A stretch of 64,000 nt of DNA from Candidatus Binatia bacterium (lineage in GTDB: Bacteria > Desulfobacterota > Binatia > UBA12015): NCBI GenBank assembly GCA_029243485.1, contig JAQWRY010000062.1, positions 62,001-126,000 of the forward strand, read 5' to 3'. Below are positions 1 through 64,000 of the stretch, piece by piece. Under the pieces are notes generated by a model. The model was not told the origin of the DNA. It did no database searches and saw only the letters and a program-made list of their open reading frames with translations. Both the position numbers and the translations under genes were made by a program. The first letter of the stretch is position 1. Each line of letters opens with the position of its first letter.

Positions 1-665
1 GGGCTTGGAGCACCGGAGTTCTCGAACAAGGCGGCGAGGCCGCCGAGGGTGAAACGAACGAGGCCGTCGAGGAGACGTTCACGCTCTCGGGCCCGCTGGT
101 CCCCACTCAGACCGAGAAAGTGCACGATCGCCCCGAAGGTCATCGACTGGACAAGCTCGGCGGCAAGCTCGAGATCCGCATCGGGGACCTCTCGATCGCC
201 AAGGATCGTGCGGTAGTCCACGACGAGGCCCTCGATCCAGCGGCGGCGACCTTCCCGCAAGAAGCGCCGAACGCGCGCGTCTTCGCTCTCACGCTCGCGG
301 AGCATGATGTGGAACAAGTCCGCGTTCTTCTCGGCAATCGCGAAAACCGTCTCAAAGGAGTGCCGCGCGATCTGCTCAGCCGAGGCGCCTTTCCGCGGTT
401 GGTTCGCGTCGTGCACCATCTGTCGGAAGGTCGTGCCGTGCTCGCTCAGAATCGCGAGGAACAGGTCCGTCTTGTCCTTGAACTGGTGGTAGAACGAGCC
501 GACCGAGACACGAGCGGGACCGAGGACATCCTCCTTCAGATTAGTCGCGGCGTGGCCCCGGCGACCGAAGGCGCGCCGGCCGCAGTCCAGCAGTCGCTGA
601 CGCGTCCTCTCCCGGGAGGCGGCACGCGTCCGGCGCGGCTCCAGGCCTGGGGCTCCGGCGGGCAT
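1..665 (-). CDS. TetR/AcrR family regulator, 3' end off the left edge
   Basis: The minus strand is open from an ATG at 665 to the window edge without a stop, 221 codons. The N-terminus carries the TetR helix-turn-helix (an RLLDCGRRAFGRRG helix, then a recognition segment ending SVGSFYHQFKDKTDLF), followed by an all-helical ligand domain typical of the family. The first turn of the DNA-binding domain is slightly unusual (LKEDVLGPARV where most relatives have an I/V-A-x-x-A-G-V pattern). It is divergent from the thioesterase gene at 746, with an 18-bp palindrome at 670-687 between them, so it probably represses itself and that neighbour. The ligand is unknown. The few C-terminal residues are missing only because the window ends. 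Confidence 0.85.
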   Translation of the reverse strand, partial: MPAGAPGLEPRRTRAASRERTRQRLLDCGRRAFGRRGHAATNLKEDVLGPARVSVGSFYHQFKDKTDLFLAILSEHGTTFRQMVHDANQPRKGASAEQIARHSFETVFAIAEKNADLFHIMLRERESEDARVRRFLREGRRRWIEGLVVDYRTILGDREVPDADLELAAELVQSMTFGAIVHFLGLSGDQRARERERLLDGLVRFTLGGLAALFENSGAPS

Positions 666-669
666 AATC

Positions 670-687
670 CTAGAATATCGCTTCTAG
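670..687. promoter_or_regulatory. Palindromic operator in TetR/thioesterase divergent region
   Basis: CTAGAA-N6-TTCTAG is a perfect 6-bp-arm inverted repeat lying 5 bases upstream of the TetR start codon and about 60 bases upstream of the thioesterase start. Size, symmetry and position fit a TetR operator; binding itself is inferred. Confidence 0.6.
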
Positions 688-745
688 AACTGGCCGTCTA
701 GGTTGCTTGCTCGGCCAGAGAGCCACTTGTTACCCTTTTTGGTCG

Positions 746-1597
746 ATGAGCGACTCCGTCTACACAGTCGAAGGGAACGTCTACAGCCCGACGAAGTGGG
801 CCGGGAGCCCTTGGTCCACGTCGATGCAGCACGGCGGCCCGGTGAACGGTCTGTTCGCCCGCGAGTTCGAGCGGGTGGCCGGCGAGATCGGAATGCAGAT
901 CGGCCGCATCACGATCGACCTCTTCAAGGCGGTTCCGATGGATCCGCTCGTGGCCGAGACCCGCTTGCTGCGCCAGGGCAAGCGAGTCGCCGCAGTCGAA
1001 ACGACGCTCCATCCGACCGACGACAGCACCCTCGTCTCCCGGGCCACCGGCCTTCTGCTGCGTGCCGCCCCCCACGACGGCCGCCACTGGGAAACGCCGG
1101 AGTGCGCGCCTCCCCCACCGGAGAGCACCTCACCGGCAACGCACCCGGGCGACAGCAAGATCCCGTTCAAGATGCCTCCCGGGTTCCACGAGCACCTGGA
1201 GAGCCACGCGGGCCTCGACGAGGCCGGCCCCTTCGTGTGGATGACCACACCACTGGATCTCGTCACCGGGGAGACCATCTCGCCGCTGCAGCGCGCGACC
1301 GCCCTAACCGACATGACGCTCGGCACGCAGATGCGCATGACGGTGCGTGGCCGCGCCGCCGCAAAACCGGGCGAGACGCCGCCTCCGGCCGGGGCCTTGA
1401 TGATCAACACCGACACCACCGTGTACTGGGAACGCCCGTTCGTCGGCGACGATCTCGGCCTGCGGCCGTCGTTGATCACCGAGAGCGACGGCATCGGAAC
1501 CGCGGAAGCGATCCTCTACGACGCGAACGGTCGCGTCGGGCGCTCTTTGCAGACAGCCCTCGTGCAGCGCGCCTTCAAACGCCAACCGAAGGCCTGA
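746..1597 (+). CDS. Acyl-CoA thioesterase-like (double hotdog) protein
   Basis: A 283-residue protein of the thioesterase-like superfamily (TesB/4HBT_3 type). Two hotdog-like halves are visible: the first has the segment SMQHGGPVNGLFAREFER, where HGG-x-x-x-x-L begins the long hotdog helix, and the second, after a proline-rich linker near residues 120-140, contains LTDMTLG and the strand INTDTTVYWERPF. The family hydrolyses or binds acyl-CoA thioesters in the cytoplasm. I chose the ATG at 746 because the protein aligns with the family from there; an in-frame start at 707 would add 13 residues with no family character. It is divergent from a TetR gene and probably under its control. The substrate cannot be told from sequence. 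Confidence 0.75.
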   Translation: MSDSVYTVEGNVYSPTKWAGSPWSTSMQHGGPVNGLFAREFERVAGEIGMQIGRITIDLFKAVPMDPLVAETRLLRQGKRVAAVETTLHPTDDSTLVSRATGLLLRAAPHDGRHWETPECAPPPPESTSPATHPGDSKIPFKMPPGFHEHLESHAGLDEAGPFVWMTTPLDLVTGETISPLQRATALTDMTLGTQMRMTVRGRAAAKPGETPPPAGALMINTDTTVYWERPFVGDDLGLRPSLITESDGIGTAEAILYDANGRVGRSLQTALVQRAFKRQPKA

Positions 1598-1676
1598 ACC
1601 GCAGAGTCGGCCCAGTAGCCGCTGCGCTTGTCTTGCTTGACCCCGCGGACGGCGCTGCCATAGGTGCACCTCGTGA

Positions 1677-2240
1677 GCGAGCGCACATCCACGGATCCGA
1701 AGCCCGCTCTACTTCCGGCCGGGCGTCCCGACCGCAACCTGGGAGGCCTTTTCCCCGGCCGACTTCGGATGGCGGCCCGCGAGCCTCTCCGCGCTCTTCG
1801 AGTGGTGCGAGAGTCACGCCTCGCAGCAGCTCTTGATTCTGCAAGACGGCCGCCTACTCGCTGAAGCCGACTGGAACGGCGCCGACGCCTCGGTGAGTCT
1901 CGGCATCGCCTCGATGCCGAAGTGCGTCGTCGCGAAAGCGGGCGTCATCCAACTCGCCCGACAGATCGCCGTCAACTACGCCAGCCAAGGCATCCGCACA
2001 AACGCGATTCAGCCGGCCGGGATACAAGACAACAACCTCTCCCCGCACGTCGGCGAAGACCGCGAGCATCAGACCACGCCCCTCGCGAAGCTCCCGCGGC
2101 CGAAGCCTTCGCTTCCCATCCGTAGGCAGGGCCACGCGCGTGATGAATACGGCGCCCCCGTCGCTTTCCTTCTCTTAGAAGACGCCGGATACATCACCGG
2201 CGCCTCCCTCCCCGTCGACGACGGCTACCTAGCGACCTGA
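1677..2240 (+). pseudogene. Chimeric remnant: serine hydrolase N-end fused to SDR C-end
   Basis: An open frame of 187 codons joins two unrelated families. Codons from 1710 to about 1878 (YFRPGVPTATWEAFSPADF, FGWRPASLSALFEWCE, LLILQDGRLLAEADWNG) match the start of class C beta-lactamase-type serine hydrolases, and stop before their SxxK nucleophile motif. From about 1880 the frame continues as the C-terminal third of a short-chain dehydrogenase (VVAKAGVIQLARQIAVNYAS, IRTNAIQPAGI, PVAFLLLEDAGYITGASLP). The SDR YxxxK tyrosine is Cys here, and the Rossmann nucleotide site is absent. A TGA at 1674 precedes the frame. Neither enzyme can be functional. The stop overlaps the next ORF start (TGATG at 2238-2242). 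Confidence 0.7.
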
Positions 2241-3297
2241 TGCCGGACATGTCGACCGACCGGACTAAGGTTCAATTCGGCATCAAGGCCGCGTACGGCA
2301 CCGGCGCGGTCGCAGACGGAGTGAAGAACGCCGTCTTCAACAGCTTCCTGCTGTTCTACTATACGGGCGTCCTCGGCCTCCCGGGATCGCTCGCGGGACC
2401 CTCCCTGTTTCTGGCGATGTGTTTCGACGCCGTATCCGACCTGCTCGTCGGCTATCTGTCCGACCACACGCATTCGAAGCTCGGACGGCGGCATCCTTAC
2501 ATGTACGCCGCCGCGATCCCGATGGGGATCTCGATCTACTTTCTGCTTTGGACGCGGGTATGGCCTGTACCATTGCCACCTTTGTGGCCGCGGCGGGCAC
2601 GCGCCGACTCATCCCGACGCTTCGCGGACCCGAACCGGTTCCTATCGGGTTCAGCGCGTTCGTCAGCGAGGTCCGAAACGTCTTCTCCAACCGGTCGTTC
2701 CGAATGTTGATGACCGGCGGCATCATCATCTCCGCCACAGCGAACTTCCAAGAGGTTTTCGGGCTCTACATGAGCACCTACTTCTGGGAGTTCAAGGACG
2801 GCGACATCGCTCGGCTCTCGCTGCTGCTCGGGCTCGCGACGTTCCTACTCTTCTGGGGGTCGCTCGCGATCGTGCCGGTGACTGGCCTCGGGATCCTGCT
2901 GTCGTCGATGTTCAAGGGCATCATCGATGAAAACGAACTGAAGACGGGGCTTCACTAAGAAGGTCTCTTCGGTGCCGCGATCGCCTTCATGCTGAAGTCG
3001 GTCGCCGGCGTAGGGAATCTGATGGGTGGGATGGCGATCGAGTGGATCGCCTTTCCGACGCAGGCCGCGGCGGGAACAGTGCCTGCCGACAAAGTGTTCT
3101 GGCTGGACATCGCGGCCTGCCCCGGCCTCATGATCTTCTATGTGACCGGGTTCTGGTTCCTGAGCCAGTACTCGATCTCACGCGGGCGCTACGCGGAGAT
3201 CCGAGCGGCGCTGGATGACCGTCAAAAAACCACGACTAAAGATCTGGCCGAGATTAACGAACGTCCCCACCTGGATCCCCACCTGAATCGAAGGTGA
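2240..3297 (+). pseudogene. Decayed GPH/melibiose-type MFS transporter (MFS_2)
   Basis: Remnant of a sodium/sugar or galactoside-pentoside-hexuronide type transporter. It begins well at 2240 (FGIKAAYGTGAVADGVKNA, then FDAVSDLLVGYLSDHTHSKL and GRRHPYMYAAAIPMGISIYF, the classical TM1-TM3 region). Near 2560 the frame changes and the middle of the protein is deleted: the next recognisable piece is the TM6-end/loop FVAAAGTRRLIPTLRGP in another frame. Further segments are missing before VPVTGLGILLSSMFKGIIDE. A TAA at 2956-2958 then interrupts an otherwise continuous frame (KTGLH stop EGLFGAAIAFMLKSVAG). Twelve membrane spans would need roughly 450 residues; only about 350 codons remain. The 3' end overlaps the convergent P450 gene by 44 bases. 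Confidence 0.75.
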
Positions 3298-4459
3298 TGG
3301 GCATGGAGGCGAAGCCGCGGACGTTGGTGTTGTGGACGCGGACCAGGCTGGAGTCGTCGACTTGGTAGTTGGGGAAAAACTCTAGGGCGGTTTCGAGACC
3401 GATCAGGCCTTCGAGGCGGGCCAGGCGGGCGCCGAGACAGAAGTGGACGCCCTTCCCGAACGAGACGAATTCGGTGCAGTCCCGTGTGAGGTCGAAGCGG
3501 TCGGGGTCTTCGAAGACGGCGGGGTCTCGGTTCGCGGCGCCGACGAGGAGCAGGACACGGCCGCCTTCGCAGATGGTCTCGCCGTGTAGTTCAACGTCCC
3601 GGGTGGCGACGCGACCGAGTATCTGACTCGAATTGTCGAAGCGTAGCGTCTCTTCAATCCACTGGGGGATTCGGCTGCGGTCGGCTTCGACAAGGCGGCG
3701 CTGTTCGGGGTTCTTCGCCAGCCAATAGACGGCGTTGGCCAGTAGCTTGGTCGTCGTCTCGTTGCCGGCAATCGTCATGAGGAACAGAAAGCTGATAACC
3801 TGTTCGTCGGTGAGACGTTCGCCATCGACGGTGGCGGTAAGGAGCGCATCGACGAGACCGTCTCCGGTCGAGCGACGGCGGGCCTTCACGAAATCGACGT
3901 AGTACGTGATAAGCTCGAGCGACGCGGCCGCCGATTCATTGGGGATCTCTCGTGTTCCGTCCGCACGATGCATGACCAGGTCGGCCTGCGCCCGGAGTTC
4001 GTCGCGATCCCCCTCGGGCACGCCCAGCATCTCGGAGATAACGTCCATCGGGAGCTTTCCCGCAAAATCGCCGACGTAATCGCACTCCCCGCCCTCGACC
4101 GCACGGGCCGCATGGCTCCTGGCGATCTTACGGATCCGCTGCTCGAGCTCGTCGACGCGACGACCGGTGAACGCTTTCGACACGAGCCCGCGGAACTTCT
4201 GCTGCCGCGGCGGGTCCATCCCCAGAATGAACAGGGCCGACTCCGCGTTGTCGGTCACCTGCTCGAGCGCGACGCCCTTGCTGTTGGAGAAGAGGTCCGA
4301 ATCCTTGAAGCCGGCGAGCACGTCGGCGTGACGCGACAACGCCCAGAACTCGAGTTCCGAGTTGTGGTAGCACGGCGCCTCTTCGCGCAGGCGCTTGTAC
4401 GTCGGGTACGGATCTTCGTGGAAGTCGTAATCGAACGGATCGAAGTGGACCATGGACAT
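3254..4459 (-). CDS. Cytochrome P450
   Basis: A 401-residue soluble bacterial P450. The oxygen-binding I-helix motif AGNETTT is at residues 231-237, the K-helix ExxR (EETLR) at 270-273, and the heme loop FGKGVHFCLG at 334-343 with Cys341 as thiolate ligand. N-terminal PFDYDFHEDPYPTYKRLREE is typical of class I bacterial P450s that take electrons from a ferredoxin; no ferredoxin or reductase is adjacent. A good Shine-Dalgarno (TTAGGAG) precedes the ATG. It lies 13 bases after the amidohydrolase stop in the same direction, so the TetR-amidohydrolase-P450 trio is one transcript. Substrate unknown; the company of an amidohydrolase suggests oxidative catabolism of a small organic acid or terpenoid. 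Confidence 0.93.
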   Translation of the reverse strand: MSMVHFDPFDYDFHEDPYPTYKRLREEAPCYHNSELEFWALSRHADVLAGFKDSDLFSNSKGVALEQVTDNAESALFILGMDPPRQQKFRGLVSKAFTGRRVDELEQRIRKIARSHAARAVEGGECDYVGDFAGKLPMDVISEMLGVPEGDRDELRAQADLVMHRADGTREIPNESAAASLELITYYVDFVKARRRSTGDGLVDALLTATVDGERLTDEQVISFLFLMTIAGNETTTKLLANAVYWLAKNPEQRRLVEADRSRIPQWIEETLRFDNSSQILGRVATRDVELHGETICEGGRVLLLVGAANRDPAVFEDPDRFDLTRDCTEFVSFGKGVHFCLGARLARLEGLIGLETALEFFPNYQVDDSSLVRVHNTNVRGFASMPITFDSGGDPGGDVR

Positions 4460-4472
4460 GCGGATCTCCTAA

Positions 4473-5663
4473 TCAGGCGACCAGAGCCGCGAAGTTCCCG
4501 CGCATGATCTGATCCTTCTCGGGCGCGTTCATGCCCTCGAGCTCTTCTTCGAACTCAACGGGCCACAAGAGCCCTTCGGGATGTGGGTAGTCCGATCCGT
4601 TCAGCACCTGCGTCGTGCCGATGCGCCGGGCCAGCTTTCGCACATCGTCCTCGAAGAACGGCGCGACCCAGACGTTCTTCGCGAACAGCTCACTCGGCGT
4701 GGCCGACGGCTGCCCGAAGCGCCACATATCCTTGCTGAACAACCTGCCGAGGTGGTCGAGTTTCGTGACGAGCGGGTCCACCCAGGACGAGCCGTACTCC
4801 ACGCTCAGGACCTTCAGGTTCGGGAAGCGTCCGAACACATTGTCGGAGATCAACGCCGTCAGCGTGTCCGCGACCGGGCGCTCGGTGAATGACAGGACGT
4901 ACTCCATCATCGAATGCCGGTGCGACGGGGGATGCGCGCGAAGCCCCCAGGCCGTGTTGTACATCTCACTGAACGGCGTCCGGCCGATGTGAAACACCAC
5001 ATTGAATCCGGCTTCCTCGCAGCGTGCCCAAAACGGATCGAAATACGGATCGCCGGGCGAGCGACCGTCGATCGGCCCGGCAGTCAGAACCCCGAAGCGT
5101 GCCCCGGCCTCCAGCACCCGGTCGAGCTCGCGCACCCCCTTCTCCAGGTCCACCAGCGACAAGAGCGGCGCACCGTAGATCCGCCCGTCCGCGCCGTAGC
5201 CCCAGTCCTCCGCGAGCCAGCGATTGAACGCGCGCACCGACGGATACAGAATCTCTCGGTGCTGCGACTCGCGCAGCTGCGGCTCAATGCCCACGCCGGT
5301 CGTCGGCAGCATGAGGCACGCATTCACCTTCTGCTCGTCCATCTTGGCGAGGCGAGCCTCGCGGTCCACGAACTCCGCGACGGCGAGCCCGTCGATCGGG
5401 TTGAGGCTCGGACTCCCACCTTCATCCGACCTGCCGCGGAGAAACTCCTTCATGACACCCGGTGCGCCGACGCTGTCTGCGGCACCGACGCTGAAGAACT
5501 GACAACGCTCCTCGCCGATATGCATTCGACCCGGCCCGGCTTTCGTCCGATCAATCCACATCGTGCGCTTCTTGAAACGCGCTTCGATATGACGCGAGAA
5601 GCAGTCGTCCGGTTCGTAATAGTGGTTGTCCGCGTCGTTGATCCAATCGGTTCGGTCGGTCAT
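4473..5663 (-). CDS. Amidohydrolase_2 family metal-dependent hydrolase
   Basis: A 396-residue TIM-barrel protein of the amidohydrolase-related family (the ACMS-decarboxylase/Amidohydro_2 type). Visible signatures are the N-terminal INDADNHYYEPDDCF (the metal-site xDxHxxE/D pattern with His changed to a DADNHYYE arrangement), FNVVFHIGRTPF mid-protein, and the C-terminal VLNGSDYPHPEG with the conserved Asp. Members hydrolyse or decarboxylate cyclic acids; the exact reaction is not deducible. The ATG at 5663 overlaps the TetR stop (ATGACATGA arrangement, 4 bases), which decides the start over a much longer upstream frame antisense to nothing useful. It is translationally coupled to the regulator and followed closely by the P450. 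Confidence 0.82.
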   Translation of the reverse strand: MTDRTDWINDADNHYYEPDDCFSRHIEARFKKRTMWIDRTKAGPGRMHIGEERCQFFSVGAADSVGAPGVMKEFLRGRSDEGGSPSLNPIDGLAVAEFVDREARLAKMDEQKVNACLMLPTTGVGIEPQLRESQHREILYPSVRAFNRWLAEDWGYGADGRIYGAPLLSLVDLEKGVRELDRVLEAGARFGVLTAGPIDGRSPGDPYFDPFWARCEEAGFNVVFHIGRTPFSEMYNTAWGLRAHPPSHRHSMMEYVLSFTERPVADTLTALISDNVFGRFPNLKVLSVEYGSSWVDPLVTKLDHLGRLFSKDMWRFGQPSATPSELFAKNVWVAPFFEDDVRKLARRIGTTQVLNGSDYPHPEGLLWPVEFEEELEGMNAPEKDQIMRGNFAALVA

Positions 5664-6331
5664 GTCATACCTCGTCCACGCCCACGCGGGATCGCGGCGT
5701 TCGGGGCATCGCCCCACAACAGATTCCAAAGCTTGCTCACGAAACGCGCCTGTCTTCGCACGGCCGCCGGCGAGAGAGGATCCCGCACCAACGTCCCGTC
5801 GAACGCGGGCGCCAACGCGACGTATCCGGCGATGATGTTGTTCATCGCGAGGAGGAGAAGCGGTAGCTCCTCCTTCGCCCAGGGATGGCGGTCCGGGCTC
5901 TCGCGCATCGCCCGTAACCCACTCCCGAAGAGCCGCTCGATCCACGCCGACAGCAACTCATTCATGTGACGGTTGCCGTCGAGCGCCTCGTGCATCAGAA
6001 GCCGTGCACGGTTCGGCCGCTCGGCCAGCACCCGCATCATGTCGTCGGCCATCCCCGGGGTCTCGTACGCGGCCTCTCCGCGCCCCAGGAAATCCTCCAG
6101 GATCCCCAACATCGGGCCGAAGGCACGCTCGAGCACGGCCGCGTAGAGGGCTTCTTTGTTCGCGAAATGGTTGTAGAGACTCGGCGCCCGGATGCCCACA
6201 TCATCGGCGATGTCGCGCAGTGCCGTCCCGCGAAAGCCCTCGTCCGCAAAGCGCTTTTCTGCGGCATCGAGCACCCGCTCGACCGTCTGGGCACCCCCCT
6301 CCGTCCGCCGTTCCGTTGCGATTCCCCCCAT
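5660..6331 (-). CDS. TetR family regulator of the amidohydrolase-P450 operon
   Basis: A 223-residue TetR protein. The HTH is at about residues 16-62 (TVERVLDAAEKRFADEGFRG, then LRDIADDVGIRAPSLYNHFA, NKEALYAAVLERAF), an unusually clean match to the family. The C-terminal helical domain is of the acyl- or aromatic-ligand-binding kind, without further diagnostic motif. It is the first gene of a leftward operon and an inverted repeat (6333-6350) sits immediately upstream of its ATG, so autoregulation of the whole operon is likely. Its stop overlaps the amidohydrolase start by four bases. Confidence 0.9.
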   Translation of the reverse strand: MGGIATERRTEGGAQTVERVLDAAEKRFADEGFRGTALRDIADDVGIRAPSLYNHFANKEALYAAVLERAFGPMLGILEDFLGRGEAAYETPGMADDMMRVLAERPNRARLLMHEALDGNRHMNELLSAWIERLFGSGLRAMRESPDRHPWAKEELPLLLLAMNNIIAGYVALAPAFDGTLVRDPLSPAAVRRQARFVSKLWNLLWGDAPNAAIPRGRGRGMT

Positions 6332-6332
6332 A

Positions 6333-6350
6333 CTAACTACCGTTAGTTAG
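6333..6350. promoter_or_regulatory. TetR operator upstream of TetR-amidohydrolase-P450 operon
   Basis: CTAACTA-CCGT-TAGTTAG, a perfect 7-bp-arm inverted repeat with a 4-base centre, begins two bases upstream of the TetR start codon. The CTAAC/GTTAG half-site type is common among AcrR/TetR regulators of lipid and xenobiotic catabolism. Binding is inferred. Confidence 0.7.
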
Positions 6351-6394
6351 CAGGCAACGGCCACGCAGCAACTACGAGAACGTGCGGCCCGCCT

Positions 6395-6799
6395 TCAGGC
6401 CTCCGCGGCGGGTGGCGTGCCCTCGACGACCACAAAGGCGAGCGCCAAACCCGCGGCGTGCGTGAGCGAGAGCGCGAAACGTTCCATGCCGAGACGCTTC
6501 GCCGTCTCGGCGGCGGCGCCGTGTAGAACGATCTTCGGCGCCTCTCCCCGAGCCCGCGTGACTTCGATGTCGAGCCAACCGGCGTGACGCCCCCAGCCGA
6601 CTCCCAGCGCCTTCATCGTCGCCTCTTTCGACGCGAACCGCGCCGCGTAGCTCTGCCCCCGCCCCTTGCGACGCCCCTCGCAGTACTTCTGCTCGCCGGA
6701 CGTGAACACTCGATTGCGGAGACGCTCGCCGTGCTTCGCATCGAGCGCTCGCTCTATCCGATCGATCTCCGCGATGTCCACACCGTTTCCGAGAATCAT
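6395..6799 (-). CDS. acpS: Holo-[acyl-carrier-protein] synthase
   Basis: A 134-residue AcpS, the usual length. It transfers 4'-phosphopantetheine from CoA to the serine of apo-ACP in the cytoplasm. The N-terminal GNGVDIAEIDRIE has the catalytic/metal Asp of the VDI motif, and the second motif FASKEATMKALG has the conserved Glu and Lys. The start is the ATG at 6799 giving MILGNGVDI, which is where family members begin; the open frame extends to 7120 but that part is antisense to the next gene. It lies 10 bases after the radical SAM gene stop and is probably cotranscribed with it. Confidence 0.93.
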   Translation of the reverse strand: MILGNGVDIAEIDRIERALDAKHGERLRNRVFTSGEQKYCEGRRKGRGQSYAARFASKEATMKALGVGWGRHAGWLDIEVTRARGEAPKIVLHGAAAETAKRLGMERFALSLTHAAGLALAFVVVEGTPPAAEA

Positions 6800-6809
6800 G
6801 TTCGTTCTC

Positions 6810-8531
6810 TCAGCAGGCACCACAGGTCTGGCACGTCGCGACATCGCACGGTGGCGTCTCTCGCTCGAGCATGGCTTTGCGCCACTCCGAGAGGAGATAC
6901 CGCTTCTCGACAGAGTGGTCGATGAAGTCCCAGGGCAACACCTCGTCCGGCTCGTACCGGCGATGCACGAACTCGTCGGGCGCGGGACAGTCCCCGAAGC
7001 CACCGTCGCGATTCGCTTGGCGCACGATCGGCCAGAACTTACCTGCCGCGCGATGGACAGCCTCGAGGATTTCGCCGACGCGGCGATCCCCGCGGGACAG
7101 AAGCGTCTGCCAGTACGCATCTCGCGGCGACTCGAGGTCGACCGTCGTCCCCGGGATGCGATCGGTTGCCTGCTTCAGAAGGCGCGCACGCGACTTCACG
7201 ACGGACAGGTTCTCCATCGGCTCCCACTGCAGTGGGGTCCACGGCTTCGGGACAAAGGGATTGATCGAAAGCGTGATGCGCCCCACCCCGCCGGGCAGAT
7301 GCGCGCGGATCTTCTCGGCCAAACGCGCGATCGCCAGCACATCGTCGTCGGTTTCCGTCGGAAGGCCGATCATCGAGTACAGCTTGAGGGCCCGCACGCC
7401 CTCCGCAGCGAGCAGCCGGGCCGCGCGCAGGATCTCGCTCTCGGTCAGGTTCTTGTTGATCACGCGCCGCATCCGCTCGGATCCGGCCTCGGGAGCCACG
7501 GTAACCGAGTTCGTCTTTCCCCGCGTCAGCGCCTCGGCGAGTTCTGGGCCGACGAGGTCGGCCTTGAGCGAAGACGGCGAGGCACGACCGCCACGATCGG
7601 CGACCTCGCGACAGAGCCCGGCGATGCCTGGATGACTCGCCATCTCCGCGCCGACGAGTCCGACAGTCGACCGGTGTGGCAACGCGTCCTCGACGACCGC
7701 CTTGCGCAGCGACTCGGTACTGCGATGACGTACCGGCCGATACATGTAGCCAGCCGCGCAGAACCGACAGCCCCATTCGCACCCGCGGCTCGCCTCGATG
7801 AGAAACATGTCGCCGAAGACCGCCTCGGGCGCGAGAATGAGCGACTGGGTGGGCGCGTCATCGAGCTGCGCGATGTACCGACGCCGCACGCGCGGCTCAC
7901 CGGTTCGCTGCGCCGGAACGGACGGCCACAGACTCGGCACGTAGGCACCCGAAATTCCTCGGGAAGCTTCGAGCTTCCATTCGCGGTCTCCGCGCTCCGT
8001 ACGAATCGCATCGAGCCATTCGGGAACCATCTCCTCCCCCTCCCCGATGAGGAAGAGGTCGATGAAGTCGGCGAGCGGCTCGGGGTTCAGGAAGACAGCC
8101 GGACCGCCCGCGACCACGAGCGGCTCCCGGCGATTACGCTCCGCTCCGCGAAGCGTAATGCCCGCACTCGCCAGAAGGTCGAGGACATGGACGTAATCCG
8201 TTTCGAACGAAATCGAGAACGCGACCACGTCGAACGCCGACAGAGACCGGCCCGACTCCAACGTTCGAATCGGCTCGTTCGAGCGCGCATCCGGAAGGAA
8301 GGCCCGCTCGACGGCAACGCCGGCGCGCACCAGAATCCCGTAGATCGCCTGGAAGCCCAGATTCGCCATCCCGACGGGGTACGTGTTCGGATAGGCGAGG
8401 CAGACGGACAAGTCGGCCGATGCCGCCGGCAGCGGCCCGAGATGCGTCTCCGCATCGAGCCGTTGCTGAGCCCTATCGCTTTGACGACGTCTCACGCAGG
8501 CAACGGTAGCCCCGCCCCGCAGGTTGAACAA
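6810..8531 (-). CDS. B12-binding-type radical SAM protein (TIGR03960-like)
   Basis: About 573 residues. An N-terminal cobalamin-binding-like Rossmann domain (residues about 40-175, PNTYPVGMANLGFQAIYGIL, FSISFETDYVHVLDLL) is followed by a radical SAM barrel whose cluster motif is C251-x3-C255-x2-C258 (RGCEWGCRFC). The C-terminus has a small Cys cluster (CDVATCQTCGAC). This architecture matches the family usually encoded near cell-shape or ribosome genes; it is half of the larger two-part protein that in some bacteria also carries a DUF2344 domain, absent here. The start is uncertain: ATG 8531 lies right after the ftsZ terminator T-run, so an internal GTG (for example 8495) may be used instead. 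Confidence 0.8.
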   Translation of the reverse strand: MFNLRGGATVACVRRRQSDRAQQRLDAETHLGPLPAASADLSVCLAYPNTYPVGMANLGFQAIYGILVRAGVAVERAFLPDARSNEPIRTLESGRSLSAFDVVAFSISFETDYVHVLDLLASAGITLRGAERNRREPLVVAGGPAVFLNPEPLADFIDLFLIGEGEEMVPEWLDAIRTERGDREWKLEASRGISGAYVPSLWPSVPAQRTGEPRVRRRYIAQLDDAPTQSLILAPEAVFGDMFLIEASRGCEWGCRFCAAGYMYRPVRHRSTESLRKAVVEDALPHRSTVGLVGAEMASHPGIAGLCREVADRGGRASPSSLKADLVGPELAEALTRGKTNSVTVAPEAGSERMRRVINKNLTESEILRAARLLAAEGVRALKLYSMIGLPTETDDDVLAIARLAEKIRAHLPGGVGRITLSINPFVPKPWTPLQWEPMENLSVVKSRARLLKQATDRIPGTTVDLESPRDAYWQTLLSRGDRRVGEILEAVHRAAGKFWPIVRQANRDGGFGDCPAPDEFVHRRYEPDEVLPWDFIDHSVEKRYLLSEWRKAMLERETPPCDVATCQTCGAC

Positions 8532-8539
8532 CCGACACG

Positions 8540-8570
8540 AAAAAGGGCGGCCCCTGGAAGAGAGCCGCCC
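8540..8570 (-). terminator. Rho-independent terminator after ftsZ
   Basis: On the minus strand GGGCGGC and GCCGCCC (8545-8551 and 8564-8570) form a 7-bp stem with a 12-base loop, followed by five T residues (8540-8544). It lies 40 bases beyond the ftsZ stop and ends the division operon before the radical SAM gene. Confidence 0.8.
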
Positions 8571-8609
8571 CGATTCGCGATCCGCGGTGAGCCCTAAGAC
8601 TCGCCGCGG

Positions 8610-9842
8610 TCAGTCCGCCTGTTTCCGCAGGAAGGTCGGAATGTCGTACTCCGCTTCTTCGCTCGGCGGGTTCGAGACTTCGGGCTCGCCGCCCTCGTTC
8701 TGGCCCTTGTGCCAGACGGGATCGGCTCCGTCCTCGATCAGTCCCATCCGGACGACCCGACGACCCGCGCCGTCGAACTTCTCGCGGCGCACCGGCGCTG
8801 GCTGGATCGGTGTCGGCGATACGCCCCGACGAAGATCGGGACGCGCCTGCGGAGCAAAATGATCCGTCGGCAACATGTCCGAAACCGCCTCGCCGAAGCC
8901 GGTCGCGATGACCGTAATGCGGAGCTTATCTCCCATCGCCTCGTCGAGGACCGCGCCGAAGATGATGTTCGCATCCTCGTGCGCCTCTTCCTGGATCAGA
9001 GTCGCGGCCTCGTTCACCTCGTGGAGCGAGAGGTCGCTGCCGCCGGTGATGTTGATGAGCACACCGCGCGCGCCCTGGATCGAGATGTCGTCCAGAAGTG
9101 GTGAAGAGATGGCCCGCTGCGCCGCTTCGACCGCACGGTTTTCGCCGTCGGCCATCGCCGCGCCCATCATGGCCATGCCCATCTCACTCATGATCGTCCG
9201 AACATCGGCGAAGTCGAGGTTGATCAACCCCTGCACCGTGATCAGATCGGAGATACCGCGAACAGCTTCCAGGAGGACGTCGTCCGCCTTCCGGAATGTC
9301 TCGAGGATCGGCATGTTCCGGCTCGAGACCGACAGCAGGCGCTGGTTCGGAATCGTAATGAGCGTATCGACGCTCTGCTTCAACGCCCCGATGCCCTCTT
9401 CGGCCTGGCGCATGCGGCGCTTGCCTTCGAAGACGAACGGCTTCGTCACGACGCCGACCGTGAGAGCGCCGAGTTCCTTGGCGACCGTTGCGATGACCGG
9501 CGCACCACCCGTGCCGGTGCCGCCACCCATGCCGGCCGTGACGAACACCATGTCCGCGCCCGTCAGAAGGTCGCGAAGCATGTCGATGTCTTCGCTTGCG
9601 GCCTGACGCCCGATCTCGGGGTTCGCACCCGCACCGAGTCCCTTGGTGAAGGCGGTACCGAGCTGCAACTTCACAGGCGCGAGGTTGGCGTTGAGCGCCT
9701 GCGCGTCGGTGTTCGCGGCAATGAAGTCCACGTCCGGCATCCCCGACTGGATCATCGTGTTCACGGCGTTCCCCCCGCCGCCACCGACACCTACGACCTT
9801 GATGCGTGCGCCGTCGTGCTCTGCTCCCAGTATCTCGTTCAT
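8610..9842 (-). CDS. ftsZ: Cell division protein FtsZ
   Basis: A 410-residue tubulin-like GTPase that polymerises into the Z-ring at midcell. The tubulin signature GGGTGTG is at residues 106-112, preceded by the G-box [11 protein letters not shown] near 18-28 and followed by the T7 catalytic loop region NLDFADVR. The variable spacer is proline- and charge-rich and ends with the conserved FtsA/ZipA-binding tail [13 protein letters not shown] chose the ATG at 9842 because an AGGAGG lies six bases upstream; a TTG six bases earlier is in frame but less likely. Last gene of the mraZ-ftsZ block, followed by a terminator. Confidence 0.97.
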
Positions 9843-9912
9843 CACCAACCTCCTCAGCTCATCCCATCGCGCCCTCGCGCCCGGTGGGCACGAATCGACG
9901 CAATCCTCCGGG

Positions 9913-11148
9913 TCAGAAGAACTCCCGGAACCAATCCCCCATGCGATTTTTTACCTTCGAGAGCACGCCCGCCGATGCCGGCGACAGAGCCGAATCGGAG
10001 GTCGCCTTGCCCGCAAGCTGCAGCAAACCCATTCCCGTTGCGTAGGCCGGACCACTGACGATGTCGCCGAGACCACCGGAGTGACCCACCGAGCCTACCC
10101 GGATCGGAACGTTGAACACCTTTTCTGCGAGAGCGGCGAGCCCGTCCAAGTTCGCGGTTCCGCCCGTCAGAACGATTCCCGAGGTCAACATGCCCTCGAC
10201 CCCGGCCCGCGAAATCTCCGCGGCGACCAGTGTCAGCATCTCCTCGACGCGAGGCTCGATGATCTCTGCCAAAATCTGGCGCGAGAGCACGCGCGGCCCA
10301 CGACCGCCGACGCTCGGAACCTCGATCCGTTCCTCGGAACGGACCGCGCTCGAAACGGCGCTCCCGTAGCGCTGCTTCAACTTCTCCGCTTCGGCCGCAG
10401 GCGTCTGCAGGCCTGCGGCGATATCGTTCGTAATGTGGTTCCCGCCCAGCGGCAGAACCGCGGTGTGCTGGACCGAGCCCGCCTGGTAGACGATCAGGTC
10501 GGTCGTGCCGCCACCGATGTCGATCATCCCGACCCCGAGCTCGCGCTCTTCGTCCGAGAGGACCGACTCGGCCGAGGCGAGAGGCGCGAGGACGACCTGC
10601 GACACCGTGACTCCGCTCCGGTTGCAGCACTTGATCACGTTCTCGACGACCGGCGTCGAGCCGGTGAGGACGTGAACGCGGGCCTCGAGGCGAACGCCCG
10701 CCATCCCCTGGGCTTCTCGAACCCCTTCCTGCTCGTCGACGACGTACTCTTTGGGGAGCACGTGCAGAATGTGTCGATCGGCCGGAAGCGGAACGGCCCG
10801 AGCGGCCTCGTGGACCTGCTCGATGTCTGATGAGGTCACCTCGTGACCCTTGATCGCGACCATCCCGTGGCTATTGAAGCCCTTGATGTGACTGCCGCTG
10901 ACGCCGACCACGACGCTCTGGATCTGGCAGTCCGCCATCACTTCGGCTTCACTCACCGCGCGCTGGATCGCCTGAACCGTCGCGTCGATGTTGATCACCA
11001 CGCCCCGACGAAGCCCGGCCGACGGTGCCGTGCCCAGCCCGACGACGTGGGGCTCATCTTCATTCATGGACGCGAGCAGAACTGCCGTCTTGTGGGTTCC
11101 GAGATCGAGGGCAACGTGGAAGGACTGCTTTCGCGCCATGGGAATCAC
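9913..11148 (-). CDS. ftsA: Cell division protein FtsA
   Basis: An actin-like ATPase of about 411 residues that tethers FtsZ to the membrane. Actin-fold phosphate loops are visible: [15 protein letters not shown] at the N-terminus and [20 protein letters not shown] mid-protein; [14 protein letters not shown] is the adenosine motif. The C-terminus GDWFREFF is the amphipathic membrane-targeting helix. Two starts compete: the GTG at 11148, which overlaps the ftsQ stop as GTGA and has an AGGGA upstream, and the ATG at 11139 three codons later. Divisome partner of FtsZ 70 bases downstream. Confidence 0.96.
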
Positions 11149-12074
11149 GCCGTCCCTTCAGGTGCCCATTGGGCGACGACCGCCTCGGGATCGCGAACGT
11201 CCAACCGCCCCGAAAGGCCGGAAGGGGCTGCATGTCCCGAGCGCGCGGCATGAGAGACGACTCGCGAAAGCGAGACGAGCTTCGCATCCCAACTACCCCA
11301 CCCTAGCCTCACCGAAAGCTGGCCGTCCGTGCTGAACACCAGCAAGTCCGGGTCATCGCCGGCAAGTGCGCCGGGTTCGATCGTAACCTCGGAAACGCCA
11401 ATGCCGCCGTGCCCTCCTTCGAGTCGGGCGGCCAGCGCGATCGTCTCGCCAAGAACCCGTACGGGCAACCGGCTCGCATCGCCGAGCGACGGGTCCGCGC
11501 CAGGAGCGGGAGGTCCGAGCAACTCAGGATCGGCAGGCACGTCGCCGCGAGCTACGGTCACGATAGGCAACTCCGGGAGGTCGCCCGCACCGGGTCGCGC
11601 CATCTCGAAGAGGACACCATCGACGTCGGCGAGAAAGAAGCCGCGCTTATCGCGCACCACGACATCAGGCACGCGCTCTTCGACGGTAACCTCAATCCGA
11701 TCGGGCAAGATGCGCCTTACATGCGCGTCCGCGATCGGCGGGTATCTCCGGAGGCTAGCCTCCAGGTCCCGTGGCGATGTCCGCCAGATGCTTCTCCCCT
11801 CCACCATTCCCAACCACGACCGCACCCGTAACGCCGAGAGTCTCTCGGTGCCTCGCACCTCGACTCCGCGCACGGCGAAGTACCGATGATCCATGCAGTA
11901 GCGCATTACTGGGCCTGCTGTAAAGCAAAGGAGCACGACCGAGCCCAAAAAAGCGGTGTTGCGAGGCTGCTTTGCAGCGGCCCACGCGTTCTCGACGAGC
12001 CGAGCGAACGTAAAGCGTCGTTCGATGACGGCCTTCCGACGACGCCGGCGCGGCGTCTGCTGGCGAAGCTTCAT
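11145..12074 (-). CDS. ftsQ: Cell division protein FtsQ/DivIB
   Basis: A 309-residue bitopic inner-membrane protein. A very basic cytoplasmic N-terminus (RRRRRKAVIERR), one membrane span at about residues 40-60 (FLGSVVLLCFTAGPV), a POTRA domain (YFAVRGVEVRGTERLS through YPPIADAHVRRILPDRIEV) and the FtsQ beta domain follow. It links early and late divisome proteins, binding FtsB/FtsL. Its ATG overlaps the ddl stop by four bases. The beta domain carries a longer loop than usual, rich in Gly/Asp/Pro (residues about 175-210). Confidence 0.92.
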   Translation of the reverse strand: MKLRQQTPRRRRRKAVIERRFTFARLVENAWAAAKQPRNTAFLGSVVLLCFTAGPVMRYCMDHRYFAVRGVEVRGTERLSALRVRSWLGMVEGRSIWRTSPRDLEASLRRYPPIADAHVRRILPDRIEVTVEERVPDVVVRDKRGFFLADVDGVLFEMARPGAGDLPELPIVTVARGDVPADPELLGPPAPGADPSLGDASRLPVRVLGETIALAARLEGGHGGIGVSEVTIEPGALAGDDPDLLVFSTDGQLSVRLGWGSWDAKLVSLSRVVSHAARSGHAAPSGLSGRLDVRDPEAVVAQWAPEGTA

Positions 12075-13027
12075 CCCCCCACCTCCATGCGCGTCTCGCG
12101 CACACCGAGCTCGGCACGATCGAGCAGCAGCTCGATCAGGTCGCCAAACCCGATCCCCACATGGGCCGCCATCGCCGGGAACCAGCCCAGTTCGTGCAGT
12201 CCCGGCAACGTGTTGACCTCTAGAATGAACATCTCGCCGTCCGGGCGCACGCGCAAGTCGACGCGACTGTACGCGCCGGCGAGCAGGGCACGGTGGCTCT
12301 CGAGAGCGAACTCGAGGACCGGCTCGTACCCATCTCCGAGCGGCGCGGGCAGGATGAACTCCTCCCGCCCCGCCGTGTACTTCACTTCATAGGTGTGAAA
12401 ATCGTCGCCCAGAGCCACGACCTCCATCGCCGAGAGTGCGCAATCCTCCAGGATTGCGACCGTAATTTCCTGTCCCGGAATGAAGTCCTCGATCAAGACA
12501 TCGGTGTCGAACAGCCGCGCCTCGGCGACCGCCGCCGCAAGACCCGCCGGCTCACGAACGAGAGACACCCCGTTACTCGAGCCCTCCCCGCGTGGCTTCA
12601 CCACCACAGGATACTCCCGCTCCCACGCCGCCGTCTCTCCGGCGCCCACGAGTACCGCTGGAGCCGTCTGCATGCCCGCTCGGTCGAGCACTCCCTTCGA
12701 GAGCCACTTGTCCATCGAGAGCGCGCTGCCCAGAACGCCCGCGCCGGTGTACGGAATGCCGAGCACCTCGAGAAGCCCCTGCACGCAGCCGTCCTCACCG
12801 TAGCGACCGTGCAGGGCATTGAAGGCAACCTCGACGCCCTCTTTCGCGAGCGCACCGGCGATGTCGCGATCGACGGCGATCTCAGCGACGTCGTAGCCGC
12901 GCGCGGTGAGCACCTTGGTGGCCGCTCGCGCGCTGCGATCCGAGATCTCGCGCTCCGAGGAGAGTCCGCCGGCGAGCACGCCGACGCGCTTGCCGCGAAA
13001 CCGGCCCTGAACCGCCGGCAGCTTCAC
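12071..13027 (-). CDS. ddl: D-alanine-D-alanine ligase
   Basis: A 318-residue ATP-grasp enzyme that makes D-Ala-D-Ala for the murein stem peptide. Motifs: VGVLAGGLSSEREIS at the N-terminus, NALHGRYGEDGCVQGLLEVL, PVVVKPRGEGSSNGVSLV (ATP-binding), and the magnesium site EVNTLPGLHELGWFP. The start is the GTG at 13027, overlapping the murB stop as GTGA; a much longer open frame upstream is only antisense-type reading through murB. Product feeds the MurF reaction, the one enzyme of this pathway not found in the window. Confidence 0.94.
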   Translation of the reverse strand: MKLPAVQGRFRGKRVGVLAGGLSSEREISDRSARAATKVLTARGYDVAEIAVDRDIAGALAKEGVEVAFNALHGRYGEDGCVQGLLEVLGIPYTGAGVLGSALSMDKWLSKGVLDRAGMQTAPAVLVGAGETAAWEREYPVVVKPRGEGSSNGVSLVREPAGLAAAVAEARLFDTDVLIEDFIPGQEITVAILEDCALSAMEVVALGDDFHTYEVKYTAGREEFILPAPLGDGYEPVLEFALESHRALLAGAYSRVDLRVRPDGEMFILEVNTLPGLHELGWFPAMAAHVGIGFGDLIELLLDRAELGVRETRMEVGG

Positions 13028-13962
13028 GACGAACTCCAATCGCCGATGAGTTTCACCTCGGCCTCGAGCCAGACCCCGCGAGATTCCCAGACGCGGTCGC
13101 GAGTCCGATCCATCAACTGCCTGATGTCGGCCGCGCGCGCCTGGTCGACATTTACGATGAAGTTCCCGTGCTCGGCTGAGATCTGCGCCCCTCCCGACCG
13201 TTCGCCGCGAAGCCCGACTGCGTCGATCAACCGCCCGGCGAAGTCCCCGGTCGGGTTCTTCCAGATCGAGCCGGCGTTCGGGTGCCCCAGGGGCTGCCGC
13301 TTTCCCCTCTTCTTGCGCGCGTCGGCCGCTCTGGCGGCCAGCGCCTCGGAGTCGCCCCGACGAAGGCTGATCTCGAGAGCCGTCACGACGAAGCCCCTCG
13401 GCAGGTCGAGGTGGCGATACGCGAAGCGCAGCTCTTCGCGGGGCAATCGCGCCGGCCGCCCGGCGGCATCGACCCCACGCAGAGCCTCGACGACCTCGCC
13501 GATCTCTCCTCCGAAGGCACCAGCGTTCATGATGACGCCGCCGCCGATCGTGCCGGGAATCCCCTCGGCGAACTCGAGCCCCGCAAAACCACGGTCGAGC
13601 GTATCGACTACGAACCGCTTGAAATTGGCCGCCGCGCCCACGACGACGCGCGCGTCGTCCCCACAGATCTCCCATTCGCGACGGGCGAAGGATCGGCCAA
13701 GCTTCAGCGTGAGACCGCGAATGCCTTCGTCGCCCACAATCAAGTTCGTACCGCCGCCGAGCAGGAAGACCGGCATGCTGCGCCCGCGTGCCCACGCGAT
13801 CCAGGTACCGAGCTCTTCGTCGGACTCGACCTCGCAGAAGAGATCGGCCGGGCCCCCAACGCGCATCGACGTATGACGGGCGAGGGATTCGTCCCTCCGG
13901 AGCTTGGCGCTATCAATGCCCGGCGGCATCGTGCAGTTCGTCGATGCAGCCGGGGCGCTCAC
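13024..13962 (-). CDS. murB: UDP-N-acetylenolpyruvoylglucosamine reductase
   Basis: A 312-residue flavoenzyme that reduces enolpyruvyl-UDP-GlcNAc to UDP-MurNAc with NADPH. FAD-binding features are VFLLGGGTNLIVGDEGIRG and LEFAEGIPGTIGGGVIMNAG. The catalytic segment is HPNAGSIWKNPTGDFAG with the proton-donor Ser, and the end has GGAQISAEHGNFIVN, the short type II arrangement. Start overlaps the murC stop by four bases, its stop overlaps ddl. Confidence 0.95.
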   Translation of the reverse strand: MSAPAASTNCTMPPGIDSAKLRRDESLARHTSMRVGGPADLFCEVESDEELGTWIAWARGRSMPVFLLGGGTNLIVGDEGIRGLTLKLGRSFARREWEICGDDARVVVGAAANFKRFVVDTLDRGFAGLEFAEGIPGTIGGGVIMNAGAFGGEIGEVVEALRGVDAAGRPARLPREELRFAYRHLDLPRGFVVTALEISLRRGDSEALAARAADARKKRGKRQPLGHPNAGSIWKNPTGDFAGRLIDAVGLRGERSGGAQISAEHGNFIVNVDQARAADIRQLMDRTRDRVWESRGVWLEAEVKLIGDWSSS

Positions 13963-15410
13963 TTAATCAGCCGAACCGTTCCTTGCGCACCGCCGCGCAA
14001 CGCATCGAGCACGTCGTCGCCGGCGCGGATGATATCGCCGGCGCCGAGGAGCAACACGACGTCGTCGCCGCGCGCCACATCGGCGATTCGTTCCGGCAAA
14101 GTCTCGCGCGGGCCGACGAACGAAACGTCCGTATGCCCACGGCGCTTGATCGCGTTGACCAGGCTCTCACCGGAGACGCCCTCGATCGGCTCCTCGCCCG
14201 CAGCGTAGACGTCGGTGAGGAAGAGCACGTCGGCATCGTCGAACGCGTCCAGGAAGTCCTCGTGGAGATCGCGCGTTCGGCTGAACCGATGCGGCTGGAA
14301 GGCCACGACGAGGCGGCGGGCGAGTCCCTCCCGTGCGGCGCGCAATGTGGTGCGGATCTCTTCGGGATGATGACCGTAGTCATCGATCACGGTGATGCCC
14401 CCGACCTGCCCGCGCACCTCGAACCGTCGGTGAATCCCGCGGAACGCCCCGAGGGAACGTACGCACGTGCTGAACGGCACATCGAGCTCGGTTGCGACCG
14501 CGATCGTCGCGAGCGCGTTCTGCGCGACGTGGCGTCCGGGCATGCCGATCCGCACTTCCCCCAACTCGACGCCTCCGCGCACGGCGACGAACTTCGTGTC
14601 GAAGCCTTCCACGCGGAGATTCTTCGCCGTCACCTCGGCATCGGGCGACAGGCCATAAGTAAGAAAGCGTTTGCGAACGCGCGGGATCAGCGCTCGAACC
14701 CGAGGGCTGTCGATGCAAAGGATCGAGCGTCCGTAGAACGGCACCCGGTTGATGAACTCACAGAAGGCCTCGGCCGCCTTCTCGACGCTGCCGTAGTGAT
14801 CGAGGTGTTCGGGGTCGATGTTCGTGACGACCGCGATCGTCGGCGAGAGAAGAAGGAAGGTACCGTCGCTCTCGTCGGCCTCGGCGACCATCAGGTCGCC
14901 CTGCCCCAGGCATGCGTTGCTGTCGAGCGAATGCACCTTGCCGCCGATCACGACGGTCGGGTCGAGTCCGGCTTCCGAAAGAATCCCTGCGAGAAGCGAC
15001 GTCGTCGTCGTCTTCCCGTGGGTGCCCGCCACGGCGATGCCCGACTTCATCCGCATCAACTCGGCCAGCATCTCCGCCCGCGGGATGACCGGGATCCGGA
15101 GATCCCGCGCCCGTGCAACTTCCGGGTTCGCGAACTTCACGGCCGACGAGATCACGACGGCATCGATGTCCGACGTGATCCGCGTGGCATCGTGACCGAA
15201 CGAGATGCTCGCGCCGCGCTCCTGCAACCCGTCGGTCGTCTCGCTCCGCGAGAGGTCCGAGCCGCTAACGGTGTAACCCAGCGTCAGCAGAACTTCGGCG
15301 ATCCCGCTCATGCCGATGCCGCCAATGCCTACGAAATGGATCCGATGATGAGGTGCGCGCATGGTGAAGCGCGTTTTACCCGTCGGCGGTGCCGAGTGCA
15401 TCCGGGTCAT
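13959..15410 (-). CDS. murC: UDP-N-acetylmuramate-L-alanine ligase
   Basis: A 483-residue Mur ligase adding L-Ala to UDP-MurNAc. The N-terminal Rossmann motif is HFVGIGGIGMSGIAE, the P-loop VAGTHGKTTTTSLLAG, the Mg-binding AEADESDGTFL, and the hinge/adenine region IDDYGHHPEEIRTTL. The ATG at 15410 overlaps the murG stop (ATGA); an internal ATG 16 codons later (MRAPHHRIHF) is where many homologues start, so the first residues may be dispensable. Confidence 0.96.
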   Translation of the reverse strand: MTRMHSAPPTGKTRFTMRAPHHRIHFVGIGGIGMSGIAEVLLTLGYTVSGSDLSRSETTDGLQERGASISFGHDATRITSDIDAVVISSAVKFANPEVARARDLRIPVIPRAEMLAELMRMKSGIAVAGTHGKTTTTSLLAGILSEAGLDPTVVIGGKVHSLDSNACLGQGDLMVAEADESDGTFLLLSPTIAVVTNIDPEHLDHYGSVEKAAEAFCEFINRVPFYGRSILCIDSPRVRALIPRVRKRFLTYGLSPDAEVTAKNLRVEGFDTKFVAVRGGVELGEVRIGMPGRHVAQNALATIAVATELDVPFSTCVRSLGAFRGIHRRFEVRGQVGGITVIDDYGHHPEEIRTTLRAAREGLARRLVVAFQPHRFSRTRDLHEDFLDAFDDADVLFLTDVYAAGEEPIEGVSGESLVNAIKRRGHTDVSFVGPRETLPERIADVARGDDVVLLLGAGDIIRAGDDVLDALRGGAQGTVRLIK

Positions 15411-16498
15411 GCTCCCACCGCCGTGGAAAGGGGTTCCCCACCGGCCGCAAGGCAGATGTCGACCACGTCGGCCAGCGCCTGCGGCCTGCCGAGACTCCGC
15501 GTGCGTTCCCGGCGGTCGCGCAAGATCTCAGGATCCCGCCGCGCTTCTTCCAGACACGCGGTGATCCGTTCCTCCTCGAGGTCCTGGTCGAGGATCATCC
15601 AGGCAGCGCCGGCATCGACGAGCGCCTGGGCGTTTGTGCGCTGGTGATCGGCTGCGGCGTACGGGTACGGCACGAGGATCGCCGGGACACCCAGAACCGT
15701 CAGCTCCGCCAGCGTCGTGGCTCCCGAGCGACAGACCGCAACGTCGCAGGTTCGGTACGCGGCCTCCATGTCATCGATGAACGCGACGACGTCGGCCGGA
15801 ACGCCGAGTTCCGCGTATCGGCGCGCGACCTGGGTGCAGTCCTTCTTCCCTGTCTGGTGCAAGACGTGGACACGAGCCCCAAGACCACCGATGGCACCCG
15901 GAATCTGCGTGTTCAGACGATGAGCACCCGCGCTTCCTCCGAATACGAGAACGCGGAACACGTCGCCGTCCTTCGCCTCGGCCGTGCCCTCTTGCGTCGT
16001 CGGCTTCCAGCGAATCGGATTCCCGGTGAGCCGGACGTTGTCGCCCAACTCGGTTCCCGTTTCCGGGAAACTGGTGCACACCGCCTGCGCGAACCGCGCG
16101 AAGAGGCGGGTCACGAGGCCCGGGCTCGCGTTCTGCTCCAGAAGAACGATTGGACACCCGCGCAGCACCGCCGCGGCGAGCGCCGGAAAGGCCGCGTACC
16201 CACCGACTCCGATGACCAGCGCCGGCTCGAAGCGTCCGAGGAGGGACCACGCGGCCACCAGACTCCTCGGCACCATCCAGACGGCGCGCAGCATTCCGCG
16301 AAGACCCTCGCCGAGGACGCCGCGTACGGGGAGAAGATCGACCTCGAAGCCGGCCCGCGGCACCGCCGTCCCCTCGATACCGTGATGGCTTCCGACGAAC
16401 CGCACCTCGGCGCCCTTGCGGCGAACCAGTTCCTGCGCCACGGCAATCCCGGGGAAGAGATGACCTCCCGTGCCGCCCCCTGCGATCAGGACTCGCAA
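15407..16498 (-). CDS. murG: Lipid II synthase MurG
   Basis: A 363-residue GT-B glycosyltransferase at the inner face of the membrane that adds GlcNAc to lipid I. The N-terminal glycine loop is LIAGGGTGGHLFPGIAVAQE, with the lipid-binding VIGVGGYAAFPALAA and the C-terminal UDP-GlcNAc site VFGGSAGAHRLN and SGATTLAEL. Lies 25 bases after ftsW, same transcript; stop overlaps murC start. Confidence 0.95.
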   Translation of the reverse strand: MRVLIAGGGTGGHLFPGIAVAQELVRRKGAEVRFVGSHHGIEGTAVPRAGFEVDLLPVRGVLGEGLRGMLRAVWMVPRSLVAAWSLLGRFEPALVIGVGGYAAFPALAAAVLRGCPIVLLEQNASPGLVTRLFARFAQAVCTSFPETGTELGDNVRLTGNPIRWKPTTQEGTAEAKDGDVFRVLVFGGSAGAHRLNTQIPGAIGGLGARVHVLHQTGKKDCTQVARRYAELGVPADVVAFIDDMEAAYRTCDVAVCRSGATTLAELTVLGVPAILVPYPYAAADHQRTNAQALVDAGAAWMILDQDLEEERITACLEEARRDPEILRDRRERTRSLGRPQALADVVDICLAAGGEPLSTAVGA

Positions 16499-16523
16499 GG
16501 CCCTACCTCGTTTCCGTTCGCCG

Positions 16524-17717
16524 TCATCGCACCTCGCGCGACATGCCGAGGAGGATGGCGATCATTCCGACCGTCGTGACGAGCGAGCTTCCGCCGTAGC
16601 TGAGCAGCGGCAGTGGCATCCCCTTTGTGGGAAGACAGCCCATCACCACTGCGATATTCAGCGCCGCCTGCATCACGACGACGAAGGTGAACCCGAAGGC
16701 CAGGTAGCTCGTGAAGGGATCCCTTGCGCGGCTGGCGAGGCGAAACCCGCGCAGGGCGAGAATCACGAAGCCTAGCAAGACCAGCGCGCCGCCGATGAAG
16801 CCCATCTCTTCACCGATCAACGCGAAGATGAAGTCCGTGTGGCCCTCTGGGAGGTAGAACAGCTTCTGCTTGCTGTGCCCGAGCCCCACGCCGGTCACGC
16901 CACCGCTCCCGAAGGCGAGGAAGGATTGTACGAGTTGGAACCCCTTCCCCAGCGGGTCGTCCCACGGGTCGAGAAACGCCACCACGCGCTTCCAGCGGTA
17001 CGCCGAAGAGAAAACCAGCAGAAAGCCGACACTCCCCCCGATCGCCCCGAGGCCCAGCAACTGACCCGGCCGAGCACCCGCGACGAACAGCATCGCGCCC
17101 GTGAGAAGCGCGAGAACGACGGTCGCGCCGAAATCGGGCTGCAGCATGAGGAGCGTCATCGGCACCAGCGCGACGAGCAGGTGCGGCAAGACTCCGTAAG
17201 TAAAGCTGTGAATCTTGTCGCGCTTCCGCGCGAGTGAATGGGCGAGGTAGAGAACGAATACCGGCTTCAACAACTCGGAGGGTTCGAACGTCACCCCGAG
17301 GCTGATCCAGCGGCGCGCGCCACCGCGCACCTGACCGATTCCCGGAACCAGGACGAACACGAGCAGGATGAGGACGGCGGCCAGAGCCGGGTACGCGAAA
17401 CGGCGTAGGAGCGGCAGGGGTACACGCGACGCCACGACGCCGATCCCCACGGCCAACAGCAAGAACGTCGTCTGACGCATCGCCATCGCGTACGGATCAC
17501 CGAAGCGCTCGCCCCCCAGGAAGAAGCTCGCGCCGAAGACCATCAAGAGTCCGAGGATCGCAAGAGCCGCCGACACGCCGAGCATCCAGCGGTCGACCCC
17601 GTGGGCCGAGACCACGACGGGCTGCTGCAGGAGCTGTTCGGAAACCGTGCCTCCACTCGGGGGTGCGTGCGCGGGCCCAAGTGCGAGCGGCTTCTGCCGG
17701 TGCGGCGAGGCAATCAT
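16524..17717 (-). CDS. ftsW: SEDS glycosyltransferase FtsW
   Basis: A 397-residue polytopic SEDS protein that polymerises lipid II at the septum together with FtsI. About ten hydrophobic spans follow a 40-residue cytoplasmic tail. Hallmarks are RRWISLGVTFEPSELLK, LMLQPDFGATVVL, the extracytoplasmic loop with EGHTDFIFALIGEE, and the terminal LPLLSYGGSSLV. ATG overlaps the murD stop by four bases. Confidence 0.95.
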   Translation of the reverse strand: MIASPHRQKPLALGPAHAPPSGGTVSEQLLQQPVVVSAHGVDRWMLGVSAALAILGLLMVFGASFFLGGERFGDPYAMAMRQTTFLLLAVGIGVVASRVPLPLLRRFAYPALAAVLILLVFVLVPGIGQVRGGARRWISLGVTFEPSELLKPVFVLYLAHSLARKRDKIHSFTYGVLPHLLVALVPMTLLMLQPDFGATVVLALLTGAMLFVAGARPGQLLGLGAIGGSVGFLLVFSSAYRWKRVVAFLDPWDDPLGKGFQLVQSFLAFGSGGVTGVGLGHSKQKLFYLPEGHTDFIFALIGEEMGFIGGALVLLGFVILALRGFRLASRARDPFTSYLAFGFTFVVVMQAALNIAVVMGCLPTKGMPLPLLSYGGSSLVTTVGMIAILLGMSREVR

Positions 17718-19078
17718 CGAGGCATCCTCACGAGCGTGGCGAACGCATCTCCGCGCGCCGCGTAATTATCGAACTGATCGAAACTGGCGCACGCGGGCGA
17801 CAGCAGGACGACATCGCCAGGCTCCGCGGCGTCGGCGGCCGCCTGCACGGCGTCCTCGAAGTGTTCGCGCACGACGAGCGGCGCGGCACCCTCCCAGCTA
17901 CGCTCGATCAACTCGCGCGCGCTGCCGTACAACGCCACGCAGCGCGCCTTGCGCCCGACGATCACCCGCGCCAGATCGAAATCGCTTCCCTTGTCCTTGC
18001 CGCCGGCCACGAGGACCACGCGACCGTCCTCGAGACCCTCGAGAGACCGCATGAGCGCGCCGACGTTCGTCGCTTTGGAGTCGTCGACGAACCGCACACC
18101 GTGAACTGTGTGAACCTCCTGCATGCGATGGGGGAGCGGCGTGAAGGACTCGAGCCCCGCCTGAACGGCCGCGTCCGAGGCGCCCATGGAGATCGCGGCG
18201 AGAATCGCGGCCATGACGTTCTCCCGATTGTGCGCGCCCTCCAGGGGACACCTCTCCAGCGAGAAGACGCTGCGCCGCCCGCGAAAAGAAACGTGGATCG
18301 CACCGCCGCGCGGCTCGGCGCCGTCGCCTTCGAGGGGCGTGGAGCCGAACGTGACGACCGCCCCGGCCAACCCCGACGCCAGCGCCGCGACCCGCGGGTC
18401 GTCGCGGTTGAGGACGGCTACGTCGTCCTCCTCCTGCCGGGCGAAGAGCCGAGCCTTCACGGCGGTGTAGGTCTCGAGATTCCCGTGACGATCGAGATGG
18501 TCTTCGGTGACGTTCAGAAGCAGCCCGACCCGCGGCCGGAAGGCGTCGACCCATTCGAGCTGGAAGCTCGACACCTCGACGACAGCCACGTCCCACGAGC
18601 CGCGCAGCGCCTCGATGAGAGGCGTCCCGAGATTGCCGCCCGCGAACGTTCGCGAGCCCTGCTCTTCCAGAAGGTGCGCAATCAGCTCGGTCGTCGTGCT
18701 CTTTCCATTGGTTCCGGTCACGGCAACCATCGGCGCGTCGAGGTTCGCCGCCGCGAGCTCGATCTCACTCACCACCGGGATTCCGCGCTCCTCGGCTCGG
18801 ACGAGGAGCGGCGCCGAGGCCGGAACTCCCGGACTCGGGACCACGAGATCGATTCCGTCGAGGACGTCGTCGGGGCTGCTGGACTCTCGGCGCTCCACGT
18901 CGGTAAGGTCGTCCGGAAGCGCGGCGCCCTTGGCCGGATCACTCACACGAACCGACGCGCCCTGGGTACGCAGGTAGCGCGCAACGGCGACCCCAGTCGT
19001 ACCCAGGCCGACGACCAGCGCGTGCCGCCCGCCGATACCCGGGTGTGGCCTGCTGCGCTTCTCTTCCACCACGACCAC
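17714..19078 (-). CDS. murD: UDP-N-acetylmuramoylalanine-D-glutamate ligase
   Basis: A 454-residue Mur ligase adding D-Glu. N-terminal dinucleotide-like fold ALVVGLGTTGVAVARYL, P-loop VAVTGTNGKSTTTELIAHLL, central LNVTEDHLDRHGN, and the C-terminal FVDDSKATNVGALMRSL and LVAGGKDKGSDF. I chose the GTG at 19078, two bases after the mraY stop with a GAGG upstream; the open frame continues upstream but that part is antisense-like sequence through mraY. Confidence 0.95.
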   Translation of the reverse strand: MVVVEEKRSRPHPGIGGRHALVVGLGTTGVAVARYLRTQGASVRVSDPAKGAALPDDLTDVERRESSSPDDVLDGIDLVVPSPGVPASAPLLVRAEERGIPVVSEIELAAANLDAPMVAVTGTNGKSTTTELIAHLLEEQGSRTFAGGNLGTPLIEALRGSWDVAVVEVSSFQLEWVDAFRPRVGLLLNVTEDHLDRHGNLETYTAVKARLFARQEEDDVAVLNRDDPRVAALASGLAGAVVTFGSTPLEGDGAEPRGGAIHVSFRGRRSVFSLERCPLEGAHNRENVMAAILAAISMGASDAAVQAGLESFTPLPHRMQEVHTVHGVRFVDDSKATNVGALMRSLEGLEDGRVVLVAGGKDKGSDFDLARVIVGRKARCVALYGSARELIERSWEGAAPLVVREHFEDAVQAAADAAEPGDVVLLSPACASFDQFDNYAARGDAFATLVRMPR

Positions 19079-19080
19079 GC

Positions 19081-20157
19081 CTACCTCAACTTCAGGGTGG
19101 CCAGGGCGAGGATCGCGCACACGACGGCGATGATCCAGGCTCGCACGATGATCAACGGCTCCGGCCAACCCAGCAGCTCGAAGTGGTGGTGAATCGGCGC
19201 CATTTTGAAGATGCGCTTGCCCCGCGTCTTGTACGAACCCACCTGGAAGATCACGGAGAGCGCTTCCATGACGAATACGGCGCCGAGAACCGGCAACACC
19301 AGCGCCTGCTTGCTCGCAAGAGCAACGACGGCAAGCGCCGCACCCAGAGGTAACGAGCCCACATCTCCCATGAACATCTGGGCCGGGTAGGCGTTGAACC
19401 ACAGGAAGCCGAGCCCCGCGGCGACGAACGCCCCGCAGAACACCATGAGCTCGCCCGAACCCGCCACGTACTGAATCTGCAGGTAGTCGGCGAAGCGCGC
19501 GTTCCCGGCCACGTACGCGAAGATGCCGCACGTGCCCGCCGCGATCGTGACCGGCCCGATTGCGAGCCCGTCGAGACCGTCGGTGAGATTCACCGCGTTG
19601 GACATCCCGACGATCATGAAGGTGGCAAACGGAACGTACCACCAACCAAGGTCCGGCCGGACGTCCTTGAAGAGTGGAAAGTTGAGCGTCGTCGTGAAGT
19701 CGGGGCTCCCCGCGAGCAACGTGCTCACGACCAACGCGATCAGCACCTGCAGGCCGAACTTCGAACGCACCGAAAGCCCTTTCGAGTTCTGACCGCGGAG
19801 CTTCCGATAGTCGTCCACGAACCCGATCGCGCCGAAGCCCACTGTCGTGAGCAGAGCGAGCCAGACGTAGACGTTGTCGAGATCTGCAAGCAGCAGCGTC
19901 GAGAGGATGCCCGAGAACAGTATCAGCATCCCGCCCATCGTGGGCGTACCGGCCTTGGACAGATGGCTCTCGGGACCATCGTCGCGTATCTGCTGGCCGA
20001 CGTTCTGGGACGTCAGCCACCGAATCAGCACCGGGCCGAGGACCAACGAGATGATCAACGCGGTCAACCCGGCCAGCAACGTCCGGAACGTGATGTACCG
20101 GAATACGTTGAACACCGAGTACGTGGTGTGGAGAGGATAAAGAAGCTGGTACAGCAT
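19081..20157 (-). CDS. mraY: Phospho-N-acetylmuramoyl-pentapeptide transferase
   Basis: A 358-residue inner-membrane enzyme with about ten spans that makes lipid I from UDP-MurNAc-pentapeptide and undecaprenyl phosphate. Signatures: [13 protein letters not shown], the Asp-rich [26 protein letters not shown], and the C-terminal [18 protein letters not shown] strong ribosome site (GGGAGAGGGA) directly precedes its ATG. Upstream, where murF belongs, only about 200 bases separate it from murE, so mraY translation is not coupled to its neighbour as the other genes are. Confidence 0.97.
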
Positions 20158-20199
20158 TTCCCTCTCCCTACACCCTGGGACCCGGTCCGCGCAGCGTGC

Positions 20200-20358
20200 T
20201 CACCACCACCTCCGCACACTTCCTCCACACGCCTGCCGCGCGGCCCCGAATCCGACCGTACCGGAGGGGGGCGGGCCCTGAGTGCCCGCCCCCTTCGATA
20301 CGAACCACCACACCACCACCACCGATCGTACGGCGCAGACGGCCTCCGCCTGCGTCAT
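20200..20358 (-). pseudogene. 52-codon ORF in the murF slot, possible murF scar
   Basis: An ATG at 20358 overlaps the murE stop (TGATG), just where a coupled murF would start, and opens a 52-codon frame beginning MTQAEAVCAVRSVVVVWW that ends at 20200. The first dozen codons could be the start of a MurF, but no UDP-MurNAc-binding, P-loop (GTNGKT) or ligase motif follows, and the composition drifts into GTG and CCC runs. It is either a deletion scar of murF or chance; it does not encode a ligase. Confidence 0.35.
20267..20293 (-). terminator. GC hairpin between murE and mraY
   Basis: GGGGGCGGGC and GCCCGCCCCC form a perfect 10-bp stem with a 7-base loop, 65 bases beyond the murE stop. No T-run follows on either strand, so it may be an attenuator, an RNA-processing barrier or a non-functional remnant rather than a full terminator. 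CCACCACC-type runs lie on both sides (20200-20212 and 20304-20320). Confidence 0.45.
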
Positions 20359-21905
20359 CACGCCGCCACTCCGAGAGCGCGGCGGATCTCTTCCCGATCG
20401 TCGAAGTGCGACTTCGTCGTTCCGACGATCTGGTAATCCTCGTGTCCTTTTCCTGCGATCAAGACGAGATCCCCGGCGCGCGCGACGTTCATCGAACGCT
20501 GAATCGCCGCGCGGCGCCCGGGCACCACCGCATACTCCACCCCACCCCGTTGCCCGAGCGCCTCTTGCGCGACGTGCGTGCAAGACGTCTCCTGCACGCC
20601 CGTCTCGATCGCCTTGATGATTTCGAGCGGATCTTCCGTCCGCGGATTGTCCGAAGTCAGGATGACGAGATCGGCCAGCCGGCCTGCGATCTCGCCCATG
20701 ATCTTGCGCTTCCCGACGTCGCGGTCGCCACCGCACCCGAACACCACGATCAAGCGCTCTCGCGTGAGCGTCCGGAGGCTGCCAAGCGTGTGCTCGAGAG
20801 CATCCGGTTTGTGTGCGTAGTCAACGATGACGGCGAACGGCTGTCCCGCGCGAACCATCTCGAGCCGGCCAGGAACCGAGGCGCAGTCCGCGAGGCCTCG
20901 GACGATGTCGCCTGCGGGAATTCCGATCCGCCAGGCCGCCGCGGAGGCGGCCAGCAGGTTTTGAAGATGCGGCGTTCCGATCAGACCGGTCGCGAATGCG
21001 GCTCGTTCGTCTCCGAGAACGAGAGTGCCTCGCAGACCGTCGAGGTCACACTCGACGTCTTCCGCCGACACGTCCCCACCCTCACCGAACGAAACATGCG
21101 GCACCGTGATCTCCGCTGCGAGCCGCCGGCCCTCGGCGTCTGCGGCGTTCAACACCGCGAACGATTCCTTCCCGGAATCCGGCAGGACTTCGTGCAGCAG
21201 CCGAGCCTTCGCGGCAGCGTAGCTGCTCAGGTCCTCGTGGAAGTCTAGATGGTCGCGAGAGAGATTCGTGTACACACCGGCATCGCACGACGTCGCGTGG
21301 AGTCGGTCGAGAGCCAGGGCGTGCGACGACGCCTCCATCACCGCGTGCGTCACGCCGGAATCGACCATGCGACGCAGGAGATCCTGGAGCGCCACCGCGT
21401 CCGGAGTCGTGAGAGGGGCCGCCTCGCACTCATCCGCGAATCGATACTCGATCGTACCGATCAGCCCCGTCGGATGGCCCGCCGCCTGGAAGATCTTCTC
21501 GAGGATCCAGGCCGTGGTCGTCTTGCCGCTGGTGCCGGTAATCGCGACCAGGACGAGCTTCGTGCTCGGCCGGCCCGCGCGCTCCGCCGCCGCGGCCGCC
21601 GCGAACCGGCGCGAGGACGAGCAGGCGATCACCACGGCGTCACGCGCCGTCTCCGCCACGCGCTCCGCTTGATCTTCTTCGACGGCGATCGCGTGCGCTC
21701 CCGACGTCAGCGCGGCACCGACGAACCTCGCCCCGTCCTGCTCTTCACCCCGAATCGCGACAAAGAGATCTCCGGGCGTGACCTGCCGGGAGTCGATCCG
21801 CACGGAACCGATCGGTGCAGTCGGCTCGCCGTGCACGATCCGCGCATCCCCGGCAGCCGCCACCAGGTCGGCGACGGTCGAGGTCGATTCGACGGCGGAG
21901 CTCAT
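20358..21905 (-). CDS. murE: UDP-MurNAc-L-Ala-D-Glu:meso-DAP ligase
   Basis: A 515-residue Mur ligase adding the third stem-peptide residue. P-loop ITGTSGKTTTAWILEK at residues 122-137, Mg/tripeptide site MEASSHALALDRL, and LSRDHLDFHEDLSSY. The DNPR motif at 419-422 (TSDNPRTEDPLEI) is the signature of meso-diaminopimelate specificity, so the murein is of Gram-negative DAP type. ATG overlaps the ftsI stop; downstream the expected murF is missing. Confidence 0.96.
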   Translation of the reverse strand: MSSAVESTSTVADLVAAAGDARIVHGEPTAPIGSVRIDSRQVTPGDLFVAIRGEEQDGARFVGAALTSGAHAIAVEEDQAERVAETARDAVVIACSSSRRFAAAAAAERAGRPSTKLVLVAITGTSGKTTTAWILEKIFQAAGHPTGLIGTIEYRFADECEAAPLTTPDAVALQDLLRRMVDSGVTHAVMEASSHALALDRLHATSCDAGVYTNLSRDHLDFHEDLSSYAAAKARLLHEVLPDSGKESFAVLNAADAEGRRLAAEITVPHVSFGEGGDVSAEDVECDLDGLRGTLVLGDERAAFATGLIGTPHLQNLLAASAAAWRIGIPAGDIVRGLADCASVPGRLEMVRAGQPFAVIVDYAHKPDALEHTLGSLRTLTRERLIVVFGCGGDRDVGKRKIMGEIAGRLADLVILTSDNPRTEDPLEIIKAIETGVQETSCTHVAQEALGQRGGVEYAVVPGRRAAIQRSMNVARAGDLVLIAGKGHEDYQIVGTTKSHFDDREEIRRALGVAA

Positions 21906-23881
21906 GTCGACGGCTCCAACATCACGCGAACGACACCACCCTGCTCGAAGGCCGTACCCGCTGCCGGGTCTTGGCGCGTCACGAAGCCCGTCCCGAGCAG
22001 CTCGATGCGAAGCCCTGCAAGCCGGGCTCGCTCGATCGCACGTCGCAGACTGAGTCCGCGGAACGAAGGAATACCGCTCGGCTCCACGGGCTCGACGAAC
22101 GACACCGTCGCCGCGACGGCCGGAAGGGGGGAGATCGGACGCGGCAACGGCGCCTCGAAACGCGGGCGGCGGCCAAGATGATCGAGGGCCCGCGCAGTAA
22201 TCTCTCGGAAGATCGGCGCGGCGACGACGCCGCCGTATTTCACGCCCTGAGGGTTGTCGATCATCACGACCACGACCAGGGCCGGCTGTTCCGCCGGCGC
22301 GAAGCCGATGAAGGACGCGAGCCGCTCTTTTCCGTATCGCTTGGTCTCGCGATCGACCTTCTGCGCGGTACCGGTCTTGCCGGCCACGCGAACCCCCTGA
22401 ATGCGCGCGTTCTTGCCCGTGCCCTCCGAGACGACGAGCTCGAGCATGTCCGTGACCGCGTAGGCCGTTTCCGGCCGAATGACCCGGTGCGAAGCCGCCT
22501 CGCGCTCACCGGGATCCCAGTCGAAGAGAACGTTTCCGCTCGAGTCGACGGCCCGCTCGAGCACGTACGGCTTGTAGAGGACGCCGCCATTCGCGATCGC
22601 CCCGAACGCCGCGGCGATCTGAATCGGCGTGACCGCAATGCCCTGCCCGAAGCTGATGTTCGCAAAGTCGATGTCCGCCCAACGGGCGGCCGGCCGCAGA
22701 ATCCCCGCTGACTCGTACGGAAGGTCAATCGACGTCGGGCTCCCGAACCCAAAGCCGCGCAGGTAGTCCGAGAGTCGTTCCGGACCGAGCATGCCCGCGA
22801 TCTTCGCGGTGCCGATGTTGCTCGAGAACTTCATGACCTCGGGCAGCGACAGAAGCTCGTAGCGATGGTGATCGTGAATGGTCCGACGGCCGATGCGGAA
22901 CGCGCCCTTCTCGCAGTCGATCTGGTCCTCGAGACCGACGACGCCTTCGTTGTAAGCCGCCGCGATGGTCATCGCCTTCAAGGTCGAACCGGGCTCGACC
23001 GGATCCGTGACGCCGCGGTTGCGGCGCATTTCCGGCTCCGCGCTCCCGGGCCGATTCGGGTCGTAGGTCGGGTAGTTCGCCAGAGCGAGTACCGCGCCGC
23101 TGTGCGGGTCGAGAAGGATCGCAGTACCCGCCGACGCCCTCGACTTCTCGACACCAAGAGCCAGCTCCCGCTCGACCATCGCCTGCAATTGGGCGTCGAT
23201 CGTGAGCTCGAGCTCAGCACCAGGCGCCGGCGCATCGTCGAAGTCCTCGCGGGCGTGATCGAAGCCCTGCGTGAGCATCGTGCGGCCGCGGCCGTCCCTC
23301 TCGAGCTGCAGCACGGTCTCGCGACCGCGCATCCAGCGGTCGTAACGAAGCTCGACTCCGTACCGACCGCGAAGCTCACTCCCCGCGGCGGTGCCGATGA
23401 CGTGCGCCGCGAGCGTGCCCTTCGGATAGCGGCGACGGGGCTCAATGATGGTGTCGACGCCATCGAGATGCAGGCTCGCGATGGCCCGCGCCTGGTCACG
23501 CGTCACATGGCGCTTCAACCAGACGAACCCGGCCTTCTTGTTCACACGACGCTCGAGAGCCGGAATGCTCATGTCCAGAATCTCGGCGAGCTTCGGGACG
23601 ACGTCTGCCGGGACCTGGTGATACTTCGGGCTCGCGTAGATCGAAGGAGCGCCGACTGTGAGGGCCAACGTGCGCCCACTGCGATCGAGGATCGACCCTC
23701 GCGACGCCGCCATGCGAAGCGTCTTTCGATGCTGACGATCTGCCTTCGCGGACAGCTCGGGACGCTGAACGATGGTGAGATGCGCCAGACGGACGCCCAT
23801 GCCGCCGAACGCGGCTACGAGAACGCCCGCCAGCAGGAGGATGCGCCCGTTCGGGGTTCGCTCCGTCACCGCGACCGTCAC
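21902..23881 (-). CDS. ftsI: Septal transpeptidase FtsI (PBP3) with PASTA domain
   Basis: A 659-residue class B penicillin-binding protein anchored by one N-terminal span (residues 13-33). The pedestal has RGSILDRSGRTLA; the transpeptidase motifs are STLK at 299-302 (active-site Ser299), SSN at 353-355 and KTG at 502-504. A PASTA domain occupies about 597-657 (IPSFRGLSLRRAIERARLAG), as in many delta-proteobacterial FtsI proteins and unlike the enterobacterial one. It cross-links septal murein with FtsW. Overlaps ftsL upstream and murE downstream by four bases each. Confidence 0.96.
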   Translation of the reverse strand: MTVAVTERTPNGRILLLAGVLVAAFGGMGVRLAHLTIVQRPELSAKADRQHRKTLRMAASRGSILDRSGRTLALTVGAPSIYASPKYHQVPADVVPKLAEILDMSIPALERRVNKKAGFVWLKRHVTRDQARAIASLHLDGVDTIIEPRRRYPKGTLAAHVIGTAAGSELRGRYGVELRYDRWMRGRETVLQLERDGRGRTMLTQGFDHAREDFDDAPAPGAELELTIDAQLQAMVERELALGVEKSRASAGTAILLDPHSGAVLALANYPTYDPNRPGSAEPEMRRNRGVTDPVEPGSTLKAMTIAAAYNEGVVGLEDQIDCEKGAFRIGRRTIHDHHRYELLSLPEVMKFSSNIGTAKIAGMLGPERLSDYLRGFGFGSPTSIDLPYESAGILRPAARWADIDFANISFGQGIAVTPIQIAAAFGAIANGGVLYKPYVLERAVDSSGNVLFDWDPGEREAASHRVIRPETAYAVTDMLELVVSEGTGKNARIQGVRVAGKTGTAQKVDRETKRYGKERLASFIGFAPAEQPALVVVVMIDNPQGVKYGGVVAAPIFREITARALDHLGRRPRFEAPLPRPISPLPAVAATVSFVEPVEPSGIPSFRGLSLRRAIERARLAGLRIELLGTGFVTRQDPAAGTAFEQGGVVRVMLEPST

Positions 23882-24282
23882 CGCATCGACCTCCGTGTCG
23901 CGGAGGCGAGCTGCTTCGTGCGCAGATCGATGACCTGCCCCGCAGTCGGCTGTCCGAGCCCGAGACGTCGCTCGGCTTCGAGCTGGAGATGCTCCGTGCG
24001 AAGCAGGCCCGCGAGCTCATCGGCGAGTTCTTCCCGCTGCGTGTCGAGCCGCCGGTTGAGTTCGATCGCCTTGGAACGCTTGTAGCCGAGTTGCGCCACC
24101 TGGATCCCGGTCCACACGTGGAACGCGGCGGCGAGACCGATCGCGACACCTCCCACGAGGATCGCTCGATTGCCCGGACGCGACACGGGCGTCGTACTGC
24201 CTTTGGAAACCCGGGGGCGCTTCGTCGCCCGCGTCGTGCGCTTGGCAGCGGTCTTCTTCTCTTTCGCCGCCGCCGTGCTCAC
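23878..24282 (-). CDS. ftsL: Cell division protein FtsL
   Basis: A 134-residue small bitopic protein. After a Lys/Arg/Ala-rich cytoplasmic tail of about 45 residues there is one span (AILVGGVAIGLAAAFHVW) and a leucine-zipper-like coiled coil with heptads (IELNRRLDTQREELADELAG, LLRTEHLQLEAERRLGL). FtsL joins FtsB and FtsQ and activates FtsWI. The start is the GTG at 24282 overlapping the rsmH stop (GTGA); the longer frame upstream reads through rsmH and is rejected. Identity rests on position, topology and coiled coil, since FtsL is poorly conserved. Confidence 0.88.
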   Translation of the reverse strand: MSTAAAKEKKTAAKRTTRATKRPRVSKGSTTPVSRPGNRAILVGGVAIGLAAAFHVWTGIQVAQLGYKRSKAIELNRRLDTQREELADELAGLLRTEHLQLEAERRLGLGQPTAGQVIDLRTKQLASATRRSMR

Positions 24283-25235
24283 GAGTCGTCTCCCGCGTCT
24301 TCGAGCCACTCGATGGCACGCAGCCGCGCGCTTCGGGCGCGAGGGTTTCCTTCGATCTCTTCCTCGGACGGGGTCGCCACGCGACGGGTCAGCGCCTCGG
24401 CGCGCGCCTTCCCCCCGCACTGACACATCATCAGCGCGGGCGGACACACGCAGGCCTTCGCCCACAGCGCGAACGTCCGCTTCACTGGTCGGTCCTCGAG
24501 AGAGTGATAGGCAAGGATGACCACGCGTCCATGCAGGGAAAGCCGGTCTTGCAACGCAACGAGGAGCGCGTCGAGTTCCTCGAGCTCCCGGTTCACGGCG
24601 ATCCGCAGGGCCTGGAAGGTGAGCGTCGACGGGTCGTGCTTGCGACCGCGCCGGGGTCCCACGGCACGATGAACGGCTGCGCGCAGAGCGCTCGTCGTCG
24701 CGGGCGATTCGTCGGCTCGCTTGATCGCACGTGCGATCCGGCGCCCCGCCGGCTCGTCACCGAGTTCTTTGATCAGAGTCCCGAGCTCGCTCACGTCGAG
24801 CCGCGCGAGCAGCTCCGCGGCGCTCTCCCCGTGGGTCTGATCCATTCTCATGTCGAGCGGCGCGTCGCTCTGGAAGCTGAATCCGCGACCGGCGTCGTCG
24901 AGCTGCATCGACGAGACGCCGAGGTCGGCGAGAATCCCATCCGCGTGGGTCCAACCGATGGAGTCCATCGCACCGGGCATCCCCGAAAACGGCGACTGGA
25001 CCAGGTGCACCCGGTCGCCGAACGGCGCGAGCCGCGCACGCGCCTTCTCGAGCGCGACCGGATCTCGATCGATGGCCAACAGCTCGGCATCCGAAGGCGC
25101 CGCCTCAAGCAGCGCCTCCGAGTGTCCACCGAGCCCCACCGTGAGATCGATGAGGCGTAGGCCCGGGCGGGGCGTCGGAAGGAGGAGGCGGACCACGTCC
25201 GCCCGCATCACCGGCTCATGTTCGAGCCCATCCAC
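24279..25235 (-). CDS. rsmH: 16S rRNA m4C1402 methyltransferase
   Basis: A 318-residue SAM-dependent methyltransferase (MraW) modifying C1402 of 16S rRNA. It begins HEPVM and has LIDLTVGLGGHSEALLE (SAM motif I), ADGILADLGVSSMQLD, DMRMDQTHGESAAELL, and FQALRIAVNRELEEL. I chose the GTG at 25235 because a GGAGGAG ribosome site lies about eight bases upstream and the protein then has family length; longer in-frame starts would overlap mraZ. Confidence 0.95.
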   Translation of the reverse strand: MDGLEHEPVMRADVVRLLLPTPRPGLRLIDLTVGLGGHSEALLEAAPSDAELLAIDRDPVALEKARARLAPFGDRVHLVQSPFSGMPGAMDSIGWTHADGILADLGVSSMQLDDAGRGFSFQSDAPLDMRMDQTHGESAAELLARLDVSELGTLIKELGDEPAGRRIARAIKRADESPATTSALRAAVHRAVGPRRGRKHDPSTLTFQALRIAVNRELEELDALLVALQDRLSLHGRVVILAYHSLEDRPVKRTFALWAKACVCPPALMMCQCGGKARAEALTRRVATPSEEEIEGNPRARSARLRAIEWLEDAGDDS

Positions 25236-25329
25236 CGCCCTCTCCTCCTTCCGTCGCGTCCCGCCCGGGTCGCCTTCGAGAAGGCCGGACGCCCAATCGG
25301 CGTCGCCCTCTCCATTGAAAACAGTTTGA

Positions 25330-25791
25330 TCAGATCCCCAGGTCACCGAGGGCATTCCGGTTTTGGCGCATCATGTCCTGGTACGCTTCGACGATGTCCT
25401 CGTAGGCCTCGGAACGAAAAATCCGGATCTTGTTCCGCGAACCGACGAACGTGACCTCTTCCGCGAGCTTCGCTCGCGTCCGCAAACTTTGCGGAATCAG
25501 GATTCTTCCTTGCCCATCGAGCTGGCAGGACTGGGCCTGCCCGATGTACACTGACTCGAAATATGTTCGCGCTTCGCCAAACGAGCCGGTCATCTGGTCC
25601 AACCGGTCTCCCAGCTTCTCCCACTCGGGCATGGTGTAGAGATCCAGGCACGGGTTGGGATCGACGAAGTGGTACGTCACCATCACCTGCTTCTGCCCGA
25701 GCTCCTTGAGGAGCCCGCGATGGCGAGCCGGTATGGCCACCCGGCCTTTGTCGTCCACCGAGTTGTTGAATGTTCCTTCGAACGTCCGCAT
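25330..25791 (-). CDS. mraZ: Transcriptional regulator MraZ
   Basis: A 153-residue AbrB-like protein with two swapped-hairpin repeats: FNNSVDDKGRVAIPARHR near the N-terminus and CQLDGQGRILIPQSLR in the second half, each with the DxxGRxxxP signature. MraZ represses the dcw promoter by binding tandem TGGGN boxes, two of which are seen upstream (25812-25826). First gene of the division operon, preceded by a TTGACA element. Confidence 0.96.
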   Translation of the reverse strand: MRTFEGTFNNSVDDKGRVAIPARHRGLLKELGQKQVMVTYHFVDPNPCLDLYTMPEWEKLGDRLDQMTGSFGEARTYFESVYIGQAQSCQLDGQGRILIPQSLRTRAKLAEEVTFVGSRNKIRIFRSEAYEDIVEAYQDMMRQNRNALGDLGI

Positions 25792-25811
25792 GGGAATAAC
25801 CGCTCACTGTT

Positions 25812-25826
25812 CCCCACATTCCACCA
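25812..25826 (-). promoter_or_regulatory. MraZ boxes upstream of mraZ
   Basis: On the minus strand TGGTG and TGGGG are spaced by five bases, 20-35 bases upstream of the mraZ ATG. This is the 10-bp-period TGGNG pattern known for MraZ autoregulation. Only two copies are clear (three to four is usual), so the site is likely but minimal. Confidence 0.55.
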
Positions 25827-25829
25827 CTT

Positions 25830-25860
25830 TGGGTTTGGGCGTTTCGAATAGCCGTGTCAA
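25830..25860 (-). promoter_or_regulatory. Candidate promoter of the dcw operon
   Basis: A consensus -35 hexamer TTGACA reads leftward at 25860-25855. The -10 at 16-18 bases spacing is weak (CCAAAC/CAAACC). Position just upstream of the MraZ boxes supports a repressible mraZ promoter. Confidence 0.4.
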
Positions 25861-26165
25861 CAGGTTTGTGTGGGAATCCGCACCAACGAAAAACCTGCTG
25901 ATAAATCAGTTACTTAGCTAAGGCGAACATAGGGCGTAGATCTGTTCTTCGGATCCGCCGACCGGCTGGATTGCTCACGGAGTGGGCAGCGCCGCCCTCC
26001 CCCACTCGGCAAACCTACGCAAACATCTGATTTTAAATCAGATTTTCCGCGTGGTGGGGCAGGCGCCCTGGAAATGAGATCCCGCGGTGGGGAGAGGCGC
26101 CTGGAGAATTCCGCCGCACGCGTGGGGGGAATTCCCTGTCCATCTGAATCATCCGGTACCAGGTG
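25861..26165. other. Intergenic region between mraZ and rnpB with palindromes
   Basis: About 300 bases without a gene. Three inverted repeats stand out in its more A+T-rich part: CTGATAAATCAG (25898-25909), CTTAGCTAAG (25913-25922), and a 9-bp-arm palindrome ATCTGATTT-T-AAATCAGAT (26025-26043). They look like operators or processing signals of unknown factors. The segment 26045-26160 is G-rich and holds the presumed 3' trailer of RNase P RNA; no clear T-run terminator was seen. Confidence 0.5.
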
Positions 26166-26541
26166 TCGGAGGGAGTCTGTAAGCCGGATTCTGTCCCCGA
26201 TGGCAGAGCCACCGGGCGACGGTCATTCATCTGGGCGCATGATTGCTCACACGCTCGTTGCGGCAGTACCCGGGAGATATGGGCGGGTCGCCCTCCTCCC
26301 AGTTTCGCCTTGCACCGGACGGGGTTTGCCGAGCGCCGCGGCTCTCGCGCGCGGCCGGTGAGCTCTTACCTCACCTTTTCACCGTGACCGATCGAACGAA
26401 CCGACCGGACGTCTCGTTTTCTGTGGCACTTTCCCCCAGTCACCTGGAGCCGCCGTTAGCGGCCGTCCCTACCCTTTGGAGTCCGGACTTTCCTACCGGA
26501 TCAGCCGAAGCCAACCCGATCGACCGCCCGACTCCCTCCGA
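26166..26541 (-). ncRNA. rnpB: RNase P RNA
   Basis: About 376 bases with type A RNase P RNA features on the minus strand. The two ends pair through a 12-bp helix (26530-26541 with 26166-26177). Conserved core elements are seen: GAGGAAAGTCCGG-like sequence read as GTAGGAAAGTCCGGACTCC near the 5' end, GGTAAGAGCTCACCGG mid-molecule, and CAGAATCCGGCTTACAGACT near the 3' end, the universally conserved CR-V segment. It processes pre-tRNA 5' ends with RnpA. A TTGACT on the minus strand at 26578-26573 is a possible -35 upstream. Confidence 0.95.
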
Positions 26542-26848
26542 CGACTGAAGATTTCGCGATGACGGGACCCGGAGTCAAGGTTTGGGGGTCTCAGGCGACG
26601 GGGCAGGCCCTCCCTCTTCGGCGGGCACGGGAGGTTCGACTGATTTCGGCCGGGCCGCCCCGGGAGGGACGTTGGTTAGTCGTTGTTTCGTCTTCGAAGT
26701 CGGGGCGGCGCTGCTCAGTCCGGACCTGGATCATTGCTGGGCGCGGGAGGCACGACCGCGCCCCGATCGTGCGGCTCAGCCCGCGTCTCAGCGGTGAGCC
26801 CGCCTCGGGCCAGCCGAGTTGCAGGGGCGGCGGCGAACCTAGCCGATG
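26542..26848. other. Region upstream of rnpB without a gene
   Basis: About 300 bases between RNase P RNA and the repeat array. It is G/C-skewed with scattered GGGC and CTCAG words that look like degenerate outliers of the neighbouring 25-bp repeats. Apart from the possible rnpB -35 element at 26573-26578 I see no conserved coding or RNA feature. Confidence 0.5.
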
Positions 26849-26936
26849 CTCAGGCGGGCGGGCTCAGGCGGGCTGGCTCAGGCGACGCTCAGGCGGGCTG
26901 GCTCAGCCGACGCTCAGGCGGGCGGGCTCAGCCGAC
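26849..26936. repeat. 25-bp tandem repeat array beside zinc-ribbon gene
   Basis: About three and a half copies of a 25-base unit of the form GCTCAGGCGGGC(T/G)GGCTCAG plus CCGAC; the last two copies differ at one base, the first ones are one unit shortened. Each unit contains two CTCAG words. The array starts exactly at the stop codon of the zinc-ribbon gene (stop at 26928-26930) and runs downstream of it. No CRISPR-like spacers are present. Confidence 0.8.
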
Positions 26937-27659
26937 GGAGGCTTCGTCGCTGTCGATGCGCCAGAACAAAATCCGCTGACAGCTCGGGCAATCGATGAGG
27001 CTGTTGCCCTTGCGGATGTCGTTGGCCATCTGCGGCGGGATCGACATGTTGCAACCGATACAGATGTCGCGAACCATCTCGACGACCGCGAGACCCGCTC
27101 GGCGCGAGAAGACGGTCTCATAGCGCCTGCGAACGTTGGGCTTCAGCAGCGCTGCGATGCGCTCTCGCTCAGCCTCCTCGGACGCGATTTCCTTGTTGAG
27201 AGTGCCGATCAGGCCCTTGGTCTCGTCGGCGTGCGCCTGGGCGCGGTCGACGATCGCCTGAAGCTCTTCTTCGATCGCCTTCAGCCCACCCTCGACCGAT
27301 TCGGTCTGCTCAAGGACGGTATAGAGCTCTTCCTCGTGCCGGGAGCTCAGCTCCTTCAGACCGTCGATCTCACGCTGGGCCGCCTCGAGTTCCTTGTCGT
27401 TGCGGATCCGGGTGAGGCGCATCCGACGTTCTGTCAAGCGACGCTCCTCTTCTTGGAGGACGGCTTCCAACTCGCGTCGCTGGACGCCGGTGGAGTCGGA
27501 GTCTGCCCGAATCGCTTCGACTTCGACCAGCTTGGCGGTGCGTTCGGCCTCGAGGTCGGCGGCCGTCTTTTGGAGGTCCTCGATCTGGATGCTCCGCTCG
27601 CGGTTTCTCCGATCGATTTCCTGCAAATTCACCAGAGTATCGATCACCGATTCGTCCAA
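26928..27659 (-). CDS. Coiled-coil protein with C4 zinc ribbon (zf-RING_7)
   Basis: A 243-residue protein. Residues about 10-175 form a long antiparallel coiled coil (repeated LEAERTAKLVEVEAIRA, RRMRLTRIRNDKELEAAQRE, EEAERERIAALL heptads), and the C-terminus is a zinc ribbon with C-x2-C (ICIGCNMSIPPQ) and C-x2-C (DCPSCQRILFW). This is the PF02591/COG1579 family, cytoplasmic, of unproven function (suggested nucleic-acid or chaperone-like roles). It is often a neighbour of rnpB in delta-proteobacteria, as here. Its stop is embedded in a tandem repeat array. Confidence 0.88.
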   Translation of the reverse strand: MDESVIDTLVNLQEIDRRNRERSIQIEDLQKTAADLEAERTAKLVEVEAIRADSDSTGVQRRELEAVLQEEERRLTERRMRLTRIRNDKELEAAQREIDGLKELSSRHEEELYTVLEQTESVEGGLKAIEEELQAIVDRAQAHADETKGLIGTLNKEIASEEAERERIAALLKPNVRRRYETVFSRRAGLAVVEMVRDICIGCNMSIPPQMANDIRKGNSLIDCPSCQRILFWRIDSDEASVG

Positions 27660-27822
27660 ATAGTGCCTCCCAGGCCGCGCAACTTAGCAACTTACCACTC
27701 GGTTTAGCCTGCGCAAGATGGGTTTGTGCCCACATGGCTCGGTTTGCCGCGAAAACGAGGTGCTCTCGCCCCGGTTTCGCGCCCGAACGTCCCTTCCTCC
27801 TGCCGATCGGACCCTGCCCGGC

Positions 27823-28626
27823 TCAGTCCTCGAACTTCGGCGGCCGGCCTTCTTTGCGCGCCCGGGTCGCCTCCTCGAAGTTCTTCGTCGTCATCCGAAC
27901 GAAGAGCTGCGTGTGACTCTCGAGTTCGACGGCGGCCCGCAGACTTCCGGTCTCGAGGCCTGCCCACATCATGCGCTTGGTAAGCGCGACGCCCTGCGGG
28001 CTCCAGCCGTTGATCTGGTCGGCCAGGTCGAGCGCGGCATCCAGCAGCCCGTCGTCGGGAACGACGCGCGACACGAGTCCCATCTCAGTGGCCTCCTGTG
28101 CGGTCACATCCCGGCCCGACAGCATGATCTCGAACGCACGGGAGGAACCGATCGCACGAGGCAGCAGGAAGCTGAGCCCCAGCTCGGTCGCCGTGAGACC
28201 ATTGTTGATGCCGGCGGCGCGAAAGTAAGCCGACTCACCCGCGATCCGTACGTCGGCGCCCAGCGTCAGGCAGAACCCGCCTCCGACTGCGGCTCCGTTG
28301 ATCGCGCAGATCACCGGTTGCTGCATCCGCTGCATCGCCGGAACCAGATCCGCGAGTACGGACATCGCCTTCGTCGCGATGCGAGTGAGAGTCAGACCGT
28401 CGATGTCCGGCGGCGGCTCCAGGTCGCGCGTGTCCGCACCCGAACAGAAGCCCTTTCCGGTCCCGGTCAGAATCACGCACGTGGTGTCGTTGTCCTTCCC
28501 GACCTGCACGAAGGCCTCGTGCAGCGGGACCATCAATTCGAACGACATCGAGTTCATCCGCTCGGGGCGGTTCATCGTGATGACGCTCGTGTGGGGACGG
28601 GGCTTCGTAATTTCGATCAGGCTCAT
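27823..28626 (-). CDS. Enoyl-CoA hydratase/isomerase family protein
   Basis: A 267-residue crotonase-fold enzyme. Oxyanion-hole segments are FCSGADTRDLEPP (first NH donor) and GAAVGGGFCLTLGADVRIA (second). The catalytic Glu of true hydratases falls in AYFRAAGINNGLTATELGLS, where the usual first Glu position reads as Asn-Gly, so isomerase or hydrolase activity is possible. It acts on acyl-CoA thioesters in beta-oxidation-like pathways. Stands alone, with about 160 non-coding bases before the zinc-ribbon gene. Confidence 0.88.
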   Translation of the reverse strand: MSLIEITKPRPHTSVITMNRPERMNSMSFELMVPLHEAFVQVGKDNDTTCVILTGTGKGFCSGADTRDLEPPPDIDGLTLTRIATKAMSVLADLVPAMQRMQQPVICAINGAAVGGGFCLTLGADVRIAGESAYFRAAGINNGLTATELGLSFLLPRAIGSSRAFEIMLSGRDVTAQEATEMGLVSRVVPDDGLLDAALDLADQINGWSPQGVALTKRMMWAGLETGSLRAAVELESHTQLFVRMTTKNFEEATRARKEGRPPKFED

Positions 28627-29605
28627 GTCGAGAACTCCTCCGTAATCCGCGAACCGAACCCGAGCGCGCCACGCGGCGCAAGCGACACGATCGCGGCGCC
28701 CTCCCGGGAGCGCCGAAGATCAAGACGAACCACCGAAAATCCCCCCCGACGAAACCGCAAATGAACCACCACAAAAGTGACGATTAAAGAATTCGCCGAG
28801 ATTAGATAGCCTCCCCATCGCGATCACGAGCGCCGCGGCTGCGTTCGGGACCGGGGGTCCCCGCCCGGCTCACCCCCGCCCTCGGGCATCATCACTTCTC
28901 ACTCGGAACCACGTCCTGCGATACGTCAGCCTCGTCGTCGCTCGAGCCACGGATTCAGCATAAGACGGCGGCCGACCCGAAGTACCGCGACGTCCCGCTC
29001 CCGATGACGACGTAGGGCGTGGCTCCGTCCGAAACAGATGCCTTGGCTTTCCGCCACCCGTCGCCGGGGTAGTACTCAGACGAGACCACCTTCGGAATTG
29101 CCGTGACCAGCGGATTCGGTTCGCGATACCCGCGCACCATTGTCGACCCGTCGATCCCCACCAACTCGCCGCGCGGACCGCTCTCGCCGGACAGGAAGTG
29201 CACGACAGAGCCGTTGTGAGCGTATGTCGTGCCGCAGACCGCGCAATGCAGACCCCCATCGTTGGACGTGAGCGCAGTGCAGTCCGTCGGGCAGGCAAGC
29301 AGGTCGTGCCACGGTGGTCAGTCCCGCTTCATTCTCATGCCCTCCGGGGGAACGGAGTGCGAACCATCGACTCGGATAGCAGCCTCGACGCCGACTGCGA
29401 ATCAAAGACACCCGCTCCCGGGAGCCGGAGACGCCCCAGCAAGGATCCAAACCGGAACGGGAGAGCACCACCCCAACCAAGGAGACGATGCGGACTCCCG
29501 CCGCCGGCCGAAATCAGCAGAGGCTCCCGTCCCCGCCAAAGATCCAGGCGACCCATCGAAGGTACCACCGACGAACGCCGCCGTGTCGGCCGCCGTGAAC
29601 GGCTC
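28627..29605. other. Kilobase with little recognisable content
   Basis: Between the enoyl-CoA hydratase and the CAT tRNA I find only one weak small ORF (28955-29203). A GGGACC-GGG-GGTCCC inverted repeat lies near 28848-28862. Several overlapping frames are open on both strands merely from the high G+C; none shows family similarity I can recognise. Confidence 0.5.
28955..29203 (-). CDS. Small hypothetical protein, possibly a gene remnant
   Basis: An 82-codon frame from a GTG at 29203. The sequence has a beta-rich secreted look (VSSEYYPGDGWRKAKASVSD, TPYVVIGSGTSRYFGSAAVL). The frame remains open for about 28 more codons upstream without a start codon and there encodes two Cys pairs (ACPTDC and LHCAVCGTTYAHN) that resemble a small zinc knuckle. 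Lack of a start for that part suggests the 3' piece of a broken gene. No family recognised. Confidence 0.3.
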   Translation of the reverse strand: MHFLSGESGPRGELVGIDGSTMVRGYREPNPLVTAIPKVVSSEYYPGDGWRKAKASVSDGATPYVVIGSGTSRYFGSAAVLC

Positions 29606-29633
29606 GGGGTTAGCGAGTCCCCCCGCTAACCCC
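29606..29633. terminator. Hairpin downstream of the CAT tRNA
   Basis: GGGGTTAGCG and CGCTAACCCC form a perfect 10-bp stem with an 8-base loop, 13 bases past the tRNA 3' end on the minus strand. No T-run follows leftward; ATTTT follows on the plus strand. Probably a tRNA transcript end or processing barrier. Confidence 0.45.
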
Positions 29634-29645
29634 GCCATTTTCCAA

Positions 29646-29719
<74 letters not shown>

Positions 29720-29803
29720 TCGCTCCCTGGCAGTGCCGGGGCCGAGTGCTCCAAATCCGATACGAGGTCAGGCGGGCGGTTACAATCCGGGCGACGGGAA
29801 CCC

Positions 29804-31744
29804 CTAGGATCCGTCCGGAACCCAGTCCCCGTCCTCGTCGAAATCGGGCTCGCCGTCTTCCACGGATAACTCGGTCAGCCCAGGAGGGAGCGCGTCCACC
29901 CGAGCCGGCCCCTCTTCCTCCGGTGCCGGCTCCGGTGCGACTGCCGGCGCCGATGCGACTGCCGGCTCCGGTGCGACATCCCGCGGCAGCGCGACACCGC
30001 TGCGGAGCGCTTCGAGAGCGGCCTTCACCCCCTCTTCGTCGCCCCGGTGCTCGGCCGCGCGCAGGCGTGCGATGGTCGACTTGCGGTCTCCCCGGGCCGC
30101 GCGTTGCACGTGCGCTGCGAACCATTCGTCGGCGGCCCGCGCGGCCACGTCACCAATCGCCCCCTCGTCGAGGCGCAGGCGTACACGCTCCGCCATCGCG
30201 GACGGAAGATCGGGCAGCAGCTCGAGCGGTTCGAAGTACTCATCGGTCTCGCGCCGTTCGAGCACGCGCGTCGCGATCGCTTTCAGAACGGGCTCCTCGA
30301 TCAGCTCGACCGCCCCCTCGGTGCGAACGCGCTGCGCGACCCCCTCGTCGCACACGATGAGTTCGACCATCTCGGCGTCAGAACTGAAGCGAACCTGGCC
30401 CGTGCGTCGCGGGGCGCCATGCTGCGGCGCGGAGTCCCTCGGCGACGTGCCGCGCCTTTTCTCCGCGTGCGCCTGCCGCGCGGCCGCGAGCAGCGCGCCG
30501 TCGGAGACGCCCAGCCGCCCAGCCGCACCGCGCACGAGCTTGTCGCGCACGATGGGATCCTTCACACGCGAGAGAACGCCGGCCATCGTGCTCGCCGCGC
30601 GCGCCGTCTCGCCGACGCCTGCATCGGGACCGACGAGGTCGTCCAGGAAGAAGTCGATGAGCGACTGGCCATTCGCAACAAGCGTCTCCATCGCTTCGGT
30701 TCCGCCGCCCTGCACCACACTGTCTGGATCTTCACCCGCGGGGAGGAACACCGCCTTCGGCCACAGGTCGATCTCGTCGACGCAAAGCGGAAACGCGCGG
30801 AGAGCCGCGCGACGGCCGGCTTCGTCGCCGTCGAAGCAAACCACGATTTCCGAGGCGAAACGGCGCGCCAGCCGGAGCTGATCCGTCGTGAGAGCCGTTC
30901 CGAGCACCGCGACCGCGTTCGTCATCCCTGCCTGCGAGAGCGCGATCGCATCCATGTATCCCTCGACGAGCATCACCTGCCCGCGATTCCGAACCTCGTC
31001 GCGTGCGAGCGCCATCCCATAGAGGTGGTGCCCCTTGCGGTAGAGCGGCGACTCGGGGGAGTTCAGGTACTTCGGGCCCTTGGTCTCCCCGATCGCCCGC
31101 CCGCCGAATGCTATGACGCGCCCGGAGAGATCCTGGATCGGGAACATGAGCCGATCGCGAAACATGGGGTACGGCCCGGTGCGGCCTTCGCTAAGCAGAC
31201 CAAGGCGCTTCAGGTCCGGCGTGCTCACGTCGCGCCCGCGGAGCTTCTCGACCCACCCGTCACCGGGAGCGAAGCCGAGACCGAAACGCCGCGACGTCTC
31301 CTCGCTGATGCCGCGGTCCGCGAGGTACTTCTTCGCGCGCTCGCCGCGCTTGCTCTCGTGCAACACGACCTGGAACAGCTCCGCCGCGAGTTGATTCACT
31401 TCGGCGAGACGATCCTGCCCGTGCGCGGAGCGCGACTCGGGGATTGCAACGCCAGCTTTCTCCGCGAGTTCGCGCACGACCTCGGGAAACGTCTGCCCCG
31501 TCATGCGCATGAGGAACGTAAACGCGTTCCCTCCCGCGTTGCACCCAAAGCAGTGGAACGAACCGCGGTCCGGGTTCACGTAGAAGGACGGCGTCTTCTC
31601 TTCGTGAAACGGGCACAGACCGGCGAAGCCCCGACCACTGCGCTTGAGGCTCAGGTGCTCCGAGACCAGGTTCGCAATGTCGACTCGATGTTTGATCTCA
31701 TCGAGGACGGGCTGCGGAATCTCAGGCACGGTCTCCCTTCGCAT
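29804..31744 (-). CDS. dnaG: DNA primase
   Basis: A 646-residue primase that makes RNA primers at the replication fork. The N-terminal CHC2 zinc site is C44-P-F-H47 ... C65-F-G-C68 (GLCPFHEEKTPSFYVN, SFHCFGCNAGG). The Toprim core has VMLVEGYMDAIAL and VVCFDGDEAGRRAALRAF. The C-terminal helicase-binding domain is followed by an unusual Ala/Pro/Glu-rich acidic tail of about 60 residues (repeats of VAPEPA). It follows rpsU, as in the macromolecular-synthesis operon, but rpoD is not next. Start could be ATG 31744 or the GTG at codon 6. Confidence 0.96.
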   Translation of the reverse strand: MRRETVPEIPQPVLDEIKHRVDIANLVSEHLSLKRSGRGFAGLCPFHEEKTPSFYVNPDRGSFHCFGCNAGGNAFTFLMRMTGQTFPEVVRELAEKAGVAIPESRSAHGQDRLAEVNQLAAELFQVVLHESKRGERAKKYLADRGISEETSRRFGLGFAPGDGWVEKLRGRDVSTPDLKRLGLLSEGRTGPYPMFRDRLMFPIQDLSGRVIAFGGRAIGETKGPKYLNSPESPLYRKGHHLYGMALARDEVRNRGQVMLVEGYMDAIALSQAGMTNAVAVLGTALTTDQLRLARRFASEIVVCFDGDEAGRRAALRAFPLCVDEIDLWPKAVFLPAGEDPDSVVQGGGTEAMETLVANGQSLIDFFLDDLVGPDAGVGETARAASTMAGVLSRVKDPIVRDKLVRGAAGRLGVSDGALLAAARQAHAEKRRGTSPRDSAPQHGAPRRTGQVRFSSDAEMVELIVCDEGVAQRVRTEGAVELIEEPVLKAIATRVLERRETDEYFEPLELLPDLPSAMAERVRLRLDEGAIGDVAARAADEWFAAHVQRAARGDRKSTIARLRAAEHRGDEEGVKAALEALRSGVALPRDVAPEPAVASAPAVAPEPAPEEEGPARVDALPPGLTELSVEDGEPDFDEDGDWVPDGS

Positions 31745-31768
31745 GTAGCGACGAGAGAGGGAAGATCG

Positions 31769-31806
31769 CTACGGGGCGCCGACGAGGATTCGTCGGCGCC
31801 CTGTAG
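31769..31806 (-). terminator. Long hairpin between rpsU and dnaG
   Basis: CTACGGGGCGCCGACGA and TCGTCGGCGCCCTGTAG pair over 17 positions (one G-T) around a GGAT loop. It sits between the rpsU stop and the dnaG start. No T-run follows, so it looks like an attenuator or RNase processing site that sets different rpsU and dnaG levels, as is known for the equivalent intergenic region in enterobacteria. Confidence 0.6.
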
Positions 31807-31817
31807 GAAAGGGTGAC

Positions 31818-32015
31818 TTAGCCGGTGCTGCGCGCGGCGCGGCGCAAGCTGCGCTTGCGGGCGGCCAGGGCCTTCTTCTTTCGCTTCACGCTCGGCTTCT
31901 CATAGTGCTCGCGTTTGCGAAGCTCTGAGAGGATGCCGGCCTTTTCGCACTGCTTCTTGAAGCGTCGGATGGCGCTTTCAATTGGTTCGTTCTCTTTGAC
32001 TCGTACTCCAGGCAT
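31818..32015 (-). CDS. rpsU: 30S ribosomal protein S21
   Basis: A 65-residue basic protein: [20 protein letters not shown] at the N-terminus, [20 protein letters not shown] toward the end, matching bS21 (usually about 65-71 residues). It helps 30S subunits bind mRNA. GAGGAAG precedes the ATG at 32015. First gene of the rpsU-dnaG unit. Confidence 0.95.
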
Positions 32016-32098
32016 AGACTTCCTCACCCCCCTCCGGCGGATTTCCGCGAACCCAGGATGTTCGGGGATGGAGGGAGCCGCGTCAAGACTGGGGATTC

Positions 32099-32863
32099 TC
32101 AGCCTTCGCCGCCCAGCAGTCGGGCCCGGACCTCGAGCAGACGCCCCGGGTAGTCGCTGATGATCCCATCCACGCCGGTCCGGACCAGATCGAGCATCGC
32201 GGCCGGTTCGTTGACCGTCCAGGCGTTCACGGCGAGGCCCCTCTCCCGAGCCGCCTCTACGACCCCGACGTCCACCGCCTCGGCCCGCGGATGGAGCGCT
32301 CCGGCCCCGAGGCGGTCCGCCAGGGCAAAAGCGTCGTCGAACGGGTCGAAAATCCACAGGACCCCGATCCTCGCCTCGGACGAGACGTCCCGCAGGGCCT
32401 CGAGGCTGGTGGCATCAAAGGAGGAGAAGATCACCCGGTCGAAAGCATCGCGTTGCGAGACCGCGGCAACGGCAGAGAGCGCCAGGCGACGGGCATCCTC
32501 CTCGGACCCCCGGCATTTGAGCTCGAGGTTCAGGCGCCCGCCGGGAAGGACCGTGTCTAGGGTCTCATCGAGGGTCGGAATCCGCTCACCGGCGAACCGA
32601 GGGTCTTTCCAGGAGCCCGCATCGAGTTTTTGGAGGTCCGCCAGGGACGTCTCCCGGACGGCGCCCTCCCCGTCGCTCGTGCGCTCGAGCGTCCAGTCGT
32701 GAATCACGGCGACGTGGCCGTCCGCGGTGAGCTGCAGATCGCACTCGATCATCTGCGCGCCCTGCTCCAGGGCCCGACGGAAGGACACGAGGGTGTTCTC
32801 GGGATACTCGGCGCAGGAGCCGCGGTGCCCGATGCGCAAGAAGTCAGCGAGCTTGCCCGGCAT
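32099..32863 (-). CDS. Glycerophosphodiester phosphodiesterase
   Basis: A 254-residue GDPD TIM barrel. Catalytic and metal residues are visible in [19 protein letters not shown] (HRG and the Glu of PENT), [18 protein letters not shown] (ExD and the second catalytic His), and ELKCRG. No signal peptide, so it is probably cytoplasmic (UgpQ-like), releasing glycerol-3-phosphate from lipid headgroup diesters. Divergent from prmA, the two starts being about 40 bases apart. Confidence 0.9.
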
Positions 32864-32903
32864 GGCGCCCTTATATCCCAACCGGGCGCGGTCGCCAGGC
32901 CGG

Positions 32904-33854
32904 ATGTCGGGCGCTACGCTGCCTCTCGTGGCGGCTCGCAAGCAGAAATGGACCCGGCTCCGGCTCCCCGTTCCGCTCGAGGCAACCGATGCGATCGCCG
33001 CGCTCTGCATCGAGCTCGGTGCCCCGGGAGTGGTGACCGGCCAAACGGATTTCCGAAGGAAGAAGAAGACCTCGACACGGGTCGCCCGCACGACGCGCAT
33101 CGAGGCCTACTTCCCGCCCGACGTCCCTCGCCGTCGTCTCGAAAAGCAGCTGCGTACCGCACTCGAAGGCGTACAGACACACTTCGCCAAGCTCGACCCG
33201 AAACGCGCGAACGTGGAGCCGTTCGAAACCGGCGACTACGGAAACGCATGGCGAGCCCATTTCCCGCCGATCACGGTCGGAAAGTACCTCGTCATCGCAC
33301 CGAGCTGGCACGACGTCGAAGACGAGGGGAAACACATCCTGCGCGTCGACCCGGGCCAGGCGTTCGGAACGGGCCATCATCCCACGACGCGCGGTTGTCT
33401 TCTGGAAGTCGAGCAGGCCTGTGCGAAGACTCCGCCGAAGAGAGGTCTCGACGTCGGATGCGGCTCCGGCGTTCTCGCGCTCGCGATGCGGGCGTTCGGC
33501 GTCCGCCGCGTCGCCGCGGTCGACAACGATCCGATCGCAATCGAGGCGACGATCGACGCCGCGAAGACGAACGGGCTCGGTCCCATTGCGACCGGGGCCT
33601 CGCTGCAATCGCGACGCGGACGTTACGACCTGATCGTCGCCAACCTGTTCGCGAACCTCCTCGCCGAACTCGCACCGGCGTTGGCCGCGCGACTCACGCC
33701 CGGCGGGAAGCTGATCGTGTCCGGACTTCTCGATAGTCAGGAGAAGGACGTGCGCAAGGCGCTTCGGGGCGCGGGCCTGCGGATTCGACGGCGGCGCTGT
33801 CTGTCGACGTGGGTCACGTTGGTCGCGCAAGCGCCGGCGGCACCGGAGGTGTGA
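32904..33854 (+). CDS. prmA: Ribosomal protein L11 methyltransferase
   Basis: About 316 residues. N-terminal substrate-binding domain begins WTRLRLPVP; then the methyltransferase domain with DPGQAFGTGHHPTTRGCL, SAM motif LDVGCGSGVLALAMRAFG and IVANLFANLLAEL (the NLFAN motif corresponding to the NILAN of PrmA). It trimethylates L11. The ATG at 32904 has a weak AGG upstream; a GTG at 32928 is an alternative closer to the conserved start. First gene of a rightward prmA-rsmE-RDD-gshB unit. Confidence 0.92.
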   Translation: MSGATLPLVAARKQKWTRLRLPVPLEATDAIAALCIELGAPGVVTGQTDFRRKKKTSTRVARTTRIEAYFPPDVPRRRLEKQLRTALEGVQTHFAKLDPKRANVEPFETGDYGNAWRAHFPPITVGKYLVIAPSWHDVEDEGKHILRVDPGQAFGTGHHPTTRGCLLEVEQACAKTPPKRGLDVGCGSGVLALAMRAFGVRRVAAVDNDPIAIEATIDAAKTNGLGPIATGASLQSRRGRYDLIVANLFANLLAELAPALAARLTPGGKLIVSGLLDSQEKDVRKALRGAGLRIRRRRCLSTWVTLVAQAPAAPEV

Positions 33855-33855
33855 G

Positions 33856-34566
33856 ATGCCGCGCCTGTTTGTCGACGTGTCGAGCGACGACACCGATCGG
33901 GCCACGGTCGATGCGGACGGCGTGCGACACCTGCGCGCGTTACGCCTCGGCCCGGGCGATGGTCTCGAAGCGATCGTCGGGCCCGGAGAGGTCCGCCTCG
34001 CGACCATCGAGACCCTCGGGAAGCGCGGGGCGAAACTTCGGCTCGGCGAGTCGGTTCACCTCGGCGCGGTCGATCCCGGCCGGCCGCTGATCCTCGCCGT
34101 CGGCCTCGCCGATTTCTCGCGTTTCGACTCGGTAGTGGAAAAGGCGACCGAGCTCGGCGCCACGCACATCGTTCCCCTACGCACGGCACGGACGCAGATC
34201 GGGAAGCTCACCGATTCACGGCGGCAGCGCTGGCACCGGATCGCACGGGCTGCGTGCGAACAGTGCGGACGCACCCAGCCGCCGGAGATCAGCGCCGAGA
34301 TCGGCCTTGACGACGTGCGGGCCCATCTCCCTAAGCCGTCGCACCGGGTCGTCCTCTCGCCCAACGGCGAACGACAGTGGGACGGGGAGACCGGGGACCA
34401 GCAACCGCTCGTTCTCTTCGTCGGCCCGGAGGGCGGATTCACCACCGAGGAGGTCCAAGCGCTGTGCCGCGACGGCGCACACGCCCGAACCCTCGGACCA
34501 CGCATTCTTCGGTTCGAAACGGCCGCCGCGGCCGCGCTCGCGATCGCGGGCACGAGGCGGCCATGA
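33856..34566 (+). CDS. rsmE: 16S rRNA m3U1498 methyltransferase
   Basis: A 236-residue SPOUT-family enzyme. N-terminal PUA-like HLRALRLGPGDGLEAI, then the knotted SAM domain with VVEKATELGATHIVPLRTAR, RIARAACEQCGRTQPPEI, and FVGPEGGFTTEEV with GPRILRFETAAAAALAI at the trefoil knot. It starts one base after prmA ends; prmA-rsmE adjacency is widespread. Confidence 0.95.
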   Translation: MPRLFVDVSSDDTDRATVDADGVRHLRALRLGPGDGLEAIVGPGEVRLATIETLGKRGAKLRLGESVHLGAVDPGRPLILAVGLADFSRFDSVVEKATELGATHIVPLRTARTQIGKLTDSRRQRWHRIARAACEQCGRTQPPEISAEIGLDDVRAHLPKPSHRVVLSPNGERQWDGETGDQQPLVLFVGPEGGFTTEEVQALCRDGAHARTLGPRILRFETAAAAALAIAGTRRP

Positions 34567-34609
34567 GCGCCGACTGGCGTTGGCCCCGACCATCTGGAAT
34601 GACCACCTC

Positions 34610-35347
34610 ATGAGCCGCTGCAACGAGTGTGGCCAGCCGGTGCACCCGCACCAACTCACGTGCGGGTCGTGCGGTGCGTCCTTGCGAGAGGATCGCCCGC
34701 CAGGCGCGGAAGACGATACACTCGAGAAGCCGGACGAGACCGAGGGTTTCGTGCTCAGCGATCCGCTGGACCTGCGAGACGGCGACCGCGTCGCTGCCCC
34801 CCCGCCCACGGCCGAGAAACCGGAGCCCGCTCCGCGCCGCCGTCGCAGGCGGGTCCGGGCGCGCACCCGCGGGCCGGTGTCGTCACCGGCGTTCGTGTCA
34901 CGCGCATGGGCTCTCGTGGTCGACGCGATGATCCTCACTCTCGCCTCGGCCACCCTGCCGACGATCGCCTGGATCGGCATTCGCGCGGCCGAAGCCGTGA
35001 GTGGCACCACCGAGCTGTACGACGATGTGATCACGGAACAACTGACAGCCATCGGCCGGATCGCCCTGGTCGCGAGCTACTTCGTGTTCCTCACCGCCAG
35101 CACCGGCCAAACCGTCGGCAAGGGCCTCATGGACCTCCACGTCGTGCGGGCCGATGGCCAGCCGCCCGATCCCCTTCAGAGCCTCATGCGCTTCGTCGGG
35201 TACCTGTTCTCCGCGCTTCCCCTCGGGTTCGGATTCATCCTCGCGGCCTTCACTCCGAGACGCGCCCTCCACGACTACCTCGCGGGAACCGTAGTCGCCC
35301 GCCCGCGTGACATGCCCAACCCGGAAAGCGGAGATACGCCGACATGA
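34610..35347 (+). CDS. Zinc-ribbon and RDD-domain membrane protein
   Basis: A 245-residue protein. N-terminal zinc ribbon CNECGQPVHPHQLTCGSCGA, a disordered Pro/Arg-rich linker to about residue 90, then an RDD domain with three hydrophobic spans (WALVVDAMILTLASATLPTI, LVASYFVFLTASTGQTVG, LFSALPLGFGFILAAF) and the RDD-type Arg and Asp residues (SRAWALVVDAMI, RRALHDYLAGTVV). RDD proteins are small membrane proteins, some acting as cation antiporters. The start is ATG 34610; the stop overlaps gshB by four bases. Confidence 0.82.
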   Translation: MSRCNECGQPVHPHQLTCGSCGASLREDRPPGAEDDTLEKPDETEGFVLSDPLDLRDGDRVAAPPPTAEKPEPAPRRRRRRVRARTRGPVSSPAFVSRAWALVVDAMILTLASATLPTIAWIGIRAAEAVSGTTELYDDVITEQLTAIGRIALVASYFVFLTASTGQTVGKGLMDLHVVRADGQPPDPLQSLMRFVGYLFSALPLGFGFILAAFTPRRALHDYLAGTVVARPRDMPNPESGDTPT

Positions 35348-36306
35348 GCAGCCCCAAGCTTCGCATCGGTTTCGTGATGGACCCGCTGGACGGGATCGAC
35401 ACCGAAAGGGACACGACGTTCGTCTTCCTCGAGGAGGCCGGCGCCCGAAACCACGAGTGCCTGTACATCCGCCCAGAGAGCCTCTCGATTCGCAACGGCA
35501 CGCCCGAGGCGAAGGTGCGCGAGGTGTCGGTGCGTCGCAAGGTCGGCGATCACTTCACGCTCGGTGAAGAACGACCCGCCGCTCTCGAAGAGCTCGACGT
35601 GGTGCTCCTCCGTAAGGACCCGCCCTTCGACATGGAGTTCTTCTTCGACACGCACGTCGCGTCGATGGCGGACTCCGGCAAGGTGCTCGTGCTCAACGAC
35701 CCGCGCGGCCTGCGCGACGCAAACGAGAAGCTCTACGCCCTGCACTTCCCCGACGTGATCCCCGAGAACCTCGTCAGCGCCGACATGGAATTGCTGAAGG
35801 AGTTCCTGGTCGACCTCGGCGGCGAGATGATCGTAAAGCCTCTCGATGGCTGCGGCGGCACGGGCATCTTCCACGTGAAGTCCGGCGACCGGAACGTGAA
35901 CGCGATCCTCGAGGCGTCCACCGACACCGGACGAACCCGCGTCATGGCACAGCGTTACCTCCCCGAGGTGCGCCAGGGCGACAAACGCATCATCCTCATC
36001 GACGGCGAGCCGCTGGGCGGCGTACTGCGGGTCCCGGGCGAAGCGGAAACCCGCTCCAACTTCCACGTCGGCGGCTCGGCCGCAAAGTCCCCCCTCACCG
36101 AGCGCGACCGCGAAATCTGCGCCGCGGTGGCCCCGAAGCTGAAGGAGGACGGCCTCGTGTTCGTAGGCCTCGACGTGATCGGCGATTACCTGACCGAGGT
36201 GAACGTCACGAGCCCGACCGGCGTCCAGGAGATCAACGCCCTCGACGGCGTGAAGCTCGAGGCCAACATGCTCGACTGGATCGAGCGCCACGCCCCGGGC
36301 CGGTGA
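35344..36306 (+). CDS. gshB: Glutathione synthetase
   Basis: A 320-residue ATP-grasp ligase joining gamma-Glu-Cys and Gly. Conserved blocks: FVMDPLDGIDTERDTTFVFL, LLRKDPPFDMEFFF, EMIVKPLDGCGGTGIFHV (ATP-binding), RSNFHVGGSAAKSPLTERD, and VNVTSPTGVQEINALDG. The genomic partner gshA is not in the window. ATG overlaps the RDD gene stop. Confidence 0.95.
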   Translation: MSSPKLRIGFVMDPLDGIDTERDTTFVFLEEAGARNHECLYIRPESLSIRNGTPEAKVREVSVRRKVGDHFTLGEERPAALEELDVVLLRKDPPFDMEFFFDTHVASMADSGKVLVLNDPRGLRDANEKLYALHFPDVIPENLVSADMELLKEFLVDLGGEMIVKPLDGCGGTGIFHVKSGDRNVNAILEASTDTGRTRVMAQRYLPEVRQGDKRIILIDGEPLGGVLRVPGEAETRSNFHVGGSAAKSPLTERDREICAAVAPKLKEDGLVFVGLDVIGDYLTEVNVTSPTGVQEINALDGVKLEANMLDWIERHAPGR

Positions 36307-36383
36307 ATCACGCGAGAAACACTAAGCGTTGACTCAACGGAACCCGCCCGTTATCTCGACTTCTTCGATCGTCTTGGGCACCT

Positions 36384-36456
36384 GGCCAGGTAGCTCAGTT
36401 GGTAGAGCAGCAGACTGAAAATTTGCGTGTCCCTGGTTCAAATCCAGGTCTGGCCA
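36384..36456 (+). tRNA. tRNA-Phe (GAA)
   Basis: A 73-base cloverleaf: acceptor GGCCAGG/TCTGGCC with A73, D-arm GCTC/GAGC, anticodon arm GCAGA-CTGAAAA-TTTGC, T-arm CCTGG-TTCAAAT-CCAGG. Anticodon GAA. CCA not encoded; a T6 run follows at once and may serve as terminator. Confidence 0.95.
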
Positions 36457-36484
36457 TTTTTTACTTCCCCCGGGACGGCAGCCC

Positions 36485-36697
36485 CTAGAAAAGTCGCCGG
36501 GCCAGCGCCGACATCAGATCGGTCGCCAATTTCGACTGCACCTGCTCCGAGCCCCGGCCCTGCGTCCTGATGTTCTTGACTGCCTCGGACATGGACATGC
36601 CCAGACGCACAACCCGATCCGGAGTCACGTACACCACGGACCCCGACCAAGGGTTGGGCGCTCCCGGAAGGTAGACCACGACGGCCCCCTTCTCCGT
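36485..36697 (-). pseudogene. C-terminal fragment of a DUF502 membrane protein
   Basis: The frame after the preceding stop reads TEKGAVVVYLPGAPNPWSGS, VVYVTPDRVVRLGMSMSEAV, which is the conserved end of DUF502 proteins (F-L/V-P-x-x-P-N-P-x-S-G ... D-M-S-x-E-x-A). The whole N-terminal part with the two membrane spans is missing. It directly follows, in the same frame, a TPR fragment of another family. Confidence 0.65.
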
Positions 36698-36892
36698 TCA
36701 GTCCACCTCGTACATGTGCTGAGGATCGTGATCGACGAACGTCATCACGTGTTCGCAATGCTCCCGCGCCCGGCCCAGGTTGCCGAGGAAGAGCTCTCGG
36801 TCCGCGAGCATACAAAACACGCCGGCTTCGATGCGACTGTCGCCAATCCGCCGAGCGACGACGAGACCCTCGTTCAGGAGCTCGTGCTCGCG
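36698..36892 (-). pseudogene. TPR fragment of a cyclase-ATPase-type protein
   Basis: The piece REHELLNEGLVVARRIGDS, GVFCMLADRELFLGNLGRAR, TFVDHDPQHMYEVD resembles the TPR repeats found at the end of large class III cyclase/AAA-ATPase proteins, including the DPxHxxxY-type repeat end. It is joined by a frame change to the cyclase remnant upstream and ends at a TGA. Could derive from the same original gene with its ATPase middle deleted. Confidence 0.55.
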
Positions 36893-37189
36893 CCGCACGG
36901 ATCGCATCGTTCTCGGCGACGCGCGGGACTCCGAAGACCGCCTTCACACCGTTGCCTAGGAACTGAGTGACCATGCCACCGTGACTCTGAACCGCCTCGC
37001 GAGCGGCCGCGTAGTAGCTCTCCATGAAGCGGCGAGCCGACTCTGGGTCGAGCCGCTCATGCAGCCCGCTCGACCCGACTAGGCCCGCGAACAGGATCGA
37101 CACGACCTCGCGGGCGCCGATGGACTCGGTCGGAGGGGGCGGCGATGGCGCCCCACAAGGCGGAGCACCTCACTCATTGCAGACCTTCT
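36893..37189 (-). pseudogene. N-terminal fragment of a class III nucleotide cyclase
   Basis: VVSILFAGLVGSSGLHERLD, PESARRFMESYYAAAREAV, GGMVTQFLGNGVKAVFGVPR are unmistakable class III adenylate/guanylate cyclase core segments (the second metal Asp of GDG is Asn here: FLGNGV). Upstream, the zinc-ribbon that usually precedes the domain survives as VCNE-stop-GAPPCGAP, with a TGA where the second Cys of an ECG motif should be. The rest of the catalytic domain is missing. Confidence 0.7.
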
Positions 37190-37387
37190 AGTTCGTCTGC
37201 AGCCCGGCGCACACTGCGTGCAGGAAGGGCAGGTCATCGGCCGATCTCGCGCAGCGGCAGAGCGGCTCGTCCTCCTCTATGGAAGAGTCGCCACCCCGTC
37301 CACCGCGACCCCGAATCATGCCCATAGCCAGGCGTCATCCCGTCCCGACTATGATGCCCCGGCTCCGCGAACTCCACCGGCCGAGGC

Positions 37388-39355
37388 TCAGCCTACGGTG
37401 CTGCACGCCATCGACTCCGGTGCCTTCTCCCCTATCGCATCCCCGATCTTCTCTAGGAGCTTGTCGATCGGGCACGGCTTCTGGATGACACCGGCGAGAC
37501 CGGCGCCACGAAAGCGGTCGACGATCTCCTGCTCCGCGAAGCCGCTCGCCAGAACGACCCGAACGTCGCTGCGGATCTTGCGGAGTTCGTGGAAGACCTC
37601 TTCGCCATCGAGTTTCGGCATACTGAGGTCGAGTAGAACGCAGTCGACCGAATCGGGCTCTCGACGGAAGATGTCGAGCGCCTTCATCCCATCAGACGCC
37701 AGGGTGACGGTGTAGCCCGAACCTTCCAAGATGCTCGCCAGAACCTCGCGCACGCTGGGCTCGTCATCCACGACTAGGATATGCGCGTGGCGCCCACCGG
37801 GAGCCCCCTCGTCCGCCGGCGCGTCCTCCGCCGCGGGCGGGGCCGCGCTCGGCAGGAGAACCTCGAAACTCGTCCCCCGCCCCTCTTCGCTCTCGACACG
37901 GATCGCACCCTTGTGTTGCCGCACGATGCCCTGAACCGCCGAAAGACCGAGGCCACGACCGTTCGCCTTCGTCGAGAAGAATGGATCGAAGACCTTGGCT
38001 CTCGTCGCGGAGTTCATTCCCGAGCCTGTATCGCGCACGACCAGGCAGACGTACTCCCCCGCCACCAGACTCAGGCCCGGGTAACGGAGCTGGAGGTCCC
38101 GCTCCGTGCAGCGCTGGGTTTCCGTGGAGATGACGATCCGCCCGGTGTCGTTTCCCAGCGCCTCCGAGGCATTCGTGATCAGGTTCATGATCACCTGCCG
38201 AAGCTGGCTCCGGTCCGCCATTACGCCCTGGCGCGTCGCGTCCAACTGGTAGACCAGCGTCGCCTTCTTCGACAACGCGACCTGCAGCAAGCCACCGAGC
38301 TCCCTGACCAAGCTGTTGCACTCGAGCGGCTCTCTCGACACCGAACCCCGGCCTGCGTACGCGAGCAACTGACTGCAGAGGTCGGTTGCGCTGACAGTCG
38401 CGCTCGCGATCTCCTTCAGCATCTCCGTGCCCGCCAGTTGCGGCGGGAGCTTCGCCAGGGCCAGCTCTGCGTTGCCTAGAATGACCGCCAGCAAGTTGTT
38501 GAAGTCGTGTGCGATGCCTCCGGCGAGGATGCCGACAGCCTCCATCTTCGCCGCTTGGCTCAGCTGCTCTTCGAGGCGGTCGCGTTCGACGGCGAGACCA
38601 ACCATCCGTGCCGCGATCTCGAGGCCGTCCATCTGCGCCTGCGTCGGCACCCTCGGGGTCACGCTGTACAGGGCCATCGCGCCGAGTACGGTGCCACTGG
38701 CCGCGGTAACGGGCTGCGACCAGCACGCCGAAACCCCGGCGATCGCCGCAGCGCCACGAAGGTCCTTCCACAGGGGGTCTGTTCCGATGTTCTCGACGAC
38801 GACCGGAACGTTCCAGAACGCCGCCGTGCCGCAGGAACCGACCGTGGGACCGATCCGGAGGCCTTCGACCGCGTCGTTGTACGCGGCAGGGAGACTCGGG
38901 CCCGCGCCGACGCTGACGTGTTCCTGGCGGGCATCCACGAGAAGGATGGAACATCGCATGCCGGGGTTCTGCCCCTCGACGATGTGCACCATCGCTTCGA
39001 GAGTCTCGCCGATCGTAGTGCGCGGCTGCACGTCGTCGGGCGACGGCTGGGTGACCGTGTCGGATGCCCGTGCCGGAAGACCGAGGATCGCGACAGAGTC
39101 GGCCTCGGTCCGCACCTCCCAACGAAATGAAATCCATTCACCAGATCTCGTGCGATGCCGGGCAACAGCACAGCCCTCTCCCGCATCGACGGCCGACTTC
39201 AACTGACGGCAGTCGTCTGGGTGGATCCAGTCGAGGAGAGGCTTCCCACCCAGCTCCCCGCTCTCGAACCCGAACTCGTCGGTGAACGTCCGGTTCACCC
39301 GAACCTGCGCGGCAGGACCCTTCACCCTCAAAATCATCGGTGGATTGAACGACAT
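37388..39355 (-). CDS. Hybrid sensor histidine kinase (PAS-GAF-HK-REC)
   Basis: A 655-residue soluble sensor. PAS-like domain (about 1-95), GAF domain (about 115-255, GSCGTAAFWNVPVVVENI), NtrB-type dimerisation helix with phospho-His283 in GGIAHDFNNLLAVILGNAE, ATPase domain with N-box NLITNASEAL (391-400), G1 DTGSGM and G2 GRGLGLSAVQGIV, then a C-terminal receiver with D530/D531 and phospho-acceptor D576 (CVLLDLSMPKLDG). No membrane span. No cognate output gene is adjacent, so the phosphate probably passes to a distant regulator. Confidence 0.92.
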   Translation of the reverse strand: MSFNPPMILRVKGPAAQVRVNRTFTDEFGFESGELGGKPLLDWIHPDDCRQLKSAVDAGEGCAVARHRTRSGEWISFRWEVRTEADSVAILGLPARASDTVTQPSPDDVQPRTTIGETLEAMVHIVEGQNPGMRCSILLVDARQEHVSVGAGPSLPAAYNDAVEGLRIGPTVGSCGTAAFWNVPVVVENIGTDPLWKDLRGAAAIAGVSACWSQPVTAASGTVLGAMALYSVTPRVPTQAQMDGLEIAARMVGLAVERDRLEEQLSQAAKMEAVGILAGGIAHDFNNLLAVILGNAELALAKLPPQLAGTEMLKEIASATVSATDLCSQLLAYAGRGSVSREPLECNSLVRELGGLLQVALSKKATLVYQLDATRQGVMADRSQLRQVIMNLITNASEALGNDTGRIVISTETQRCTERDLQLRYPGLSLVAGEYVCLVVRDTGSGMNSATRAKVFDPFFSTKANGRGLGLSAVQGIVRQHKGAIRVESEEGRGTSFEVLLPSAAPPAAEDAPADEGAPGGRHAHILVVDDEPSVREVLASILEGSGYTVTLASDGMKALDIFRREPDSVDCVLLDLSMPKLDGEEVFHELRKIRSDVRVVLASGFAEQEIVDRFRGAGLAGVIQKPCPIDKLLEKIGDAIGEKAPESMACSTVG

Positions 39356-39419
39356 GAGGGCCAGTATGCTCTGTCAAAGGATCAGATGCCAGAAACCGGC
39401 CTGGGGGCCGCTCCGGCTC

Positions 39420-39845
39420 CTACCTATCGATTCTTTTCACCCTCTGCATGGCCGCCTGATACCGCGGAATCAGGACCGCCCACCGAGATCGCAGCTCGAC
39501 CTGCGCGGCCTGGAGATCAGCCGGCATCGCGCCCTCGAGGACGGGCGCCCGCTCCATCTTCTGCTTCATCCTCTCGCCCTCGGTCGAGCACCGCAGCCCC
39601 TCCTCCGAATACCGCGCGAGGAACTCATCCATCCGCTCACACGAGGCCGTGGCTCCGAGCATGCACGTCGGCAGGGCCTCTTCGATCCCGGCGAGCGAGT
39701 GCTCCATCTCATCGGCGCACAGCTGCTGCTCTGCGAAGAATGTCCGGAACGCGGAGTGCACTTCTTCCATCGTCATCTCGGCGTGAACGGGCCCGCCGAG
39801 GCCCAGGGCGGCCACGACGGTGAGCACGGCAACGAAGCGGTTCAT
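39420..39845 (-). CDS. Small secreted protein of unknown function
   Basis: A 141-residue protein from the ATG at 39845. A signal peptide is clear: basic MNR, hydrophobic VAVLTVVAALGLGG, cleavage after PVHA. The mature part is helical and contains four Cys (QQLCADE, PTCMLG, ASCERM, LRCSTEG), consistent with two disulphides in a periplasmic helical bundle. No family recognised. It is 65 bases upstream of nothing obvious and lies after the hybrid kinase; cotranscription is not evident. Confidence 0.6.
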   Translation of the reverse strand: MNRFVAVLTVVAALGLGGPVHAEMTMEEVHSAFRTFFAEQQLCADEMEHSLAGIEEALPTCMLGATASCERMDEFLARYSEEGLRCSTEGERMKQKMERAPVLEGAMPADLQAAQVELRSRWAVLIPRYQAAMQRVKRIDR

Positions 39846-39930
39846 GATGCGACGCCTAGCCAGACGGGCCCACGAGAGCAACACGCGTCAGGCCGGCAAG
39901 CGCACGATCACCCGACTCTGCCCCACCTTG

Positions 39931-40224
39931 TCGGCCCGACCCAGGTCTCGGATGAACCCGAGCTGGCGCACCAGAAGATCAAGAAGTACCCGGTCGGCGA
40001 GGCCCGCGTTCCGAGCGAGCGCGGACGATTCACGAGGCGGTCGGGCAGCGACGTGATCGTCGCGCATCGGCTTCTAAAGAACGGCGTGGAGTCCGACGAG
40101 TACATCTGGCTGACCGCTCCAGCGGTCGAGGCCCTCACACTCCCACGCGCTCCCACCTTCGAGGCGACCTGCGGGACGTTCGACCAGATCGGACGCATCG
40201 ACGGCCAGGTCGCGTCCGACCGGA
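39931..40224 (+). pseudogene. Fragment of a DUF2652-type protein
   Basis: One frame reads [52 protein letters not shown]. The motif DVIVAHRLLKN is the signature of DUF2652, a family related to nucleotide cyclase folds. Nothing before it has a start or the rest of the domain, and it runs without a stop into a frame-shifted fragment of another gene at 40225. Confidence 0.55.
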
Positions 40225-40401
40225 AAGGACTGGTACGACCGCATCCAGGCGGGCCAGGGTGTCGGCGAGACGCATCCGCTCCTCTCTCCCCACGACGAGT
40301 TCGTGGACTACGAAACGTTTGACATTGGAAACCTCGACGTCTCCAAGGCGAAAACAGGCAGCATGCTGCCCGGTGAGTACGCCCGCGAACTCAGAGCAGC
40401 C
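40225..40401 (+). pseudogene. Fragment of a DUF3604 protein
   Basis: [48 protein letters not shown] matches the middle of DUF3604 proteins (secreted metal-dependent hydrolase-like family): SPHDEF-x-D-Y-E-x-x-D and MLPxEYAR are conserved. Only about 59 codons survive; the frame then runs antisense through the SGNH gene. Confidence 0.55.
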
Positions 40402-40407
40402 CAGCAA

Positions 40408-41451
40408 TCAGGGAGCGACGAGTTCGGGGCGCGACGCGAGGAATACCGCGATCTCGCGAGCGGCCAGCGCCTGCCCAGCCGGTGCGAGGTGCTCGTCCGT
40501 GTCCCAGTATAACCGCTCCGCCGCCGCCTTGAACGGGGGAAGAAGGTCGAGCATCGTGATCCCGCGGGAAGCGTAGTACTCGCGCAAGAGCTCTTGCGGC
40601 CTCCGGGCCTGCAACATCGACTCGTCCACCTCGAGCTGCCAACTCGCGTAGAGAGCGTGATGAAGTTCGTTCACCTGAAGCGTATGCGGGAACACCACCG
40701 GGACGACGACCGCGCCGAGGGCGTGGGCCCGCAGCAGGATTTCATCGAGCACAACGATCGTATTGGCCCACGCCCTCTGCGCGCAGTCCGAATCCACGAG
40801 CAGCGTCTCTCTGTAGTACGACGGCCGGCTCTCACCGAGTCCGAGCACCCACGGGTTCACTTCGAAACGCTTTGCGCGCCCGATGTCTTCCACCGGAATT
40901 CCGCGCGCTTCGAGCGCCGACCAATCGAAGTCCGGGCTTCGCATCGCGTACCGACGGGCGAGGTCTTCGAGGTACAGCAGAAGGAAGCTGGTGCGCCACA
41001 GGTCTCGCCCAAGAGGCGACAGTGTCGCCTCCCGCATCACCTGATCGATCTCCCGGGTACATCCGAGATCCAGCAGATCGTTCCCGACGTAGTGAGAGAC
41101 CAGAATGACATCGGGCCGGAAATCCTGCGCGGCCTCGACGAAGAGCTCAAGATAGCCATGGGGGCCGATGCCCGGGCGGGACGGGTTCAGGATCTGAATG
41201 CCCCATTCTCTCACCTGCTCCAAAAGGTGATCGTGGATGTCCTCGTGCGCCGGGAGTCGCGAGAAGAACGAGTCACCGAGAATCAGCAATTTCGGCCCGC
41301 TTCCTCCCGCGCCCGTTACCCATCGCTGATGGCTCGTCGTCGAGGGAAACCCCAAGCGAAGTGCGAGTTCCCCGGAAAGAACCGCGAGGACGACCAGCAC
41401 GAACGTCGTTACGCAGACGACGAACCGACGTTTTGCACGCAGATGCTTCAT
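40408..41451 (-). CDS. SGNH/GDSL-fold membrane-anchored hydrolase or acetyltransferase
   Basis: A 347-residue protein with a basic N-terminus and one span (residues 11-30), then an extracytoplasmic SGNH domain: [12 protein letters not shown] (Ser61 in the GDS block), [13 protein letters not shown] (GND block at 123-125) and [13 protein letters not shown] (catalytic Asp/His near the C-terminus). Such anchored SGNH proteins (AlgJ/AlgX-like or esterases) acetylate or deacetylate surface sugars. The ATG at 41451 has GGAG seven bases upstream; the longer frame upstream lacks support. Divergent from the DUF4838 glycosidase-like gene. Confidence 0.8.
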
Positions 41452-41567
41452 AAAATTCTCCACTCGAACGGGTGGGTACGAATTCCAATGGACTCTCCGT
41501 TGCGCCAACCCTTTCATTCGACGGTGGTGCGCGGCCCCGCAGACCTGTAGACAATCGATTCCTCCCA

Positions 41568-43682
41568 ATGGTGCCCGCACTCTTGCCGCGACTACGGTTC
41601 ACAGGCTCCACCCTTGCCGTGCGAGCCACGCTCATGACGCTCGCATGCGCACTCCTCGCGTCGCAGGCGACCGCAGCCGACGAGCCCGCGGCGCCGATCG
41701 CACCGGCCGCTGCGACGGTGACCTTGGTCGCGAAAGGCAAGACCCCCTGGCACCTGGTGAACCGCTCGAAGGAGTCGACGCCGGTCACCTTCGCCGCGAA
41801 GGAGCTGCGCGACTACATCGAGAAGATATCGGGAGTCAGCATCGGACGGCGCGAGCCTTCGGGCGACGGCCCGGAGATCGTGATCGGCCTGCGAGAGAAC
41901 CTCTCCGCGAACGACACGGCGATGTTGCCGCCCGCCGCGGACGGACACGACGGATACGCGATTACGCTACGAGGCGAGACCGAAGGCGCGCCCGCGCGTA
42001 TCGTCATCGGCGCCGACAACGAGCGGGGCGCGGTCTACGCGGCCTACGACCTGCTCGAACGACTCGGCTGGCGCTGGGTCCACCCAGACCTCGACCCCAG
42101 AGACAGCGAGGTCATTCCTAAGAGCGACATCGTCTCGCTCCCTGCCGAGTCCTGGTCGGTCGCTTCCCCCATGAAGATCCGCACCTTGAATTGGTTCGAG
42201 TGGCGACAGCGCGGCGGAGAGGATCCGAAGACGAGCCCGGAAGCGCTTCGAGCCCAGGTCGATTGGGCGATGAAGTCCCGGTACAACACCTTAGCCTCCT
42301 CTTCATCGGAGTTGGAGCCCGACCACCCTTTCTACATCGCGCTAAAGGCCGCGGACGAGCGCGGCATGATGCGTCAGATCGGCGGGCACAACTTCGCGGT
42401 GTTCTTCCCCAACGACCCGAAGACGTTCGCGGAGCATCCCGAGTGGTTTGGGATGCGCAACGGCGAACGCGTCGGGCACAGCCACTACGGGAATCAATTC
42501 TGCTGGAGCAACGAAGGCGCGCAGAAGCACTTCGTGGACAACATCGATGCCTTCATCCAGGCGCGGCCCGAGATCGACGTACTGCCGCTCTACGGATTGG
42601 ATGACGGCCGATTCTGCGAGTGCCCTGCGTGTTCCGAGGCCTCGCCGACCGACAACATGATCAACCTGATCAACGCCGTCGTGGAGCGACTCGAGGAGAC
42701 CGCGCCCCACGTCACGGTCGAGACACTCGGCGGATACAAGAACAGCTCTGCCCTCCCCAAGACGGCCAAGCCACACGATCGGCTCCGCGTCGAGATCGCC
42801 TTCTGGGGCCGAAACCCCACAACGGGCTACGACGTGCAGCGCTATCTGCACGGAAAGCTCAAGAGCTGGGCTCGGGCCTACGACGGCCGCCTCACCATCT
42901 ACCAGTACTACAGCGATAACTTCGCCGGCCCGTGGATGTCCGCACCATACACCAAGCAAATGCTCGGCGACCGGAAGTTCCTCCTGGGCTTGGGAGCGGA
43001 CGGCTTCATGAACCTGCTCTACCCCGATGGCTTCTGGTGGCGAGAGAGCCTGAACGCCTACCTCGCCGGCCGTTCCTTCTACGACGTTTCAATCGACCCG
43101 AATGAACTACTCGAAGACTACGCCCGCTCGTACTACGGACCCGACGCCGGGCCCCTGATGGCCAAGTACTACGCAGAGTGGGCAGCGAACCCGGTCCTCG
43201 CGAGCCGTAGCCGATCCGGCACCCGGCCCGAGCACCGCAAAATGATCGCCGACCAACGCAGAGACCTCATCGACCCCGCCCTCGCGGCGAGCGCGGACCA
43301 ACCCGTCTACCGCTATCGGGTCGAGAAGGCGGAGAAGCTGCACCGCATGGCCGAAGAAGTGATGGAGCTCCAGCTGATCGCGATGGAGGTCACTGAGTTG
43401 CGCGAGTCGTCCCATCGAGACGCCGCCATCAACCTCCTTGCAACCTCGGACAAGCAACGCGAAGTGGTCCGAGAACTCGCGCGATCCCTGGAGGCGGAAA
43501 ACGCCGGCATCATGCACTTCGACGACTTCGTCCTGCGCGCGACAGTGCGCCTGCGCGACGAAGCGGGGAAGCTCAAGGAATCGCCGAAGGCCAAACCCAA
43601 ACCCGCGCCTAAGCCGAAAAAAGCAGCCGCTCCGCGTTCCCCCGCAGAATCGCGTGACGCACCTCCGGACGCTTCTCCGTAA
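41568..43682 (+). CDS. Secreted DUF4838 glycoside-hydrolase-like protein
   Basis: A 704-residue exported protein. Signal peptide ends at TAA-DEP (ATLMTLACALLASQATAA). Residues about 50-190 form the GH20/GH67-like N-terminal alpha-beta domain (FAAKELRDYIEKISGVSI, GADNERGAVYAAYDLLERLG). The DUF4838 core follows, with LPLYGLDDGRFCECPACSEA and NMINLINAVVERLEE and FWGRNPTTGYDVQRY. Related proteins belong to alpha-glucuronidase/hexosaminidase-like clans. The C-terminal tail after residue 675 is Lys/Pro/Ala-rich and its last 24 codons overlap the convergent amidohydrolase gene by 74 bases. Start at ATG 41568 fits the signal peptide. Confidence 0.82.
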   Translation: MVPALLPRLRFTGSTLAVRATLMTLACALLASQATAADEPAAPIAPAAATVTLVAKGKTPWHLVNRSKESTPVTFAAKELRDYIEKISGVSIGRREPSGDGPEIVIGLRENLSANDTAMLPPAADGHDGYAITLRGETEGAPARIVIGADNERGAVYAAYDLLERLGWRWVHPDLDPRDSEVIPKSDIVSLPAESWSVASPMKIRTLNWFEWRQRGGEDPKTSPEALRAQVDWAMKSRYNTLASSSSELEPDHPFYIALKAADERGMMRQIGGHNFAVFFPNDPKTFAEHPEWFGMRNGERVGHSHYGNQFCWSNEGAQKHFVDNIDAFIQARPEIDVLPLYGLDDGRFCECPACSEASPTDNMINLINAVVERLEETAPHVTVETLGGYKNSSALPKTAKPHDRLRVEIAFWGRNPTTGYDVQRYLHGKLKSWARAYDGRLTIYQYYSDNFAGPWMSAPYTKQMLGDRKFLLGLGADGFMNLLYPDGFWWRESLNAYLAGRSFYDVSIDPNELLEDYARSYYGPDAGPLMAKYYAEWAANPVLASRSRSGTRPEHRKMIADQRRDLIDPALAASADQPVYRYRVEKAEKLHRMAEEVMELQLIAMEVTELRESSHRDAAINLLATSDKQREVVRELARSLEAENAGIMHFDDFVLRATVRLRDEAGKLKESPKAKPKPAPKPKKAAAPRSPAESRDAPPDASP

Positions 43683-44805
43683 TGATCAGGACCTTCGCGA
43701 GCGTCGCTCCCAGGTGATAGAAGGGCCAGTCCGTTCCGAAGAGAAGGCGATCCGGGCCAACCTCACGCGTCAGCCGGTCGAGCACCGTGACGCCCTGCCC
43801 GTGGATCCCGAGCCACGCGTTCGGGTAACGCCGACCGAGCACCATCGCATCCTCGACGTCGCGCGCACCCGCATGACCCAGCACGAAGTTCACGTTCGGA
43901 TGCTCTGCGAGCATCGGCTCGTAGCCACGCATCATCGTGAACTGGTGTGCATAACCTGGCTCGATCCCCGCCCGCCCCCCGTGGAGGAACACGACAAGCC
44001 CGAGCCGGCCACACTCTTCGTAGATCTCCATCGCCTTCGGATCGTCGGGGAAGTAGCGCTGGCCAGCCGGATGCAGCTTGACCATCCGCGCGCCCCGAGC
44101 GGCCTGGCGTCGTAGCTTCTCCCGCCACTCGTCGTCCCCGAGATGGACGGACGCCCCGCGAATGAACCGTTCCTGGGAACCCGACGCATCGATGGCATCC
44201 AGCCAGCGGTCCGCGAGATCGTCGCCGAATGGAAGCCCGAACGCGATCGGTAGGATCGCAGCCTTCTCGACACCGACATCATCCATCTCGGCGACCAGGT
44301 TCGGCAGCGTCTGCGTCTCGGACGCCGCGCTCCCCCAGAGCAACCGCGCCACCGCGTCGTACCGCAGCGCGCTCAAATCGTCCGCACCGAAGTTGCTGTT
44401 GATGTAGACGTCGAGATCCAGATCGCAGCCCGGATCGCTGCCATCACAATCGAGCAGATGCTCAACCCGCTCGGTCCGCGCCTGGAGATCGATGTCGGGA
44501 GCGAAGAGGAGCGACATCCCGAGATGCGCGTGGAGATCGATAGCGCGCGGTACGGTGTCGTCCACGAGCCGCAACCGGCCGCGCCCATCCACCTCGAACC
44601 ACGGCAGTTCCGCCAGGCCCCGGTACCCGTCGTACCGCTGCACGCCGAACGGGCCCTTCCCCGAGGCGATCCGCTCCGCCTCCCGTTGTGCATCGAGGCC
44701 GGCGGCGTCTTCTTCGGAGTAGCGCGTTCGATCCACACATCCGGGCGACGACGCCAAACCGAGGAAGAGGAGCTGGCCGAACTGGCGGCGGCTGACGGTT
44801 CTCAT
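43609..44805 (-). CDS. Tat-exported amidohydrolase_2 family protein
   Basis: A 398-residue protein. The N-terminus SRRQFGQLLFLGLASSPGC is a twin-arginine signal with a possible, atypical lipobox. The TIM barrel shows AIDLHAHLGMSLLFA (HxH metal motif), MVKLHPAGQRYFPDD, VFLHGGRAG, VLGHAGARDVEDAM and FGTDWPFYHLG, all hallmarks of the Amidohydro_2 family. It probably acts in the periplasm on an unknown small substrate. ATG 44805 is chosen because it begins the Tat signal; the frame extends 25 codons upstream without character. Its 3' end overlaps the DUF4838 gene. Confidence 0.85.
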   Translation of the reverse strand: MRTVSRRQFGQLLFLGLASSPGCVDRTRYSEEDAAGLDAQREAERIASGKGPFGVQRYDGYRGLAELPWFEVDGRGRLRLVDDTVPRAIDLHAHLGMSLLFAPDIDLQARTERVEHLLDCDGSDPGCDLDLDVYINSNFGADDLSALRYDAVARLLWGSAASETQTLPNLVAEMDDVGVEKAAILPIAFGLPFGDDLADRWLDAIDASGSQERFIRGASVHLGDDEWREKLRRQAARGARMVKLHPAGQRYFPDDPKAMEIYEECGRLGLVVFLHGGRAGIEPGYAHQFTMMRGYEPMLAEHPNVNFVLGHAGARDVEDAMVLGRRYPNAWLGIHGQGVTVLDRLTREVGPDRLLFGTDWPFYHLGATLAKVLIITEKRPEVRHAILRGNAERLLFSA

Positions 44806-44911
44806 CGAGCCGGAGTCTCCCCGAATTGGCCCCCGTCGCGCAACTTCCGACCCGTTGGCCGCAACGACGCCTTCGTGCAAGCGTCGGAACCCCTAACAAG
44901 GAGGAATCCCC

Positions 44912-45418
44912 ATGCCCATGTCCGACTACATGAAACGGCTTCGTGCCCGGATCGGGCATGAGATGCTGCTGATCCCCACGACCGCCATCCTCACCTTCGA
45001 CGAGCAGGATCGGGTGCTTCTCGTGCGCCACGGGGACGTCCTGCGCTGGACGACGGCGGGCGGAGCGATCGAGCCGGAGGAGCGCCCGAGCGATGCGGCC
45101 GTTCGCGAGATGTGGGAAGAGACGGGGCTGCACGTCGAACTAACCCGCGTGCTTGGGATCTACGGCGGACCGGAGTTCAACACGCGGTACTCCAACGGCG
45201 ACCTCGTCACGTTCACGATGATCGTCTTCGAGGGCGAGAAGATCGGCGGCGAGGAACGCCCCGACGGCGACGAAACGCTCGAGATCCGCTACTTCGCCCG
45301 ATCCGAGATCGCGACTCTCGACACCCAGCCCTGGGTGCCCGCGGTGCTGGATGACGTTTTTACGCAACGAGAACGCACGCACTTCGCGCCTCCCACGTGG
45401 CACCCGTCTCAGTCGTAG
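44912..45418 (+). CDS. NUDIX hydrolase
   Basis: A 168-residue protein with a full NUDIX box: G51-x5-E57-x7-R65-E66-x-x-E69-E70-x-G72. Members hydrolyse nucleoside diphosphates linked to another moiety, needing Mg. GGHALR-like flanks are absent; RWTTAGGAIEPEERPSDAAV is the box start. A strong ribosome site AAGGAGG precedes the ATG. Single gene, ending 10 bases inside the convergent ABC permease gene. Confidence 0.92.
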   Translation: MPMSDYMKRLRARIGHEMLLIPTTAILTFDEQDRVLLVRHGDVLRWTTAGGAIEPEERPSDAAVREMWEETGLHVELTRVLGIYGGPEFNTRYSNGDLVTFTMIVFEGEKIGGEERPDGDETLEIRYFARSEIATLDTQPWVPAVLDDVFTQRERTHFAPPTWHPSQS

Positions 45419-47964
45419 CGAAGAGCGGCCGCCGGCGAGAGCCGAGCCGCCCGCTCGGCCGGGATCGCGGCGCCGAGCACGCACGCCGTCGTACCCAGAA
45501 GCCCCCCGAGCAACGCGACACCGATCGTCGGATGAAACTCGAGCTCCCACCCGAGAACGACTGGGATCAACCCTTCGGTGAACGCCACGCCCATCGAAAG
45601 TCCCACCAGGATGGCCAACCCAGAGCCCGTGACACCGATCGCGAACGCCTGCGCGAGCACCATCTGTCGGATCTGGGCCCGCGACATCCCCAGCGCCCGC
45701 ATCGAACCCAGCTCCCGCGTCCGCTCCAACACGTTCGCCGCGAGCGCATCACCGCACCCGAACAACACGACCACCAGCGTCAGAGCTGCGAGCACCCGTA
45801 CGAAACCGAAGCCCGCACGCACCGCCGCGGCGAACCACTCCGAGAGATCCTTCATGGGTTTCACGTCGAGTCGATACCGGCCCTCGAGCCGGTCCGCGAT
45901 CCGCCGCCGTACCGCCTCGATGTCCTGTCCCGGCTCGACCAGAACGAAGGCGCGGGTGATCGTCTCGTCCTTCCACTCGCGACGATAGACCTCGCGGCTC
46001 AGAATCAGATCGCCACTGGCCACGATCGGAACCGTACGAAGCACGCCTGCAACGGGGAGCTCCAAGAGGCCGGCGGGCGTCGTCACACGGAACGGCTGTC
46101 CGACTTCGACGCCGTAGTTGGACTGTAGGTTCGTGTCGACGAGGACGGCTTCGCCCCGCGCGACGCGCTCCAACGCGCCGGACACCGCGCCGGGCTCGAG
46201 CGCCCAGTTGCCGAACTCCGGTCGTCGCAGCCGCACGGGGTCCAATCCGAGGATCCCCATCTCCGGCGTCGTGCTCTTCGAGAGAACCGCCGCCCCCACG
46301 TCCGCGACGCCGGGAGTGTCCTTGATGAGGTCGATCACCTGTTCGGAAACCACGGGCCGGCCCGCCCCCGTGGCTCCGAGCTCGAATCGGGACTCGACCA
46401 CCAGGTCTCCGCGCCGGATCCGCATGACCGCGTCGACCACGTACTCCTGAAAGCTCTCGCTCACGCCCGCCATCCAGATAGGGATCGCAATGCCGACCAT
46501 CAAGACGCCCGCCGCGCCAAGCGCCCGACTCGGCACCCGGCTCTGGTCCTCGACGCCGATGTGAGCCGCAACACCGAACAAGAGCCCGATGGGCTTTGCC
46601 ACCAAACGAAGCAGGGGCGACAGCAGAAGCGCACCGGTAGCGCCGATCAGAAGCATCGCCGCGCCCACCACGACCGCTTGGGGCAACAGAGAATGCAGGA
46701 GCCACACGAGCACGGCGACGAGCGGCAACGCTATCCGCGCGTATCGCTTCATTTTGGAATCCTGTTCCGGGTCTCGCCTGCGGCCCTTGGTGAGCACGGT
46801 GATGACGCTTCGGCGCACCGCCTGCACCGCCGGAACCAACGCCGCGACCAGCGCGCTGAGCACCCCGGCGAGTCCGGCCAGGAAGAGCGGCAACGGCCGC
46901 AGCGGCACCCACGGGGCGGCAACTGCCTGTTTGAAATTCAAGGACATCGTGTCGGCGACCGGCGCCACGATGATCTGGGCGAAGAGGTAGCCTAACGGCA
47001 ACCCGACCGCGACGGCCAGGAGGGAGATGAGAAACGCTTCGAAGAGGAGATCCCGAACGAGCTTGGCCCGCGAGGTCCCGAGGGAGCGCATCACGCCCAT
47101 CTCCCACAGCCGCTCCTGGTAGACGGTCGAGAGCCGGTTTCCCGTCACAAGGATCGCGAGAAGGAGACCCATCCCACCGATCAGGTCGATGACGAGATGG
47201 AATGCGGTGAGCGACTCCGCCAGATCCTCGCGCCGATCGACCAGGAGTTCCACCGAGAGGTGCTCGGGCAGGGCACCTCGCAGTCGAGCACCCACGTCGG
47301 TCGCCTTCTCCGTGGGATCAATCCTCACGTCGATCTGCGACGCGCCGCCCTCGGCTCCCAGCGACCGCTGCGCGCCAAAGAGATCCATCACGACCAATCG
47401 ACCGCCGAAAGCCTGCGCAACGGCATCCTCGTCGAGAAGACCACGAAGCGTCCACGTGCGACGCCCGACGGGCAACTCCACCGGGATCCGGTCTCCCACC
47501 TCAGCGCCAAGTTCTTCGGCAAGCGACGCTGTGAAGAGCACGGAGTCCGGCTGGTTCAGGAAGATCAGCGGGTCGTGCATCCCGGCAACCTGCGCGCGAG
47601 CGCGATAGATTTCGACGGACGATTCGTCGAGCATGTCGACACCGATGATCCGCACCGACATCGGCTCCTCGGCATCGACGTACGCGGTTCCGACCAGCAG
47701 GGCCGCCGCCACGTCCACGCCGGGAACCGCACGAACGGTCTCGACGAGCGTTTCGTCCACGACGCCGCCCGAGAGCCCCGTGACCTGCAGGTCGGCCTCC
47801 CCCGCCAGTACGTCGAGCGACTCTTCGAAACTCCGAACGAGAGACGCGTTCGAGAGAAGGATGGCCGCGGCGAGAGCGACACCAAGCGCGATCGTCGCCA
47901 CTGCGATCAGCAGCTGTCCCAGCTGAGGCCGGATCTGGCTCCAGGCGAGTTGAACCTGGTTCAC
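45409..47964 (-). CDS. ABC transporter permease with two FtsX/MacB domains
   Basis: An 851-residue permease. An N-terminal span (LLIAVATIALGVALAAAIL) and a large periplasmic MacB-like domain precede the first FtsX segment (MGLLLAILVTGNRLSTVYQE, LWEMGVMRSLGTSRAKLVRD); a second periplasmic domain and FtsX segment follow (LTLVVVLFGCGDALAAN, ELGSMRALGMSRAQIRQ). The duplicated ELGxxRAxGxxR motif is characteristic of LolCE/MacB-type exporters for lipoproteins, peptides or lipids. I chose GTG 47964, two bases after the ATPase stop; the upstream frame overlaps the ATPase. Confidence 0.88.
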   Translation of the reverse strand: MNQVQLAWSQIRPQLGQLLIAVATIALGVALAAAILLSNASLVRSFEESLDVLAGEADLQVTGLSGGVVDETLVETVRAVPGVDVAAALLVGTAYVDAEEPMSVRIIGVDMLDESSVEIYRARAQVAGMHDPLIFLNQPDSVLFTASLAEELGAEVGDRIPVELPVGRRTWTLRGLLDEDAVAQAFGGRLVVMDLFGAQRSLGAEGGASQIDVRIDPTEKATDVGARLRGALPEHLSVELLVDRREDLAESLTAFHLVIDLIGGMGLLLAILVTGNRLSTVYQERLWEMGVMRSLGTSRAKLVRDLLFEAFLISLLAVAVGLPLGYLFAQIIVAPVADTMSLNFKQAVAAPWVPLRPLPLFLAGLAGVLSALVAALVPAVQAVRRSVITVLTKGRRRDPEQDSKMKRYARIALPLVAVLVWLLHSLLPQAVVVGAAMLLIGATGALLLSPLLRLVAKPIGLLFGVAAHIGVEDQSRVPSRALGAAGVLMVGIAIPIWMAGVSESFQEYVVDAVMRIRRGDLVVESRFELGATGAGRPVVSEQVIDLIKDTPGVADVGAAVLSKSTTPEMGILGLDPVRLRRPEFGNWALEPGAVSGALERVARGEAVLVDTNLQSNYGVEVGQPFRVTTPAGLLELPVAGVLRTVPIVASGDLILSREVYRREWKDETITRAFVLVEPGQDIEAVRRRIADRLEGRYRLDVKPMKDLSEWFAAAVRAGFGFVRVLAALTLVVVLFGCGDALAANVLERTRELGSMRALGMSRAQIRQMVLAQAFAIGVTGSGLAILVGLSMGVAFTEGLIPVVLGWELEFHPTIGVALLGGLLGTTACVLGAAIPAERAARLSPAAALRYD

Positions 47965-47965
47965 C

Positions 47966-48718
47966 TCATTCGCCCCGACGACGGAACGGCACGACTTGCC
48001 CGTCGGAGGACCGTTCCGCGGGCGCCCCCATCTCTCCCGCCTCACGGACGATCCGTCCATCCTTCATCCGGATGGTGCGGTGGCCATAGGTACCGGCGAA
48101 CGTGTCGTGCGTGACCATGATGACGGACATCTTGCGCTCCTCGTTCATCCCACGCAGGAGATCGAGGATCCCTCGGCCGCTCGAAGAATCCAGGTTGCCT
48201 GTCGGCTCATCTGCAAGGAGCAGCTTGGGCTCGGTGGCGAGGGCCCGAGCGGCAGCAACCCGTTGCTGCTCGCCGCCCGACAGCTCGCTCGGATGGCGCG
48301 ACCACGCGGACGGTGGAACCCGAAAGGCTTCGAGCAGAGAAGAGGTGCGATCGCGCGCGATGCGCCCCGTCACGCCGATGAGGCCAAGGCGCCAAGACAC
48401 GTTCTGCTCGACCGTTAGCCGCGGGAGCAGATTGAAGGACTGGAAGATGAAGCCGACGTAGCGAAGCCGAAGGACGCTGAGCTCGGCGTCCTTCATCTGC
48501 GCCAGATCGTTCCCGCCTACCAGGGCACGGCCCGAGGTCGGGGCCTCCAGGCCCGCGATGAGATTCAGGAGCGTACTCTTGCCGCACCCGGACGGACCCA
48601 TCACCGAAACGAACTCTCCCTCGTCGACGCTGAGGCTCACGTCGTTGAGCGCACTGGAGGTGGCGAAGCTGGAGCCGTATTCTTTGGTGACGTTCTCGAG
48701 CTGAACGACGGGGCTCAT
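47966..48718 (-). CDS. ABC transporter ATPase, LolD/MacB type
   Basis: A 250-residue nucleotide-binding protein: Walker [10 protein letters not shown] at 41-49, Q-loop [18 protein letters not shown], signature [16 protein letters not shown], Walker [18 protein letters not shown]-loop MVTHD. The DEPTGNLD form is typical of the MacB/LolD group of mechanotransmitter ABC systems and agrees with the FtsX-type permease next to it. ATG overlaps the PadR stop. Confidence 0.95.
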
Positions 48719-49308
48719 GCGCCTCCCGTTGCTCTCCTCTTCTGCATCGCGTCCTCCGCAGCGACCAGCGGCGCGACTTCGTCCGCCTCAGGCAGCGAGA
48801 GGATGTTGCGCAGGTCCTCGACGAACTCGATATCTTTCGCGCCGTGCTGCAGGCGTCGATGCAGCAGAGCCTTGTGGACCTCGTCGGTCACACCCTGCTT
48901 CTGTGCAACATCTTTGATCTGGCGCTCGAGGCGCTTGGTCAGATCCCAGAGGTCGGACTCCCACCGATTGAGAACCCAGTGCGCGGTCTCGGGCCGCACT
49001 TCGGTGAAGAAAAGGGCTCGAACCGCCATTTCCGAATCTGCGCAGTGGCTGGCGCGCGGCAGATCCTCAAACCAGTCGTCGAAGGCCTCCTCGCCGGGGG
49101 TCGTGATCTCGTAGGGCGCGCGACGGGGGTCGACATCATCCTTGTTCGCGACCCGTCGGACGAACCCCTGCTCGACCAACTTCTGGAGCTCGCGGTAGAA
49201 GCTTCCGAGGCCGCTGTCCACGCCGCCCCTGCTTCGATACTCCTTGGCCAGTCCATAGCCGTGCTGCGTTCCCTTTCGAAGCATCCCAAGCAGGTGATAG
49301 CGAAACAT
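48715..49308 (-). CDS. PadR family transcriptional regulator
   Basis: A 197-residue regulator: winged helix FRYHLLGMLRKGTQHGYGLA, FYRELQKLVEQGFVRRV, YEITTPGEEAFDDWF, then a C-terminal helical dimerisation domain (Vir_C type, HWVLNRWESDLWDLTKRLE). PadR proteins commonly repress adjacent efflux genes and release upon drug binding. AAGGGAAGAG precedes ATG 49308; the upstream in-frame extension lacks family character. Four-base overlaps link it to the ATPase gene, so it heads a PadR-ATPase-permease operon. A 7-bp-arm inverted repeat lies at 49389-49413. Confidence 0.9.
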   Translation of the reverse strand: MFRYHLLGMLRKGTQHGYGLAKEYRSRGGVDSGLGSFYRELQKLVEQGFVRRVANKDDVDPRRAPYEITTPGEEAFDDWFEDLPRASHCADSEMAVRALFFTEVRPETAHWVLNRWESDLWDLTKRLERQIKDVAQKQGVTDEVHKALLHRRLQHGAKDIEFVEDLRNILSLPEADEVAPLVAAEDAMQKRRATGGA

Positions 49309-49388
49309 AGGATCTCTTCCCTTATGGATCGTGTTTGAAGTCGCGGCCCTTTGGTCCCGTGACACAAGCCACAGGGAAGCGACGGCCG

Positions 49389-49413
49389 TCAATAGGTGCA
49401 CGCCATCTATTGA
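49389..49413. promoter_or_regulatory. Candidate PadR operator
   Basis: TCAATAG-N11-CTATTGA is a perfect inverted repeat about 80-105 bases upstream of the PadR start. Half-site spacing of 18 bases centre to centre fits a dimeric winged-helix regulator. Binding is inferred. Confidence 0.5.
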
Positions 49414-49450
49414 GCCCGAAGCCCCCGTGCAACCTGCACAAAGTGGCCAA

Positions 49451-51068
49451 TCAGGGCACCGCGAACGGGACCGGGCCCTCGAGGTAAACCGCGCTCGAGT
49501 CGGGCAAAGCTACTCGCGCACGCTCTGTTTTTAGGTCGTCCGCAGAATGGACCAGGACCCCGGCTCCACTGATCGAGTACACAAAGTCCTCTATGAATAG
49601 CCCGCGGCGAATCTTCGGCGAGTAGGCACATCGCCACTCCTCGAGCGCCCCGCACTGCGTGGCCGTGAGATCGGTGTGATCGGTGTGATCGACCTCCCCG
49701 AGAAGCGCGAAACCGCCGGTCGGATCCACCGAGAAGAGCTCCAAGCTGGATCGGAAATCGCCCTCGTACGACACGTACGAGAACGTGAGGAGGCCGCGGA
49801 CCACCCTTGCCCGGAGAACGCGCAAGAGTGGGCCAGAGTCGGATTCGCGTCGTCCGAGACGTCGAAGACGCGGAGCGCCAGCCCTCGAACGCGACCTTGG
49901 TCGTCCGCATCCTGTCCAATCGTGAGCAGATGACTGTCTCCCAGCGGATGCATGTACTCGCTGAATCCCGGGATGTGGAGTTCGCCCAGTAGCTGCGGAC
50001 GGGTCGCGTCGCTCAGGTCGATCACGAACAGAGGATCGACCTGACGAAACGTGACGATATAGCCACGATCGCCGATGTAGCGAACCGCGAAAATACGCTC
50101 GCCCAGCGCGAGGATTCTCGTCATGCCGTTCTCGCTGGCCCCCACGGCCGGAAGGTGCACTGCGCCGCAGGTCGGCGCGATCTCGGTCAGCGAATCATTA
50201 CGGCTCTCCCACTGCGACGGAAGCCACTCGGCGAGGGCGCTACTCGCGATCGCCGCCTGCGCGTCCTGTTCCCAGGCATCGACCTCGGCGGCGAATTCCT
50301 CGACCGTCGCTGGGGGCGTGCCCGAGTAGATGCGATTCCAGAAATCGGGCACGGCGACGGGAAGACCATTTCCTCCCTGCACGACGACGCGAACAATGCC
50401 TCCGTGCCGCCGTGCCCCGGTGTAGCCGCCCTCGAAGTACAGTTCACGCACGACGGTCGGTGCGCCGGCTACATCCAGAACGGTCAACTTCGTGAACGTC
50501 GGGAGGCAGGGCGCCACGTCTCCGAACAGCGCCGCGTCGACCAGAGGGAGCGGCGGGCCGATGAATCCGCACCCGCCCTCTCCGCCAAAGCGATCCTCGT
50601 CGTCATAGACCATCGAGAAGACGACCGCCCTGCCGTCTGCAACGAACATCGAATGCCCGAGACCCCCGATGGGCGTAATGCTCGCGAGTGAAGTCTCCTC
50701 GGGCGGCCACGAGTCGACGACGACGAACGCATCTCCGTGGAGAAAGTAGATCCGGTTGCCATCGGTCTCGATGATGTCGGCCTCATCTACGCCTTCGACC
50801 TGGACGTTGGTCTCGGTGAAGTCGTCGGGGGCGTCCTCTCCGCCGGGGGAGGCGGATTCCCAGGGCCCGGCTCGACGGGGCCCGGTGATCCGGGTGCGGG
50901 TTTCGAAACCCCTCCCCCGCCGCACGCAGCAGCGAAGAACAGCGCTGCCAGGAGCGCCAAGATCGTTCTCAGAGTCGCGTCCGATCGCCTGATCCCGTTT
51001 TCCCTCTCGCTAAAAAAGTCGCCGCGTCTCCCCGAAGCCGACTTGACCTGTTCACATTTTTCGAACAT
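49451..51068 (-). pseudogene. Beta-propeller lipoprotein (PF09826-like), two frameshifts
   Basis: A secreted beta-propeller split over three frames. The first (from ATG 51068) has a lipoprotein signal, TILALLAALFFAAAC, then a Gly/Pro spacer PGPVEPGPGNPPPPAE. Near 50835 the frame changes and the propeller begins FTETNVQVEGVDEADIIETD, the diagnostic opening of PF09826, continuing through GYIVTFRQVDPLFVIDLSD. Near 49830 it changes again to VRGLLTFSYVSYEGDFRSSL and runs to a stop at 49451; the usual EHKAFxW segment between is missing. Each join lies in a G/C homopolymer-rich stretch, so assembly error or true decay are both possible. Confidence 0.6.
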
Positions 51069-51072
51069 ATCA

Positions 51073-51089
51073 TTCACAATGTTTGTGAA
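51073..51089. promoter_or_regulatory. Palindrome between propeller gene and XRE regulator
   Basis: TTCACAA-TGT-TTGTGAA is a perfect 7-bp-arm inverted repeat 34 bases upstream of the XRE regulator start, inside the only A+T-rich stretch of the region. A second imperfect repeat, TGTTC-N9-GAACA, lies at about 51050-51068. Likely operator of the adjacent XRE protein. Confidence 0.55.
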
Positions 51090-51122
51090 AACAATCCCCG
51101 TAGGCCCGAAAAGGGCCGTGCG

Positions 51123-51959
51123 GTGATGGCGCGCAAGCCCGCACAAGAGCTCACCGGGGATCGCCAACGGACGATCGGCGACGTGTTCTACGAGACCCGG
51201 GTCCTGAAGGGGCGGCATTACTCACTGCGTCGGTTCGCCGACGAAGTGCTCGGCGGCCGGATCGAGCCGGTCATGCTGAGCTACATCGAAAAGGGCGAGC
51301 GCTTCCCCAACGAGGATCTGGTGCGCCACGTTGCCGCCGCGCGAAGAGAAGATCCCCAAGCCCTGCTCGCCGTCCTGTGGCGCGACCGGGTTCTCTACGC
51401 CATCGCGCGCGAACTCGACCGTGCCTTCGACGCAGAACCCGCCGTCGGCGAAATCAACAACGGAGAACTCGCGGTGCGGCTCAGCCGCGCCGTCGCCGCC
51501 CTCCCCGACGACGAGGGTTGGATCTCGCAACGGAACTGGCGCCGAGACTTCCGGCGCGAGCGGAAGAAGACGAAGAAGAAGCGGCCCGCAGCCGAAGAGG
51601 CCGCCCTCGACTCCGAAGTCGAAGCTACGCTCCTCGACCACGGCTTGATTGAGATCCACGCCGGTAAGGTGCGCCGACGCGGACGCCACCACCAAGCGGA
51701 AACCCGCCGCGAGCGCCAAGCCGTGGCACACCAGTTCGCGCAGCTCTTCGCAAAGGGGCTTCTCGACCGAGTCGCACTCGCGGAGGAGGATACGGGAACG
51801 TATCTTCGCAACCACTATCTGAACATCGAACGAAATCGAATTCCGGAGTTCCACGCAGCCCTCGAGGATTCCCTGCGTGAACTCACAGAGCGATTCGCCG
51901 CCGACCCGTCGGAGGCGACGGAGTTCATGAACGTTTTGGCTACCGCGACGCCGAGGTGA
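51123..51959 (+). CDS. XRE-type HTH protein with long C-terminal domain
   Basis: A 278-residue protein (GTG 51123 or ATG 51126). Residues about 20-80 fit a Cro/cI-type HTH (GDVFYETRVLKGRHYSLRRF, RIEPVMLSYIEKGERFPNED). A Lys/Arg-rich linker (RERKKTKKKR, residues 143-152) leads to a second winged-helix-like domain (LDSEVEATLLDHGLIEIHAG, YLRNHYLNIERNRIPEFHAA), similar in layout to bacterial regulators controlling the secreted-protein gene beside them. It overlaps the lipoprotein start by four bases and is divergent from the propeller lipoprotein, with a palindrome between. Confidence 0.65.
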   Translation: MMARKPAQELTGDRQRTIGDVFYETRVLKGRHYSLRRFADEVLGGRIEPVMLSYIEKGERFPNEDLVRHVAAARREDPQALLAVLWRDRVLYAIARELDRAFDAEPAVGEINNGELAVRLSRAVAALPDDEGWISQRNWRRDFRRERKKTKKKRPAAEEAALDSEVEATLLDHGLIEIHAGKVRRRGRHHQAETRRERQAVAHQFAQLFAKGLLDRVALAEEDTGTYLRNHYLNIERNRIPEFHAALEDSLRELTERFAADPSEATEFMNVLATATPR

Positions 51960-52486
51960 CCGTCATGGATCGAACGAGAAACCGAAGAAACTGGATCGCC
52001 GGCGTCGCCGCACTCATCTTCATCGCCTGCGGCGGAAGCGGGTCGACCGGATTAATCCTTCCGGAGACGGCTCTGTTCGACGAAGTGCGTGAGACCGGGG
52101 AATGTCGCGACGGGCACGGGACGACCTACTGTTTCGCCGTTGCGGCCGAGACTTCGGGCCTCCCGGACCCGAGCGCGCCCTGCCAAGGCCCCTGCCTCGG
52201 ATTCGACCCGCTCTACCTGTTCGGAACGACGGGCCTCGCCCCGGATGCCGTCTGCGCGGTGGCCACACGAAGCGACGGCGCGCTGTGGACCCTCGAGGCA
52301 CCGGCGCCAGTCGGCCTGGACGAGTCGTCGTTCGCGGTCTTCCCGCCGGAAGCCTTCGATCCGGCGGAAGGCCCGCTCGAGGCGGCCCTACTGTGCTTCG
52401 ACGATCCGCCGGAGTCGCTCCCGAGCACCGCCGAGATGCTCGCAGACGCGGACCCGAGCATCGTCTTCGTCGCGCCGCTGCTCTAG
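51956..52486 (+). CDS. Small secreted lipoprotein
   Basis: About 176 residues. Basic MDRTRNRRN, hydrophobic WIAGVAALIFIAC with lipobox FIAC, then CGGSGSTG spacer. The mature part has Cys pairs (GECRDGHGTTYCFAV and APCQGPCLGF) and an acidic C-terminus. No family recognised. It starts at GTG 51956 overlapping the XRE gene stop (GTGA), or at ATG 51965, so it is translated with the regulator. Outer-membrane or periplasmic location is likely. Confidence 0.65.
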   Translation: MTVMDRTRNRRNWIAGVAALIFIACGGSGSTGLILPETALFDEVRETGECRDGHGTTYCFAVAAETSGLPDPSAPCQGPCLGFDPLYLFGTTGLAPDAVCAVATRSDGALWTLEAPAPVGLDESSFAVFPPEAFDPAEGPLEAALLCFDDPPESLPSTAEMLADADPSIVFVAPLL

Positions 52487-52511
52487 CCGGCAGCAGGCGC
52501 GCTGGGCGCGA

Positions 52512-52726
52512 CCAGACCTGATCCTCTTGGACCGGCACCGGGATGGACGTGCTCGAGGTGCTGGCGAACAGCGGCGCGCTCGTCCCCGTTCTCGTACTTA
52601 CGGGGCTCGACCCGGACGAGGTCGAGATGCCGGCGCTGCGCTCGGGCGTGCAGCAGTTCTTGAAGAAACCGGTCCGGAAGCCTGCCCTGCTCCGTGCTGT
52701 GGCCAAACTCCTCGCTACGTCGGACA
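52512..52726 (+). pseudogene. Receiver-domain fragment of a response regulator
   Basis: PDLILLDRHRDG in one frame is followed after a one-base shift near 52543 by MDVLEVLANSGALVPVLVLT, GVQQFLKKPVRKPALLRAVA, the second half of a CheY-like receiver with the phospho-acceptor Asp (LLLD-type) and the conserved Thr and Lys (VLVLTG, LKKP). The first half of the domain and any output domain are missing. Confidence 0.6.
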
Positions 52727-52819
52727 ACGCTGCGGAGGGTTGGTCACCACGGTCCGGCGGGAACTTCGACTGGCAATCGAACCACGCGGTCGGGCACTAC
52801 CGCCGTTGCCGGCGGCGCA

Positions 52820-53992
52820 CTAGGCACCCAGGATCAGCCCGCTCGTAGGCACACCGGTGCCCGCAGTCACGAGAATGTTCTCGAGATCCTCAACCTGATT
52901 GACGGCGGTTCCTCGGATCTGCCGTACGCCTTCGGCCACGCCGTTCATCCCGTGAATGTACGCCTCGCCGAGCTGACCGCCGTGGGTGTTCGTCGGAAGC
53001 CGCCCGCCCATCTCGAGGTGATCGTCGCGCACGAAATCCTTCGCCTCACCGCGGCCGCAAAACCCGAACTCCTCGAGCTGCGAGAGCACAAACGGCGTGA
53101 AGTGATCGTAGAGCACGGCGGCCTTGATGTCGTCGGGCCCGAGCCCCGAGGTCTCCCAGAGTTCGCGAGCGACGACGCTCATCTCCGGCAGCCCGGTGAA
53201 TCCGTCTCGGTAGTAGCTCGTCATCATGTGCTGCTGCGGCCCGGCTCCCTGCGCCGCCGCGCGGATCAGGACCGGCTTCTGCTTCAGATCCTTCGCGCGC
53301 TCGGGGCTGGTCACTACGATCGCCTGTGCACCGTCGCTCTCCTGGCAACAGTCCAGAAGACGGAGCGGCTCCACGATCCAGCGCGAGTCCCGGTGATCGT
53401 CCAACGTGATCGCCTGCTCGTAGAACCAGGCCTTGGGATTCGTCGCGGCGTGCTTTCGGTCGGCGACCGCCACTCGACCGAAGTCATCGGTGGTTGCGCC
53501 GAACTCGTGCATGTACCTCTGGGCGAACATCGCCACCCACGACGCCGGCGTGACCAGGCCGAACGGCGCGTACCAGTCGAACTGAGTGCCCTCGGCCGTG
53601 GGGACCGAGACCCGGTTCTGCACGCCCGCACCAAAGCGTCGCCCGGAGCGCTCATTCATCGCGCGGTAACACACGACGACGTCCGCGACTCCGGTCGCCA
53701 CCGCCATCGCCGCCTGGAGCGTCGTCGCACACGCCGCGCCGCCGCCGTAGTGGATGCGGCTGAAGAGCCGCAGTGCACCGAAGCCGAGATTCCTCTGCAC
53801 CTGGATCTCGGGATTGTTCTCCATCGTGAAGACGGACATCCCGTCGACGTCGCCGGGCGCGAGGCCCGCGTCTTCGAGCGCCTCGCGGATGGCCTCACCG
53901 GCCAGCTGCATCTCACTGCGGCCGGAGTTCTTCGAAAACTCCGTCGCGCCGATGCCGACGATCGCCGCCTGGTCCTTAAGTCGATTTCCCAT
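52820..53992 (-). CDS. SCP2-type thiolase / lipid-transfer acetyl-CoA acyltransferase-like
   Basis: A 390-residue thiolase-fold protein of the SCPx/Ltp group. Segments: AAIVGIGATEFSKNSGRSEM at the N-terminus, YGGGAACATTLQAAMAVATG (the usual nucleophile region with a Cys), and NTHGGQLGEAYIHGMNG near the end. These enzymes cleave or aldol-release side chains of steroid- or branched-acyl-CoA and normally need a DUF35 partner, which is not seen here. It lies 77 bases after the Rieske ferredoxin gene in the same direction. Confidence 0.85.
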   Translation of the reverse strand: MGNRLKDQAAIVGIGATEFSKNSGRSEMQLAGEAIREALEDAGLAPGDVDGMSVFTMENNPEIQVQRNLGFGALRLFSRIHYGGGAACATTLQAAMAVATGVADVVVCYRAMNERSGRRFGAGVQNRVSVPTAEGTQFDWYAPFGLVTPASWVAMFAQRYMHEFGATTDDFGRVAVADRKHAATNPKAWFYEQAITLDDHRDSRWIVEPLRLLDCCQESDGAQAIVVTSPERAKDLKQKPVLIRAAAQGAGPQQHMMTSYYRDGFTGLPEMSVVARELWETSGLGPDDIKAAVLYDHFTPFVLSQLEEFGFCGRGEAKDFVRDDHLEMGGRLPTNTHGGQLGEAYIHGMNGVAEGVRQIRGTAVNQVEDLENILVTAGTGVPTSGLILGA

Positions 53993-54069
53993 CTGAACGA
54001 GCCTCCGGCCGGGCTTCTAACGATGGAAGGGCGCGAGCGCGAACGGTCGGAGAGTCCCGATGCCGAACG

Positions 54070-54408
54070 CTATGACCCCGACACCGGGTCCAGCTGGACA
54101 AGAAGCCCCGCATCCCCTTGCCGCACCGGGAAAACCCGAACCGGCCGGCGGATGGGGGGCGCCACCGGCGCGCCGGTCCGTACATCGAGCTTGCCTCCGT
54201 GAAACGGGCACTCGAGTACGCTCCCACGCAGGACGCCAGGCGCGAGGGCAACGCCCGCGTGCGGACATTGATTCGTGATCACGGACGGCTCTCCGCCGGC
54301 GTTGCACAGAAGCAACTCGTGCCCTTCTACCTCGAACGCGGAGACGCGCCCCTCCGCCGGCATCGCGACCGGGACCGAGGCCCAGCGCGCCTCGTCAGCC
54401 ACGACCAT
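54070..54408 (-). CDS. Rieske [2Fe-2S] ferredoxin
   Basis: A 112-residue Rieske protein with the full cluster motif C-x-H ... C-x2-H (QCPHAGVALAPG and ECPFHGGKLDV), as in ferredoxin components of ring-hydroxylating oxygenases. It would carry electrons to the oxygenase encoded just upstream. ATG 54408 overlaps the oxygenase stop by 14 bases, which sets the start; the open frame upstream reads antisense-like through the oxygenase. Confidence 0.9.
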   Translation of the reverse strand: MVVADEARWASVPVAMPAEGRVSAFEVEGHELLLCNAGGEPSVITNQCPHAGVALAPGVLRGSVLECPFHGGKLDVRTGAPVAPPIRRPVRVFPVRQGDAGLLVQLDPVSGS

Positions 54409-55687
54409 CCGCGCCTTCGCCGAGGTAATGCATAAGCGTGTCGTGGAAGTGCAGGATCCGAATCTCCTGCGCACCGAGGTGCAGGTTCCGAAACGCACGG
54501 GAGCGCATCCCTCGCTGGATGCGCGGGAGATTGTAGAGATCTTCGTCGAGGAGATTGCCACCGTCACATCGACCGTCGAACCGGTCGCCGGCCGCCTCCT
54601 TCAGGATGAGCTTCTCCGGGCGTGGCACGGGCTGGTCCGGCGTATTCACGAGATTCCAGAAATCGAAGAGCATCTTGTTCGGGTCGTCGGGGTGCGGACG
54701 GTGCGTGAACACCCACACAAACATCGAGTGGGTGTTGAACGTCACGTTCGGGAAGATCGTGTAGTGGAAGTCGTCGCACATCTGCGACTCGTTCAACGCG
54801 GAGAAATCGGCTCCGACCGCCGGACCGATTCCCCGGATCGAATCTGCGAACGCCTTCCGTGCGTCCTGGGTATTCCCGTTGAAGTTGTCGACGTCGACGC
54901 CGACGCGCTTGAGGAACATCTCCTTCATGCCCGGCGTGACCGTTCCCGCGCCGCGGTGGCGGGGGCTGGCCTGGATCTCCGGGAAGATCATGCGGGTGTG
55001 CTTTTCGTAGCAATCGTACTGGGTATTCACGTCGTCCGAGAACTCGAGTGTCCACGTGTGCGTCGCCGCGATGTGGTACGCCTCGTTGAACGCGTCGACA
55101 CTCGTCTTCCAGTTGCAGTCGATCTCGATCGTGCTGTCGAACGCGACCTTCCAGCGCTCGAACCCGTACGGGTCGAGGTGATGCGGAACGATTCCGAGGT
55201 ACTCGTGAAGAGGCTCGATGTCGGGATCGAGACTCAGGAAGACGAAACCGGCCCACGTCTCACAGCGCACCGGCTGCAGGCCCAGCTGATCTTTCGGAAC
55301 GCCTTGGGGAAAGCACTCGGCGTCGAGCGCCTTCAAGAGCCGACCGTCGACGTCGTACTCCCATCCGTGAAAAAGACACGAGAAGCGCTCTGCGTGTCCA
55401 ATTCCGGGCTCCCGCAGCCGGTTGCCCCGGTGCATGCAAACGTTGTAGCGGGCGGCCAGACTCCCATCGGCCTGCCGAATGACGAGCACCGACTCCGAAC
55501 CGATCTCGAACGTGAAGTAATCCCCCGGGTTGGGGGCGTCCGAGGCACGACCGGCGAGCAGCCATACGCGCGTCCACATCCGATCCCACTCGAGGGCTGC
55601 AAACTCGGCGCTGGTGTAACGATCCTTCGGCACAGGCGCGTAGCTCAGCGCGGGATCGGGGGCCTTCTCCATCGGGGTCGGTCGCAT
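54395..55687 (-). CDS. Rieske non-heme iron oxygenase, alpha subunit
   Basis: A 430-residue aromatic-ring/carboxylate oxygenase. Rieske cluster ligands C84-x-H86 and C104-x2-H107 ([18 protein letters not shown]). Mononuclear iron site at [13 protein letters not shown] with His205 and His210 after the NWK motif ([15 protein letters not shown]). The catalytic domain is complete ([20 protein letters not shown]). A reductase and beta subunit are not adjacent, so it is likely a monomer-type (KSH/CARDO-like) oxygenase fed by the ferredoxin gene that overlaps it. Start ATG 55687; an internal ATG five codons later is possible. Confidence 0.93.
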
Positions 55688-55826
55688 CCCCAAAAGGTCG
55701 CAACTCCCTCTCGCCGGGTCAACGCCGACCGCCCATGCGAGAGCTCGCTGCGGCCGCGCCGCCGATCGAGTCTCCCGGATCGGCCAGCCCCTCTTCCCCC
55801 GACTTCGTCCCGCCCGACCCCCGAAA

Positions 55827-56008
55827 CCCGCGGGAGCGTGAAGTGGAACGTGCCCCCAGCGCTGAGCCGACTCTCGGCCCAGATGCGACCACCGTGACAC
55901 GTCACAATCTCGTGGCAGATGGCGAGACCGAGGCCCACCTGCAATCGCAGGCGGATCTCCGTCGTGGACGAGTTGGGCCCCGGCGAGAATTGATCGAGGA
56001 TCCACTCC
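55827..56008 (-). pseudogene. C-terminal fragment of a histidine kinase ATPase domain
   Basis: [12 protein letters not shown] followed by [20 protein letters not shown] and [13 protein letters not shown] is the G2-box and final strands of a HATPase_c domain. The N- and G1-boxes, dimerisation helix and sensor are missing and the frame before it is unrelated. Not functional. Confidence 0.65.
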
Positions 56009-56188
56009 ATTGTGGGGGATTCGGGCCCGGCGCTGCGTGGCTCGACGGCTGTCCCTCGGCTCACCCGAAGCTCCTATCAGGGACCGGGGGGCCCATGAAG
56101 TGGGGCGACTCTCCCGTCAGTCGGAGAGTCAAAGTATTCGCAGATTCATGCGCCACCCGCCTCCCGTGAGTGCCGCACACATGGAACC

Positions 56189-57427
56189 ATGCAGGGCCAT
56201 ATCCCCCCTTCGAACGGAGACGCCGTGAGACGAATCCTCGTCATCGATGCAGGTCCCAAGTTAGCCGACGGCATTCGCCACGAACTCGCCAACCTCCAGC
56301 GCGAGGGTCGCGTGCGGGTTGCATCAGATCGCGACGGAGCCCTGCAGGAGCTCGAAGCGGGTCGCTACGACGCGGTCGTATGCGCCATTTACCCGACCGG
56401 CCTCGATGGGGGGAAGATCCTCTCGCACATCCACGGCAGCTCCCCCACGACCGTACGCATCGCCGTCGCGGAGAAGGTCGAAGCGACGATGCCGAGCGTC
56501 TCCACCGCACATCGCTTCATCCCTCGTCACACATCGCCGGCGGAGATGCTCGAGGTCGTGGATCGGTGCTGCAATTTGCAAGGCTTGCTCGTGAGCCCCT
56601 CGGTTGCGCGGCTTGTCAGTTCCGTCGGCACCCTTCCGCCCATTCCACATCTCTATGCGCAGCTCATCCAGATGCTCTCGGATCCCGAAGTCGGTCTTCG
56701 CGATCTGGCGCAGGTCGTCGAAAGGGACACGGCGATCGCCGATCGCATCCTTCATGTCGCGAACTCCGCATTCTTCGGTCTGCCCCGCCAGGTCAAGACG
56801 ATCGAACAAGCGCTGAACTACACCGGCGTGAATACCGTGAAGAGCCTCGTCCTCTCAGCCGAGGTCTTCCGTTCGTTCTCCGACGACAGCGGCGCCTCCC
56901 GGCTTCCTCTCGACGAGAGGCAAGACCACGCGCTTCTCACGGCGAACATCGCGCGCCGGCTTCCCGCAGACCGTGACACCGCCGAGGAAGCGTTCACCGC
57001 AGCCCTCCTGCATGACGTCGGGAAGCTCGTTCTCGCCTCCCGGCTCCCCGAGGAGTTCATCGAGAACGTGGCAGCCGTCATCGAGCAGCAGAGACCGGTC
57101 GAGAGCATCGAACAGGACCGATACGGCGTAAGCCACGCGGAGGTCGGCGCCTACCTCCTCGCCCTGTGGGGGCTCCCCGAGACCATCGTGGAAGCGGTCG
57201 CGCATCACCACTCACCCATGCGAGTCGCGCACGAATCCTTCGAACTCCTGGACGCTGTCCATCTCGCCAACCATCTCGCCCTCGAGCAGAGCGGCGAAAG
57301 CTCCGCCGATGCCAAGGCGGACGCGCGACTCGACCCCCAGTACGTCGATGCCCTTCAACTCGAGGAACGAATCCCAGAGTGGCGCGCGATGGCCGCCGAA
57401 CAGGCCGGAACCGACCAGGCCGGATAG
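56189..57427 (+). CDS. Pseudo-receiver plus HDOD domain protein
   Basis: A 412-residue soluble protein. Residues about 13-130 fold like a receiver (RRILVIDAGPKLADGIRHEL, GRYDAVVCAIYPTGLDGGKI) but the phospho-acceptor Asp is replaced (VVCAI where VVSDM-type is usual) and the Lys is lost, so it is a pseudo-receiver. An HDOD domain follows (LPPIPHLYAQLIQMLSDPEV, ADRILHVANSAFFGLPRQVK, LLHDVGKLVLASRLP with an HD, VGAYLLALWGLPETIVEAVA, HHHSP). HDOD proteins act in signalling without the metal phosphohydrolase activity of HD-GYP. Stands alone. Confidence 0.85.
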   Translation: MQGHIPPSNGDAVRRILVIDAGPKLADGIRHELANLQREGRVRVASDRDGALQELEAGRYDAVVCAIYPTGLDGGKILSHIHGSSPTTVRIAVAEKVEATMPSVSTAHRFIPRHTSPAEMLEVVDRCCNLQGLLVSPSVARLVSSVGTLPPIPHLYAQLIQMLSDPEVGLRDLAQVVERDTAIADRILHVANSAFFGLPRQVKTIEQALNYTGVNTVKSLVLSAEVFRSFSDDSGASRLPLDERQDHALLTANIARRLPADRDTAEEAFTAALLHDVGKLVLASRLPEEFIENVAAVIEQQRPVESIEQDRYGVSHAEVGAYLLALWGLPETIVEAVAHHHSPMRVAHESFELLDAVHLANHLALEQSGESSADAKADARLDPQYVDALQLEERIPEWRAMAAEQAGTDQAG

Positions 57428-57507
57428 CCATCCGCTTCGTTCCGCGGTAGGAACCGTTCGAGCGGGCCGGTGTCCGGCCGAGCCGCCGAGGGAACGAGGC
57501 ACGATCG

Positions 57508-58287
57508 ATGGACGGCGAGACGAACGAAGACGCGCTGACGTCGGCGCGAGAGTGGATCGACGAAGCGCAGCGCGTGGTGGTGCTGACGGGCGCCGGAATC
57601 TCGACGGACTCCGGCATCGCGGACTTCCGCGGTCCCAAAGGGTTGTGGACCAAGAATCCGGAAGCCGAGAAGGCCGCAACCCTACACCACTACGTCGGCG
57701 ACCCCGACATTCGAAAACGCGCCTGGAAGAACCGCCTCGACTCTCCGATGTGGCAAGCGGAACCGAACACGGGCCACCTGGCATTGGTCGAACTCGAACG
57801 CAGAGGCAAGCTCGACACGTTGATCACCCAGAACGTGGATGGGCTTCATCACAAGGCCGGAACGTCCCCGGAGATCGTCGTCGAGATCCACGGCAACGTC
57901 CGTGAGGTCGGGTGTCTCGACTGCGGCGAGCGAGCCCCGATGGAGCGCGCGCTCGACCGCGTCCGCTCGGGCGAAGAGGACCCGGCGTGCCGCACCTGCG
58001 GCGGCATCCTCAAGTCCGCAACCATCTCGTTCGGCCAGGGACTCGTCGCGTCCGACCTCATGCGCGCCGAACGAGCCGCGCGGTCTTGCGATCTCATGAT
58101 CGCAATCGGGACGACGCTGGCGGTCTTTCCCGTTGCCGGGGTCGTGCCGACGGCCAAGGAGTCCGGCGCCAGAGTCGTCATCCTGAACGCGCAGCCGACC
58201 GAGATGGACGGCCTCGCCGACGCCGTGCTCCGCGGCCCCATCGGAACGTTGCTACCGCAGCTGGTGGGAACCGCGGACCTTCAGTAG
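57508..58287 (+). CDS. cobB: NAD-dependent protein deacylase (sirtuin)
   Basis: A 259-residue Sir2 protein. NAD loop TGAGISTDSGIADFRGPKG (GAGIS at 28-32), ITQNVDGLHHKAG, catalytic His128 in VEIHGN, zinc Cys136/139 and 161/164 (VGCLDCG, ACRTCGG), and SFGQGL, IGTTLAVFPVAG. It removes acyl groups from lysines, releasing O-acyl-ADP-ribose. Its last 36 bases overlap the convergent hydroxylase gene. Confidence 0.95.
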   Translation: MDGETNEDALTSAREWIDEAQRVVVLTGAGISTDSGIADFRGPKGLWTKNPEAEKAATLHHYVGDPDIRKRAWKNRLDSPMWQAEPNTGHLALVELERRGKLDTLITQNVDGLHHKAGTSPEIVVEIHGNVREVGCLDCGERAPMERALDRVRSGEEDPACRTCGGILKSATISFGQGLVASDLMRAERAARSCDLMIAIGTTLAVFPVAGVVPTAKESGARVVILNAQPTEMDGLADAVLRGPIGTLLPQLVGTADLQ

Positions 58288-59133
58288 GTCCGCCTGCATC
58301 TCGCGCGCCGTCTGCGTCGAACGGTAGGGGCTCCAGCCCGGAGGCTGCAGGAGATACGACACGGAGTCGTGCCACGTCTCCGCGTTCCGCGCGTCGCAGA
58401 ACATTGCCGCCCATTCATGAAACGCGATCTTCACGGGGTGGAAGGTGTGGATGTTCTTTGTGAGGCCGTAGTCGACCGGCTCACTCTCCGGCTCGAAGCT
58501 GTCGAACAGGCGATCCCACACGATCAGGATGCCACCGTAGTTACGATCGAGGTACCGCACGTTCCGACCGTGATGCACCCGGTGATGCGAGGGTGTGTTC
58601 AGGAACGACTCGAGCGGGCCCAGCCCACCGATGAGCTCCGTGTGAATCCAGAACTGGTAGATCAGACTGACGGACTGGGCGAAGACGATCGCCAGTGGAT
58701 CGAATCCGATCAACGCGAGCGGCACCCAGAAGATCGGCCCGGTAAACGGTGTGGTCCAGCACTGGCGCAGCGCGGTCGACAGGTTGTAGCGAGTGCTCGA
58801 GTGATGGTTCACGTGCCCGGCCCAGAGCATCCGGACCTCGTGGTGCATTCGGTGAAACCAGTAGTAGCAAAAGTCCTCGCCCACGAGCAGCAGCGGAAGA
58901 GTCCACCAGGTGAAGTCGACCTGTCCGATCGCGAGCATCGAGGCGGCGTCGTACACGACGAAAGCCCACGCCTTGGCGAACAGACCCACCACGACGTTGC
59001 CCACGCCCATCGACAGACTCGCAAACGTGTCTTTGGTTTCGTACCCCCGCACCTTGCGGCTCGCCGTGAGGATCGACTCGAGGACGATCAGTGCGATGAA
59101 ACCGGGAACGGCGAACGCGATGAGCATCGACAT
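58252..59133 (-). CDS. Sterol desaturase/fatty acid hydroxylase family enzyme
   Basis: A 293-residue integral membrane di-iron enzyme. Its three His clusters are intact: H94-x2-H97-H98 (YWFHRMHHEV), H107-x2-H110-H111 (GHVNHHSS) and H183-H184-x2-H187-H188 (SHHRVHHG). Four or more spans flank them. Family members hydroxylate or desaturate lipid tails, sterols or carotenoids at the membrane. The ATG overlaps the TetR stop by one base (TGATG), so it is coupled to its regulator. Confidence 0.92.
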   Translation of the reverse strand: MSMLIAFAVPGFIALIVLESILTASRKVRGYETKDTFASLSMGVGNVVVGLFAKAWAFVVYDAASMLAIGQVDFTWWTLPLLLVGEDFCYYWFHRMHHEVRMLWAGHVNHHSSTRYNLSTALRQCWTTPFTGPIFWVPLALIGFDPLAIVFAQSVSLIYQFWIHTELIGGLGPLESFLNTPSHHRVHHGRNVRYLDRNYGGILIVWDRLFDSFEPESEPVDYGLTKNIHTFHPVKIAFHEWAAMFCDARNAETWHDSVSYLLQPPGWSPYRSTQTAREMQADLLKVRGSHQLR

Positions 59134-59774
59134 CAGGCCACGCCCTCCAACTCCAACCGCGCCCAACGCTCGAGCGCCTCGAGTGCGGGCTCCTCCCGAT
59201 CGAGGTCCGGCAGGACTGCGGAACCGAGCGCCGCGCCCTGCATCGTGTTGAGCAGAACATCGACGACGGCATCGAAGCGATCATTGCCGGCGGCCTGTTG
59301 CGCAAAGAGTCCGCGAGCGACGAGACGCAGATTGTCGCGGTGGGCGCGAAGGGCCGGCTCGATTGCCCCGCGCAGTTCGGCATCCGTACGGGCGGCCACG
59401 TAGAGCTCAAACGCGGCTTGCAGCCGGGGCTCGGCGAACGTCTGCCGCAGGAGGCGGATCGCGCCGCTCAGCCGGCCCCCCGGGTCTTGCGCCGCGAGCT
59501 TGGAGAAAGACCGCCGGTAGTCCTCCACCATCGTCGCGAAGAGATGCTCGACGGCCGCGCTCAGCAGCTCGACCTTCGATGCGAAGTGCTTGAAGAGAGC
59601 GCCCTGCGAGACGCCGGCGCGCTGCCCGATCTCGGTTGTGCTGGAACCGGCGTGACCCCGATCGACCAGGCATTCGACCGTCGCGTCGAGGATTTTCCGG
59701 CGGGTCGCCCGGCTTCGCGCCTGCTTAGGTGCCCTGCGCGATTCGACCGGCTGCACCACCGTCTTGACCATCAT
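59133..59774 (-). CDS. TetR family regulator of the hydroxylase gene
   Basis: A 213-residue TetR protein from ATG 59774 (a longer start at 59834 would run the coding region through the operator palindrome at 59804 and lacks support). HTH: RKILDATVECLVDRGHAGSS, TEIGQRAGVSQGALFKHFAS, KVELLSAAVEHLF. The C-terminal domain is of the lipid/acyl-ligand TetR type. Divergent from the second TetR at 59910. Confidence 0.9.
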   Translation of the reverse strand: MMVKTVVQPVESRRAPKQARSRATRRKILDATVECLVDRGHAGSSTTEIGQRAGVSQGALFKHFASKVELLSAAVEHLFATMVEDYRRSFSKLAAQDPGGRLSGAIRLLRQTFAEPRLQAAFELYVAARTDAELRGAIEPALRAHRDNLRLVARGLFAQQAAGNDRFDAVVDVLLNTMQGAALGSAVLPDLDREEPALEALERWARLELEGVA

Positions 59775-59803
59775 GTTGCCTAGACTAGCTTTTTCATTAA
59801 AAC

Positions 59804-59815
59804 GTGACAAGTCAC
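59804..59815. promoter_or_regulatory. Palindrome upstream of the hydroxylase TetR
   Basis: GTGAC-AA-GTCAC, a perfect 5-bp-arm inverted repeat, 30 bases upstream of the chosen TetR start, with a second small repeat CTAG-A-CTAG at 59780-59788. Likely operator; binding inferred. Confidence 0.45.
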
Positions 59816-59835
59816 TTTCTTTAAGAGAGACCATA

Positions 59836-59864
59836 TTGACTCAGCGCGTCTTCCAACGTACGCT
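59836..59864 (+). promoter_or_regulatory. Sigma70-type promoter of the TetR-RND operon
   Basis: TTGACT (59836-59841), 17 bases, TACGCT (59859-59864). The -10 overlaps the left arm of the operator at 59862-59883, so repressor binding would block polymerase directly. Confidence 0.6.
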
Positions 59865-59883
59865 TCAAACACGTGATTGAAGC
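59862..59883. promoter_or_regulatory. TetR operator of the efflux operon
   Basis: GCTTCAA-N8-TTGAAGC, a perfect 7-bp-arm inverted repeat with CACGTG at its centre, lies between the promoter and the TetR start at 59910. The outer TTCAAAC/GTTTGAA-like halves resemble PsrA-type sites. Confidence 0.6.
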
Positions 59884-59909
59884 ACCTGGCTGAGTTCTCG
59901 GAGGTACCC

Positions 59910-60542
59910 TTGCGACAAATCGACACCAAAGACCGGCTCTTGGAAGCCGCCGAGCGCCTGTTCGCGAGCGGAGGACTCTCGCGTACGTCGCTGCGCGCCA
60001 TCACCTGCGAAGCCGGGGTGAACGTGGCGGCGGTGCACTACCACTTCGGCTCCAAGGACGAGCTCCTGGTGGAACTCGTCCGTCGCCGCATCGCGCCGAT
60101 GAACGAAGAGCGCCTCGCCCGACTCGAGGAAATCGAGAGCCGCCACAGCGAGGGCGCCCTCCCCCTCGACCCGGTACTGCGGGCGTTCATCGAGCCGGCC
60201 TTCCGCTTCCGGACCGAGATGAGCGGCCAAGAACAACTCGGGCGCTTTTTCGGGCGCCTCTACTCCGAGCCCGAAGAGATCCTCGAGTCGACCCTGCGGG
60301 AGATCTTCGAGGATATCGCAAAACGCTTCCGCGCCGCTTTCGCACGCGCGGTTCCCGGGCTGCCCGACAGCGAACTCGACTGGCGGTTCCACTTCCTCAT
60401 CGGTGTCGTGGTGCACACACTGATGGGGCGACGTGAGATGGACACCCCCAACGACGGAACCGCACCCGATCACGAAGTGATCGATCGCGTCGTCGCCTTC
60501 ACGGCGGCGGGACTCAGTGCTCCGGTGGAGATCGGCCAGTGA
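59910..60542 (+). CDS. TetR family regulator, PsrA-like C-terminus
   Basis: A 210-residue TetR protein. HTH RLLEAAERLFASGGLSRTSL, ITCEAGVNVAAVHYHFGSK. The C-terminal domain, with LVRRRIAPMNEERLARLEE and RFFGRLYSEPEEILES, is of the TetR_C_30/PsrA type, whose known members sense fatty acids or acyl-CoA. TTG 59910 is preferred because GGAGG lies five bases upstream. It heads a TetR-adaptor-RND operon with GTGA overlaps and has a promoter and operator directly upstream. Confidence 0.9.
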   Translation: MRQIDTKDRLLEAAERLFASGGLSRTSLRAITCEAGVNVAAVHYHFGSKDELLVELVRRRIAPMNEERLARLEEIESRHSEGALPLDPVLRAFIEPAFRFRTEMSGQEQLGRFFGRLYSEPEEILESTLREIFEDIAKRFRAAFARAVPGLPDSELDWRFHFLIGVVVHTLMGRREMDTPNDGTAPDHEVIDRVVAFTAAGLSAPVEIGQ

Positions 60543-61711
60543 AGACACGCATTCCAATGAAGATCCTTCTTCCGATCGTCATCGTCGCCATCGGCGGTGT
60601 CGGCGCGACCGTGCTCGTCGCGGCGCGCGCCAAGGTCGAAACGAAGCCGCCGTCGCTGACCGCACCGCTCGTCCGAGTGCGTACGGTGACTCCCACGACC
60701 GTGCAGCTCGACGTGTGGGGTCAGGGCACCGTTCAACCTCGGACGGAAAGCAACCTCGTTGCGGAAGTCGACGGACGCGCCCTCTGGGTTTCGCCCGACC
60801 TCGTGAGCGGTGGCTTCTTCGAGGAAGGCGATCCGCTGATCCGCATGGACACGACCGACTACGAGCTTCACGTCGCCCGAACCGCTGCGACCGTGGAGAG
60901 TTCTGCGAGCCGGCTGTCGCTCGCGCGGAAGACGCTCGCGCGGAACCAGACGCTCGCGAAGACCGGCGCCATCAGCAAACTCGAACTCGACGATGCGGAG
61001 AACAACGCCCGCGTCGCCGAAGCCGTGCAACGCGAGGCCGACGCCGCGTACCAGCAGGCCCGTCGCAACCTCGACCGTACCGAGATCCGCGCGCCGTTCG
61101 ATGGCCGTGTCCGCTCCGAGAACATCGACGTCGGACAGTTCCTGTCCAAGGGCGCAGCCATCGCGAAGGTCTACGCCGTCGACTTCGCCGAAGTCCGCCT
61201 CCCGCTCGCCGACGCCGACCTCGCCTTTCTGGACCTCGATCTCGCAAATCGCCGGGACAAGAGCGCCGAGTCGGGCCCCGCGGTCGAGCTGAGTGCCAAG
61301 TTCGCCGGCCAAGACCGGCAGTGGACGGGCCACGTGACCCGCACCGAGGGCGAGATCGACCAGCGCAGCCGGATGGTCCATGTGATCGTCCGCGTCGAGG
61401 ACCCCTACGGGGCCGCCGTCGATGATGGCGGCGCTCCCCTCGCCGTCGGGCTCTTCGTCAACGCGACCATCGCCGGCCGTGAATTGCCCGGTGCAATCGT
61501 CCTCCCTCGTGCGGCCATGCGCGGCGCAGACCGCGTCCTCGTGGTCGATGCCGAAGACCGCCTCGCCGAGCGCAAGGTCGAGGTCGCTCGCAAGCTTCGC
61601 GACGAAGTCATCCTCTCCAGCGGACTCGAGGCCGGAGACCGCGTGCTTCTCTCCACCATCGAAGGGGCAACTAGCGGCATGAAGGTACGCGTCGTCGAGG
61701 ACGCCGCGTGA
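60539..61711 (+). CDS. RND efflux periplasmic adaptor (MFP)
   Basis: A 390-residue HlyD-like adaptor. One N-terminal span (ILLPIVIVAIGGVGATVLVA), lipoyl/barrel-sandwich halves (LVAEVDGRALWVSPDLVSGG and IRAPFDGRVRSENIDVGQFL), an alpha-hairpin with coiled coil between (KLELDDAENNARVAEAVQRE), and a beta-barrel and membrane-proximal end. It joins the inner-membrane RND pump to an outer-membrane channel, which is not in the window. GTG 60539 overlaps the TetR stop (GTGA); ATG 60557 is the alternative. Confidence 0.92.
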   Translation: MKTRIPMKILLPIVIVAIGGVGATVLVAARAKVETKPPSLTAPLVRVRTVTPTTVQLDVWGQGTVQPRTESNLVAEVDGRALWVSPDLVSGGFFEEGDPLIRMDTTDYELHVARTAATVESSASRLSLARKTLARNQTLAKTGAISKLELDDAENNARVAEAVQREADAAYQQARRNLDRTEIRAPFDGRVRSENIDVGQFLSKGAAIAKVYAVDFAEVRLPLADADLAFLDLDLANRRDKSAESGPAVELSAKFAGQDRQWTGHVTRTEGEIDQRSRMVHVIVRVEDPYGAAVDDGGAPLAVGLFVNATIAGRELPGAIVLPRAAMRGADRVLVVDAEDRLAERKVEVARKLRDEVILSSGLEAGDRVLLSTIEGATSGMKVRVVEDAA

Positions 61712-64000
61712 AGGCCGCAATCGCGTGGTTCGCTCGCAACTCGGTTGCGGCGAACCTTCTGATGCTCGTGATCGTGGTCGGCGGACTCCTCGCGCTGCCC
61801 CGACTGAAGATGGAGATCTTTCCCGCCGTCGAGGCGGATCTCGTCCTCGTAACAGTCCCCTACCGGGGCGCCTCCCCTTCCGAAGTCGAGAAGGGCGTCT
61901 GCATCCGCGTCGAAGAGCGCATTCAGGGCATCGAGGGAATCGAGCGCCTCGACTGCACTGCGTCCGAGGGCATGGGGCTCATCATGGCCGAGGTCCACGC
62001 GTGGGCCGACACCGACGGGGTGCTCGACGACATCAAGACCGAGGTCGACGCGATCGACACCTTCCCCGCCGAAACCGACAACCCGATCATCAAGCGCGCG
62101 ACGATGCGCGCCCGCGTGATCAACGTCGCGGTCTACGGCGATGTCGGCGAGCGCACGCTGCGCGAGTACGGCCAGAAGGTCCGCGACGACATCGCAGAGC
62201 TACCCGGCATCACGGTCGCGAAGCTTCGCAATACGAGAAACTACGAGATTTCGATCGAGGTCTCCGAGTCGGACCTCGGACGCCACGCGCTGACCTTCGA
62301 TGACGTCGTTGGGGCCGTGCAGCGCTCGTCCCTCGACCTCCCTGCCGGCTCGATCAAAACCAGCGCCGGCGAGATCTCCCTGCGGACCAAGGGCCAGGCG
62401 TATTCCGCCCGGGACTTCGAGAACATCGTCCTCGTGGCGAGTTCGGACGGCAGTCGCGTCCTCGTCGGCGACGTCGCCCGTGTCATCGACGGCTTCGAAG
62501 ACACCGACCGTTGGGCGATCTTCGATGGCCAGCCCTCTGTGATGATCCAGGTGTACCGCGTGGGCGACCAGGGTGCGCTCGATGTCGCCGCACAGGTGAA
62601 GAAGTACATCGGCGAGGCTCAGGCGTCCCTTCCTCCGGGCCTCTCCGTCACCACATGGCAGGACGAATCGGTCTACTTGCGCGCCCGACTGAACACGCTG
62701 CTCGCCAATGGCCGGCTCGGGTTCTTCCTGATCTTCGGCGTGCTCGCCATGTTCCTGCGACTCCGCCTCGCATTCTGGGTGGGCCTCGGCGTGCCCATCG
62801 CGATGCTCGGAACCTTCATCGCCCTGCCCTGGTTCGACGTCTCGATCAACCTACTGTCGTTGTTCGCGTTCCTGGTCGTCCTCGGAATCCTCGTCGACGA
62901 TGCGATCGTCGTCGGCGAGAACATCCATACGCATCAAGAAAAGGGTGAAGACCCGGTCGAGTCCGCGATCGAGGGCGCGCAAGAAGTCGCGGTGCCGGTG
63001 ACGTTCGGCGTGCTCACGACCATCGCCGCGTTCTCGCCGCTCCTGATGATCCCTGGCGACATGGGCAAGATGACACGACAGATTCCCATCGTCGTGATCA
63101 CGGCCCTGGTCTTCTCGTTCATCGAATCCAAGATGATTCTTCCCGCCCACCTCGCGCACGCGCGCGCTCGCGGCAACAAGTCGGGCGCGTGGTCGTCCGC
63201 CAAGTGGAAGCGCTTCCAAGCCGGCGTCGTGAACGGCCTCGAACGATTCACCAAGGGACCCTATGCTCGGTTCCTCCAGCTTTCCGTCGACTGGCGGTAC
63301 TCCACGGCAGCCGCCGGGGCGGCCCTCCTCCTCATCACAGCGGGCCTCGTAGGTGGCGGCTGGGTGCGATTCCACTTCATGCCGGCGATCGAGGGCGACA
63401 ACGTCGTCGCTTTCGTCACCCTGCCCCAGGGAACGCCCGCCGACGTGACGGCGAAGGCCATCAAGCAACTCGAAGCAAGCGCCGACGCGGTACGAGCGGA
63501 ACTCGACGGCGCCGAGGTCGTGAAAGAAGGCAGCGTCTTCCACCACACCCTGTCCAGTGTCGGCGAGCAGCCCTACCGGAAGCGACAGGAACGGGAGTCG
63601 AGCGGATCGCTCGCCGGCGGCGCCAACGAACCCCACACGGGAGAGGTCAACATCGAACTCGCCCCGTCGGAAACACGCGGCGCCACCAGCCTGGAGGTCG
63701 CGAACCTCTGGCGAGAAAAGACTGGAGCGATTCCCGATGCGGTCGAGCTCGGCTTCACGTCAGCGATGTTCGACGCGGGAGAGGCTCTGCACGTCGAGCT
63801 TCGCGGCCAGGATGGGGACGGACTTCGCGACGCTGCGGCCGCGGTTCGGCGGCGTCTCGAGCAGTATCCCGGCGTCTACGACGTCACCGACTCCTTCCGA
63901 GGTGGAAAGCAGGAGGTCGCGCTCTCGATCCGCGACTCCGCGGAGGCCCTCGGGCTCTCACTGCAGGATCTTGCGCGGCAGGTTCGTCAGGCCTTCTACG
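61708..64000 (+). CDS. RND efflux pump (AcrB-like), 3' end off the right edge
   Basis: An open frame of 764 codons, still running at the window end; RND pumps are about 1,020-1,050 residues, so roughly a quarter is missing. First span AANLLMLVIVVGGLLALPRL, then the periplasmic entry EIFPAVEADLVLVTVPYRGA. The proton-relay Asp pair is at residues 397-398 in TM4 (LGILVDDAIVVGENIH). The second half begins with TM7 near 63310 and a periplasmic domain. The GTG at 61708 overlaps the adaptor stop. Substrate range unknown; the PsrA-like regulator suggests fatty-acid-like or bile-type amphiphiles. Confidence 0.94.
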   Translation, partial: MKAAIAWFARNSVAANLLMLVIVVGGLLALPRLKMEIFPAVEADLVLVTVPYRGASPSEVEKGVCIRVEERIQGIEGIERLDCTASEGMGLIMAEVHAWADTDGVLDDIKTEVDAIDTFPAETDNPIIKRATMRARVINVAVYGDVGERTLREYGQKVRDDIAELPGITVAKLRNTRNYEISIEVSESDLGRHALTFDDVVGAVQRSSLDLPAGSIKTSAGEISLRTKGQAYSARDFENIVLVASSDGSRVLVGDVARVIDGFEDTDRWAIFDGQPSVMIQVYRVGDQGALDVAAQVKKYIGEAQASLPPGLSVTTWQDESVYLRARLNTLLANGRLGFFLIFGVLAMFLRLRLAFWVGLGVPIAMLGTFIALPWFDVSINLLSLFAFLVVLGILVDDAIVVGENIHTHQEKGEDPVESAIEGAQEVAVPVTFGVLTTIAAFSPLLMIPGDMGKMTRQIPIVVITALVFSFIESKMILPAHLAHARARGNKSGAWSSAKWKRFQAGVVNGLERFTKGPYARFLQLSVDWRYSTAAAGAALLLITAGLVGGGWVRFHFMPAIEGDNVVAFVTLPQGTPADVTAKAIKQLEASADAVRAELDGAEVVKEGSVFHHTLSSVGEQPYRKRQERESSGSLAGGANEPHTGEVNIELAPSETRGATSLEVANLWREKTGAIPDAVELGFTSAMFDAGEALHVELRGQDGDGLRDAAAAVRRRLEQYPGVYDVTDSFRGGKQEVALSIRDSAEALGLSLQDLARQVRQAFY

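Follow-up and report, generated by a model that had tools for sequence, protein, structure and literature searches.

Beside tRNA-Phe in this Candidatus Binatia genome, the minus strand carries a mosaic of three gene pieces that we judge likely to be non-functional debris of three genes, lying 3' of a tRNA that is an attachment site for integrating elements in the genus. The pieces differ in their relatives and abut at sharply defined borders. They are the first part of a class III cyclase, a short helical stretch resembling TPR sequence, and the C-terminal end of a DUF502 membrane protein. The window (the whole stretch of DNA that was analysed, 64,000 nucleotides) is part of a 202-kb contig in a genome of 6.5 Mb in 88 contigs (G000; the relatives compared are likewise given G numbers).

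Layout and borders of the mosaic

The mosaic, which adjoins tRNA-Phe, and its immediate context are arranged as follows.

35344..36306, plus strand: gshB (context; the conserved neighbour of tRNA-Phe)
36383..36457, plus strand: tRNA-Phe, matching relatives to about 36431 and then carrying a different T-arm
36485..36747, minus strand: DUF502 C-terminal piece, with an internal TGA at 36700-36698 and its own stop TAG at 36487-36485
36748..36907, minus strand: TPR-like helical piece of about 51-53 aa, in the frame of the DUF502 piece; origin unproven
36886..37169, minus strand: class III cyclase start and linker, with DNA homology over 36886-37127
37170..37237, minus strand: double zinc ribbon, decayed, with an off-frame ATG and in-frame stops (TAG 37190-37188, TGA 37172-37170)
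37388..39355, minus strand: hybrid histidine kinase gene, open (context; the mosaic's other flank)

The borders were defined by a search of 39 genomes (G000 included), in which all seven cyclase matches longer than 200 bp (from G001, G002, G010, G018, G024, G032 and G038) ended at 36886 and both DUF502 DNA matches began at 36747; the exceptions to the first border were two short matches in the cyclase range, of 64 bp in G005 and 31 bp in G009. The end of the cyclase homology and the upstream end of the TPR-like piece overlap by about 20 bases. An uninterrupted homologue of the whole, the finding that the earlier note had named as fatal to its reading of the region, was seen nowhere in the 39 genomes beyond the window's own locus, and that note's view of a decayed region with three sources, DUF502 being unrelated to the cyclase, was borne out. 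No direct repeats were found at the mosaic; its repeats are five short inverted pairs (13-17 nt, 76-92% complementary).

An assembly error in a metagenome-drafted genome could also join unrelated pieces, and the relatives in the named collection are indeed metagenome assemblies, while the 88-contig genome has multicopy repeats at several contig ends. We give this explanation very little credence, since the internal stops and lost catalytic residues require decay rather than misjoining, and no long repeat lies at the mosaic borders.

A dead cyclase start

The cyclase piece is dead: two stops and a frameshift interrupt it, its domain is truncated, and both presumed metal-binding Asp residues are changed. 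Its identity as a cyclase N-terminus on the minus strand, proposed from the sequence in the earlier note, is confirmed by DNA identity to the cyclase-AAA genes of G001 (79%), G002 (78%) and G018 (76%, a copy cut by its contig end), from 36886 to 37097-37127; the start was placed correctly as to family, but the piece reaches 37237, beyond the 37189 given before. The profile searches proposed at that time gave a mixed answer: Pfam Guanylate_cyc matched the cyclase piece with E=4.8e-4, its 20.2 bits falling slightly short of the 21.9 cut-off (the G001 homologue, L050, scores above it), the middle piece matched no TPR model, and DUF502 was reached by way of a G001 homologue only. NCBIfam returned a weak kinase/cyclase match (14.9 bits against a cut-off of 705.75). 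Plasmid records matching the piece numbered 264, every one below 60% identity, and among the matches listed six of eight fell within annotated adenylate/guanylate cyclase genes.

The L050 frame encodes a double zinc ribbon, cyclase, AAA_16 and SnoaL domains. The window piece resembles this type of cyclase at 86% protein identity over 74 aa; unlike it, the piece keeps only about 70 catalytic-domain residues, is broken by stops and a frameshift, and has substitutions at both presumed metal-site Asp. A search of G000 for the rest of an L050-type gene gave only the mosaic's 242 bp and a 36-bp match inside another cyclase. No complete catalytic domain lies in one open frame: homology stops at 36886, and the ribbon part contains the frameshift and both stops, its start ATG (37237-37235) sitting in a different frame from the cyclase, whose own frame is broken by the TAG and TGA listed above. 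The TGA at 37172-37170 occupies the position of a Cys codon in related genes, just as the earlier reading of a decayed zinc ribbon had it.

At 60 columns three related genes are identical, and the window differs from them at 6; G001 likewise deviates at 6 columns where the two other genes agree, and the count is not unusual by itself. Among the changed columns are two Asp, one in FADLVGST and one in LGDGVKAV (D to G and D to N), both invariant in the three related genes and both Asp in the solved cyclases aligned. We take these two columns to be the catalytic metal-binding residues of the cyclase, and the window piece has neither of the two metal-binding Asp of class III cyclases. Metal-cofactor residues are mentioned in a figure of PMC4626032, and the portion of that article available to us gives no catalytic Asp positions.

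Against G001, dS was 1.06 and dN 0.07 (71 codons). Across the intact copies, dN to the window piece was 0.07-0.15 compared with 0.05-0.10 among the intact copies themselves; the piece evolves no faster than they do, so either its decay is recent or it is too short to tell.

That any open frame here, such as the 221-aa one at 36438-37103 or the 64-aa one at 36485-36679, is a working small protein is scarcely credible. Both are open, and dN/dS between the pieces and their relatives is low, but the 221-aa frame loses cyclase homology after about 72 codons and then runs into tRNA-Phe, with both metal-site Asp gone, and the 64-aa frame covers no more than part of a membrane protein.

The DUF502 end and other DUF502 scraps

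Two DNA matches identify the piece nearest the tRNA: 36519-36747 matches contig C77 of the same genome at 78%, and 36545-36747 matches contig C180 of G001 at 76% over 203 bp. The G001 frame (L052) is 245 aa between stops and passes PF04367 (30.0 bits against a cut-off of 23.8), in agreement with the DUF502 C-terminus read earlier, while the window piece alone gave no DUF502 profile match (UBA_9 only, far below cut-off). The likeness to L052 is confined to its C-terminal end; in contrast to L052, the window piece is without the upstream part and has an internal TGA. G002 carries a 70% relative of the piece.

The piece starts at or before 36747. Since homology runs from that position, the TGA at 36700-36698 lies inside the DUF502 piece, 47 bp past the homology start, and on comparison with these homologues reads as a nonsense codon within it. 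The border between TPR and DUF502 sequence had previously been set at this stop codon; the real border is near 36750.

In the C77 copy everything before residue 140 of the G001 frame is missing, and a third copy, on contig C21 (L166 1482-1601), is a 40-residue upstream scrap corresponding to residues 46-85 at 62.5% identity, so that with the window there are three scraps of this DUF502 type in G000. The C21 scrap shares its reading frame with unrelated sequence to which it is fused. Two further DUF502 genes, less closely related, have open frames.

On C77 (L006), the two copies of a 139-bp direct repeat (4894-5032 and 6579-6715, 91%) enclose a bestrophin-like gene together with the truncated DUF502 piece, and the DUF502 scrap begins 26 bases after one repeat copy. 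The same contig has units of about 88 and 140 bp (4771-4859 and 6768-6908) that occur in many copies in G000 and form a multicopy element: the C77 query had at least 50 matches in the genome (40 of the 210 candidates scored), with at least 7 units at contig ends. A process in the lineage that repeatedly cuts off and relocates gene ends, with the mosaic as its product rather than that of passive decay, is suggested by the three DUF502 scraps, by the 139-bp repeat near the C77 one and by units of that contig recurring genome-wide; we regard such a process as very improbable.

The middle piece

The middle piece may be TPR-like, an assignment that is unproven and draws on sequence comparison and a predicted fold. 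No Pfam family matched it at E<=10, TPR profiles included, although all four slices of similar length (50-52 aa) of a cyclase-AAA-TPR protein, used as a positive control, matched TPR models. Its sole sequence match was to the cyclase-AAA-TPR protein of G015 (L067), with E=0.008 in that genome; arising in one of 38 relatives, this value is not significant across all genomes searched. The alignment lies in the TPR tail of L067 (45% identity over 31 aa). It scored 31.2 bits, and the best of 500 shuffles 29.3, in a post hoc test on 183 frames picked around cyclases with the target chosen after the search; against the TPR tail alone (also post hoc) the score was 69 and the best of 1000 shuffles 57.

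Relatives were otherwise absent: only G000 itself among 297 genomes of the phylum (G000 included), only G000 and G015 among the 39 genomes, none confirmed of 592 pattern matches in the named genomes, and no match in plasmid records.

A single-sequence structure model predicted three helices with a mean pLDDT of 83 in the best of five (79.6, 68.5, 44.3 and 43.0 in the remaining four). Model confidence drops to 76 at residues 51-60 and 49 beyond, and DUF502 homology starts at residue 54. TPR chains were numerous among the structural neighbours, at query TM-scores of about 0.7-0.8 and none at E<=0.001, and the neighbour at rank 1 was a designed heterodimer. The TPR label of the earlier note is thus favoured by the post hoc shuffle test and the predicted helical fold and disfavoured by the lack of a Pfam match; its extent shrinks to about 51-53 aa from the 69 aa that ran up to the stop.

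Two readings would reduce the number of sources. In one, also raised in the earlier note, the cyclase and TPR pieces are the ends of a single cyclase-AAA-TPR gene whose middle was deleted, with the DUF502 scrap as a separate neighbour. G015 has a protein of this build, whose TPR tail matches the middle piece better than any other sequence found, and the order and strand of the two pieces fit one gene; given the G015 architecture the idea is conceivable, and we hold it unlikely. The nearest counterparts of the cyclase piece, the genes of G001 and G002 (protein identity in the piece 86% and 78%), contain nothing like the middle (best E=2.5) although the two are 73% identical in DNA over bases 283-3392 (3.1 kb), so that the claim as first made is unsupported; the G015 match is, over all genomes, no better than chance, and while the tail of L067 resembles the middle piece, its cyclase part is only 42% identical to the window's and the window's middle has no TPR HMM support. 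The G018 gene ends at a contig end and is uninformative here.

In the other, which is rather more doubtful, the middle piece belongs to the DUF502 gene itself, as its upstream part in a more advanced state of decay, leaving two sources. The two share a frame, the tblastn DUF502 alignment extends to 36868 with 9 gap codons (48% over 125 aa, mostly the downstream part), and GLVVARRIG of the middle piece is similar to GLIAARGLG of DUF502. The middle piece alone, however, scores 28 against upstream DUF502, a value reached by 36 of 1000 shuffles (54 of 1000 with the G002 copy). At the DNA level, similarity gives out at 36747: past this border the C77 copy continues with a score of 147, the window with one of 22, which 30 of 300 shuffles reach (4 of 300 in the comparison with the G002 copy). 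The shuffle scores and the ending of DNA similarity at the border led us largely to reject this assignment.

tRNA-Phe as a probable integration site

The pair of gshB followed by tRNA-Phe is conserved, with tRNA-Phe present in 29 of 80 named gshB loci, many of the remaining loci being cut short or from other phyla. The genes that follow the tRNA vary, which bears out the earlier suggestion that this is the place to compare relatives: 3' of tRNA-Phe, G003 has homologues of window 45.4-49.3 kb, and G008 and G012 have homologues of window 59.9-64 kb, about 1 kb or less from the tRNA in those three genomes as against 9 kb and 23 kb in the window.

In G001, a congener, tRNA-Phe is followed by a convergent gene for a tyrosine recombinase (PF00589, E=4.8e-31) whose end lies 110 bp past the tRNA. 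Another contig carries, where a second integrase frame begins (PF00589, E=1e-20), an exact 45-bp duplicate of the tRNA's 3' half that extends from the anticodon loop to beyond the tRNA end; the two integrase proteins are 39% identical. G001 has both an integrase and a displaced tRNA 3' fragment, on two different contigs and not in one contiguous assembled stretch. The signature described for Islander (PMC4383910) combines an integrase with a regenerated tRNA gene and a fragment displaced from it, the crossover falling in the anticodon loop or the T-arm. G001 is like such hot spots in its tyrosine recombinase by the tRNA and its fragment displaced from the anticodon loop, and the relatives are like them in their variable cargo after the tRNA (PMC4383910); the window differs in having neither the integrase kinds tested nor a displaced fragment, only debris and a divergent T-arm (PMC4383910).

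Around the mosaic, no relatives of the two G001 integrases were found within 8 kb, and no displaced tRNA fragment or attachment copy in the window, nor a displaced tRNA half elsewhere in G000; on these counts the window by itself does not present as a genomic island at tRNA-Phe. Among the 29 named loci, which reach between 200 bp and 9.8 kb past the tRNA and were examined for relatives of the two G001 integrases only, one had such an integrase, G001 itself.

The window tRNA-Phe agrees with relatives to about 36431 and then has an unusual T-arm. One common version is shared by six relatives (G001, G002, G004, G006, G009 and G010), and G003 has its own; the window's version occurs in none of the 29 tRNA-Phe genes compared and gave no exact-pattern match in viral records. 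The anticodon block has a single match in G000, and the family's T-arm version none there.

Several further features of these loci were observed. The 3' end of gshB is duplicated beside tRNA-Phe in G003 (L113 8588-12008) and G002 (L074 9980-11984), with a spacing from gshB to the duplicate of about 2.2 kb and 0.8 kb, respectively; the G003 insert between gshB and the duplicate has a frame that is PemK/MazF-like. CAMBZJ010000003.1 (L076), titled as a Klebsiella pneumoniae MAG, has a gshB and tRNA-Phe locus like this group's and is probably a mislabelled bin. Within the window, a DUF4838/GH67-N gene (41472-43682) stands between SGNH-like and amidohydrolase genes whose homologues are about 0.3 kb apart in G001.

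Origin and meaning of the debris

In the explanation we favour, debris of three genes at an integration site, elements carrying or shuffling the cyclase, middle and DUF502 genes would have inserted beside tRNA-Phe, and later deletions with little or no homology may have joined the surviving gene ends. The unusual T-arm could be the scar of one such integration, or it could have changed by ordinary tRNA evolution instead. We infer the integration origin from the place of the debris at tRNA-Phe, because the window is without an attachment copy, direct repeats or relatives of the G001 integrases.

The mosaic is real and its limits are well defined, but it is an ordinary “graveyard” where the scraps of three genes lie at a tRNA used for integration: an odd-looking arrangement is resolved as debris with its borders corrected, and tRNA-Phe is documented as a target of integration in a group whose representatives here are metagenome assemblies. 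Dead scraps at tRNA hot spots can mimic novel fusion genes.
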